Shown here one piece after another: positions 1 through 35,843 of a stretch of 35,843 nt of DNA; position 1 is the stretch's first letter, and each line of letters begins with the position of its first letter. The DNA comes from a virus: positions 1 to 35,843 of the IMG/VR virus record IMGVR_UViG_3300014060_000005; one strand, written 5' to 3'. Below the pieces are notes generated by a model. That model worked only from the letters and a program-made list of their open reading frames with translations. It was not told the DNA's origin and made no database searches. The translations under genes were made by a program, and so were the position numbers.

Positions 1-817
1 GGTGGGTTTTTCATATATACACGGGCAGTTCTTAATGGTCTGCCCACCATAGTCAGCAGTACTCTCGATTTATCCCCGACACCAAAATTTCCTATTACGG
101 TATTTCAATTTCAGTTCGGGAAATAGTTCATACAAAAGTAGGCCTTTCTTCCCTTTTAGAAAACCGACAAAACTTGACAAAGAAGCCTGAGGACATGGTC
201 CAGACATATTTTTGCTTACCATGTTACAGACGAGTGTCATGGAAACATATTGGAACAAACATTCCAGCTCGTGTGAGCTAATTTCTTTATATCTTCCATT
301 TGGATACCTCTAAAAATTCTTTTTCTATGACTAGAAGCCTGTTCTCAAGCTTCGCCGAGCGAACGTGCGGGTCAGCCCAGTAAGGGAACAACGTGACATA
401 TCAGCCATAGAGAACTTCATTCTGTGACTGAGCCTCAACAGTAGCAAAGTAAGCTTTACCGTTGTACTTCAGCTTTTACAACAGCCATCTCTCAATTCCA
501 TGATCGCCAAACAATTTTTAAAGAGGCCCTTTTGAAACTCTTTTGAGTCGTAATGTCATTGACAGGTCGCACTTTGGATTTATTCGAAGGATTTTTTTGT
601 GCCTCTCAGGACCGAGAAAAGGCTTATAAGGAACCTCCCACTATGCCAGAGCGGAAAGAATAAGACGGAAAATGTGGGATGGCTATCGTTGGGAAGCCTA
701 GATATATATGGGCTTTCGCGTCTTATTCAGGTGCAAAATCAAACTTTCATAAAATTGCACGTTTTGCGCAAATATTGCGGAATAGTTCAGAGCCTCAAAT
801 TTATTTTACACCGTTCA
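1..817. other. Host flank left of the prophage, no intact gene
   Basis: Apart from the decayed IS200 gene at its left edge, I find no intact coding region here. Between about 320 and 480 the minus strand carries a stop-interrupted stretch that reads like eroded protein code (KLKYNGKAYFATVEAQSQNE, then a stop). The plus-strand open frames around 599-864 have no ribosome site and no recognisable product. The region looks like decayed intergenic DNA, a permissive place for a transposing phage to land. Confidence 0.6.
70..299 (-). pseudogene. tnpA: Decayed IS200/IS605-family tnpA remnant
   Basis: The minus-strand start at 299 has an AGAGG ribosome site and reads MEDIKKLAHTSWN, the usual N terminus of IS200-type Y1 transposases. 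After a deletion and frame change, the frame ending at 70 gives SLSSFVGFLKGKKGLLLYEL and then ELKLKYRNRKFWCRG, the typical C-terminal half of TnpA. The segment between them, which should carry the HUH metal site, is missing. The frame closes just before the region of the catalytic tyrosine, and downstream sequence to position 1 gives only weak continuation. The element therefore cannot encode an active enzyme. It lies outside the prophage end. Confidence 0.75.
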
Positions 818-831
818 TGAGACACTTTTTT
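813..831 (+). repeat. Left end site L1 (transposase-binding type)
   Basis: GTTCATGAGACA is followed by a T run. The heptamer TGAGACA from 818 is the inverted counterpart of the right terminus at 35712-35718. It is the outermost copy of the site and therefore the likely left terminus. Confidence 0.6.
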
Positions 832-935
832 TATTCTAAAATGTTGTTTTATTTGAAATTTTAAAAATTAATGGCTTATTGAAAAAATGAATGAATAAAT
901 CATGCGGAAATTTTATGCGGAACAGTTTTATCTAA

Positions 936-963
936 TTTTTCATGAAATGAGACAAAAAAAAGG
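936..963 (+). repeat. Left end site L2 (transposase-binding type)
   Basis: ATGAGACAAAAAA (947-959) is the second left-end copy, 130 bp inside L1. In Mu the L1 and L2 sites are likewise far apart while R1 and R2 are adjacent, and that pattern is seen here. The A run of the site doubles as the T tract of the minus-strand terminator next to it. Between L1 and L2 the octamer ATGCGGAA occurs twice (902 and 915); its role is unknown. Confidence 0.6.
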
Positions 964-980
964 CCTGTTTTAGGTCTTTT
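954..980 (-). terminator. Terminator of the leftward early operon
   Basis: On the minus strand, an imperfect hairpin (AAAAGACCT, loop AAAAC, AGGCCTTTT, one A-C mismatch) runs into eight T residues. It lies ten bases beyond the stop of the last leftward gene and directly inside the L2 site, so transcription would stop before reaching the phage end. Confidence 0.55.
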
Positions 981-989
981 GAATGGGGA

Positions 990-1349
990 TTAAATATCTA
1001 TGTGTTTTGTAATTAAACAAGGGCTCGGTGGTAATGGCACTCGACATTGATAATGTCCCATAGGATCAGCAGTTAGTTCCCAAATTTTTTCATAATCATT
1101 TGATCGCTTTAATTTAGCGAAGTAGGTCATTGTAATAACTTCTTTCGTTTTCATTGTAAAATTGAATGGAATTGGTTTTTTATGAAATTTTTCAATGACT
1201 TTATCTAATTTACTATCTGGTTTTAATTGTAATTCAAATGACATAATATCTAGGTGAGAATGAATTTCTTTTTCAATATTTTCATTCGTAAATATTGGGG
1301 GTATTTCTTCATTATTCCTATTTAAGATTGTGATTTTTCCAATACGCAT
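990..1349 (-). CDS. Hypothetical protein, left-end cargo
   Basis: This 119-residue protein resembles no family I recognise. It is charged, has no signal peptide or membrane segment, and ends with a Pro-rich, Cys-containing tail (VPLPPSPCLITKHIDI). The start at 1349 is supported by GAGG seven bases upstream, and the upstream ASCH-like gene ends four bases before it, so the two are probably co-translated. It is the last gene of the leftward operon, next to the phage end, where Mu-like phages often carry dispensable cargo. The region is more AT-rich than the phage core, which suggests separate acquisition. Confidence 0.65.
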   Translation of the reverse strand: MRIGKITILNRNNEEIPPIFTNENIEKEIHSHLDIMSFELQLKPDSKLDKVIEKFHKKPIPFNFTMKTKEVITMTYFAKLKRSNDYEKIWELTADPMGHYQCRVPLPPSPCLITKHIDI

Positions 1350-1352
1350 GAA

Positions 1353-1736
1353 TTACCTCAGCCCACCGTTGTTCCAAATAATAATCTTTCCTTTAAAATC
1401 AAATTTAAACCATTTTTTCATGTCTTCCCAACCCAGAAAGCCGTCATTAATAGCTAATCTATTTAATAGTTTTATTTCAGTTATTGTACTTTCGATAGAA
1501 TTTCGGTTAATTTTAACCATATTTTGACTTGGATATATTTCAATAGGCAATACTTCTTTAACCATACCTAATCCAAATTGATAAGGATGTTTTTTTACGT
1601 TTCTAGGGTTTCCACTCCAAAAATGGATTTTCATCCCTACTTTCCAACGATTTGTTTTATCTTCTCGGATTGTGTGTATTTTTCTACCAAAAATGATCGA
1701 ATGTACAAAAGACTGTCGACTAAAGGTGAGTATCAT
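1353..1736 (-). CDS. ASCH-like domain protein
   Basis: The 127-residue product begins MILTFSRQSF and contains FGRKIHTIREDKTNRWKVG followed by KIHFWSGNPRNVK. This is the pattern of small ASCH/PUA-like proteins, in which a beta-barrel with a conserved K-T-R/IRE region is thought to bind RNA or nucleotides. I chose the ATG at 1736 because it directly follows the stop of the upstream gene (TAATATG, coupling). The ATG at 1757 would give seven extra residues lying inside that gene. Its role in the phage is unknown; members of the family have been linked to RNA modification and translation control. Family call from sequence pattern only. Confidence 0.6.
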   Translation of the reverse strand: MILTFSRQSFVHSIIFGRKIHTIREDKTNRWKVGMKIHFWSGNPRNVKKHPYQFGLGMVKEVLPIEIYPSQNMVKINRNSIESTITEIKLLNRLAINDGFLGWEDMKKWFKFDFKGKIIIWNNGGLR

Positions 1737-1737
1737 A

Positions 1738-1974
1738 TTAACCATCCATTTTATCAAAGGTTATAGGATCGTTTGTTTTCCTGTCAAGGAATCCAATACA
1801 AAAAAGACCTTTTGAGTCTTGATCTTTTTTGAATTGAGTTCTTGGAAATACAACACCAGATAAATGACCGGATAATTTATCACCTGATCCAACTATCATA
1901 ATCTCATCATTTTCATTCAAATCACCTTTTTCAATAAGTTCCTTTAATAGATCTTGTAAGTATTTTATAGTCAT
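1738..1974 (-). CDS. Hypothetical small acidic protein
   Basis: The 78-residue product begins MTIKYLQDLLKELIEKG, an amphipathic helix, followed by an acidic patch (DLNENDEIMIVGSGDKLSG) and beta-rich sequence. AAGGAAGT upstream of the ATG is a good ribosome site. No membrane segment or catalytic motif is seen, and I do not recognise the family. It lies between the endolysin and the ASCH-like gene in the same operon. Confidence 0.65.
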   Translation of the reverse strand: MTIKYLQDLLKELIEKGDLNENDEIMIVGSGDKLSGHLSGVVFPRTQFKKDQDSKGLFCIGFLDRKTNDPITFDKMDG

Positions 1975-1985
1975 TTTTTACTTCC

Positions 1986-2513
1986 TTAAAGAATGACGTA
2001 GCCCGCCGCGTCCACGCGGCCTTGATTGTGAAGCCGGAGTAGCTCTTGCCATGAATAGCCTAGGGGCATTTGAAAATGTGGAGGATCACATTTTCTGTTC
2101 TGAAAATAATATCCAGCCTGCCAGCTGTGTCCTTGAAATATCCGAATGACTTCCATCCAATCTGGTAGAGGGTCTTTTGTAAAATTGAATTTTGTATCCC
2201 AGACGGCAGTTTCAAACGATCCATTACCGTCACAATCAAATAGCAGGCACCCATCCGCCGCCATTCCATAATTATGAAAGCTTTCTCCTGCTTTTGCCCA
2301 TGTTGCGATCCGACCAGGTCTTGTACGACCTTGCGCGTATAAATATGCTTGTTCTGTAAATGTTGCTAGCACTCGGTACATCCTAAGGGATAGCCTTCCA
2401 TTAGACGCGTTTAATAGGTATTTAACGGCATCCTGATAGGTCATGAGTAGGCTACTGCGAATGGCTGGATGAGCGCCATTGATATTTCTGATTGATACCG
2501 GATCGTAGTTCAT
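1986..2513 (-). CDS. Phage endolysin, M15-type peptidase
   Basis: This 175-residue protein matches the M15 D-Ala-D-Ala carboxypeptidase / L-Ala-D-Glu endopeptidase fold used by many phage endolysins. It has QGRTRPG (61-67), the zinc-site stretch SFHNYGMAADG with H80 and D87, and DPPHFQM with H146 as the third ligand. It should cut the peptide part of peptidoglycan at lysis. It has no signal peptide or transmembrane segment, so export would need a holin. The spanin-like gene lies immediately upstream, giving a lysis cassette. The ribosome site AGAGG precedes the start. Length is usual for the family and all expected ligands are present, so it is probably active. Confidence 0.9.
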   Translation of the reverse strand: MNYDPVSIRNINGAHPAIRSSLLMTYQDAVKYLLNASNGRLSLRMYRVLATFTEQAYLYAQGRTRPGRIATWAKAGESFHNYGMAADGCLLFDCDGNGSFETAVWDTKFNFTKDPLPDWMEVIRIFQGHSWQAGYYFQNRKCDPPHFQMPLGYSWQELLRLHNQGRVDAAGYVIL

Positions 2514-2524
2514 AACAGATACCT

Positions 2525-3187
2525 CTAAAATTTAAGTGATACACCAGCCACTAAGCTAGTGGTTATGTTATCATGAATGGATAGCGGATTTGTTTTAATA
2601 ACGGCTTCTGTGTATAGTATATGCCACGAGAACCGTGCAGACGCTCCTACTGTTAGAACAGGGGAGGGTGTGAGATCAACATCTGATAGCCCGCCACCAA
2701 ATACAGATATCTGGAAATGGTCTTGATTTTGAGAAACTTTTGATTTTTCAATAAAGCTTCCAGTTGAGTCTTTTATTTGAGTATTGTGAGTGTTTGATGC
2801 ACTTTGAATATAGATGGTATCCCTATGTGACGCTTTAGTCTCACTGGTGGATCTGGATGTGTCTATGGACGTTTCTATGACCTCTATTTTTGAGGCCCCG
2901 GAAGAGTCTTTAGAGGCTATTATGCGCCTGTAGGTGGCCCTGCCTCTGTTTGATTTGAGAAGTACCCAAATACTGTCGTGCAGGATGGCAATCGAATCCC
3001 TAAGAATGATAGCGGTGCTGTCTGATTTTTGATGGATTTGAGTGGTTGATGTGGTAAGTGTCGATTTTTGATATAGATATCGCGATTCTAAAAAAAACGA
3101 AATTAATATCATTGTCATAAGAAAAATAATAACGCCGAAAATAGGCATATTTTCCTTGTGATTTTTTAAAAATTTAATAGGTTGCAT
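2525..3187 (-). CDS. Spanin-like lysis protein with membrane anchor and beta-strand C terminus
   Basis: The 220-residue protein has one N-terminal transmembrane segment (about residues 15-36) and a Ser/Thr-rich, probably periplasmic, helical linker (DSIAILHDSIWVLL). The C-terminal 65 residues alternate hydrophobic and polar residues like outer-membrane beta strands and end in Phe (GVSLKF). A similar layout occurs in proteins beside endolysins in phages of Bacteroidota. Position directly upstream of the endolysin suggests a spanin role, joining inner and outer membranes at lysis. The start at 3187 has GAGGAGG and overlaps the upstream gene by 14 bp. No separate outer-membrane lipoprotein spanin is seen. 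Function is inferred from layout and context. Confidence 0.6.
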   Translation of the reverse strand: MQPIKFLKNHKENMPIFGVIIFLMTMILISFFLESRYLYQKSTLTTSTTQIHQKSDSTAIILRDSIAILHDSIWVLLKSNRGRATYRRIIASKDSSGASKIEVIETSIDTSRSTSETKASHRDTIYIQSASNTHNTQIKDSTGSFIEKSKVSQNQDHFQISVFGGGLSDVDLTPSPVLTVGASARFSWHILYTEAVIKTNPLSIHDNITTSLVAGVSLKF

Positions 3188-3653
3188 CTGCTACCTCCTC
3201 TTTATCGTCACAGGTTATTGTTGTAAAAATGTGAGTGAATTTATTTGTGAAATCAAACTTACAATGTGGACAATGGTCCCTTTCTAAAAGGGAATCTAAG
3301 CAGAAACCGCAGTCTGGACAATAACGAATGTTTTTTATATTCAACTCTATTTTTGGAACTTCGATTTTATTTTCTTCAATGATTTTGGTTTTATTCCACT
3401 TATTATTCCAATCAACTACAGCATCCCGGGGCGTGTTTCCAGTGCCTCGAATTTGTTCTTTAAAATGCTTTAGTCCTTCAGGGCCATATAAACATTGCCA
3501 ATGGTCATTAACTTTGAATAATTGTGGTTTTAGTATTGAAAATAGTTTGTAGTCGTTTTCAATCCCAAGTGCTACCATCGCTTCTTCATGTTGGAGTTGA
3601 CTAAATAGCTGGTGTTGGCTACTTTCTATTTGAGTGGCTTGTTCTAGCGTCAT
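3174..3653 (-). CDS. Zinc-ribbon protein, unknown role
   Basis: The 159-residue protein has a helical N-terminal half and, near the C terminus, two CxxC knuckles, CPDC (112-115) and CPHC (128-131), spaced as in a zinc ribbon. The middle part (LYGPEGLKHFKEQIRGTG followed by a Trp- and Asn-rich helix) resembles a short module common in phage hypothetical proteins. It is likely a nucleic-acid- or protein-binding factor. The ribosome site GGAGG lies seven bases before the ATG and the MazG-like gene ends just before it. Confidence 0.7.
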   Translation of the reverse strand: MTLEQATQIESSQHQLFSQLQHEEAMVALGIENDYKLFSILKPQLFKVNDHWQCLYGPEGLKHFKEQIRGTGNTPRDAVVDWNNKWNKTKIIEENKIEVPKIELNIKNIRYCPDCGFCLDSLLERDHCPHCKFDFTNKFTHIFTTITCDDKEEVADATY

Positions 3654-3654
3654 T

Positions 3655-3984
3655 TTAATCCTCCTTTAACCTATCCAAATTTTTTTCGTCAACATGAATT
3701 AATACATATTCCAAGGTGCCTAGGGCATTAATAGCTCGGACGCACATTGCTGCGGTTTGTAAATATTCATTTCGTAGATCTTGGAGACTACCATTATCCC
3801 ATTGAGCTTGGTTAGCTGCTCTGACAGCCTCTCCAGCTTCCTCTGCCATAATGGCACATTGATGAATAAAGTCTTTCGGGAACTGTGGAAATTTTTTTTC
3901 TGCCAAATACAATTCATTCTTTACTTCACGCAAAATAAGGTCTATTTTGATGCTTTCTTTTGTTTCTTCTGTTATTGTTTTCAT
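3655..3984 (-). CDS. MazG-like nucleotide pyrophosphohydrolase
   Basis: The 109-residue all-helical protein carries the metal-binding signature of the MazG/all-alpha NTP pyrophosphatase group: E48-E49-A-G-E52, with a second acidic position near E73 in the following helix (NEYLQTAAM). Such enzymes hydrolyse (d)NTPs to monophosphates and pyrophosphate; phage versions are thought to tune nucleotide pools or alarmone levels. Length is typical of single-domain phage members. The ribosome site is GGAGA. The substrate cannot be read from sequence. Confidence 0.7.
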   Translation of the reverse strand: MKTITEETKESIKIDLILREVKNELYLAEKKFPQFPKDFIHQCAIMAEEAGEAVRAANQAQWDNGSLQDLRNEYLQTAAMCVRAINALGTLEYVLIHVDEKNLDRLKED

Positions 3985-4132
3985 CTCTATTTCTCCGTGT
4001 TATTGAAAAATGTCCCATCCGGTTTACATAGGCAACCGGAAGCCTTTATACAGGGACTGGTACTACCATTACTATTCCATGGCGTCAACCTCAGTACTTT
4101 TATACCGCATAGAGATGGTTGCGGTGTTACAG
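3985..4132. other. Intergenic stretch with two hairpins
   Basis: This gap between the G-tract gene and the MazG-like gene carries no convincing gene. It holds a hairpin (CCGGTT 4019-4024 and AACCGG 4034-4039) and lies next to the larger perfect hairpin at 4127-4149. A 12-codon ORF is too short to call. Confidence 0.5.
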
Positions 4133-4149
4133 TCACCAAGTGACTGTAA
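4127..4149 (-). terminator. Perfect 10-bp hairpin, possible attenuator
   Basis: TTACAGTCAC and GTGACTGTAA form a perfect 10-bp stem with a 3-nt loop. No T run follows on either strand, so it is not a classical terminator. It overlaps the stop codon that the G-tract gene would use in its restored frame, so translation to that stop would disrupt the hairpin. It may be an RNA processing, stability or attenuation element. Confidence 0.45.
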
Positions 4150-4289
4150 TGCTTAAGATCCCGGCGGCGGCCCAGTAGATAACCTTGCGCAAATCACCGT
4201 GCCCCCCCCCATACTGCGGCGGCGGCAAAGTCCAGAACAATGAGGATTGTGGGGAAGATACGTGGGTCGAGATGTTGCAAAATACTCAT
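4133..4289 (-). pseudogene. Small two-helix membrane protein (holin-like), out of frame at a G9 tract
   Basis: The start at 4289 has GGAGGAGGG upstream and overlaps the DUF3164 stop as ATGA. As sequenced, nine G residues (minus strand; C9 at 4202-4210) put the frame onto a TGA at 4194-4196, giving 31 residues. With eight Gs the frame runs on to a stop at 4133 and gives 51 residues with two hydrophobic segments: FPTILIVLDFAAAAVW and, after the polar turn GGHGDLRK, VIYWAAAGILSITVTW. The downstream frame is clearly protein-like, so the longer product is the ancestral form. Two short membrane helices with a polar turn upstream of the endolysin fit a holin, but this is inference. The tract may be a slippage switch, a fixed mutation, or a sequencing error. 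Confidence 0.7.
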
Positions 4290-4936
4290 TGGCCCTCCTC
4301 CTGAGTTACTGTTTTTTGATCCGGTAATTCGGCGGAATTGAAACTGAGGCAAAGGCTGCGAGTTTTTCCATTAACATCTTTGAGTGAAAATGCATAATAC
4401 TGTTTGGTTGCTTTTACGTCGATACTTTCCCGTAAAAGTTTCATAGCCCGCTTCCATTCCGGATAATCAATGTCATACTGAAAAAGTCGCATCAGTAAGG
4501 CGGTATTGATCTGGCCTTTTTTATTGACCTGAAAGGCCCCATTGATAACCTTTGCAAGATTTTCGTCGACTCCACCAAGCCTTTCAGAAATCCATTTATT
4601 GATGAGTGTTATAACGAGTTGTAATTGTTCGTTAAAACCAATAACGTCGTCGATGCTGCGTTCAATACGCATGGAACCATCAAACGAATCGAGGTAGATA
4701 TTGCCTTTCCAATTCTCTTTCACTCGTTTTTCTTTGGATAGTTCTTTCAAATAATCACTCACGCCAATGATTAATTCATCTTTTGTGTTGATAATTTGCT
4801 GTTCCAGGCGGAGCAACTTTTTAAACTGCCTCACCACCAAGGCATCGCGCTTTTTGTCAAGTGGTTTGACATACTCCGGGGGTACAATTTGGCCCCTCGC
4901 GTCGATCCAATTTCCATCCTTATCCAGTTTAGCCAT
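4286..4936 (-). CDS. DUF3164 family phage protein
   Basis: The 216-residue product opens MAKLDKDGNWIDARGQIVPP and continues with a coiled helical region (KKLLRLEQQIINTKDELI) and the sequence DGSMRIERS, matching the DUF3164 family found in Mu-like phage early regions beside gp16. In other phages it accompanies transposition or recombination genes; its biochemical role is not established. It overlaps the upstream gp16-like gene by 8 bp and the downstream G-tract gene by 4 bp (ATGA), so translation is tightly coupled. Length is usual for the family. Confidence 0.8.
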   Translation of the reverse strand: MAKLDKDGNWIDARGQIVPPEYVKPLDKKRDALVVRQFKKLLRLEQQIINTKDELIIGVSDYLKELSKEKRVKENWKGNIYLDSFDGSMRIERSIDDVIGFNEQLQLVITLINKWISERLGGVDENLAKVINGAFQVNKKGQINTALLMRLFQYDIDYPEWKRAMKLLRESIDVKATKQYYAFSLKDVNGKTRSLCLSFNSAELPDQKTVTQEEGQ

Positions 4937-5417
4937 GAGAGGCCTCCATTGTGTTGTGTTGTTTGTTGTAATCTTCCGGCTTCTGGGCTCCCATGGCCTC
5001 GATAGCCCTTATGAGTTTTTTAGCGTCATCTTTATCTATCCACCGAAGAAATCGAACTCCTACGAGGGTTTCACAGAATGAATCCAAGGCGACTTTCTTC
5101 ATTTCGGGTGTTTCCGCCCGGCTAACCACTGACCACATGGCCTCAATGGCTCGCAATTGTGCTGGTGTGGCCTTTGTTTCGTGGCGTTTGGATAGATCTA
5201 TGTGTCGTTGTAGAGTGGGGCCTAATTTACCGCGCATTGTCTGGATGAGGGTATACCGTTGGGCTCTTTTCAGAGTTGCGCTACTGCGTACTCCAAATAA
5301 ATCGTAGAGCATATCACGATATACTTCATCATTCAAATGCAATAAGTGAGCCAGCGAATGTATTTGAGCAAGATCCGATTTACGCACCTTTTCCTCAACA
5401 ACAGTCATCTGAGCCAT
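4929..5417 (-). CDS. Mu gp16-like protein (DUF1018)
   Basis: The 162-residue protein has the gp16/DUF1018 pattern: an N-terminal IHSLAHLLHLNDEVYRDML helix pair, the R-S-S-A-T-L-K-R stretch, and after a linker a conserved region around LRAIEAMWSVVSRA and FLRW. Family members sit in the early or middle region of Mu-like phages near mor; their role is unknown but regulatory. Its ATG at 5417 overlaps the stop of the preceding small gene (TAATG). A second Met at residue 4 is an alternative start. Context and length match the family well. Confidence 0.85.
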   Translation of the reverse strand: MAQMTVVEEKVRKSDLAQIHSLAHLLHLNDEVYRDMLYDLFGVRSSATLKRAQRYTLIQTMRGKLGPTLQRHIDLSKRHETKATPAQLRAIEAMWSVVSRAETPEMKKVALDSFCETLVGVRFLRWIDKDDAKKLIRAIEAMGAQKPEDYNKQHNTMEASHG

Positions 5418-5593
5418 TAGGGTTCCTCCGGCTCATCAGACAACACCTTGAGTTGATTAGCAATCTCTTCAAAATAATGTTGACTATAAATCTCTGTGTT
5501 TCCATGCATTAGTGAAACTTGATTCTCTTGGATCATCCCATTCATTCTCGCAATGAGTGCCCACATCAAACATTGTTTTTTAGTTATTGTCAT
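5417..5593 (-). CDS. Small hypothetical protein, 58 residues
   Basis: Between mu B and gp16 the minus strand encodes MTITKKQCLMWALIARMNGM and continues to 58 residues, ending in an acidic tail (LSDEPEEP). The ribosome site GGGGGGTGGT precedes the ATG. The stop overlaps the next start as TAATG, which strongly supports translation. It is amphipathic and has no recognisable domain. Its place between muB and gp16 suggests a small regulatory early protein. Confidence 0.65.
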   Translation of the reverse strand: MTITKKQCLMWALIARMNGMIQENQVSLMHGNTEIYSQHYFEEIANQLKVLSDEPEEP

Positions 5594-5602
5594 ACCACCC
5601 CC

Positions 5603-6523
5603 CTATGCCGCAACCGATAGCATATCTGACGCGGATGTGATAATGTCACTATTGAGTGTGGTTTCTTTGTACTTCGACATTAAAACGCCACTCCAACGAA
5701 TAATCGTTTCGAGCAATCGAGCATTGCGGTGACATAGTTTTGCACACAGAGTAACCATGTCTTTATCTGTGTTTGTATTGAATGCACTATCCATTATCAG
5801 CTTTACATCAGCGTCCGAGAGGTTTTGTGCGCGACATGGTAGTGATACTCGACTATTTAATTGTGCATAATGCGTTGGGTCGCCTTTGATGTTCCGTTCC
5901 AGCCGAGACATACCTACCAACGCGATACCCACGCCAGCCTTGTCATATACCCGACGGATTAATTCCAGCGCGCGATACGGCAGGTGTTCCGCTTCGTCGA
6001 TGATTATCATACGGCCTGAATCCTCAAGCTTATTAACCACCCGGTTTAATAAATCATGTAGGGTCCCGCGTGGGTCCAGATTTAAGCTGGAGCAGAGCTC
6101 GCGAAACAATACACTTGCAGTGTATCCGTGATCCGCTTCAATGAATATTACGGATGAGTGATAACCCACAAAGGATTTAAGTACTGTAGTTTTTCCTACA
6201 CCCGCGTCTCCCGTGAATACGCCCATGACTCGATGTGTCTGGACCATTTCCAAAAACTTCGTAGCCGTCACAAAACAGCGCGTTTTTACCGGGGCCTTGC
6301 CATTCACTAATGCTTGGCGACTGATTTCCACTCGAAGGTAATCTTCCACCTTTTCGGTGATTGAATCTGTGTCGCCTGGATATGTACCTTTAATCCATCC
6401 AGAAAGTGTTGCTGAACTGATTCCTGATCCATTTGCCACTCGATTCTGTGAAAATCCGGTAGCCTTCATGAAATCGGTGAGTTTTTTGATGGTCTTGTCC
6501 ATCGGGGTTTGTTCTTGTTCCAT
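5603..6523 (-). CDS. Transposition target-DNA ATPase, MuB-like
   Basis: The 306-residue protein is the MuB-type AAA+ ATPase that captures target DNA and activates the transposase. An N-terminal helix-turn-helix (about 19-46, FSQNRVANGSGISSATLSGW) precedes the ATPase. The Walker A motif is GDAGVGKT (105-112) and the Walker B motif is MIIIDEAEHL with D176 and E177. Later come a sensor-like VGMSRLERN and an arginine-rich C-terminal region. Both the domain order and the length agree with Mu B (312 residues). It follows the transposase gene directly, as in Mu. GGAGA lies upstream of the ATG. All catalytic motifs are intact. Confidence 0.93.
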   Translation of the reverse strand: MEQEQTPMDKTIKKLTDFMKATGFSQNRVANGSGISSATLSGWIKGTYPGDTDSITEKVEDYLRVEISRQALVNGKAPVKTRCFVTATKFLEMVQTHRVMGVFTGDAGVGKTTVLKSFVGYHSSVIFIEADHGYTASVLFRELCSSLNLDPRGTLHDLLNRVVNKLEDSGRMIIIDEAEHLPYRALELIRRVYDKAGVGIALVGMSRLERNIKGDPTHYAQLNSRVSLPCRAQNLSDADVKLIMDSAFNTNTDKDMVTLCAKLCHRNARLLETIIRWSGVLMSKYKETTLNSDIITSASDMLSVAA

Positions 6524-6544
6524 TGTGTTCTCCGTGGTTGTGTG

Positions 6545-8515
6545 TTATCCGTGATTTTGAAGTTCTAAGGTGTCGTCATCGCCAAAGATGTCGAAATGTT
6601 TTCTCTCTTCTTTGGTATCTTCGGACAATAAAGAGATGATCGAGGGTGATCCTACTTTAGCGTCTGCTTTGAGTGCTGAGGCGTCCGAATCGTGGCTCGT
6701 GAGTTGTATTGGGCCTTCGGGTATTAAGAGCTCGTGAGGCCCACCAACAGCATAAGTGAGGGCTGTGATGGATTCTCTCGCTTGGTTCCTTGTCATGCCT
6801 GGCACGAGTTCCTTCATTATCTTCTCTTCCCGACGGCGACGTTGCACACCTTCCGCAATTTGTGTTTTGCCAATAGCGTCATCATTCCGCACCATGGCCC
6901 CAATGGATTCGATGATGCGGCATTCTCCCAGCAATACCCCATCTTGTCCATAGCACCACGCAATACGCATGTCGGCGGGGTCATAACGAAGCGTAACGCT
7001 TTTACCTTTATGCACAGGCATCCATTCAGCCCAATACCATGTATCCAATTCTGCGATGTGGAAACCGCGTTTCCCAAGCGTGCCAGCCACCGTACGACTC
7101 GTAAGCATTGCGAGGGTTTCTTGTGTAACGCGTGGCATTGAGTCTCGCTGCATAATGAGTTCATTCCAAAGAGCCCCTCGGGACTTTCCCTGATGAATTT
7201 TTCCATCACATGGCAAGGATGGAAAAATATTCGTCAGGTACTCGTCCGCGAAGCTCTTGAACTCATCCCACTCTAGATAGTCACCGCGTTTTAATACAGC
7301 CTTCAGGTTCTCGGGCTTCTCCGCTACAGAGCCGCCTTTGTAGGAGTTGAAAAGCTTATCAAATCCATTTTTGATTACCAGAAACTGGCGTTCGATAATC
7401 TTTGCACGGGCGTTACGGACAATCGCAAAATGAATTTTGATCCCTAAGCGGCTCACGAGAGAGGTTGCCTTTTGCTCGTCTTCACAGATCTTGTTGCCGC
7501 GTGACTGACCGGAAAAGTCTTTATTGCGATACTCTCGGCCATTGTCCACCAATATTTCTGATGGTAGTCCATATTTTACGATGCCATTCGCGATGGCACG
7601 GAGTGTATTATCGGTTCCCGGGGCATCCACATGCATTTGATAGCCCATGGGCATATATGTCTTCATGTCCAGAAATAGAGTGATGTAGCACGTTTTAGGC
7701 ACTTCAGAGCCAGGCACTTTAACAAACACGTCCCAAGTCCTTGTATCACCAACCCATACTTGTCCTGCTTGAACATCATCGTAGTTACGAGCGGAATAGT
7801 ATCCTTTGTTGTTGTAGAACTTGTGCTGACCTTCCCGGGCATAGTAAATCACGTCTGGAGATACTTCCCGGTGCAATCGACGTTCAAACGCTGTCTTGCT
7901 GGGGAACACATCTGTGCTCTTGATGTCGCCTGTTTCAATAGCCTTTCCTTTCGCGATCATCCATGCCGAGAAAACCGAAAGCTTGTTCTGCGTGAGGTAC
8001 GCGTTTTTGAAATCATCAAACCACACATCTTTTACAGTGCAGGGTGCCACGCGATTTTCGTTGACTAAAGCCATATAACCAAACTCCTGTGTGAGTGCGC
8101 GCTGTCGATAGATGGATTGCGCACTTGTTTTTTTGTCTGGATGTTCAGCGTTCCATTCCTCTACCCAGCGCTCTAACTCTCGTCGGCCCGTGATGTCGGA
8201 GGAATACTGTAGGATCATGGACCATTTTTCAAAGTGCCTTTTATTGCGATTATTTGAACGTTCAACGGCCCGTATTAATGCGTCTCGATCCTCCACAATT
8301 GTGGGTGATTTTACTTCCTCAAGATCCGGGAGGGTTTCGAGGACGTAACGATCACATGCTTCTTTTGGTAAGGATCTCGCATTAATGACCAGTTGTTTGC
8401 GGCCTTGCTCTTCCCGCCATTTATACTCCCAAAGGGATAAGCGGTTTCGGACGTGTCGATCTGAACATCCGAGGATTCTTGCCACTTCCATCGTGGGTAT
8501 CCATATAGGATTCAT
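6545..8515 (-). CDS. DDE transposase, MuA-like
   Basis: The 656-residue enzyme should cut and join the phage ends during integration and replicative transposition. The N terminus is a helix-turn-helix (IPTMEVARILGCSDRHVRNR), followed by end-binding helices, the RNase H-like core with D257 (WVGDTRTWD), D324 (VDNGREYR) and E375 (AKIIERQF), and a beta-barrel domain (residues about 470-540). This matches MuA (663 residues) in order and length. I place the start at 8515, not 8536: GGGGAG lies eight bases upstream and the ATGA overlap couples it to the preceding gene. The C-terminal tail, which in MuA contacts MuB, is acidic and variable. Confidence 0.95.
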   Translation of the reverse strand: MNPIWIPTMEVARILGCSDRHVRNRLSLWEYKWREEQGRKQLVINARSLPKEACDRYVLETLPDLEEVKSPTIVEDRDALIRAVERSNNRNKRHFEKWSMILQYSSDITGRRELERWVEEWNAEHPDKKTSAQSIYRQRALTQEFGYMALVNENRVAPCTVKDVWFDDFKNAYLTQNKLSVFSAWMIAKGKAIETGDIKSTDVFPSKTAFERRLHREVSPDVIYYAREGQHKFYNNKGYYSARNYDDVQAGQVWVGDTRTWDVFVKVPGSEVPKTCYITLFLDMKTYMPMGYQMHVDAPGTDNTLRAIANGIVKYGLPSEILVDNGREYRNKDFSGQSRGNKICEDEQKATSLVSRLGIKIHFAIVRNARAKIIERQFLVIKNGFDKLFNSYKGGSVAEKPENLKAVLKRGDYLEWDEFKSFADEYLTNIFPSLPCDGKIHQGKSRGALWNELIMQRDSMPRVTQETLAMLTSRTVAGTLGKRGFHIAELDTWYWAEWMPVHKGKSVTLRYDPADMRIAWCYGQDGVLLGECRIIESIGAMVRNDDAIGKTQIAEGVQRRRREEKIMKELVPGMTRNQARESITALTYAVGGPHELLIPEGPIQLTSHDSDASALKADAKVGSPSIISLLSEDTKEERKHFDIFGDDDTLELQNHG

Positions 8516-8748
8516 TTTGAACACTCCCCCTGCCAAAGCATTTGTGTAGCACTACCATCCCTCATACAACTGCCGCAGACGTTCCTACCATTGATGGTGA
8601 GTGTACTTTCTTCGCCGCAACATTCGCAACGCGGAATGTCCTTTGGCCATGGAAGCTTTAGCTTTTGAATGTGTTCGGACCCATTGACCATGGATAGTTC
8701 ACAATACGTTCCTGGTATCAATACTTTGTCAGTTTTAGAGCGTGCCAT
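8512..8748 (-). CDS. Small zinc-finger protein
   Basis: The 78-residue product starts MARSKTDKVLIPGTYCELSM and has a zinc-binding cluster, C41-E-C-C44 and C58-G-S-C61. AGAAGG lies seven bases before the ATG at 8748, so a longer upstream frame is not needed. It overlaps the transposase start by ATGA and so is translationally coupled to it. It probably binds nucleic acid or protein; its role beside the transposase is unknown. Confidence 0.75.
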   Translation of the reverse strand: MARSKTDKVLIPGTYCELSMVNGSEHIQKLKLPWPKDIPRCECCGEESTLTINGRNVCGSCMRDGSATQMLWQGECSK

Positions 8749-8758
8749 GTAATGCCTT

Positions 8759-9094
8759 CTATTTGGAATAACGTGGAAGAAAACAGTTTTGAAGCGTCCC
8801 TGTGTGCTTATCCATGTGCCGGGCAATGCCCATGATGTCGTGAAGCAGACTGTCCTCATCCTTGGATGTGAGCATATCTTCTAACCGCAGAGGACACCCA
8901 TTGAGATGGCATGCGGTTAGGTACATTTTTACGTCCAAGAGGTCGAAATGAAATGGATATTTGTTCTTTTGAAAAAGAACAATGATCTTTTCGGCCACAT
9001 GTGAGATGAGTTGTTTCTCTTGATTGGAACAGGCCCAAATGATGTGGATATTCACCGGGGGGGGTGTTAGATTCTGGATGGCTATGTTTTGCAT
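8759..9094 (-). CDS. Conserved phage early protein, unknown function
   Basis: The 111-residue protein ends with a signature I have seen in phage hypotheticals: LLHDIMGIARHMDKHTGTLQ followed by NCFLPRY. Two Cys and several His residues precede it, and the first half is helical (EKQLISHVAEKIIVLF). The ATG at 9094 is preferred because GGTGG lies six bases before it; a GTG at 9100, overlapping the previous stop as GTGA, is the alternative. Function is unknown; it sits in the early operon before the transposase. Confidence 0.7.
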   Translation of the reverse strand: MQNIAIQNLTPPPVNIHIIWACSNQEKQLISHVAEKIIVLFQKNKYPFHFDLLDVKMYLTACHLNGCPLRLEDMLTSKDEDSLLHDIMGIARHMDKHTGTLQNCFLPRYSK

Positions 9095-9096
9095 AA

Positions 9097-9303
9097 TCAC
9101 CCACCAAATGGGCTAAAGGCCCACAGATAAATGATATATCCAGTCAGTAAACACATTGAGCTAAATGCCACCCCACCTAGAAAGAAAGGAATGGCGTGGA
9201 CAATGCGCTCGATCCATGTGTAGTGAATATTGATTTTTCCAAAATGATGCCAATTTTTGGGGTACGTGGGATCATTGGATTGTGTTGTTATGCGCTTTTC
9301 CAT
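9097..9303 (-). CDS. Small membrane protein
   Basis: The 68-residue protein has a polar, His- and Trp-containing N-terminal half and one long hydrophobic segment near the C terminus (about 35-63, IPFFLGGVAFSSMCLLTGYI and beyond). GAGG precedes the ATG. It would be an inner-membrane protein with a cytoplasmic or periplasmic N terminus of about 30 residues. It could act in host takeover or exclusion; nothing identifies the family. Confidence 0.65.
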   Translation of the reverse strand: MEKRITTQSNDPTYPKNWHHFGKINIHYTWIERIVHAIPFFLGGVAFSSMCLLTGYIIYLWAFSPFGG

Positions 9304-9311
9304 AAGTCCTC

Positions 9312-9869
9312 TTACGCCTTCAGTGTCTCGATGTGTGCGAGAATCATATTGAGGTGATCTAGTTGGAAAATCGCGTCATTGAGCGCGTTGTGTGCCCCTT
9401 CGCGTGGCGGTTTTGCGACCTCGGGGAACATCTCTTTCATTGTGCGGTAACAACGCGTCTGATAGAACTTCCATGGTTGCTGCACGCATATTTTCCGGTA
9501 AGCGTTCGCGAGGATGACAGTATCAAAGTCGCTTCCACAGGACCAGATTTCAAGATTTAAATCTTCGCCGAGGCTTGAAATAAAATCATTGAAATTGCAT
9601 AACACATCTATAAGAAGATCCCGGTCTTCTGTTCTGGTAATGTCGGACTTTGCAGCTGCATCCTGACTGATCCACCAAAGAACCGTGGATACATCCATCT
9701 GGAACCCTTCGGTTTGTGCGGACTGCATATTTACCAGGTTGTAAAATGTGCGTAGTTTGCCATCTACGATGGCGCAAGCGCCCACAGTGGCGATGAGTGC
9801 GTTTGGATTAGCCCCGAGGGTTTCGAGGTCTAGCATCACGCGGCATGTTTTTTTAGTTGTGTTTTCCAT
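9312..9869 (-). CDS. DEDDh 3'-5' exonuclease, Rv2179c/ExoVIII-like
   Basis: The 185-residue protein carries the full set of DEDDh exonuclease residues: D14-L-E16 in VMLDLETLG, an acidic pair at D114/D116 (SCGSDFDTVIL), and H160-N-A-L-N-D165 near the C terminus. The sequence WWISQDAAAK and the spacing fit the group of phage 3'-5' exoribonuclease/ExoVIII-like proteins (Rv2179c-like). It likely trims nucleic-acid 3' ends; whether the substrate is RNA or DNA cannot be told. GGGAG lies upstream of the ATG. It is placed early, between the antirepressor and the transposase. Confidence 0.85.
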   Translation of the reverse strand: MENTTKKTCRVMLDLETLGANPNALIATVGACAIVDGKLRTFYNLVNMQSAQTEGFQMDVSTVLWWISQDAAAKSDITRTEDRDLLIDVLCNFNDFISSLGEDLNLEIWSCGSDFDTVILANAYRKICVQQPWKFYQTRCYRTMKEMFPEVAKPPREGAHNALNDAIFQLDHLNMILAHIETLKA

Positions 9870-9891
9870 AATTATCTCCCAATGTTATGGT

Positions 9892-10668
9892 TTACAGTTC
9901 GTACTTTGGTTTGGAATCCGAGTCTTCGGTAGTCTGATCGTCTACGCCGTTGTTAAACTTTCTTTCTGTATCCACGGCGAGCTCAGCGGTGATGGCACTA
10001 AGGCCTTTCTCGACAACGTAGGCGAGATAGTCCTTGTGCGTGGGGAACGTCTTACCTAAATCCTGAAGCTCCTTTAGAGCGTGGTTCATGTCCTTTGCGA
10101 TAGGTTCCGGCAATGCAAAGTTTATCATGCGAGGGAACAGTGTGAGTTGTCCGCTGGCGATAGATTCGGCGGTTTCTTTCGACGGCGTGTAGTTAATCTT
10201 GCGAGTGACCTTGTAAGACCCTGTTTTGCGCAGTTCTGGCAAAACTTCCTCGACCACCCAGCGCTCAAACTCCTTGGCTTCCGGCTTGTTGCTACGCAAA
10301 ATCAGGCGATAGAGATTAGCTTCGTCGATGGCTAGCAGTTGTTGTTTTCCACCTTCGGTTTTTACTGTGATCTTTTTGAGGTTGGGGTTTGAGGTTTGAT
10401 CCGCTTCGGGAATTCCGCAGTGGTCAGCAAGAGTTCTTGGGGCGTTCTTATATCCGAGGATGTTACATACGTCTATGCCGACAAACCAGATTGTTCCATC
10501 GCTATCCGTTTGCATGCGAACGGATTGACCGTTGAATAGCCGACAGCGAAATGCGTACGCTTTTTTTCCGACAGGGGAATAAAGTTTTATATCTTCATTA
10601 GGGCATACCGTTTCGGTATGCCCTTTGGTGTTATTTGGGGTGGTGAGGGCTGTTGATTTCGTAGGCAT
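9892..10668 (-). CDS. BRO-N domain antirepressor-like protein
   Basis: The 258-residue protein contains a Bro-N domain (about 45-150): GTIWFVGIDVCNILGYKNAP, then LYRLILRSNKPEAKEFERW and VLPELRKTG. This domain is typical of phage antirepressors and DNA-binding Ant/BRO proteins. The C-terminal 100 residues are a separate helical region (EPIAKDMNHALKELQDLG). As second gene of the early operon and close to the operators, it may relieve repression or modulate the HTH regulators. The ATG at 10668 overlaps the previous stop (TAATG) and has GGAGG upstream. Confidence 0.85.
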   Translation of the reverse strand: MPTKSTALTTPNNTKGHTETVCPNEDIKLYSPVGKKAYAFRCRLFNGQSVRMQTDSDGTIWFVGIDVCNILGYKNAPRTLADHCGIPEADQTSNPNLKKITVKTEGGKQQLLAIDEANLYRLILRSNKPEAKEFERWVVEEVLPELRKTGSYKVTRKINYTPSKETAESIASGQLTLFPRMINFALPEPIAKDMNHALKELQDLGKTFPTHKDYLAYVVEKGLSAITAELAVDTERKFNNGVDDQTTEDSDSKPKYEL

Positions 10669-10853
10669 TAGGCTACCTCCTGCTGCAATAATCCGAGATC
10701 CTTGAGGATCGGTTCAAGCTGATGGTTTAACCGATAACCACGGGCTACATCCTTTACGTACTGGGCATCGTAGCGTTTCCCAGCCACCCGTGAAACTTCT
10801 TGGGCTGCCAGTACCCACGAAATTGTGGTCTTAATAAATGGGTTATTTGACAT
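10668..10853 (-). CDS. Small HTH-like early regulator (Ner/Cro position)
   Basis: The 61-residue product is MSNNPFIKTTISWVLAAQEV and onwards; RYDAQYVKDVARGYRLNHQL looks like the turn and recognition helix of a small Cro/Ner-like helix-turn-helix, though the match is only by pattern. I start it at 10853 (GGAGA seven bases upstream); an upstream extension into the operator region lacks a ribosome site. It is the first gene of the leftward operon and divergent from the repressor-like gene, exactly where Mu has ner, so a role in damping early transcription is likely. Confidence 0.65.
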   Translation of the reverse strand: MSNNPFIKTTISWVLAAQEVSRVAGKRYDAQYVKDVARGYRLNHQLEPILKDLGLLQQEVA

Positions 10854-10883
10854 TAGGTCTCCGTGTTTTTCTATTGTTCTGTT

Positions 10884-10967
10884 TGTGGTGGTTTTATTAC
10901 TACCACATCCACAAATGTATATCAACAAATGTGGATTGTCAATAGTTTTTATTCAACATTTGTGGAT
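10884..10967. promoter_or_regulatory. Operator repeats between divergent regulators
   Basis: CAACAAATGTGGAT (10923-10936) and CAACATTTGTGGAT (10954-10967) are direct repeats differing at two places. CCACAAATGT (10909-10918) is a further copy of the core, and seen from the minus strand ACATTTGT repeats with a 14-bp period-like spacing over the early promoter. An inverted repeat TGTGGT/ACCACA lies next to it (about 10885-10906). The cluster sits between the repressor-like gene and the first early gene, as expected for phage operators. Confidence 0.6.
10914..10942 (-). promoter_or_regulatory. Early promoter driving the leftward operon
   Basis: On the minus strand there is a perfect -35 box TTGACA (10942-10937), a 17-bp spacer and a weaker -10 box TACATT (10919-10914). 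It reads toward the HTH/BRO/transposase operon. The spacer contains operator repeats, so binding there would block RNA polymerase. No promoter this good is seen for the divergent repressor. Confidence 0.6.
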
Positions 10968-10971
10968 TTTT

Positions 10972-11274
10972 ATGTTTTTTTCTTTTTTACGTTCAGTTAT
11001 AGCTGAATCTGGAAAAACGCAACGAGTTGTTGCCGAAGAGACTGGAATTACACTAGCGGCTCTTGCTAATTATTTGAATGGGAGTAGATGTCCTCAACTT
11101 GATGTCGCAGAAAAGTTATGCCAAACTTGCGGCTACACTATCCGGTTTGAAAAAATATCAACGAATGTAGATGTTTCTTCAAAAAAACAACCAGACTGTT
11201 TGACTAAGAATGAAATAGAGGATCTTCGTGCTTTGCTTAAAGCAAGTCAGAAGAGCAAGAGAGCTGTAGGATAA
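10972..11274 (+). CDS. Repressor-like HTH protein
   Basis: I place the start at the ATG at 10972, giving 100 residues. A helix-turn-helix of the XRE type covers about residues 8-45 (ESGKTQRVVAEETGITLAAL, then ANYLNGSRCPQLDVAEKL). The C-terminal half is charged and helical (NEIEDLRALLKASQKSK). It is divergent from the early operon across the operator cluster, and is followed by genes typical of lysogenic expression, so it is the best candidate for the prophage repressor. It is unlike Mu c in length and fold. No ribosome site is visible before the ATG, so the mRNA may be leaderless; the frame itself is open further upstream, into the operators. Confidence 0.7.
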   Translation: MFFSFLRSVIAESGKTQRVVAEETGITLAALANYLNGSRCPQLDVAEKLCQTCGYTIRFEKISTNVDVSSKKQPDCLTKNEIEDLRALLKASQKSKRAVG

Positions 11275-11333
11275 TTGCAAAACAAGGTAATGTGATTGAA
11301 GTGGAATTTAATCACTAATAAAGGAGCAATGAA

Positions 11334-11786
11334 ATGATAAAGCATAAAAGAGGGATGACTCATAAGGGTGTTCTTATATCAATAGTTGTTGTGCTTGGAT
11401 TATTTGGCATTGGTGTGATGAAAGGCGTGGTTGAAAATCGTGATAAAGATCCAACAGGTCCAGAGTCAGTACTTCCATTGTATAAAACCATTTCTACGTT
11501 ATCTTGTCCTGGCTTTAATAAATATGGTGGTGTAATTCGACTTTTACGTATAGACACTAATGATGCAATCTGGTATGATGATGATACTCAAAGGGGTCTT
11601 CTTTCTTTGTATCTAGAAATAACTGACGGGATTGACATTTACCCAATTGCAATCGGTAACACTTGCCGTTACGTATTTACTAAAAACCACGATAGAATAA
11701 TTACCCAAAAAGCTCCATGTGCATCTTTATGCAGGGGTTATTTAATGGAAAATGGTGGTAGTAATTATGAATTTAGTATCAAATAG
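11334..11786 (+). CDS. Membrane-anchored protein, lysogeny module
   Basis: The 150-residue protein has one N-terminal transmembrane segment (about 12-31, GVLISIVVVLGLFGIGVM). The following domain is probably periplasmic and holds four cysteines (CPGF, TCRY, APCASLC) that could form disulfides. AAGGAG lies upstream of the ATG. It lies in the same direction as and directly after the repressor, AT-rich compared with the structural genes. No family is recognised. A role expressed from the prophage, such as superinfection exclusion, is inference. Confidence 0.7.
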   Translation: MIKHKRGMTHKGVLISIVVVLGLFGIGVMKGVVENRDKDPTGPESVLPLYKTISTLSCPGFNKYGGVIRLLRIDTNDAIWYDDDTQRGLLSLYLEITDGIDIYPIAIGNTCRYVFTKNHDRIITQKAPCASLCRGYLMENGGSNYEFSIK

Positions 11787-11812
11787 TTGATTCACATCAA
11801 GGAGCAAATTCA

Positions 11813-12379
11813 ATGAAAAATAAAAGCGCAAATAAGGATTGGGTTGTATTAGCATTTTCTCTTGCTTGCTTTGTAGGTCTTTTTATTTATCAAAAATATT
11901 ATTTATTGGCATTATGTACCGTTATTGGTGGGATTGCAATCTTTTTAATCAATAAAAATAAATGGGTCTTTTCTGCAATTAATAAGAAAAAGAAAGAGTT
12001 ATTAGATCAAGATAAAAGCGGCGCTGGACTTTTACAAAAAAAAGTTTCGGCTAAGTGGGTGTGTGGAATCTTTTTATTCATTGTTGTTCTATCACTTTCT
12101 TTCGTACATATAATTACCGGAGGGTATGTTGGATTTGCGATTGTTCCTAAAAACACCATTGGTTTTAAGGATACATTCATTAATGTCGATGAAATAACAG
12201 GAATGCCATGGATTGCTGCAACTTCTAAATATCCTATTGCCGTCAAAATATTGCAACAAGAAGGAATTATTGAAAGCGACGAAGCCCGTGAAAGAAGACT
12301 CCATTCCGAAATGATGGAGTCTATGGAGCGATCTAAAAAAGAATTTGAAATGTTAATGAATGAAAATCGAAACAAATAA
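11813..12379 (+). CDS. Multi-pass membrane protein, lysogeny module
   Basis: The 188-residue protein has two closely spaced N-terminal membrane helices (about 10-46), a Lys-rich loop (NKKKKELLDQDK), a third membrane helix (about 85-105) and a charged helical C terminus (ERRLHSEMMESMERSKKEFE). AAGGAG precedes the ATG, 26 bp after the previous stop, and a terminator follows at once, so it closes the repressor transcript. It likely works with the preceding anchored protein. Family unknown. Confidence 0.7.
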   Translation: MKNKSANKDWVVLAFSLACFVGLFIYQKYYLLALCTVIGGIAIFLINKNKWVFSAINKKKKELLDQDKSGAGLLQKKVSAKWVCGIFLFIVVLSLSFVHIITGGYVGFAIVPKNTIGFKDTFINVDEITGMPWIAATSKYPIAVKILQQEGIIESDEARERRLHSEMMESMERSKKEFEMLMNENRNK

Positions 12380-12386
12380 AAAAAAT

Positions 12387-12409
12387 AGACGGCAGATGCC
12401 GCCTTTTTT
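12387..12409 (+). terminator. Terminator of the lysogeny operon
   Basis: GACGGC, loop AGAT, GCCGCC (one mismatch) is followed by six T residues. It lies eight bases after the stop of the second membrane protein and ahead of the methylase. Confidence 0.7.
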
Positions 12410-12434
12410 ATTTGGCGTTTGTAAATTTTGCGCC

Positions 12435-13235
12435 ATGCCAAATATTAAGCCAACTCTGAAGACTCCCATCACCTATTATGGTGGTAAACAAAAACTCTGC
12501 AAGACCATACTTGAAAAGATTCCAGCGCATCAATTGTATTGTGAGCCCTTTGTTGGCGGCGGTGCTATCTTCTTTGCGAAGCAGCCGAGCCCTGTTGAAG
12601 TGATTAATGATGTGAATGGGGAGCTGATCAATTTTTATAAAGTAGTCCAGAGGGATTTTGTAAGTCTTGAAAAGGAAATCAGAATCAGCCTGCATAGCCG
12701 TACTATGCACCGTCAGGCTTCCGTTGTCTACAATAATCCCGATATGTTCAATGATATCCGTCGCGCGTGGGCTGTGTGGGTGCTTGCACACATGAGCTTT
12801 TCTTCTATGCTGGACGGTTCTTTTGGGTATGATAAGAAGCGAGGTACCACTAGTAAAAAGATCGAGCACGCTCGCGATTCGTTTTCAGAAGAGCTTGCTA
12901 TTCGCTTGCAAGAGGTACAAATAGAATGCACTGATGCTATCCGTATTATTGAGAGTCGCGATACTCCTGATAGTTTCTTTTATTGTGATCCACCCTATTT
13001 TAATAGTGACTGTGGACATTATGATGGATACTCTGAAATGGATTTTGAAAACCTATTGAAGTCCCTTTCAAAGGTTCATGGAAAGTTTCTTTTGAGTAGT
13101 TATCCATCTCCGATTTTGACTGACTACACAAGGGCTCATGAATGGCACCAAGAGACTCACAATATGAACGTGACGGTTTCTTTGGTCTGTGGAAAGTCAA
13201 AGAAGAAGACGGAAGTGCTTACATGGAACTATTGA
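12435..13235 (+). CDS. dam: DNA adenine methyltransferase, Dam/D12 class
   Basis: The 266-residue protein belongs to the D12 class N6-adenine methyltransferases. The S-adenosylmethionine site is TYYGGK (13-18) plus the EPFVGGGA stretch (37-44); the catalytic motif is DPPY (185-188). The usual target of the class is GATC, but specificity is not readable here. No restriction enzyme gene is adjacent, so it is a solitary methylase, useful against host restriction or for timing gene expression. I start it at 12435 because the upstream frame runs through the terminator. No clear ribosome site is present. Confidence 0.9.
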   Translation: MPNIKPTLKTPITYYGGKQKLCKTILEKIPAHQLYCEPFVGGGAIFFAKQPSPVEVINDVNGELINFYKVVQRDFVSLEKEIRISLHSRTMHRQASVVYNNPDMFNDIRRAWAVWVLAHMSFSSMLDGSFGYDKKRGTTSKKIEHARDSFSEELAIRLQEVQIECTDAIRIIESRDTPDSFFYCDPPYFNSDCGHYDGYSEMDFENLLKSLSKVHGKFLLSSYPSPILTDYTRAHEWHQETHNMNVTVSLVCGKSKKKTEVLTWNY

Positions 13236-13253
13236 GTTCATTTATGTGTTCTA

Positions 13254-13282
13254 TTGTCGATTGCGCAAAAATGTTTTATTTT
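13254..13282 (+). promoter_or_regulatory. Possible promoter of the mor-like gene
   Basis: TTGTCG, a 17-bp spacer and TATTTT stand just before the activator gene. The predicted start of transcription would fall within a few bases of the ATG at 13290, so the mRNA would be leaderless, which fits the lack of a ribosome site. Match to consensus is moderate. Confidence 0.35.
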
Positions 13283-13289
13283 AGTGCAC

Positions 13290-13583
13290 ATGGCGACAGC
13301 TTGGGATACGATCACGATAGATGATTTACCGAATGAGGATCTGCAATGGATCGCTCGCAGTTTCGGTATTGATGTCGCCCGGGCTATATGGAAACGGTTT
13401 GCAGGGAATGGGGTACAATGCCCCTCGGGGCTGTCGCAACAGGCCGCTATGCGGTATATGCGTGATCATTTTGATAAGCCGGTTCATCAGTTGGCGGTGG
13501 GATTAGGGCGGAGCACAAGGACTATTTATAGGTATATGAACATTAAGCCATCGACGGATAAGCGGCAGGTGAGTTTGTTCTAG
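13290..13583 (+). CDS. mor: Mor-family transcription activator
   Basis: The 97-residue product fits the Mu Mor/C activator family: an N-terminal dimerisation part (ITIDDLPNEDLQWIARSFGI, then DVARAIWKRFAGNG) and a C-terminal helix-turn-helix (DKPVHQLAVGLGRSTRTIYR). Mor-type proteins bind upstream of weak middle or late promoters and recruit RNA polymerase. Only one such gene is seen, so it may do the work of both Mor and C. The ATG at 13290 is chosen; a TTG at 13254 is possible. Its stop overlaps that of the convergent G gene by four bases (CTAG). Confidence 0.85.
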   Translation: MATAWDTITIDDLPNEDLQWIARSFGIDVARAIWKRFAGNGVQCPSGLSQQAAMRYMRDHFDKPVHQLAVGLGRSTRTIYRYMNIKPSTDKRQVSLF

Positions 13584-14095
13584 TCTGATAATATGTGTTT
13601 TGTGACTACGGCTTTTGCTGTTTCGAGATCTTCGTCTTGCATCATGAGGTATGGTCTTGCGGGTATTTTTATTTTTTTTCCACGGCCTGCCATCCCGCCT
13701 AATTGATGAATTCGGGCATATGGGCGGTTATCTGGGCCGATGGATACTCCCTCACTATCCGCGTCATAATGGATACTATCCATTAACCCGCTACGCATAC
13801 CAAGGCCGATTAATATTTTCCTGCTCGCTATTTTTCGTTGTGCTCCCACGCGCAATTTACCGTTTGCTTTATAATCCTTCGTTCGAAGTGATCCATTTGT
13901 CGTTGCGTCCGATAACTTTTCCCATTTATCTGGTCTACCACTTTCTTCAAAATTCTGCCGAACGCTTTTAACGATAAGATCCCCCAGTGTTATCATTGCG
14001 GGGCGCATATTACTGATACGATCACGACGTTCTTTTAGCCAGGCATTGAAGCCTTTATCATCTATTTTACAACTTAGAGGGTATTTTGAAGGCAT
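13580..14095 (-). CDS. Virion morphogenesis / tail completion protein, Mu G-like
   Basis: The 171-residue protein matches the phage virion morphogenesis family (Mu gpG, gp31): an N-terminal helix region (GFNAWLKERRDRISNMRPAM), the sequence GRPDKWEKLS, and the hallmark YARIHQLGGMAGRG followed by IPARPYLMM. These proteins sit at the head-tail junction and complete the tail terminus. It is the last gene of the leftward late block and follows F, the Mu order. A weak ribosome site is seen; the promoter of the putative small RNA overlaps its upstream region on the other strand. Confidence 0.88.
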   Translation of the reverse strand: MPSKYPLSCKIDDKGFNAWLKERRDRISNMRPAMITLGDLIVKSVRQNFEESGRPDKWEKLSDATTNGSLRTKDYKANGKLRVGAQRKIASRKILIGLGMRSGLMDSIHYDADSEGVSIGPDNRPYARIHQLGGMAGRGKKIKIPARPYLMMQDEDLETAKAVVTKHILSD

Positions 14096-14096
14096 A

Positions 14097-14125
14097 TTGA
14101 CATCGTTGTTAAATTGATTTATATT
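14097..14125 (+). promoter_or_regulatory. Strong sigma70-type promoter facing right, between G and F
   Basis: TTGACA (14097-14102), a 17-bp spacer and TATATT (14120-14125) match the consensus at 11 of 12 positions. It points away from G and toward the 3' end of F, antisense to both, and no gene on the plus strand follows. About 50 bp on from the predicted start lies a terminator hairpin. Confidence 0.65.
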
Positions 14126-14131
14126 GATAGA

Positions 14132-14213
14132 GTCGGGTAGTTAGGCCTATCAAGCTGTTTGAACTATCAAGACTGTGGGATGCTTGTGATAGTGAGCATC
14201 CCACTACCTTTTT
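14132..14213 (+). ncRNA. Candidate small structured RNA between G and F
   Basis: A transcript from the promoter at 14097-14125 would begin near 14132 and end at the T run after the hairpin 14175-14204, giving about 80 nt. Within it GGTAGT (136-141 of the 14,000s) can pair with ACTACC (14203-14208), closing the molecule around the terminator stem. CTATCAAG occurs twice (14147-14154, 14164-14171) and can alternatively pair with CTTGTGATAG (14183-14192), so two folds compete. There is no open reading frame. It matches no RNA family I know. It could act on the F or G messages, which are transcribed from the other strand. Confidence 0.5.
14175..14213 (+). terminator. Perfect 10-bp hairpin with T run
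   Basis: GTGGGATGCT (14175-14184) and AGCATCCCAC (14195-14204) form a perfect stem with a 10-nt loop, followed on the plus strand by TACC and five T residues. The hairpin starts right at the stop codon of F on the minus strand, so it could also protect or end the F message. Confidence 0.65.
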
Positions 14214-15421
14214 AAATGTTTCTTTTGATATATCAACGTTCCCTCAACCTTTGGTTTAGATCGCATTGAATAGGATGTGTGGGCGGCGAATTGGCCTTTT
14301 TGTGCATCAAATACTACAGCTACATATTTTGATGTTTTTCCATCTGTAAAATTATTATAAAAGACACTGCGTATCGCCGTTTTTTTGCTTTCGCTTTCTA
14401 GAAATACCATTCGTATTTCCGCTGGATCTAAAATCGTTTTTGCAAACATAGATGAAAACTTTGATCGATCCATGTCTAGTTTTCCGTTTTTAAAAACCAA
14501 ATGATTTACCAAACTTTTAACATCAACTACCCCGTGATATGAAAATCCTTCATTCCCTTGAATATCAACAGGAATGATATTTCCACCTAGTTGATTCGAT
14601 AAAACCTTAACGAATTCAGCTTCGTTTGATAATCGTTTATCGTTAAAATATTTTTCATCTTTAATTGGTGGCAAATCTATAGATTCCCCAGTGGTTGACC
14701 AGAGTCCCTTTTGATCTGTTATCTCTGACCAAGAAAGTTTTCGCTCTTGCTGGGTTGCAAATTGTTGTACCCACGCATTTCCTTTTGTTGAGTCTCCAAT
14801 GTTATAGTCCCAGCCTTTATCTATACCTTTCGTGTCGCCACTCGGCGTTGGTGCTGATTTAGATACTGATAACCCTTTTGATTCGGCTTCTGCTATTGAT
14901 ACAGGTTCTTTCCAGCATCGACACCCCCAACCATTGGGAGGTGTGTGCGCATTCCACCAAGGATCATTCATGGGTAATATTGTATTGTTCCATTGATGGT
15001 GTTCTGGTCTGTCTCTACCATCGTTCATGCTTCTATAACGAGCATGTGTGAAAATACCAGCCATATCCTTGTCGTGCATTTGTTGTTCACGAGCTTCAGC
15101 ATATGCAGAATGCACATTGGTAGAGTAGATTAAATCAGATCTCCATTTACGTTCTCCGTTATATTGCCACCCGTGTTTTTCAACAATTCTATCAAAGTCC
15201 CTTCGAAATTGAACAATTGTTTTACCATCAGTCAAAGCTTTTTCAATGGATGTTTTGAAGTCGCAAAGCAAATCTTCCTTCATTGCACCGGCAACGGTAA
15301 ACGCTCTCGTATGCATGGTTCCTTTAAGGTCGTCCCATTTTTGAGTAGGTAAATTAACCTTATTACGGAAGAACTCTAGAGCTTCCTTGTTTTCCATTGA
15401 CTGTACTTTGATGTCTGCCAT
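14204..15421 (-). CDS. Head morphogenesis protein, Mu F-like, with C-terminal PBECR-type nuclease domain
   Basis: The 405-residue protein has a phage Mu F / SPP1 gp7-like minor head domain: helical N-terminal part, then ARYRSMNDGRDRPEHHQWN, and PPNGWGCRCWKEP with the paired Cys typical of the family (about 128-175). The C-terminal 150 residues form a second domain ending ILDPAEIRMVFLES, then a beta-rich stretch with AAHTSYSM and GTLIYQKK. That pattern matches the PBECR (phage Barnase-EndoU-ColicinE5-RelE-like) nuclease domains fused to phage head proteins. It may be a toxin delivered with the virion or used against rival infections. It follows the portal gene by one base, as in Mu. Confidence 0.82.
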   Translation of the reverse strand: MADIKVQSMENKEALEFFRNKVNLPTQKWDDLKGTMHTRAFTVAGAMKEDLLCDFKTSIEKALTDGKTIVQFRRDFDRIVEKHGWQYNGERKWRSDLIYSTNVHSAYAEAREQQMHDKDMAGIFTHARYRSMNDGRDRPEHHQWNNTILPMNDPWWNAHTPPNGWGCRCWKEPVSIAEAESKGLSVSKSAPTPSGDTKGIDKGWDYNIGDSTKGNAWVQQFATQQERKLSWSEITDQKGLWSTTGESIDLPPIKDEKYFNDKRLSNEAEFVKVLSNQLGGNIIPVDIQGNEGFSYHGVVDVKSLVNHLVFKNGKLDMDRSKFSSMFAKTILDPAEIRMVFLESESKKTAIRSVFYNNFTDGKTSKYVAVVFDAQKGQFAAHTSYSMRSKPKVEGTLIYQKKHLKR

Positions 15422-15422
15422 G

Positions 15423-16919
15423 CTATTTTACCAACCCCGCTTTTTTCAAAATATCATAGCGGCCTGCCAAGTCTGCGGTAGTGAAAGCTTCTTCCATCTC
15501 TTTTGCGATTGGCTCCGTTGGTATTTCAGCAAATAGAGATAACAGATTATCGCGGACTTCTTCGAGAGTATCTGCTTTGTCGATCATCTCTTTTAATGGC
15601 CCCAGCAAATTTATTTTTGCACATGAGTCTGAGCATTTCTCTGCGAACTGATCGGCAATAGCATTTGGACTTTCTTGCATTTCATCTTTATCAGTAGCCT
15701 CCGCAAACGAAGCTGGAGTTCCAGAGGTAGGCTCATCAACAATAATTTTTGCAATGTACTTCGCATCAATGCCGTAGGTGTCCACATAGTAGTTTGAATT
15801 GAACCGTACTCCCATGTTATACAACTTTACGTCGCGATCCACTCGCGCAGTCTGCATGTCTTCAGGCAGCTGTATATTCATCCACGGGATGTTCTTTTCG
15901 TCAGGCCAATTCAACTCCCAGATCCAGCGGATCAACGTATTCCAAGTCCCCTCGGTTCTCGTCGCGTCATCCATGGTCAGATCCTGACGGACTTCGTTGT
16001 GGACTGTGCCTAATGCCTGGCTTGCGCCTGACGTGGTCTGCTGAGTGCTTAGCGTTTCACCAAGCCACGCGATGGACATTTCCTCATCAGCCCATTTTAC
16101 AATTGCGGCGTGAGGTCCGTCGCCATTTCCACTTTGTTTTGTTTCGAGCAGTTCCACTGAGCCGGTATTTGGAATCACCGCTACCGCGTCGCGGATCAGA
16201 CCGTAGAGGTTACGGAGAAACTTATCCCGTTCGGTTTGCGAAGTTCCGCCAGGCACTTTGCCGATGGCTTTGGGAAATCCAAACTTTTCAAGCCACAGCA
16301 TCCAAAACTTAAGGCCGCCCTTCTTGAATGCAATAGGCCAGAAGCACCGCGATAGTGTGGCTTTGCCATACGGATTGGAAGACGTGGGTTCTTGTCTGGT
16401 GAGCAAAAACTTGCGTGGCAACAGTTCCAGTGGGCGGCCATCCTTTTGCCGCATGACGAGCTGGTTATCCCGATCACTAAACCGGAACCACTCTTGAGGC
16501 TTGTCTTTGATGGCCATTGGGAGAATGAGGCCGTTCTCTAATCCCCAACAGACTTCGTGTACCTGCATTCCATAACCTACGGCTCCGCCTACCATCTGGC
16601 CGGTGACATCGTGATAGCCGACTTTTTGGAATAGCCAATCTTCTATGAGCTTTGATTTTGCGGGATCACCTTTACCTTCAATCGACCACGGACGGGATGT
16701 GACGGCGGAAATGCGTTTGTGCATAACGCTATCCAGATGCCCATCGACAAAATCACGGTATACCTTGTAGTTTTGCCCTTGTGTCCGCAGCACTGGATCT
16801 GGGTTGGGGAGGTAATCCAAATAGGTGACGTATTGCGCGGCATCCCGAGTGGCTATTTCGTTCATCGAAACAGTGACTTCTTGGGTGGTATTTTGCGATT
16901 CTTTTGTTTTTTTGCTCAT
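15423..16919 (-). CDS. Portal protein, Mu gp29-like (DUF935)
   Basis: The 498-residue protein is a DUF935-type portal: YRDFVDGHLDSVMHKRISAV near the start, KFLLTRQEPTSSNPYGKATL in the middle, then the clip/stem region with IWELNWPDEKNIPWMNIQLP and the acidic C-terminal tail. It forms the dodecameric ring through which DNA enters and leaves the head. Gene order terminase, portal, F agrees with Mu. Length is normal (Mu gp29 is about 510). The ATG is preceded by GAGG. The gap to the terminase gene holds tandem repeats. Confidence 0.92.
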   Translation of the reverse strand: MSKKTKESQNTTQEVTVSMNEIATRDAAQYVTYLDYLPNPDPVLRTQGQNYKVYRDFVDGHLDSVMHKRISAVTSRPWSIEGKGDPAKSKLIEDWLFQKVGYHDVTGQMVGGAVGYGMQVHEVCWGLENGLILPMAIKDKPQEWFRFSDRDNQLVMRQKDGRPLELLPRKFLLTRQEPTSSNPYGKATLSRCFWPIAFKKGGLKFWMLWLEKFGFPKAIGKVPGGTSQTERDKFLRNLYGLIRDAVAVIPNTGSVELLETKQSGNGDGPHAAIVKWADEEMSIAWLGETLSTQQTTSGASQALGTVHNEVRQDLTMDDATRTEGTWNTLIRWIWELNWPDEKNIPWMNIQLPEDMQTARVDRDVKLYNMGVRFNSNYYVDTYGIDAKYIAKIIVDEPTSGTPASFAEATDKDEMQESPNAIADQFAEKCSDSCAKINLLGPLKEMIDKADTLEEVRDNLLSLFAEIPTEPIAKEMEEAFTTADLAGRYDILKKAGLVK

Positions 16920-17057
16920 GTGATCCTCGGTATACTACGTAAACCTTCAGAAACCCGTTTAAACCCGTTCAATTCCGATTCTTTTATGTTCGGCCAATAC
17001 TTGGAGGTGTTTTTAAAACAGGGCCTTAAAATGGTCTTAAAATCAAACTCTTGAGTT
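16916..17057. repeat. Short tandem repeats between terminase and portal genes
   Basis: AAACCCGTTT/AAACCCGTTC (16951-16970) is a 10-bp tandem pair, and CTTAAAAT occurs twice (17025-17032, 17036-17043). An unbroken minus-strand frame of 56 codons (17086 to 16916) spans the gap and ends overlapping the portal start, but has only a TTG start and no ribosome site, so I do not call it a gene. Confidence 0.5.
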
Positions 17058-18551
17058 TCATAAGTTGTTCCAATCGGGCGTTTCAAAAAACGATTCGTCT
17101 TTGTGCCTTAAAAAATCATCTTCTTTGTCCGCGTTCCCATTTCTGGAGTCTGCAAAAGGCAAACCACTTTCCGGATCGCGGGCGGCGTGTACTGCGAGAG
17201 CAAGCGCCCAAAAACAGTCACCATGGCCTTTATCCGTTTCTTCGGCATCGTAGCGGCTGTTGCCTGCGGAGGTTGTCATTTTGCGGACAGAATGCAGGGA
17301 CTCGCGCTGGATGCTTTCGAGGGTTACTGTTTTGACTTCTTCCTTGTCTTTCTTTTTGGCGTTGGTGAGGGCCACCTTAACGCCTGTGTCTGTAGGGATG
17401 ATGATGGTGTTATCCTGAAACTCACGCTCCAAGCGCATTGCAAGATCAGCTTTGAGACTGTTGGAGAATGTGATTCCTTCCACTCGCCAGGCACCGCCAT
17501 AGTTTTGTGCTCGCTCGGTGAATTGGTCTCCGAGGCCTGTGCGGTCGATACAGCACCGCACCACTTTGGAATTGTCCAGAATTTTATAGAGGATAGTCTC
17601 TTGCGATGTCCAATCCATGCGTGGCAGGGCTTTGAGTGCCCGCACTGTCAATATCGTGCCCACATCTTCGAGCACGTAAATGACGGTTAAATGCCTGCGT
17701 CTAGCTACGTCTACGCCTACAAAGAAAGGCCCCATGCAATCAGACAATTTTTTGAGAATTCCCGCTTTGCTTGCGTTGTCGATGGCGTTGTAGGCGAGTA
17801 CAGCATTTGCTTCTTCCTGCGCCTGGCACATGTATTCCTGTAGCCAAATATCTTCTGAGAGGCATTTACTATGCTCTTCTTCTATCCACTCCTCACGCTC
17901 TTTCTGCGTGAGCTTTTTCCCCATGATCTTATCGGCTAGGCCTTGACTTACAGCAAGTACAATGGTGACTGTATGCAGCGAGAAATTTAATTCGCCCTTC
18001 AATACCTTTTCAATGAGCCTGTAAAACACACATTTTTTACCGTTGTGTGTGCTCAGTATGCGGATATCATAGCCCCACATCGCGGAAGGCATTGCTGCGG
18101 CCCACATCTTTTCGTCCTGTTCGTGATGGCCCGCTTCATCCCATACGATTTTTCCGCCTTTACTGCGGAAGGCTTTTGGGTTACTGGATAGCGCGATGAT
18201 TTTAGAGCCGTTCAAAAATTCAATGATCTGACATTTTACGCCTTTGTCTTCATCGGCAAATTCAATGTCAACGATATCTCCCTGGTCGATATCCGGGAGT
18301 AGTTTTGCGAGACCATTGAGTTTGTTCACCCAATCGGCGCAGTAGTCGATGTATTCACTAGCGGCGGTAAGATCGGCGGACGAAAAGTAAACTTTTAACC
18401 CTGCTTTTTCGATACAATCAGATACGTCCTCGAATGACTGCGTCCAAGTACCACCCACGCGGCGGGACTTTTCGAGCATCTTTACCCTGGAATGATCAGA
18501 TAGGTAATCTATCTGCCAGGGGAAAAACATGTCAATCAAAGATTCACTCAT
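17058..18551 (-). CDS. Large terminase, Mu gp28-like
   Basis: The 497-residue protein is the packaging motor ATPase and nuclease. The Walker A-like motif is EKSRRVGGTW (27-36), the Walker B motif is IVWDEAGHH with D138 and E139, and the nuclease part opens with FVGVDVARRRHL (D281), then CIDRTGLGD (D336) and, near the C terminus, YDAEETDKGHGDCFWALALA. The layout matches Mu gp28 / the DNA-packaging terminases. It should pack phage DNA together with flanking host DNA, headful style. It overlaps the small-terminase stop by four bases. All catalytic motifs are intact. Confidence 0.92.
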   Translation of the reverse strand: MSESLIDMFFPWQIDYLSDHSRVKMLEKSRRVGGTWTQSFEDVSDCIEKAGLKVYFSSADLTAASEYIDYCADWVNKLNGLAKLLPDIDQGDIVDIEFADEDKGVKCQIIEFLNGSKIIALSSNPKAFRSKGGKIVWDEAGHHEQDEKMWAAAMPSAMWGYDIRILSTHNGKKCVFYRLIEKVLKGELNFSLHTVTIVLAVSQGLADKIMGKKLTQKEREEWIEEEHSKCLSEDIWLQEYMCQAQEEANAVLAYNAIDNASKAGILKKLSDCMGPFFVGVDVARRRHLTVIYVLEDVGTILTVRALKALPRMDWTSQETILYKILDNSKVVRCCIDRTGLGDQFTERAQNYGGAWRVEGITFSNSLKADLAMRLEREFQDNTIIIPTDTGVKVALTNAKKKDKEEVKTVTLESIQRESLHSVRKMTTSAGNSRYDAEETDKGHGDCFWALALAVHAARDPESGLPFADSRNGNADKEDDFLRHKDESFFETPDWNNL

Positions 18552-18964
18552 CCCCGTACTCCGAAGAGCTGCTTTGCGCGTTTCATGGCGGCGGCTTGTT
18601 TTTCCTGTTTGGACTTTCCGTTATCTGGTGGTTTGCCGCTTCCGTCGGCTTCGTAGTCTTTGGCTTTGTTGGCGGTGTCGATTACGCGGCGCAGTGCTGA
18701 ATAACGCTCTGGCGATACTTTTATCCCTGCTTCTTCGTCGATGCGTATCTGACGAGCCATGGTTTCGCCGAGTTTAAAAATCTCCCCATGAAATGCACCT
18801 TCGGATCCACTGATTCGAGTGCGTTCTTCCTCCCACATATCCTCACTCTTCCAGTTTTGCAGGGTGCGGGTACTAACGTCTAAAGCCCTGCCGATATCAG
18901 CAAGGCTCATGTGGTGAATGCAATACATTTCCTTTGCACGCGGTTTTGAATCTTGCTTACTCAT
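18548..18964 (-). CDS. Small terminase subunit, Mu gp27-like
   Basis: The 138-residue protein has an N-terminal helix-turn-helix (CIHHMSLADIGRALDVSTRT, LQNWKSEDMW) and a long helical centre, the layout of Mu gp27/DUF1804 packaging-recognition proteins. I start it at 18964, where AGGAGG lies eight bases upstream, instead of six codons earlier. It would recognise the left phage end and load the motor. The basic C terminus may bind the large subunit, whose gene overlaps it by four bases. Confidence 0.85.
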   Translation of the reverse strand: MSKQDSKPRAKEMYCIHHMSLADIGRALDVSTRTLQNWKSEDMWEEERTRISGSEGAFHGEIFKLGETMARQIRIDEEAGIKVSPERYSALRRVIDTANKAKDYEADGSGKPPDNGKSKQEKQAAAMKRAKQLFGVRG

Positions 18965-19349
18965 TTTGTGAGCCTCCTGCATTTCGACTACGGCTGTTGT
19001 AACAGCACTCTCGAATAGTCTCTAGGCTGCGTTGCCCATCAGTCACATATTGTTGAAAAAGTTGCTCCCACTTTTTTTGCTCTGACAACTTGCTTTCATC
19101 TTCCTTTTTTTGATCCGACTCCAGCATTACTTCCCACTTGTGCTGCTCAGTCAAATAAAAGCCAACAAGCATCACGGCAAAGACAATGCCTATGCCATAG
19201 CGCTTGAATGCAGCAAGCCAAAAGCTCTCGCCGACAGGCATCGTTGATGGCGTAGGATTTTGATATCCTGTATAGCCGGGCTGATAGCCAGAATAATTTT
19301 CGTTAGGGTTGGGTTGTGTGGAATCTGGGGATGGGTATTGTGGATCCAT
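18957..19349 (-). CDS. Membrane protein with Pro/Tyr-rich N terminus and coiled coil
   Basis: The 130-residue protein opens with a Pro-, Asn- and Tyr-rich tail (YSGYQPGYTGYQNP), has one membrane segment (about 51-68, YGIGIVFAVMLVGFYL), then a charged coiled-coil-like helix (EQHKWEVMLESDQKKEDES) and a C-terminal Cys pair. In Mu, lysis genes precede the terminase genes, so a holin or Rz-like role is possible. The ribosome site GGAGG is strong and it leads the divergent late block. No family match. Confidence 0.6.
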   Translation of the reverse strand: MDPQYPSPDSTQPNPNENYSGYQPGYTGYQNPTPSTMPVGESFWLAAFKRYGIGIVFAVMLVGFYLTEQHKWEVMLESDQKKEDESKLSEQKKWEQLFQQYVTDGQRSLETIRECCYNSRSRNAGGSQNE

Positions 19350-19384
19350 GAGTCACCTCCACACAAATGTATAGAGGAAACGTG

Positions 19385-19407
19385 TGACAAAGAGGGTGAC
19401 TTTGTCA
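19385..19407. promoter_or_regulatory. Perfect dyad in the divergent late promoter region
   Basis: TGACAAAG, spacer AGGGTGA, CTTTGTCA is a perfect 8-bp inverted repeat in the 94-bp gap between the two divergent late blocks. Activators of the Mor/C family bind inverted repeats, so this is the best candidate for their site, serving both blocks. No strong -35 box is seen on either strand, as expected for an activated promoter; a -10-like CTATAC lies on the minus strand around 19370. Confidence 0.5.
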
Positions 19408-19443
19408 TCCGCTTAGTCGCTATGGATGGGGTAACTTTGAGGC

Positions 19444-20751
19444 ATGAGTAAAAAAAATAATGCCCCCGAAACCAAGACTGTAACCCCGGCTAATCCGTGG
19501 GTCGATGCGTTCAAAGTCGGTAAGTTTTCCGACATCAGTGGTAAGGAACATAGTTTTTCGGAAAAAGATTTGCAAGACTTAAATACGGGTGTTCAAGGAC
19601 AGTTGAAATCAGGTTTTAAACCCGCTGTTGTGACTGGCCACCCTAAGGTGGATTCTCCGCGCGAAGGATCTATTGTGGATTCTCGTATTCAGGGGGATAT
19701 CTTGCAGGTCAAGGTGGATGAGGTTAATCCCGATTTTGCTGAAGATGTTAAAAAGGGCCGTTGGAAATATGTTTCCGCCGCGGTCTATGGGGATTTAAAG
19801 AAAGGTATTCGGCACCTTGGAGCGCTCGGCGCTAATCCTCCTGCAATGAAAGGAATGGCCGAACTCGCGTTTGGTGAAGGGATGTTTGCGGAGCTCGATG
19901 CTGGCGAAAAGCCAGAGAATGTGATCTACTTCGCACAACCTTTTGAATGGGATCGGCTCGTTCCTGCATCTGTTTTTGAACGGCTCATTTGGCGAATCGC
20001 CTCTCTCGGCGAATTGTATCGCCATCAGCGTGATGCGTTGATTGAAGATAAGGGCGTTGAAGCCGCTGACAAACAGTACCCAGAATACGCTGTGAAGAAT
20101 CTGGAATCTATTACTGAAATTCTTAAAGACGAAAAACAGTTCCCCAAAGTGCCACCGGTTTCTTCTGATGACTCTCAAAAGCCTGTACCGGTGACTGTTA
20201 CCAATTTTGGAGAAGAAAACAATGAAGAAACTGCCGGGGGCAACCGCTCTCCTAAAGGCCCTGATGAAGGGAATCCTGCGGAGACCGAACGCCTGAAGCT
20301 CGCGAACGCGGCGTTGGAGGAAAAAGTAGCCAAGCTTGAATCTGCGAACGCTACTGCCGAAAACGCTCGCGCTTTCGCTGAATTTTCCGAAAAACTGAAT
20401 GGTCTCACCAAAGATGGCCGATTACTCCCCGCCCAGAGAGCCCCATTGGAATCCTTGTTCAAGGCATTCAAGGCTATTCCGGTGGATGGTGAAGGGATGT
20501 TTGGCGAAGGGGACGACCGTGTATCTCCTCGTGTATTACTCGACGATATGCTTAAGGCAATGCCGAAAGTGGTGGCATTTGGTGAAAATTACCCACAGGG
20601 TAGTGCCTCTGATTTTACCCCACGGGAATTTGCAGACGGACTGAATGGATTCATTGCTGAACAAAAATCAAAAGGCCGTGAGCTCAATTTTGCGGAAGCT
20701 TACGATGAATTCGCCGCGACTCAAAAATTAAACCTCACTCCAAAGGGATGA
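19444..20751 (+). CDS. Prohead protease and scaffold, Mu I-like
   Basis: The 435-residue protein matches Mu gpI: an N-terminal protease part (VVTGHPKVDSPREGSIVDSR, WKYVSAAVYGD, HLGALGANPPAMKGM; about 60-140), an acidic linker, and a C-terminal scaffold-like coiled coil (NAALEEKVAKLESANATAEN) ending in an amphipathic region. It should form and then digest the internal scaffold of the head. It opens the rightward late block. GAGG lies close to the ATG at 19444. Family length is about 360-440. Confidence 0.88.
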   Translation: MSKKNNAPETKTVTPANPWVDAFKVGKFSDISGKEHSFSEKDLQDLNTGVQGQLKSGFKPAVVTGHPKVDSPREGSIVDSRIQGDILQVKVDEVNPDFAEDVKKGRWKYVSAAVYGDLKKGIRHLGALGANPPAMKGMAELAFGEGMFAELDAGEKPENVIYFAQPFEWDRLVPASVFERLIWRIASLGELYRHQRDALIEDKGVEAADKQYPEYAVKNLESITEILKDEKQFPKVPPVSSDDSQKPVPVTVTNFGEENNEETAGGNRSPKGPDEGNPAETERLKLANAALEEKVAKLESANATAENARAFAEFSEKLNGLTKDGRLLPAQRAPLESLFKAFKAIPVDGEGMFGEGDDRVSPRVLLDDMLKAMPKVVAFGENYPQGSASDFTPREFADGLNGFIAEQKSKGRELNFAEAYDEFAATQKLNLTPKG

Positions 20752-20752
20752 C

Positions 20753-21343
20753 ATGAAAAACAATATCTACGGCTATACGGCAAGCGGGGTTATTCCTGCA
20801 TTCCGCGTTACCAAAATGACAAGCGACACAGCGCGTGCGCTTGCTACCGCATCGACCGACGCAATTGCCGGTGTGTCTGCTGAAGTTGACACAGGGGATA
20901 CGGCGCGGGTGGATGTGGTTGAAGACGGTCCGCACATGGTCCAGCTTGGCGGAGCCGTTACTCGCGGCGATCTCCTCACTGCCGGGGCGGATGGCAAGGC
21001 TGTGAAATGTCTCCCTGGTGGAAACTATTTCGGGAAGGCAAAGCAGAGTGGCGTTTTGAATGATGTTGTCTTGTATAACTCCTCGTTTGGCACTCTCGCT
21101 ACACTTCCGAATTATACGGTGACGCTCCCCACAGGAACCGGGTTTACTGCGGCTGTTGTCTCTGGATCTTCTCTCGTTGTGGCTGCTGGCGGAACTGCTG
21201 CATTCACGGTCACACCAGCGAGTGGTTATACCATCACTGCGGTCACCGCAAATGGTGTTGCACTGACTGCTGTTGAAGGTGTTTACACGATTGAAAATAT
21301 CACGAGTGATGTCGTCGTTGCCGTCACTGCATCGGGAACCTAA
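20753..21343 (+). CDS. Capsid decoration protein with Ig-like C-terminal domain
   Basis: The 196-residue protein has two parts. The N-terminal 115 residues resemble head-stabilising/DUF2190-like decoration proteins (VEDGPHMVQLGGAVTRGDLL, GADGKAVKCLPGGNYFGKA), gene position between scaffold and capsid. The C-terminal part (about 120-196) is a beta-sandwich repeat of the bacterial Ig-like/InlB B-repeat kind, GYTITAVTANGVALTAVEGV then YTIENITSD. Ig-like domains on head decorations of other phages bind glycans or mucus weakly. It starts one base after the I stop. Confidence 0.75.
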   Translation: MKNNIYGYTASGVIPAFRVTKMTSDTARALATASTDAIAGVSAEVDTGDTARVDVVEDGPHMVQLGGAVTRGDLLTAGADGKAVKCLPGGNYFGKAKQSGVLNDVVLYNSSFGTLATLPNYTVTLPTGTGFTAAVVSGSSLVVAAGGTAAFTVTPASGYTITAVTANGVALTAVEGVYTIENITSDVVVAVTASGT

Positions 21344-21358
21344 TAGGAGGGCTACCAA

Positions 21359-22453
21359 ATGAAAAAGTATCTCAAAAAGTGTTTCAAAATGAAGAACATT
21401 ATTGTTCTCATGCTCTTGGTGTTCGCTGGTTTATCCATGGCCTGCGGCACGGATGGTTTTGTGTCCATGGGTTTTTCGGAACCGCTTGCCCAACTTTTGG
21501 GAAGTGGAACCCCTGGCACCGTGCTGTCCTATGCTTATGCGGTGACTACTGAGCAGACGGGGCTTGTGATTGCGTATAAAAATGGCCTGATGATTGCAGA
21601 TAAGGCTAGTCCGATTGTGGATTCGCTTTCTACTCACCTGAACTTTAAGTGGTTTAAACAAAGTATTGGAAATGCTTTTAGCGTGCCTGACACCCAAATC
21701 GGTCGTCGCTCTCGCCCAAATGAAGTCTTTTACAATGGCGAAGATATGGCAGGTCTTGCAAAGCCTTTCGGTTTGGAACACTCTGTACCTCAAGAAGATA
21801 TTAATGAAGCAGGTCCTCGACTTCCAAATTACGTTAATCGAAAGCTTATTGCACTCATGGATAAAGTGCTGCTTGGTCGCGAAATTCGCATCGCTGCGCA
21901 AACTCAATTGGCATCCAATTATAACCCTAACCAGGTTCATGCTACTGCGGCTGGCGATAAATTTACCGCATCCACGTCTCATCCATTGAAATATCTGCGT
22001 GCGAATCTTAAAAATGCCCGCATCCGCCCGAATATCATTGGATTCAACGCCGATGGCTGGGAAGCATTTTGCACACATCCTGATGTTGTTTCCGCAGCCA
22101 ACGCAAACAGTGGTCAGAGCGGTGTAGCTACGAAAGAACGAGTTGCTCAATTGCTGGAAGTGCGTGAAGTGGTGGTGGGTTCCGGTTGGGTGAATACCGC
22201 AAAAATTGGCCAAACTCCGGTGTTGACTCCTTGCTGGGGAAACCATGTGTGGGCTCACTTTGATGATCCTATTGCAGATCAGCAGGACGGTCTTGCCTTT
22301 GCTCGCTCTGTTCAGGTCGGCGACCGCGTTGCCGAAGCTTATGAGACCAAAGAAACCGGCCTGTTGGGTGGATTTATGCTCAAAGCTGGTTTTTATCATG
22401 GTGATGTAATCCTTAACAACGATTGCGGCGTATTGTTCCCCGACGTGGTCTAG
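21359..22453 (+). CDS. Major capsid protein with signal-peptide-like N terminus
   Basis: The 364-residue protein occupies the place of Mu gpT and has capsid-type sequence: a central region with HSVPQEDINEAGP and LKNARIRPNIIGFNADGW, and a C-terminal GDVILNNDCGVLF. The first 30 residues are unlike a capsid: MKKYLKKCFKMKN, a hydrophobic run IIVLMLLVFAGLSMA, then Cys. This resembles a lipoprotein or Sec signal. AGGAGG lies eight bases before the ATG at 21359, and later Met codons lack ribosome sites, so the N terminus is very likely made. Whether it is cleaved, for example by the prohead protease, cannot be told. Confidence 0.8.
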   Translation: MKKYLKKCFKMKNIIVLMLLVFAGLSMACGTDGFVSMGFSEPLAQLLGSGTPGTVLSYAYAVTTEQTGLVIAYKNGLMIADKASPIVDSLSTHLNFKWFKQSIGNAFSVPDTQIGRRSRPNEVFYNGEDMAGLAKPFGLEHSVPQEDINEAGPRLPNYVNRKLIALMDKVLLGREIRIAAQTQLASNYNPNQVHATAAGDKFTASTSHPLKYLRANLKNARIRPNIIGFNADGWEAFCTHPDVVSAANANSGQSGVATKERVAQLLEVREVVVGSGWVNTAKIGQTPVLTPCWGNHVWAHFDDPIADQQDGLAFARSVQVGDRVAEAYETKETGLLGGFMLKAGFYHGDVILNNDCGVLFPDVV

Positions 22454-22454
22454 T

Positions 22455-22889
22455 ATGGTGTATTGTGGATTGGATGACATCAAGGGAGAAATCCCCGAAA
22501 TACGCATTATTGAATTGACGGATGATGATAGCCCGAATTCTTCGGGCTCCATTAACCTTTCAATCGTCAATAATCGTATTGAGAAAGCGTGCACGACTGT
22601 AGATGGTTATCTACGCGCCCGTTTCACGCTGCCTCTGCCATCTGTTCCTCCAATTATCAAATCTCTCGCTACAGATCTTGCGGTCTATCATCTCTACGAA
22701 CGATTGACCGAAATGAACTGTACCGAGGGAATGATCCTACGATATAACAAAGCAATCAAGATGCTTGAAAAAATCGCCGATGGAACTATCCCTATTGGCA
22801 TTGAAGAGCAGGATGATACCGCCGAAGGATTCCCGACAGCGGTTTTATCCCCCGGCCCTCCAATGTTTCCCATGGAGTTTATGCCATGA
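22455..22889 (+). CDS. Head-tail connector protein, Mu gp36-like (DUF1320)
   Basis: The 144-residue protein matches gp36/DUF1320: YCGLDDIKGEIPEIRIIELT, then the helical VNNRIEKACTTVDGYLRARF and the hallmark LPSVPPIIKSLATDLAVYHL. It forms part of the connector under the portal. The start is one base after the capsid stop and the stop overlaps the next start (ATGA-type), so translation is coupled. Confidence 0.85.
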   Translation: MVYCGLDDIKGEIPEIRIIELTDDDSPNSSGSINLSIVNNRIEKACTTVDGYLRARFTLPLPSVPPIIKSLATDLAVYHLYERLTEMNCTEGMILRYNKAIKMLEKIADGTIPIGIEEQDDTAEGFPTAVLSPGPPMFPMEFMP

Positions 22890-23431
22890 ATACAGTGATT
22901 GCATCCGATATTGAAGCGGCCTTAAAGGCGAAGTTTATTGAAGATCCCAATATTCCCGACGAAAAAAAGTTCAAGGCGATTGATGTCCAAAAGGAAATAG
23001 TTGCATTGAGTCGTCCGGGGTTATCGTGGGCGGTGATTGAAGGTAAAGATTCAAAAATCACTAGTACGTGTATTGAAGAGACGATGAAAATCATCGGAAC
23101 AATCGCCGTCAAGAATGTGGCGAGCGAAGAAGAGAGACGAAAGACAATAGCCCTACTGGTGCGATATCTCCAGGTGGCGCTTCTTGATGAAGATCTCGAT
23201 TTGGATATCAAACCTATTCAACCCACGCGATGGGATGAAGTAACCACCCCGGCCAACCTCGAAGGAAAGCTGATGGTTGTTGAGGTGCAGTTTGAGACGG
23301 CAGTAGAATTTACGAAGGAAGCGGTTTCCTTCCACACATTGGATAGCATTTTCCATTCGATTGTTTTCCCGGACACCGGTGACACCGCACTCGAATCGGA
23401 CACGGTTTTTAACTCAAGCGAGGAAGTATGA
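22886..23431 (+). CDS. Tail terminator region protein, Mu gp37-like (DUF1834)
   Basis: The 181-residue protein has the layout of Mu gp37/DUF1834: N-terminal helices (DIEAALKAKF), a beta core (PGLSWAVIEG) and the C-terminal stretch VVEVQFETAVEF. It lies between gp36 and the sheath, the Mu order, and overlaps both neighbours by 4 bp. The role is at the head-tail junction. The sequence is divergent, so the call leans on position. Confidence 0.72.
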   Translation: MNTVIASDIEAALKAKFIEDPNIPDEKKFKAIDVQKEIVALSRPGLSWAVIEGKDSKITSTCIEETMKIIGTIAVKNVASEEERRKTIALLVRYLQVALLDEDLDLDIKPIQPTRWDEVTTPANLEGKLMVVEVQFETAVEFTKEAVSFHTLDSIFHSIVFPDTGDTALESDTVFNSSEEV

Positions 23432-24840
23432 TTCCAGAAACAATGGTTCCCGGATCGTTCAACGATTTCAACTATTACGCTGGGCCCAATGGGCTCCCGA
23501 GTAACGTGCAAAAAGTACTCCTTGTGGGTGCTGGCCTTTCGTCCGGTGCCATCGCTGTAAACACCCCGACGGATGTCACCGCAGAAGCTGAGGTCATCGC
23601 AGGATTTGGCGCAGGATCAATTGTGCATCGCATGTACCTGGTTGCCAAAGCCGCATGGAAGTATGCCAAGATTACTGCTGTGCGCCATGCCGAACCTGTT
23701 GATGGCACTGCGGGCACCTGGACGCTTACGTTTGCGACTACCGCCACCAAGAGCGGGCAAATTGATTTTCAGATTGGCAAGGACTTGGTTTCTATTGGTG
23801 TGGCTGTAGGTGCTACCCCAGCCGCAAAAGCCACATCCATGGCTGCTGCCATCAACGCCAAGACTCAACTGCCTGGCACCGCTACCGTTGCGGAAGGCGT
23901 CCTGACGTTTACCCTCAAAAATACTGGTAAATACGTTTCCGATGGCATGACCCTCAAGGCGTCTACCACGGATACCGACATGACCGCGACTCTGGCCGTC
24001 GATGATGCGGGAACTGGCACGGTCGATATCACAACTACACTAGCGGCATGTTTTGGTGCTCGCTATCACCTGATTTGCATCGACCAAAACGATGCTACCA
24101 ACATGGCAGTGCTCAAAACCCACATGAACAATGCTGGCGATGCGATTACTCAGCGTGGACAACGCGGTATTGCTGGCTTTAAGGGTGACAAGGCAACTGT
24201 CACAGCGTTGGGATTGGGACTCAATGCAGAACGTATGCACATTGGCACGGTCAAGGCTGGTTATTTGGGGACTCCGTGGGAAATTGCGGCGTCAATGGGT
24301 GCAATCTTCGCAAGCGTCAGCAAACCCAATATCCCGATGAATTTCAAGGCTATCCCCGGCATGCCTGTTCCTGACGTACAGGATTTGTGGAGTGACGAGG
24401 CTGGCGGGGACATGGATGTGCTGCTTGAAGCTGGTATTATTCCATTGGCGGCACAAGGTACCCAGCTCGTGATTGTCCGGGCTGTAACCACCCGCACTTC
24501 CAACAATGGTGTGCGCTTTGAAAAATTGGTGGATACAGGTACGGTAGCCTCATTTGATTACTACCGCGATTGTATTCATCTGCGTGACATTGAAAAATTT
24601 TCGGAATCGGTGCTGTGGGTGCACGGTGACAGTTCTATGGCTCTATCAATTGCCGACGAACACTATTTGGTCGCAAAGGAACTGGAAGTTGACGACATTT
24701 GTCGCAATGTGGATGACTATGCGGATGGATTCCAGTGCGTTGAATCCACTGTTAAGCCTGGTCGCACCATTGGTCGCTCCCCTGCGCCTGTAGTGCCGGG
24801 TCTAATCCAGATCATGACAACCATTGACTGCTACGTCTAA
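23428..24840 (+). CDS. Contractile tail sheath protein, Mu gpL-like
   Basis: The 470-residue protein has the sheath pattern: a variable N-terminal beta domain rich in Ala and Thr (about 60-200), a core with FGARYHLICIDQNDATNMAV and LEAGIIPLAAQGTQLVIVRA, and a conserved C-terminal tail with SVLWVHGDSS and GLIQIMTTIDCYV. It polymerises around the tail tube and contracts at infection. The start overlaps the gp37 stop. Length is usual (Mu gpL is 495). It shows that the phage is a myovirus. Confidence 0.9.
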   Translation: MIPETMVPGSFNDFNYYAGPNGLPSNVQKVLLVGAGLSSGAIAVNTPTDVTAEAEVIAGFGAGSIVHRMYLVAKAAWKYAKITAVRHAEPVDGTAGTWTLTFATTATKSGQIDFQIGKDLVSIGVAVGATPAAKATSMAAAINAKTQLPGTATVAEGVLTFTLKNTGKYVSDGMTLKASTTDTDMTATLAVDDAGTGTVDITTTLAACFGARYHLICIDQNDATNMAVLKTHMNNAGDAITQRGQRGIAGFKGDKATVTALGLGLNAERMHIGTVKAGYLGTPWEIAASMGAIFASVSKPNIPMNFKAIPGMPVPDVQDLWSDEAGGDMDVLLEAGIIPLAAQGTQLVIVRAVTTRTSNNGVRFEKLVDTGTVASFDYYRDCIHLRDIEKFSESVLWVHGDSSMALSIADEHYLVAKELEVDDICRNVDDYADGFQCVESTVKPGRTIGRSPAPVVPGLIQIMTTIDCYV

Positions 24841-24851
24841 GGAGTAATACC

Positions 24852-25208
24852 ATGTCCAGAATTTCAAAAGCTACAGTCATTATCGACGGCGAAGATATCG
24901 CCTCCGATTTCTCGAAGTTCAAAGAAAACGACCTCGAAGTCGCCACTCGTGTTCAGCTCTATAACGGTGAAGACGATGCCGATGGCACTCCAAGTTATGG
25001 GTTCTCGCTCACCTATTTGCCTGGAAGCGGCGCGGATCGCACTTGGCTGGGCGTTAAAAACGCAACGGTTATTATCCAGTACAAGGGTGGTAATAAGGTC
25101 ATTTATGGCATTTGCCGCGTGCTGAAACAAACCTTCAATGATTCCGATGGCAAGGCCGCGAAGGAATATCAGTTGGAATGGTTTGCAAAGACTCGTAAGG
25201 AATCCTAA
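24852..25208 (+). CDS. Tail tube protein, Mu gpM-like
   Basis: The 118-residue protein matches the Mu-type tube family: MSRISKATVIIDGEDIAS, then LEVATRVQLYNGEDDA and LTYLPGSGADRTW. It forms the inner tube hexamers within the sheath. The size is exactly that of Mu gpM (118). AAGGAGTA lies before the ATG, eleven bases after the sheath stop. Confidence 0.9.
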   Translation: MSRISKATVIIDGEDIASDFSKFKENDLEVATRVQLYNGEDDADGTPSYGFSLTYLPGSGADRTWLGVKNATVIIQYKGGNKVIYGICRVLKQTFNDSDGKAAKEYQLEWFAKTRKES

Positions 25209-25210
25209 TC

Positions 25211-25747
25211 ATGGGCAAGCTAGACGAAATCCGTAAAACCGGTAATGACGCTGAACTCCTGAATGTTATCCGTTCGGGGCCTACCTCTGCACGAAAAGAC
25301 ATTGACTGGCCGGGTCGTGAAGATGTAAGAATTCGACTTCGGTTATTGCCCGTAAGCGAAGGACGTAAAGCTAGGATTTTGAATGAACAGGAATTTGCCG
25401 CGGCAAAGATCAAGGTTGAATTTCACAATCTAAACGATTTCCGTGCTCAAGAGGCGGCTTTTGCACTTGCCAAGGCAATACTTGATCCATCCACAGACGA
25501 GCCTTTATTCCGGTCTGCGGATCATTTACGGGCTTTTGTGACGGACGATGAGCTCGGTGCATTAAGTAAAGCTTACAACACCTTCTCGGAAGAAGAGAAC
25601 CCAGATACCGAAGATTACAGCGATGAACAGATTCGAGATCTTTTTGAGGCGCTAAAAAAAACGCCGGACCTGATTCCTGGGAAAGTCACAAACTTAAGCA
25701 TAGCGTGGAGGCTTCTGCTTATTTCGGTGTCCCCGCAAGAGACATAA
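25211..25747 (+). CDS. Tail assembly chaperone, zero-frame form (gp41-like)
   Basis: The 178-residue product of the zero frame contains a helical chaperone body (NDFRAQEAAFALAKAILDPS, LFRSADHLRAFVTDDELGAL). It lies between tube and tape measure, where tail assembly chaperones are always found. Near its C terminus the codons CTA AAA AAA ACG include an A8 run, a typical -1 slippery site, after which the zero frame reads 28 further residues of less protein-like sequence. It helps the tape measure fold and recruits tube subunits. Confidence 0.82.
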   Translation: MGKLDEIRKTGNDAELLNVIRSGPTSARKDIDWPGREDVRIRLRLLPVSEGRKARILNEQEFAAAKIKVEFHNLNDFRAQEAAFALAKAILDPSTDEPLFRSADHLRAFVTDDELGALSKAYNTFSEEENPDTEDYSDEQIRDLFEALKKTPDLIPGKVTNLSIAWRLLLISVSPQET

Positions 25748-25842
25748 CCGAAGCTCAATGGCTCCTCGCCTTCGCGGCGTTGGGCTACAATTTTAAGGAT
25801 GATGATGCCAACGACGGCTGGGAGGTTATAGGTGGCGAATGA
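25211..25842 (+). CDS. Tail assembly chaperone, -1 frameshift form
   Basis: Slipping back one base on A8 (25654-25661) after residue 150 gives an extension of 60 residues starting NAGPDSWESHKLKHSVEASA and going on through ITEAQWLLAFAALGYNFKDD to a TGA at 25840-25842, inside the start of the tape measure gene. The extension is compact and protein-like, and its end coincides with the next start, so the frameshift is very likely real and programmed, as in Mu gp41/gp42 and lambda G/GT. Total length is about 210 residues. Confidence 0.8.
25652..25663 (+). promoter_or_regulatory. -1 programmed frameshift site (A8)
   Basis: CTA AAA AAA ACG carries the heptamer A AAA AAA in the correct register for tandem P- and A-site slippage into the -1 frame. 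Confidence 0.78.
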
Positions 25843-27832
25843 TCAGGTGACTTTAAGAATCGGTGGCGATGCCGCCGGTCTAAAAACATCATTGAATCAG
25901 TCTTCCGCCGCTGTCGCCGCGTTCGGCTCCCGTACTACAGGTGTGTTTTCTAAACTCAATGCCAAACTGGACAATGCTGCCGATAGGGCATTGACTCCAA
26001 TGACTGGCTTATTGTTGGGGGGAGGGATTGGGTATGCTGTAAAGCAATATGGCGACCTCTCCGAAGCCCTGATGTATTATGGTTTCGTTGCTAAAAAGAC
26101 CCCAGAGGGAATTAATTTATTACGAAATTCAATCCATAACTTAGCTGTTGAAACAGGCACTGCACAAGTTGATATTTTAGCGGGAATTAATAGAATCGCG
26201 GAAATTACCGGCGATACGACATTTGCTGAAGGCATGGCAAGCCCGTTAATTAAAGTATCAAAAGCGAGTGGTGCATCTATTGATGATCTTGCTGTTGTAG
26301 CATCGACGATGCGTGCACAATGGAAATGGTCCGAAGATCAAATCAATAGTGCTTTTAACACATTAATCGTACAAGGTGACGCTGGATCATATACCCTGCA
26401 AAAATTAGCGGTGGAAGGTAAAGCTCTTTTCTCGTCCGCAAGCACATTTGGCATTAAAACCGAAGCGCAGTTTCGTGGATTTGGTGCAGTACTTCAGATT
26501 TTGAATAAGTCAATTAAAAGCGAAGCAGAGGTGACAACCTCTGTTAATGCATTGATGGCCGAACTCATTGACAAATCAAAAGAGTTGGGTAAAAAGGGAA
26601 TCAAAATATTTGATAAGAAAGATGGGAAAAACCAAATTCGTGATTTTGAAGTGATTCTCAAAGAATTGATGGATAAAACAGGTGGCGATATAACCAAACT
26701 ATCGCCTATTTTTGGTCTTCAGTCCATGCAAGCGCTAAAGCCGTTGATTGCCGAGTATCAAAATGGATGGAAAGATTACGAGACTATCAGAGATTCCGCA
26801 ATCCAAGGGGATACGTCCGCTATTGATGCTCGGTTTGCGGACGCTGTTAATTCGTTTAATTCAAATTTAGCGAAAATGAAAGCCTCTGCGTTGCGGTTTT
26901 CTGACTCGAATCTTGCTGGGCCGGTGGATAAATTGAACTCGGCCTTATCTTATTTGGCAGAACATCAGGGGATTGTTACCGCTGCATTTTACATGATGGC
27001 CACAGCTGCGGCGGCCCTTGCTATGGTAAAACTTGGTCGACTTGGAAATGACGTAAAACAATTTGCTATTGAATTAAAGAATGCGGGTAAAAAGGATCTT
27101 ACTGGAAAGGCTATACTACCTGGTAGCGGCTTAGAGTTAGGTGCACAGCGGGTGTTTGTAGTCAATTGGCAAAACGGAACTCTTTCCGCCTCTACTCTAG
27201 ATCGGCCTGTGTTATATGGTGCTGACGGCAGACCCATCACATTTGCCATGAAAGAATTGGGCGACGAGGCTACAAAAACCAGCGGAAAATTTGTCTTAGC
27301 TCGTGGTAAAATGAACACATTTCTATCAACTAATTTGGGCTTTGGAATATTGACATCTGCGGTGGCTTGGGCAGCTGCGCAAATTTTTGACGCATTATCA
27401 CTTATCGAAGAAAATAATCATGCGCGAAATGAAGTATTGGAAACTCTGTATAAAAACAGAGAGGTAAATAATGCTTCGATGGAAAAAATGTATGGGCCTA
27501 AAACGGCATCTATAAGTCGGCAAATTGATATGAAAGATTTGGCTATAGATAATGAGTGGCGTTCATTTTTTGGGCCAAATCAAGAAACCTTAGATAAGCT
27601 TCAAAAGGAGCGTACTGATCTTTATTCTCAAATGTACCAGGCACAACGAGAAGATAAAGGACTGACTCCCACGCAAAAAGCTTTGATGTCTCAAAATATC
27701 AATATCTATCTGGATCAAAAAACGGGCAAGGCGGTCGTTGAATCTGCCCCCAGTGATGGACCTATTGATTTTAACGCTCCTGAAGTCACCACAAAACCGT
27801 GGCTTCGTGCCGGAACGTATACGGGAGGGTAA
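25832..27832 (+). CDS. Tail tape measure protein
   Basis: The 666-residue protein has the tape measure layout: N-terminal helical domain with ALMYYGFVAKKTPEGINLL and the conserved TP901-type region (TMRAQWKWSEDQINSAFNTL), long helices, and hydrophobic segments near 50-65, 385-400 and 495-515 that may serve DNA passage through the host membrane. The start is a GTG at 25832 with GGAGG upstream, overlapping the -1 chaperone frame. At about 0.15 nm per residue the tail would be near 100 nm, close to Mu. The C terminus is short and Pro-rich. Confidence 0.88.
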   Translation: MANDQVTLRIGGDAAGLKTSLNQSSAAVAAFGSRTTGVFSKLNAKLDNAADRALTPMTGLLLGGGIGYAVKQYGDLSEALMYYGFVAKKTPEGINLLRNSIHNLAVETGTAQVDILAGINRIAEITGDTTFAEGMASPLIKVSKASGASIDDLAVVASTMRAQWKWSEDQINSAFNTLIVQGDAGSYTLQKLAVEGKALFSSASTFGIKTEAQFRGFGAVLQILNKSIKSEAEVTTSVNALMAELIDKSKELGKKGIKIFDKKDGKNQIRDFEVILKELMDKTGGDITKLSPIFGLQSMQALKPLIAEYQNGWKDYETIRDSAIQGDTSAIDARFADAVNSFNSNLAKMKASALRFSDSNLAGPVDKLNSALSYLAEHQGIVTAAFYMMATAAAALAMVKLGRLGNDVKQFAIELKNAGKKDLTGKAILPGSGLELGAQRVFVVNWQNGTLSASTLDRPVLYGADGRPITFAMKELGDEATKTSGKFVLARGKMNTFLSTNLGFGILTSAVAWAAAQIFDALSLIEENNHARNEVLETLYKNREVNNASMEKMYGPKTASISRQIDMKDLAIDNEWRSFFGPNQETLDKLQKERTDLYSQMYQAQREDKGLTPTQKALMSQNINIYLDQKTGKAVVESAPSDGPIDFNAPEVTTKPWLRAGTYTGG

Positions 27833-27835
27833 TGT

Positions 27836-29116
27836 ATGGCCAAAATACTCCCCATCGGACCGTGGGAAATACCTCTCGTAACTTTTGCAGACGATGCAAA
27901 CCACGTCCTCGATGTCAAAAAATATCCCTATACCTCCGGTGCCGACATTGAAGATATGGGTGTGGATCCGTCTGTCCATAAATTTACTGTATTCGTAAAT
28001 GGGGATCAGTATGATCGTGAATACCTCGCGATTCATGATTGGTTTTTTGCGCGGCTCAATGAGCCTGTGGATGTCTATCATCCGGATTACGGGAGCCTCA
28101 CAGGCTATATCGGTAATACTGCTTTTGAGCATCCTCCACGCCAACCGCGCACCTGTAACATTTCATTTGATTTCACGGAGCAAGGTATCCGTGCGGCCAA
28201 TCAGGCATTCCTGAACGTCGAGGCGGCGGCAGAAGCGGCAGTGGTTGAGGTCAGCGAAGCCGTGGCAGAAGATATGGCCGAGGACATGGCACAGGCTGGA
28301 GTGCCTGACGTTGAGGGTGAGGACTGGTCCTTGCTGGATAAATGGAGTTCCATGGGCGATGCTGCCCGCGCATTTGCCACAGCGGCACAAAAAGCCGTAG
28401 GAACTATTACGGGAGTGATTTCGCAGGTGCAGGCTCCTGCGGATGCGATCAGTTCGACTATTGATTTTACAACAACGCTCTCCGGAAGGCTTACTAAATC
28501 CATCCTCGAATGTGTCGAGGCTTACGTCGTGATGGCTCGTAAAGTGCAGTCTCAAACCTCATTGAAGAGCAATTCAAAGAGCATTATAGCCACTTTAATT
28601 TCCGATATAAATGACCTTAAAGCGAGTTTGCGAGATGCTCCGGATTCGGTACGTCACGGATATGATGTAATTGGTGCTTCCATGATTGCCCGCGAGGCGG
28701 CCCGCTTAATCTCCGAGGATGAAAGCGCTTATTCGGAATCTGTTGCTAATGAATCCATTGAAACCGAGGACTACGACGGCAATGTGATCTCTGAACCTGC
28801 CGCCGTCTATTTATTGACCCCCGCCGAGGTCGAGGATGTTCTCGCGATGGTCCGCCAGGCAATTCAAGACGTACTCGCCGATGGGGGGTCTACCGATTCC
28901 CTGAAGCGTCAGGCGCGCGACCTTGCCGAGACTGTCCGCCGCGTGAAACTCCAGTACATGACCACGAGAACTATTGTGCTGACACAGCCAACGCCAATCC
29001 ACAAATTGCTTGTGGATAATGGGCTATCGTACCGTGCAGCGGATCGCGTGGCCGCGCTGAATGAGATCAAAAACCCCACCTTCATGAATGGGGAGGTACT
29101 GATCTATGCCCGTTGA
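27836..29116 (+). CDS. DNA circularisation / tail protein, Mu gpN-like
   Basis: The 426-residue protein has an N-terminal DNA_circ_N-type domain (PIGPWEIPLVTFADDANHVL, VDPSVHKFTVFVNGDQYDRE, HPDYGSLTGYIGN; 1-115), an acidic Ala-rich helix (AAAEAAVVEVSEAVAEDMAE), and a C-terminal helical bundle ending LLVDNGLSYRAADRVAALNE. In Mu, gpN is a baseplate-proximal tail protein. Gene order tape measure, N, P agrees with Mu. Start three bases after the tape measure stop; the end overlaps the next gene by 11 bp. Confidence 0.88.
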   Translation: MAKILPIGPWEIPLVTFADDANHVLDVKKYPYTSGADIEDMGVDPSVHKFTVFVNGDQYDREYLAIHDWFFARLNEPVDVYHPDYGSLTGYIGNTAFEHPPRQPRTCNISFDFTEQGIRAANQAFLNVEAAAEAAVVEVSEAVAEDMAEDMAQAGVPDVEGEDWSLLDKWSSMGDAARAFATAAQKAVGTITGVISQVQAPADAISSTIDFTTTLSGRLTKSILECVEAYVVMARKVQSQTSLKSNSKSIIATLISDINDLKASLRDAPDSVRHGYDVIGASMIAREAARLISEDESAYSESVANESIETEDYDGNVISEPAAVYLLTPAEVEDVLAMVRQAIQDVLADGGSTDSLKRQARDLAETVRRVKLQYMTTRTIVLTQPTPIHKLLVDNGLSYRAADRVAALNEIKNPTFMNGEVLIYAR

Positions 29117-30110
29117 ACTATCCGACATTTTGGAGCTCCGTGCCGGCAATGAACGCATCAATAAATGGATGTCCTACGATGTCGTCTCGGATTTGTACGA
29201 GCCTGAAGGCCCATTCAACCTTGTGATGAAATCTTCTACGGGCATCAAAAAAGGCGATCGGATTCAGCTGTTTGTCAATGACCGGGTGGAAAGCACTTGT
29301 ATTGTCGGATCCATAAAACACAAAACGACTCGAACCACCCGCAGTGTCAGCATTGCCGGGAAGTCCGTTACTTCGATTTTGTCGAAATCGTCTGTAACCG
29401 AGTTCTCACCCTCATGGCCTACCACACTTCCCGCCATTGCCGAGCGCCTGTTGCGTAAGATGCCGTTTGTGGGTAAAAAAGATTTTGTGTACAATAGTGG
29501 ATCCAAAACTGTACGTATCAAGCGTGATTTTTTGGAAGTTTCGCCTGGGGATACCGCTTTCGATGTGCTGAAGAAAGCCGCAAATTCGCAGGGATTCATT
29601 TTCTGGTGCACTTCTGATGGTAAACTCACATTTGATTACCCAGCCGCGACGGGTAAAGCTGAATTTAAAATCGATGGTAGGGATTCGGGATGCGACTATC
29701 TCGAAGGTTCGTATGACGATTCCATCGACGAAATACACAGTGATATCATTGTGCGCGGTGAATCACAAGATACTGAAGGTGGCGTCGGCTACACTCTGTG
29801 CAAACTCAAAAATTCAGCAAGCCCGTTCTATTGTCCTCTGGTAATTACATGGAATGAGGCTGAGCGGATCGCGTCAAAAGTCGCAGCGATGCATGTGGCT
29901 AACGAAAAAGCCTCTGGACAAACACTGGATTATACAATGCCAGGACATTCCCAGAACGGAAAAAACTGGGCAGTAAATAAATTTTGTGCGGTTAACGACT
30001 TCCCAAATGAAGCCAAAGGTGTATTCATTATCACGTCTCGACGCTTTTCCCTTGGTCGTGAAGATGGTCGTAAAACGATTCTTCGATTGAACCCGGGGGT
30101 ACGGATATGA
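29106..30110 (+). CDS. Baseplate hub protein, Mu gpP (gp44)-like
   Basis: The 334-residue protein resembles the Mu gp44 / gpD-type hub: an N-terminal beta barrel (FNLVMKSSTGIKKGDRIQLF), a central domain with FDVLKKAANSQGFIFWCTSD, and C-terminal barrel with GRKTILRLNPG. Three copies form the baseplate centre that joins the tube to the spike. It overlaps both neighbours and is followed by the spike gene as in Mu. Confidence 0.88.
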   Translation: MPVELSDILELRAGNERINKWMSYDVVSDLYEPEGPFNLVMKSSTGIKKGDRIQLFVNDRVESTCIVGSIKHKTTRTTRSVSIAGKSVTSILSKSSVTEFSPSWPTTLPAIAERLLRKMPFVGKKDFVYNSGSKTVRIKRDFLEVSPGDTAFDVLKKAANSQGFIFWCTSDGKLTFDYPAATGKAEFKIDGRDSGCDYLEGSYDDSIDEIHSDIIVRGESQDTEGGVGYTLCKLKNSASPFYCPLVITWNEAERIASKVAAMHVANEKASGQTLDYTMPGHSQNGKNWAVNKFCAVNDFPNEAKGVFIITSRRFSLGREDGRKTILRLNPGVRI

Positions 30111-30595
30111 TGTTTTTTACCTCCATAATCACAAAATGTACCGACATTGCGGGAAAGTTCCGTTTGATTAGCGCCTTGGCAAATGGACGCATTATTGAAA
30201 ATCGTGGCATGATGCAACATTTTGGCTTTATCAGCGTCCCTAAAGAGGGATGTAAAGCGCTGTTTGTTCAGCACCAGAACATGACAATCTGCATCGCTTC
30301 AGAGGGAAACGATCGCCCTCCCATGGATGAGGACGAGTCGGCATTATATAGGACAGCAACCCACTATATAATCATGAAAAAGGATGGTACCATTGCCGCC
30401 AAAGCTGCCGGTGGAATGGATTTGGATGGCGATTTGAGAGTCTCGGGCAATATCTCCAGTACTGGAGAAGTGTCTGATCTAATTGGAAAATTGTCTGTGT
30501 TGCGAAACAAGCATAATAGCCACAAACATATGGGGAATATGGGAACTGCGACAAGTCCACCCACTGCCGATGGGCAGGATTTGGGGGCAGTATGA
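30107..30595 (+). CDS. Baseplate spike protein, Mu gp45 (gpV)-like
   Basis: The 162-residue protein has an N-terminal oligonucleotide-binding-like part, beta-helical repeats (KKDGTIAAKAAGGMDLDGDL, RVSGNISSTGEV) and the tip motif HNSHKHMG with H136, H139 and H141. In gp45/gpV spikes the HxH motif binds iron and sharpens the needle that pierces the outer membrane. This supports a Gram-negative host. Translation is coupled to gp44 (ATGA overlap). Confidence 0.9.
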   Translation: MMFFTSIITKCTDIAGKFRLISALANGRIIENRGMMQHFGFISVPKEGCKALFVQHQNMTICIASEGNDRPPMDEDESALYRTATHYIIMKKDGTIAAKAAGGMDLDGDLRVSGNISSTGEVSDLIGKLSVLRNKHNSHKHMGNMGTATSPPTADGQDLGAV

Positions 30596-30658
30596 TGCAT
30601 CCTGATTTTGTGTTTTGGTGGTATTTATGGCAATTCATCCTGGGATCAGGAGGTGATA

Positions 30659-31147
30659 ATGCTCGATCTTGATTTTCTTGACGCACAGTTCTCCCAGATC
30701 GTAGGCGCTGCGGACGGGTCCGTTTCTCCGGCGGATAAACTCGCAGACGCCTACGATTCGTATGCTCATGGTGGGACTATCAAAGGTGCGTTATGCACTG
30801 GCGGCGATAAGTCCCTACTTATTGAAGCATTTACCACGGATAACACTGATTTAACTGTTATTAAAATGGCGCTCAAAATCTGTGAATACTGGCAATCCGT
30901 TCCTGTGATTGGAATTCCCGCACATGGTGGGTCTTCTGTCGTTTCTGTTGTCCCTACATTTACCGCGTATGTCTCTGTGGTTGAGTTGACCATCCGGGGT
31001 ATGATTACTTCAACGCTGTTTGAAAAGCCATATAAGCGCTTTTTTGGCGCCATTGAAACGGCTTTGAAAACTGTCCCAATTACCATCACCGAAATGATGC
31101 CAGGGTCACCCCCTGCCCCTGTGACTTTCGTGGAGTATCTATTATGA
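30659..31147 (+). CDS. Baseplate-cluster protein of unknown function
   Basis: The 162-residue product begins MLDLDFLDAQFSQIVGAADG. AGGAGGT lies six bases upstream of the ATG at 30659, so an upstream start at 30608 is unlikely. It is mixed alpha/beta (IEAFTTDNTDLTVIKMALKI, PVIGIPAHGG), without signal or membrane segment. It stands between spike and gp46, where Mu itself has no gene. The stop overlaps the gp46 start (ATGA). A structural or assembly role in the baseplate is inferred from place only. Confidence 0.65.
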   Translation: MLDLDFLDAQFSQIVGAADGSVSPADKLADAYDSYAHGGTIKGALCTGGDKSLLIEAFTTDNTDLTVIKMALKICEYWQSVPVIGIPAHGGSSVVSVVPTFTAYVSVVELTIRGMITSTLFEKPYKRFFGAIETALKTVPITITEMMPGSPPAPVTFVEYLL

Positions 31148-31467
31148 GTACCACTACCCTCAACAAAGAACAAATCGTGGAAGAGATCAAAAACTCACTG
31201 ACCATTCGCCGTGGGTCATTGTGGAAGCATCCCAATTTTGGACATCGGTTTCACCAGCTCCAGGGAGTCACCGAAAAGACCCGTCGCCAGGCTGAAAAAT
31301 GGGGTCTGGAGGCACTTCAGTGGATGATCGATCTAGAACATCTTAATAGTGCCACTGTTGCAGCTACATGGGGTGCTGATAATCGCTTATATGTTGTCGC
31401 TGAGTGTATGACAGCAACGTTACAGCCGGTGACTTTCTCGCGTTGGGTGGAGGTACATAGTGTCTAA
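31144..31467 (+). CDS. Baseplate wedge protein, Mu gp46-like
   Basis: The 107-residue protein matches the Mu GP46 family (gp25-like wedge): SLTIRRGSLWKHPNFGHRFH, then a helix with KTRRQAEKWGLEALQWMIDL and the beta C terminus. It contacts sheath and gp47 in the baseplate. Length is that expected for a single gp25-like domain. It overlaps both neighbours by 4 to 8 bp. Confidence 0.85.
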   Translation: MSTTTLNKEQIVEEIKNSLTIRRGSLWKHPNFGHRFHQLQGVTEKTRRQAEKWGLEALQWMIDLEHLNSATVAATWGADNRLYVVAECMTATLQPVTFSRWVEVHSV

Positions 31468-32665
31468 TTCAGTTGATTTTTATTTACAGCGGTTGATTAC
31501 CGAAGCTAAAGGCATCAACCCGGATATTAATTGTTCGGTGGGCTCGGATACCTATATTCGCTTCCAATCCACGGCATCAATCGCGTGGGGCCTGGATAAG
31601 CAAAAGGATTGGACGGTAGACCAGATATTCCCAACCTCCCAGGCTAAATCCAGTCTGGAACATACCGCTGGTGATTTGGGTCTAGCTATCACTGATTTGA
31701 CGACCGCAGAGATATTGACCAATATCCTCGCACGTCTCCGTAACCCACCGGCGGGGGGCAAAATCGGCGATTACGAGACGTGGGCGCTCGAAGCATCGAG
31801 CACAGGTTCCTCACTCGCTTTGACGGCTGCAATGTTCTCGTCTTCAACACTGTCCGAATTTGCAAGTGCGGCGGCTGTAGCATCTCATACCGATACCCAG
31901 GCATTCAGCGCGGCTACCGGTGACGAGGGCAAAAGTTGCATTATTGATCTTGGATCTTCTAAATCCGTTTTTGGCATGGGCATCGGCACTCGTGGAAGTC
32001 GAATTTGCACTTTCTATGTGCACTCCAGTGATAATGGATCTGCTTGGACACAGCGCGGTACGCTTATATCCACGTTCTGGTGGGCGATGAAGACGTTTAC
32101 TGCTGTGGAAGCCCGGTACTGGAAATTGACAATTGCCGCAGTGGAAGAGCTCAGTGAATCACTGGAAGAGGAATATAACCACTATACATGCTGTGGAATC
32201 GAACTTTATACCGATGAATCTACCACTGAAAAAGCCACGACTGTGGATGGCCAGATGGATGCGTACGGGGCAGGCACTGTTTTAATGGTTGTTGAACCAT
32301 CCACGCTGTCGATGCGGTTTTTGGAGTCATGCAGGTCCTATTTGTACGCCAAAGGGCCTGTATCTCCACGTGAACTTTGGGTGGAAACATCCTCTGAAAT
32401 TGCATTGGATTTGAGGATTACCATTACTGGGACGTTGTCGTCTGAGTCTTTATTCGGGATTGAGGTAGCTCAATATTTTGCAGGGATGGGAGTCGGTGAA
32501 ATGTGGATTCCCGCGCAAATTTTGGTGTATGCAGTAAAATATGGTGCTACGAATGCGGTTGTTGAAATGTCCACCGATAATGGAACATCCTGGACAACTG
32601 TCACGAATGTGGTTACTCCGGGGTCAAAAGAAAAGTATGTGCTTGATGAGGTGATCGTCCAATGA
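31460..32665 (+). CDS. Baseplate J-like protein, Mu gp47-like, with inserted F5/8 type C-like domain
   Basis: The 401-residue protein keeps the core landmark of gp47, ILARLRNPPAGGKIGDYETW (about 89-108), but differs on both sides. The beta-sandwich region that precedes this site in Mu is nearly absent. After it, residues about 111-250 form a domain with the discoidin (F5/8 type C) pattern: CIIDLGSSKSVFGMGIGTRG, FYVHSSDNGSAWTQRGTLIS, and FTAVEARYWKLTI. The rest (VLMVVEPSTLSMRFLESCRS and on) resumes baseplate sequence. Discoidin domains bind glycans, so the baseplate may carry an extra receptor-binding surface. Overlaps gp46 by 8 bp. Confidence 0.75.
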   Translation: MSNSVDFYLQRLITEAKGINPDINCSVGSDTYIRFQSTASIAWGLDKQKDWTVDQIFPTSQAKSSLEHTAGDLGLAITDLTTAEILTNILARLRNPPAGGKIGDYETWALEASSTGSSLALTAAMFSSSTLSEFASAAAVASHTDTQAFSAATGDEGKSCIIDLGSSKSVFGMGIGTRGSRICTFYVHSSDNGSAWTQRGTLISTFWWAMKTFTAVEARYWKLTIAAVEELSESLEEEYNHYTCCGIELYTDESTTEKATTVDGQMDAYGAGTVLMVVEPSTLSMRFLESCRSYLYAKGPVSPRELWVETSSEIALDLRITITGTLSSESLFGIEVAQYFAGMGVGEMWIPAQILVYAVKYGATNAVVEMSTDNGTSWTTVTNVVTPGSKEKYVLDEVIVQ

Positions 32666-33240
32666 TTATCGAGACTAGCCCACATAGCAAGGCATTAACC
32701 CAACTCTATCCAAAGACGATGGATGCCGAACAAAACGCCGTGGCTGTTGTTTTTGATGGTCTGCTGGAAGATTTGGATAGTGCGCACTTAGAATCGTCTC
32801 CCAGCACCGCCTCAACGACGCTTGAGCGGTGGGAAGCTGTTTACGATCTAGCTGGTGACGGAACAGAAGAAGAACGATGGATGGCGGTGCGCGTGGCCTA
32901 TGCGGCCCAGCCCGGGATATCCGCTACCCATTACATCGCACTTGCGCTGGCGATGGGCTTTGTGGTAGAAATACCTGATCCACCAAAAATGTTCCGAGCG
33001 GATCTATCGTATGCGGATGAGCCGGTATATGATGAAGACGAACAGTACACAATGGAAGTGTGGGTCTGTAATGCTGCGAATTCGACGGAAGCAGCAGCGT
33101 TAGTGGCCGTGTTTGAGCGCGAAAAAATCCCATTTACGGTTATCCGCTGGGTCTATGATTTTGAAGTCCATGAGGATGGAACGGCGGAAATTGATGAGTC
33201 TGGAGTTTTACAGTTAGAAGAATCCGAAGAGGAGGAATAA
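32662..33240 (+). CDS. Tail protein, Mu gp48-like (DUF2313)
   Basis: The 192-residue protein matches gp48/YmfQ (DUF2313): helical start with LYPKTMDAEQNAVAVVFDGL, the sequence TTLERWEAVYDLAGDGTEEE, WMAVRVAYAAQPGISATHYI, and a beta-rich C terminus with a very acidic tail. It links the wedge to the tail fibres. Gene order gp47, gp48, fibre fits Mu. Overlaps gp47 by 4 bp. Confidence 0.87.
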   Translation: MIIETSPHSKALTQLYPKTMDAEQNAVAVVFDGLLEDLDSAHLESSPSTASTTLERWEAVYDLAGDGTEEERWMAVRVAYAAQPGISATHYIALALAMGFVVEIPDPPKMFRADLSYADEPVYDEDEQYTMEVWVCNAANSTEAAALVAVFEREKIPFTVIRWVYDFEVHEDGTAEIDESGVLQLEESEEEE

Positions 33241-33243
33241 ACT

Positions 33244-33705
33244 ATGGGTAAGAAAGCAAGCATATTGGATACATCGAGTCTCGCGGCAGAAAAGGCTTTT
33301 GCGGCCACTACCCCTACCTATGTCCGTGGCCATCGATCCGGAGTTAAAAGTGTTAAAATCCCTGCGACTGATTTCATGGGTTTGCCCACGTCTGCGGAAT
33401 TTACGGATAACACTGATGATCTAGCGGCTTGGGATGCTACCACGGCGACATTAACCCCTGCCGCAGGCGTGTTTTATGTTGGTTTAGCGCTCACGGCCAT
33501 GATCTTGGTTATTCCCGAAACTGCCACGCCTGCGGATGAATTCAGGATTAAATTCACGATTGCCACGGGGGCCACCTTGGCTAATTTTGTTTTGTCTGCT
33601 ATCACTTCGTGGATTGGCGGGGCACCGGATTTAGCTGCGGGAAACACCTATGAGGTATCTATACAGGATGGGGTGGGAGTGATCTGTTTGGTGGAGGCTG
33701 TATGA
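33244..33705 (+). CDS. Tail protein, probable fibre accessory
   Basis: The 153-residue product is beta-rich with Ala/Thr-rich strands (MGLPTSAEFTDNTDDLAAWD, GVFYVGLALTAMILVIPETA). No family match. Its site between gp48 and the fibre genes, with overlap of the next gene by 4 bp, suggests a fibre base or trimerisation part. GAGGAGG lies before the ATG. Confidence 0.6.
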   Translation: MGKKASILDTSSLAAEKAFAATTPTYVRGHRSGVKSVKIPATDFMGLPTSAEFTDNTDDLAAWDATTATLTPAAGVFYVGLALTAMILVIPETATPADEFRIKFTIATGATLANFVLSAITSWIGGAPDLAAGNTYEVSIQDGVGVICLVEAV

Positions 33706-34610
33706 GTGTGTTTCGTAGAAGGATGATGATGATTACTCGGGATTCTAGATCCATTCCTCCCACGCTCAGGGATGGAATATTTCAGGTTTATAATTATTCT
33801 CAACTTATGTGGGTAAAATCGCTCCCAACTCTTGTTGATAGAAAGGTGTCATTACAACGAGACATCGTGGCTAATAACGATTATGCCAACTATGCAAATT
33901 GGGAAAGTGCCGCTCCGAAAAACGTTGGATCAGCTAGCGGCGTATCATATTTTGATGGCAGGGGGCATACTATTTATGGATATTATGTTATTGGCTGTTT
34001 CTGCACCAATGCTGGTTTTGGTGCAATTATAAAAAATTTACGATTCAAAAACTGCGTGTTTATGTCGAATAGTGCTAATCCTGTTGCCTGCCCGATTCGA
34101 AATAGTGGCAGTGCATTCAATGTTTGTAGTGAATCGTGTTTGATGAAATCAACAAACCAAAATGACTGGTACGGTGCTTCTGGATTGTTTGAGAATCCAA
34201 CCTATGCTGGAGAGGCAAAAATTAAAAATATATACACAATAAATTGTACACTGAAAGGTAGTGTAGCGTATGGTCATGGTGGGATATTGAATGGTAAAAC
34301 AGAACGCAATACATGTAATATTTACAATGCCTACGGCTCCGTGTCATCCTCTACATTTGATTATGTGACTGGTGGGTGTGACGCACTTGTGGCGTTTAAT
34401 AGGGTTTATAAAAATACTAGTCCATCATGGGCCTCGGCTGGCTCATATACGACAACTAGTTGTGCTAATAAGACTAACGAATCTATGAAAACACAAGCGT
34501 TTTGCGATCTGCTGAATGCGGGATCCGTAGCGGATCCTGATTTTCTCTGCTCCGATTGGCATTGGCAAAACGAAATGTTTCCGTACTTGTTCGATTGGAC
34601 ACAAACGTAA
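33702..34610 (+). CDS. Fibre/adhesin with GLUG-like repeats
   Basis: The 302-residue protein has short beta-solenoid-like repeats (YFDGRGHTIYGYYVIGCFCT, IIKNLRFKNCVFMSN, IKNIYTINCTLKGSVAYGHG), the pattern of GLUG-type surface proteins. The C terminus MKTQAFCDLLNAGSVADPDF followed by a Trp-rich stretch ending in FPYLF is like the closing segment of such host proteins. It probably folds as a cysteine-rich beta helix and binds the host surface. The origin may be capture from a bacterial surface protein. It overlaps the previous gene by 4 bp. Confidence 0.65.
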   Translation: MSVFRRRMMMITRDSRSIPPTLRDGIFQVYNYSQLMWVKSLPTLVDRKVSLQRDIVANNDYANYANWESAAPKNVGSASGVSYFDGRGHTIYGYYVIGCFCTNAGFGAIIKNLRFKNCVFMSNSANPVACPIRNSGSAFNVCSESCLMKSTNQNDWYGASGLFENPTYAGEAKIKNIYTINCTLKGSVAYGHGGILNGKTERNTCNIYNAYGSVSSSTFDYVTGGCDALVAFNRVYKNTSPSWASAGSYTTTSCANKTNESMKTQAFCDLLNAGSVADPDFLCSDWHWQNEMFPYLFDWTQT

Positions 34611-34627
34611 TTCAATGAGGATTTAAT

Positions 34628-35635
34628 ATGATTAAAACAGCAATTAAAACTGGTTGGCGCGCGGTCACAGGGTGGTTTAGCGCAATGCAAGATCTTTCAT
34701 ACTCCAAAGCCTCAAATGAGGTTGGCCATCTTCCAACCCCTGACGGGATTGGCGGCACGTGGAAAACGTTTTCCGTTGTGCCTGCGCCGTCAAAGGTGCT
34801 GTCTTTTGGCGGTTGGGAGCACAATGTGCTGCTAAATATCATTTGTCCCCCATTCGACACGTTAACCATTTCTAGTGTCCTAAAATCATCCGTCCTACTG
34901 ATTTATCCCGTCTGGACTAGCGTGGCTAACAGTGTGACATTTTCTGTGAATTTATCGGCAAACACATACATTATTCCAAACCGTCACGCAGCAATCGCGC
35001 ATTTTGATGCTGATGGCAATATTATTGATTTTACGGCTTTTCCTCTTTCTGGGGCCTCAACAGTGAATTATTCAGGGAAGGTCCTTGTAGGTGAACAAAT
35101 AGCTAATCCTGATGGTATAACAAGCGCCATTGGTGGGGTGGGGGGTACTGGCGGGGTTAGTGATGATGGTGCCTGGTGGCACATATCGGGTCGTGGATTT
35201 TTCTTTAAATATTTAGTTTCGACTGTTGAATATTTTTTCAGGTTATATCGGTCAACTACTGGATGGTACATGGATGGTTTGGCTTCGATTAAAAGTATAA
35301 CATCTAAATCAGACCAACTGGTTGATACATCTGTACAGATGGATACAATGACGATTTCCACATATAATCAGACTAATTATGAAATAGAACGCGGAAATGT
35401 TAATTGCCCATTTATTGCGGTCTCAAGCTATACAAGTTCTGGTTCGACCGGTGGAGTTACAACATTTGAGTTGAACAAAGTTATGCCTCTAGGCACTGTT
35501 GTTACCGTGTATGTATCTGCTGGTGCTGTCGCATCTGTTGATGTAACAAGTGGCGCAATCACTAAAACAATTTTGATTGGCTATGGCGCAAAGTTCGAAT
35601 CATGCGGAAACGGAACTTGGTTCCCAATCAGTTAA
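34628..35635 (+). CDS. Terminal tail fibre protein, unknown family
   Basis: The 335-residue protein starts with a basic amphipathic region (KTAIKTGWRAVTGWFSAMQD), followed by beta-rich, Ser/Thr/Gly-rich sequence (SAIGGVGGTGGVSDDGAWWH) and ends with GAKFESCGNGTWFPIS, similar in style to fibre-tip ends. It is the last gene of the late block and probably the distal receptor-binding part. No chaperone gene or invertase-switched variant is seen downstream. GAGG lies nine bases before the ATG. Confidence 0.6.
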   Translation: MIKTAIKTGWRAVTGWFSAMQDLSYSKASNEVGHLPTPDGIGGTWKTFSVVPAPSKVLSFGGWEHNVLLNIICPPFDTLTISSVLKSSVLLIYPVWTSVANSVTFSVNLSANTYIIPNRHAAIAHFDADGNIIDFTAFPLSGASTVNYSGKVLVGEQIANPDGITSAIGGVGGTGGVSDDGAWWHISGRGFFFKYLVSTVEYFFRLYRSTTGWYMDGLASIKSITSKSDQLVDTSVQMDTMTISTYNQTNYEIERGNVNCPFIAVSSYTSSGSTGGVTTFELNKVMPLGTVVTVYVSAGAVASVDVTSGAITKTILIGYGAKFESCGNGTWFPIS

Positions 35636-35656
35636 TTTTTATATTATTTCACTCAT

Positions 35657-35690
35657 GAGTAACCGTTTATTTCTGCGGTTACTCTTTTTT
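35657..35690 (+). terminator. Late operon terminator
   Basis: GAGTAACCG and CGGTTACTC form a perfect 9-bp stem with a 10-nt loop and six T residues. It ends the late block just inside the right phage end; its T run is shared with the R2 site. Confidence 0.85.
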
Positions 35691-35719
35691 GTCTCATGAA
35701 ACGTGCTTTTTTGTCTCAT
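35684..35719 (-). repeat. Right end sites R2 and R1 (transposase-binding type)
   Basis: The 14-mer CTTTTTTGTCTCAT occurs at 35684-35697 and 35706-35719, two identical copies 22 bp apart and inverted relative to the left-end sites. On the minus strand the inner copy reads CGTTTCATGAGACAAAAAAG, close in style to Mu end sites that begin CGTTTCA. The tight spacing is like Mu R1-R2. The outer copy holds the likely right terminus (CA at 35717-35718). Confidence 0.7.
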
Positions 35720-35745
35720 TCACTTCGCAGCGTTATACCCACACA

Positions 35746-35776
35746 AAAAAGCCCCGAGGACTCGGAGCTTTTATAT
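35746..35776 (-). terminator. Terminator of the host gene at the right edge
   Basis: On the minus strand GCTCCGAG and CTCGGGGC pair around a short loop and run into six T residues. It follows the host stop at 35790 and lies just outside the phage end. Confidence 0.8.
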
Positions 35777-35789
35777 TCGTCGCTTTTTA

Positions 35790-35843
35790 TTAACGCTCTG
35801 GACGAGAGTAGCCCCAGGATTTCAGAATGTCATCCGAAACCAT
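35790..35843 (-). CDS. 3' end of a host gene (partial)
   Basis: The minus-strand frame reads MVSDDILKSWGYSRPER and stops at 35790; it runs off the window edge, so the first Met need not be the start. The terminator directly after it supports a real gene end. The product cannot be identified from 17 residues. Confidence 0.6.
   Translation of the reverse strand: MVSDDILKSWGYSRPER

Follow-up and report, generated by a model that had tools for sequence, protein, structure and literature searches.

A candidate RNA antidote gene antisense to the F-G head gene junction of Mu-like phages

The gap between the head genes F and G of a Mu-like virus record (IMGVR_UViG_3300014060_000005; 35,843 nucleotides, analysed whole and referred to here as the window) holds a promoter, a predicted small structured RNA and an intrinsic terminator on the strand opposite to both genes. 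We propose, with moderate confidence, that this unit encodes an RNA antidote to a predicted nuclease domain at the end of the head protein F. From the consensus sigma70 promoter the RNA would be made independently of phage activators, both in the lysogen and early in infection, and the transcript, consisting of two hairpins joined by a 6-bp loop-loop contact and terminated just before F, would bind and block the PBECR2 domain of F. This domain probably travels in the virion and enters the cell by injection; a lysogen or newly infected cell would survive, and cells without the RNA, or competing elements, would be attacked. The RNase activity, the injection, the binding of RNA to protein and the resulting protection are steps that we infer. 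If correct, an RNA antidote of this kind, linked to the nuclease, would account for how a phage is able to carry such an enzyme, would offer a direct test of what the nuclease cuts and would add a family of RNA ribonuclease inhibitors, found in transposable phages of several phyla.

A promoter-to-terminator unit opposite F and G

Terminase, portal (PF06074), F (MuF, PF04233) and G (PF05069) all lie on the minus strand of this 35.8-kb window, and the 108-bp F-G gap carries the promoter and terminator on its plus strand (Table 1). The preliminary description had reported an 11-of-12 sigma70 promoter, a perfect 10-bp hairpin with a T run and the location of both in this gap, opposite in strand to its two flanking genes; all these features were recovered, and the promoter-to-terminator unit for a structured antisense RNA that had been read from them is supported by the sequence comparisons presented below. 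The promoter is the sole 11/12 match on the plus strand of the window, one further match at this level being present on the minus strand (position 1787), and the terminator hairpin begins about 43 nt past the predicted transcription start. Expression without an activator, also suggested earlier, seems likely, since no phage activator should be needed at such a promoter.

Table 1. Features of the F-G gap and its flanking genes in the window
Feature	Position	Strand	Remarks
G, virion morphogenesis / neck protein (PF05069)	13580..14095	-	promoter abuts G start
Sigma70-type promoter TTGACA-17-TATATT	14097..14125	+	11/12 match; predicted +1 about 14132; near-consensus promoters with 17-nt spacing at the equivalent site, antisense, in phages related to this one
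Predicted small RNA gene, about 82 nt	14132..14213	+	ends inferred
Hairpin A	14132..14173	+	GTC/GAC plus GGTAGTT (14136-14142) / AACTATC (14162-14168), CTATCA in apical loop; from the MFE structure
Loop-A word CTATCA	14147..14152	+	complement of TGATAG in loop B
Hairpin B, intrinsic terminator stem GTGGGATGCT/AGCATCCCAC	14175..14204	+	arms 14175-14184 / 14195-14204, 10 perfect pairs
Intrinsic terminator overall	14175-14213	+	
Loop-B word TGATAG	14187..14192	+	predicted kissing partner of 14147-14152
Terminator T-run, T5	14209..14213	+	inside last F codons of the other strand
F, MuF head protein with C-terminal PBECR2 nuclease-like domain	14204..15421	-	conserved helix Arg and strand Thr

A coding reading of the unit was rejected: its only ATG frame, from about 14180 to the T-run, comprises about 11 codons and lies within the terminator. 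As regards the surroundings, a D12 adenine methylase gene (12360-13235, plus strand) stands upstream of a Mor/C-like activator gene (13254-13583, plus strand), which ends against the convergent end of G. Terminase, portal, F and G (13580-19349) are on the minus strand, and the strand changes to plus for the genes from 19444 onward; compared with Mu, in which the equivalent genes share one strand, the head block appears to be inverted.

Searches for the RNA on DNA and exact-pattern level returned no match outside the window, and single-sequence searches with portal and F retrieved distant loci only, or none. No Rfam family was obtained at gathering and E-value thresholds, matches to BTnc231 and Sib falling far below the cut-off, in agreement with the initial impression that the RNA resembles no known family. 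ARAGORN called no tRNA genes, and we did not find the element described in the openly licensed full texts searched.

Fold of the RNA and covariation of its loops

The 82-nt RNA has a minimum free energy (MFE) of -28.9 kcal/mol, a stability equalled by 2 of 200 dinucleotide shuffles (z = -3.4) and due chiefly to the terminator hairpin; hairpin A alone is weak (z -1.1) and not unusually stable. The apical loops in the MFE structure are CUAUCAAGCU (hairpin A) and GUGAUAGU (hairpin B), and their complementary words face each other as loops. The stretch CTATCAAG is found twice (14147-14154 and 14164-14171), with its complement CTTGTGATAG at 14183-14192, and with it the CTATCA word is duplicated, so the second copy (14164-14171) could pair with loop B instead. 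Both words of the closing pairing proposed in the preliminary description, GGTAGT (14136-14141) and ACTACC (14203-14208), are present, as are those of its second pairing; the latter, taken there as competing, fits better with a conserved contact between the two loops. In the window by itself, complementary loops of this kind are only slightly out of the ordinary (P about 0.03); the weight of the observation comes from the comparison with other phages.

Compared across phages, the RNAs have in common a pair of hairpins whose loops are complementary and vary in concert. Besides CTATCA/TGATAG in the window, such pairs include ACCGTGA/TCACGGT (L022), ATACATC/GATGTAT (L036), TCATGTC/GACATGA (L025), CCGCAG/CTGCGG (L103 and L108), CCGCAC/GTGCGG (L027), TTCCGG/CCGGAA (L014), CTGTCA/TGACAG (L142), CTGCCA/TGGCAG (L093) and CCGCCA/TGGCGG (L053), with further loci behaving likewise. 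Since these pairs were first noticed by eye, two statistical tests were run. The first, a scored loop-loop search, had 23 of 47 gap loci beating all 30 dinucleotide shuffles (1.5 expected) and 0 of 13 loci without a gap. The second was a swap test, in which hairpin B was picked by its stem alone, blind to the loop, and the loop was then scored against its own upstream RNA and against the RNAs of other phages: own partners reached 14.63 versus 10.91 for swapped ones, none of 5000 permutations being as high, and control regions gave 9.80 versus 9.53 (929 of 5000 permutations). The same script applied to new loci yielded 13.63 versus 10.71 (0 of 5000), and the window RNA scored 16.0 with its own partner versus 9.1 with RNAs of other phages. 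The swap tests thus argue for a predicted tertiary pairing of the pseudoknot type, indicated by covarying loops. Aligning the RNA cores by sequence with MAFFT gave a structurally wrong result, unfit for a covariance model, and a descriptor scan for a lower stem, apical hairpin and 3' bulge was suggestive only (p 0.06-0.10), the window not being picked out.

Recurrence of the unit in other phages

About 180 loci with an F homologue were assembled, drawn from viral contigs, genome contigs and the records of phages and plasmids; 80 more were added later as new data. Their comparison shows conservation of the promoter, the terminator, the loop pairing and the strand, as well as a tie to an intact predicted active site. 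The gap before G (at least 40 nt) served as a proxy for the RNA gene, and with near-copies removed it was counted at 49 of 69 loci with a PBECR2-type F, 22 of 25 with another long F and 9 of 29 with a short F. F overlaps G by 4 nt in Mu, leaving no gap, and none is present in the Mu-like short-F phages PhiKM and YPCBV-1.

Antisense promoters matching at least 10/12 positions occur at 14 of 39 PBECR2-gap loci, versus 2 in the sense direction and 0.2 by shuffling, and at none of 15 loci without a gap; their spacer is nearly always 17 nt, and the -10 box lies about 60-96 nt from the F stop. The new loci behaved similarly (10 of 23 versus 1 sense). Antisense terminators were recognised at 13 of 52 gap loci (versus 1 sense, about 0.2 by shuffling), often over the F stop, and the T-run of several of them (e.g. 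L014, L142, L147 and L164) coincides with the A-rich last codons or the stop of F. Many gap loci have no promoter or terminator recognisable by the sigma70 and T-run rules. Judging from these predictions, PBECR2-gap loci usually carry an antisense sigma70 promoter and an RNA of about 80 nt, often with a terminator, and the unit seems to be mostly absent from short-F phages. Absence of the stems from the same gap in homologous phages, put forward at the outset as an observation that would speak against the unit, was looked for; the unit recurs. DNA searches found no close DNA relatives of the window, so what is conserved is the architecture, not the exact sequence. The nearest F (L185, 44% identity) is accompanied by the same RNA design, AATGCC against GGCATT, and the sigma70 scan detected no promoter in its gap.

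The stems and the loop complementarity are nearly strand-symmetric, as would also be expected if the F-G late mRNA, on the sense strand, formed a structural element acting on its stability, processing or coupling and the antisense promoter and terminator were incidental. However, promoters and terminators are strongly biased to the antisense strand, and G.U pairs outnumber A.C mismatches on that strand (115:71, p 0.0015), which makes such an element very unlikely.

A further alternative is a cis-antisense (type I-like) regulator, which would pair with the F-G late mRNA and repress or destabilise F, so that the nuclease is not synthesised in the lysogen. By position the RNA is a perfect complement of the F-G intergenic mRNA, and a tie to an active nuclease would fit this function too, but it overlaps F by a few bases only, the terminators stop at the F stop codon, and antisense action does not require the conserved pairing between its own loops and would be hindered by it. 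Moreover, a nuclease injected as protein could not be neutralised in this way. We therefore regard cis-antisense regulation as unlikely. The action on F/G messages or on host RNA that the preliminary description had envisaged finds no support as the main role, given the small overlap with F and the co-occurrence of the RNA with an F whose nuclease domain is intact.

The nuclease-like domain of F

The C-terminal 161 aa of F match the PF18810 (PBECR2) profile with 28.5 bits (cut-off 27.1), the whole protein staying just under the cut-off with 26.2, and a match was obtained in 21 of 22 aligned members. A good model of these last 161 aa (pLDDT 86) places R75 at the start of a helix (73-87) and T138 in a strand (133-142); its structural matches are weak, a CDI toxin being the best (Z 3.9), followed by EndoU enzymes (Z 2.9-3.3), and Foldseek E-values are also weak. 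BECR nucleases are described (PMC5512222) as having His (Arg in one family) in the first helix and Ser/Thr in strand 4, and our PBECR2 alignment displays Arg/His at the helix and Thr in the strand.

Both predicted active-site residues (Arg and Thr) are intact at 38 of 47 gap loci versus 0 of 20 without a gap (Fisher 1.7e-10). The columns were picked after viewing the first alignment, and the new loci therefore provide the fairer test: counting Arg or His, both residues are present at 22 of 28 loci with a gap versus 0 of 4 without. The strand Thr is replaced by D, S, N, I or F in some gap loci. In one Pseudomonas-type clade, both the gap and the intact motif occur in L142 and L042, and their close relatives have neither. 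All these counts are inflated by related rows, and the supported branches of the tree provide only 5 independent gap/no-gap contrasts (about 3.4 in agreement, 0 opposed), a number insufficient for a sign test. The lack of a gap in Mu matches the published reading of the Mu PBECR domain as inactive (PMC5512222). Altogether, the RNA appears to be present where the nuclease looks active and absent where it looks dead, and this joint presence or absence points to the F protein as the partner.

A phage moron sRNA of the ordinary kind, directed at host mRNAs and without any connection to F, would likewise have an autonomous promoter and terminator, but it should not be missing from loci with a broken PBECR2 active site, nor mostly absent in short-F phages, and we consider it most improbable. 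The co-occurrence with an intact active site would fit equally well an RNA that is a cofactor, substrate or guide for nuclease activity, folding or packaging instead of an inhibitor, as an activating or guiding RNA would generate the same correlation. Nonetheless, a constitutive promoter opposite a late operon suits a need for the RNA before F is made, and the known RNA partners of type III toxin ribonucleases are inhibitors (PMC5086642); a cofactor or guide is thus quite unlikely. An antidote that binds the nuclease would account with the least strain for the active-site tie, the promoter type, the direction of transcription towards F with a stop at its end, and the tertiary fold.

Relation to known systems

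Like type III toxin-antitoxin systems (ToxIN, CptIN and TenpIN), the unit combines an RNA with tertiary base pairing, a neighbouring predicted RNase gene and an intrinsic terminator. Type III antitoxins, however, consist of tandem repeats placed upstream of, and co-transcribed with, a toxin of the ToxN fold (PMC5086642), whereas here a single-copy two-hairpin RNA lies downstream of F on the opposite strand and the PBECR2 domain (PF18810), outside the ToxN family, is fused to a capsid protein. In its proposed action the RNA may resemble a type III antitoxin, yet toxin family, gene order and repeat structure set it apart from that class. With type I antisense antitoxins it has in common transcription opposite a toxin-containing operon, but hardly any overlap with the candidate toxin gene exists and the self-complementary loops are conserved.

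F itself combines PF04233 with PBECR2, and repressor-like HTH and Mor-like genes mark the window as temperate, as expected for MuF polymorphic toxins. These share with our locus a C-terminal toxin-like domain and a candidate protecting element just downstream (PMC5576092). At other MuF toxin loci a small ORF for immunity usually comes after the toxin gene (PMC5576092); directly after F no such ORF is present, the 108-bp gap before G being too short for it, and the downstream element is instead a predicted opposite-strand RNA gene of about 80 nt. Through its PF18810 match the C-terminal nuclease-like domain of F is akin to the PBECR domains of MuF and polyvalent proteins, for which the consulted passages of PMC5512222 describe no RNA partner, unlike the situation found here.

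It is tempting to speculate, at about even confidence, on a widespread and so far undescribed class of antisense F-G kissing-loop RNAs that would neutralise virion-delivered MuF-PBECR ribonucleases, immunity being conferred by RNA and not by protein, with tRNA-like RNAs beside other F C-termini as a possible second class.

RNAs beside other F C-termini

C-terminal extensions of MuF proteins without a known domain have been noted in phages of Proteobacteria (PMC5576092). The F of Pasteurella phage AFS-2018a (L006) has an extension without a Pfam match, and the antisense RNA of its F-G gap (L006:8674-8752) folds into a tRNA-like cloverleaf with an 8-bp closing stem, three arms and a T-loop-like CCTGTTCGAATCAGG, preceded by the promoter TTGATT-17-TATAGT; neither ARAGORN nor Rfam called it. 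In Haemophilus phage SuMu (L182:1870-1972, antisense) and Mannheimia phage 3927AP2 (L183:2128-2243, antisense) a PBECR3-type F is followed by an antisense TTGATT-17-TATATT promoter and a closed multi-branched RNA, that of SuMu including a T-arm-like GGTGGTTCGAGCCC. Three further loci (L088, L091 and L099) have in common a similar RNA-like sequence, GTGGACTGGAAATGC..., antisense after a long F without a known C-terminal domain (two scanned), and in L088 and L099 this region contains a terminator-like hairpin. Finally, Pseudomonas phage Komp_PAO1_1 carries a 2.1-kb opposite-strand gene just after G (L008:5112-7241).
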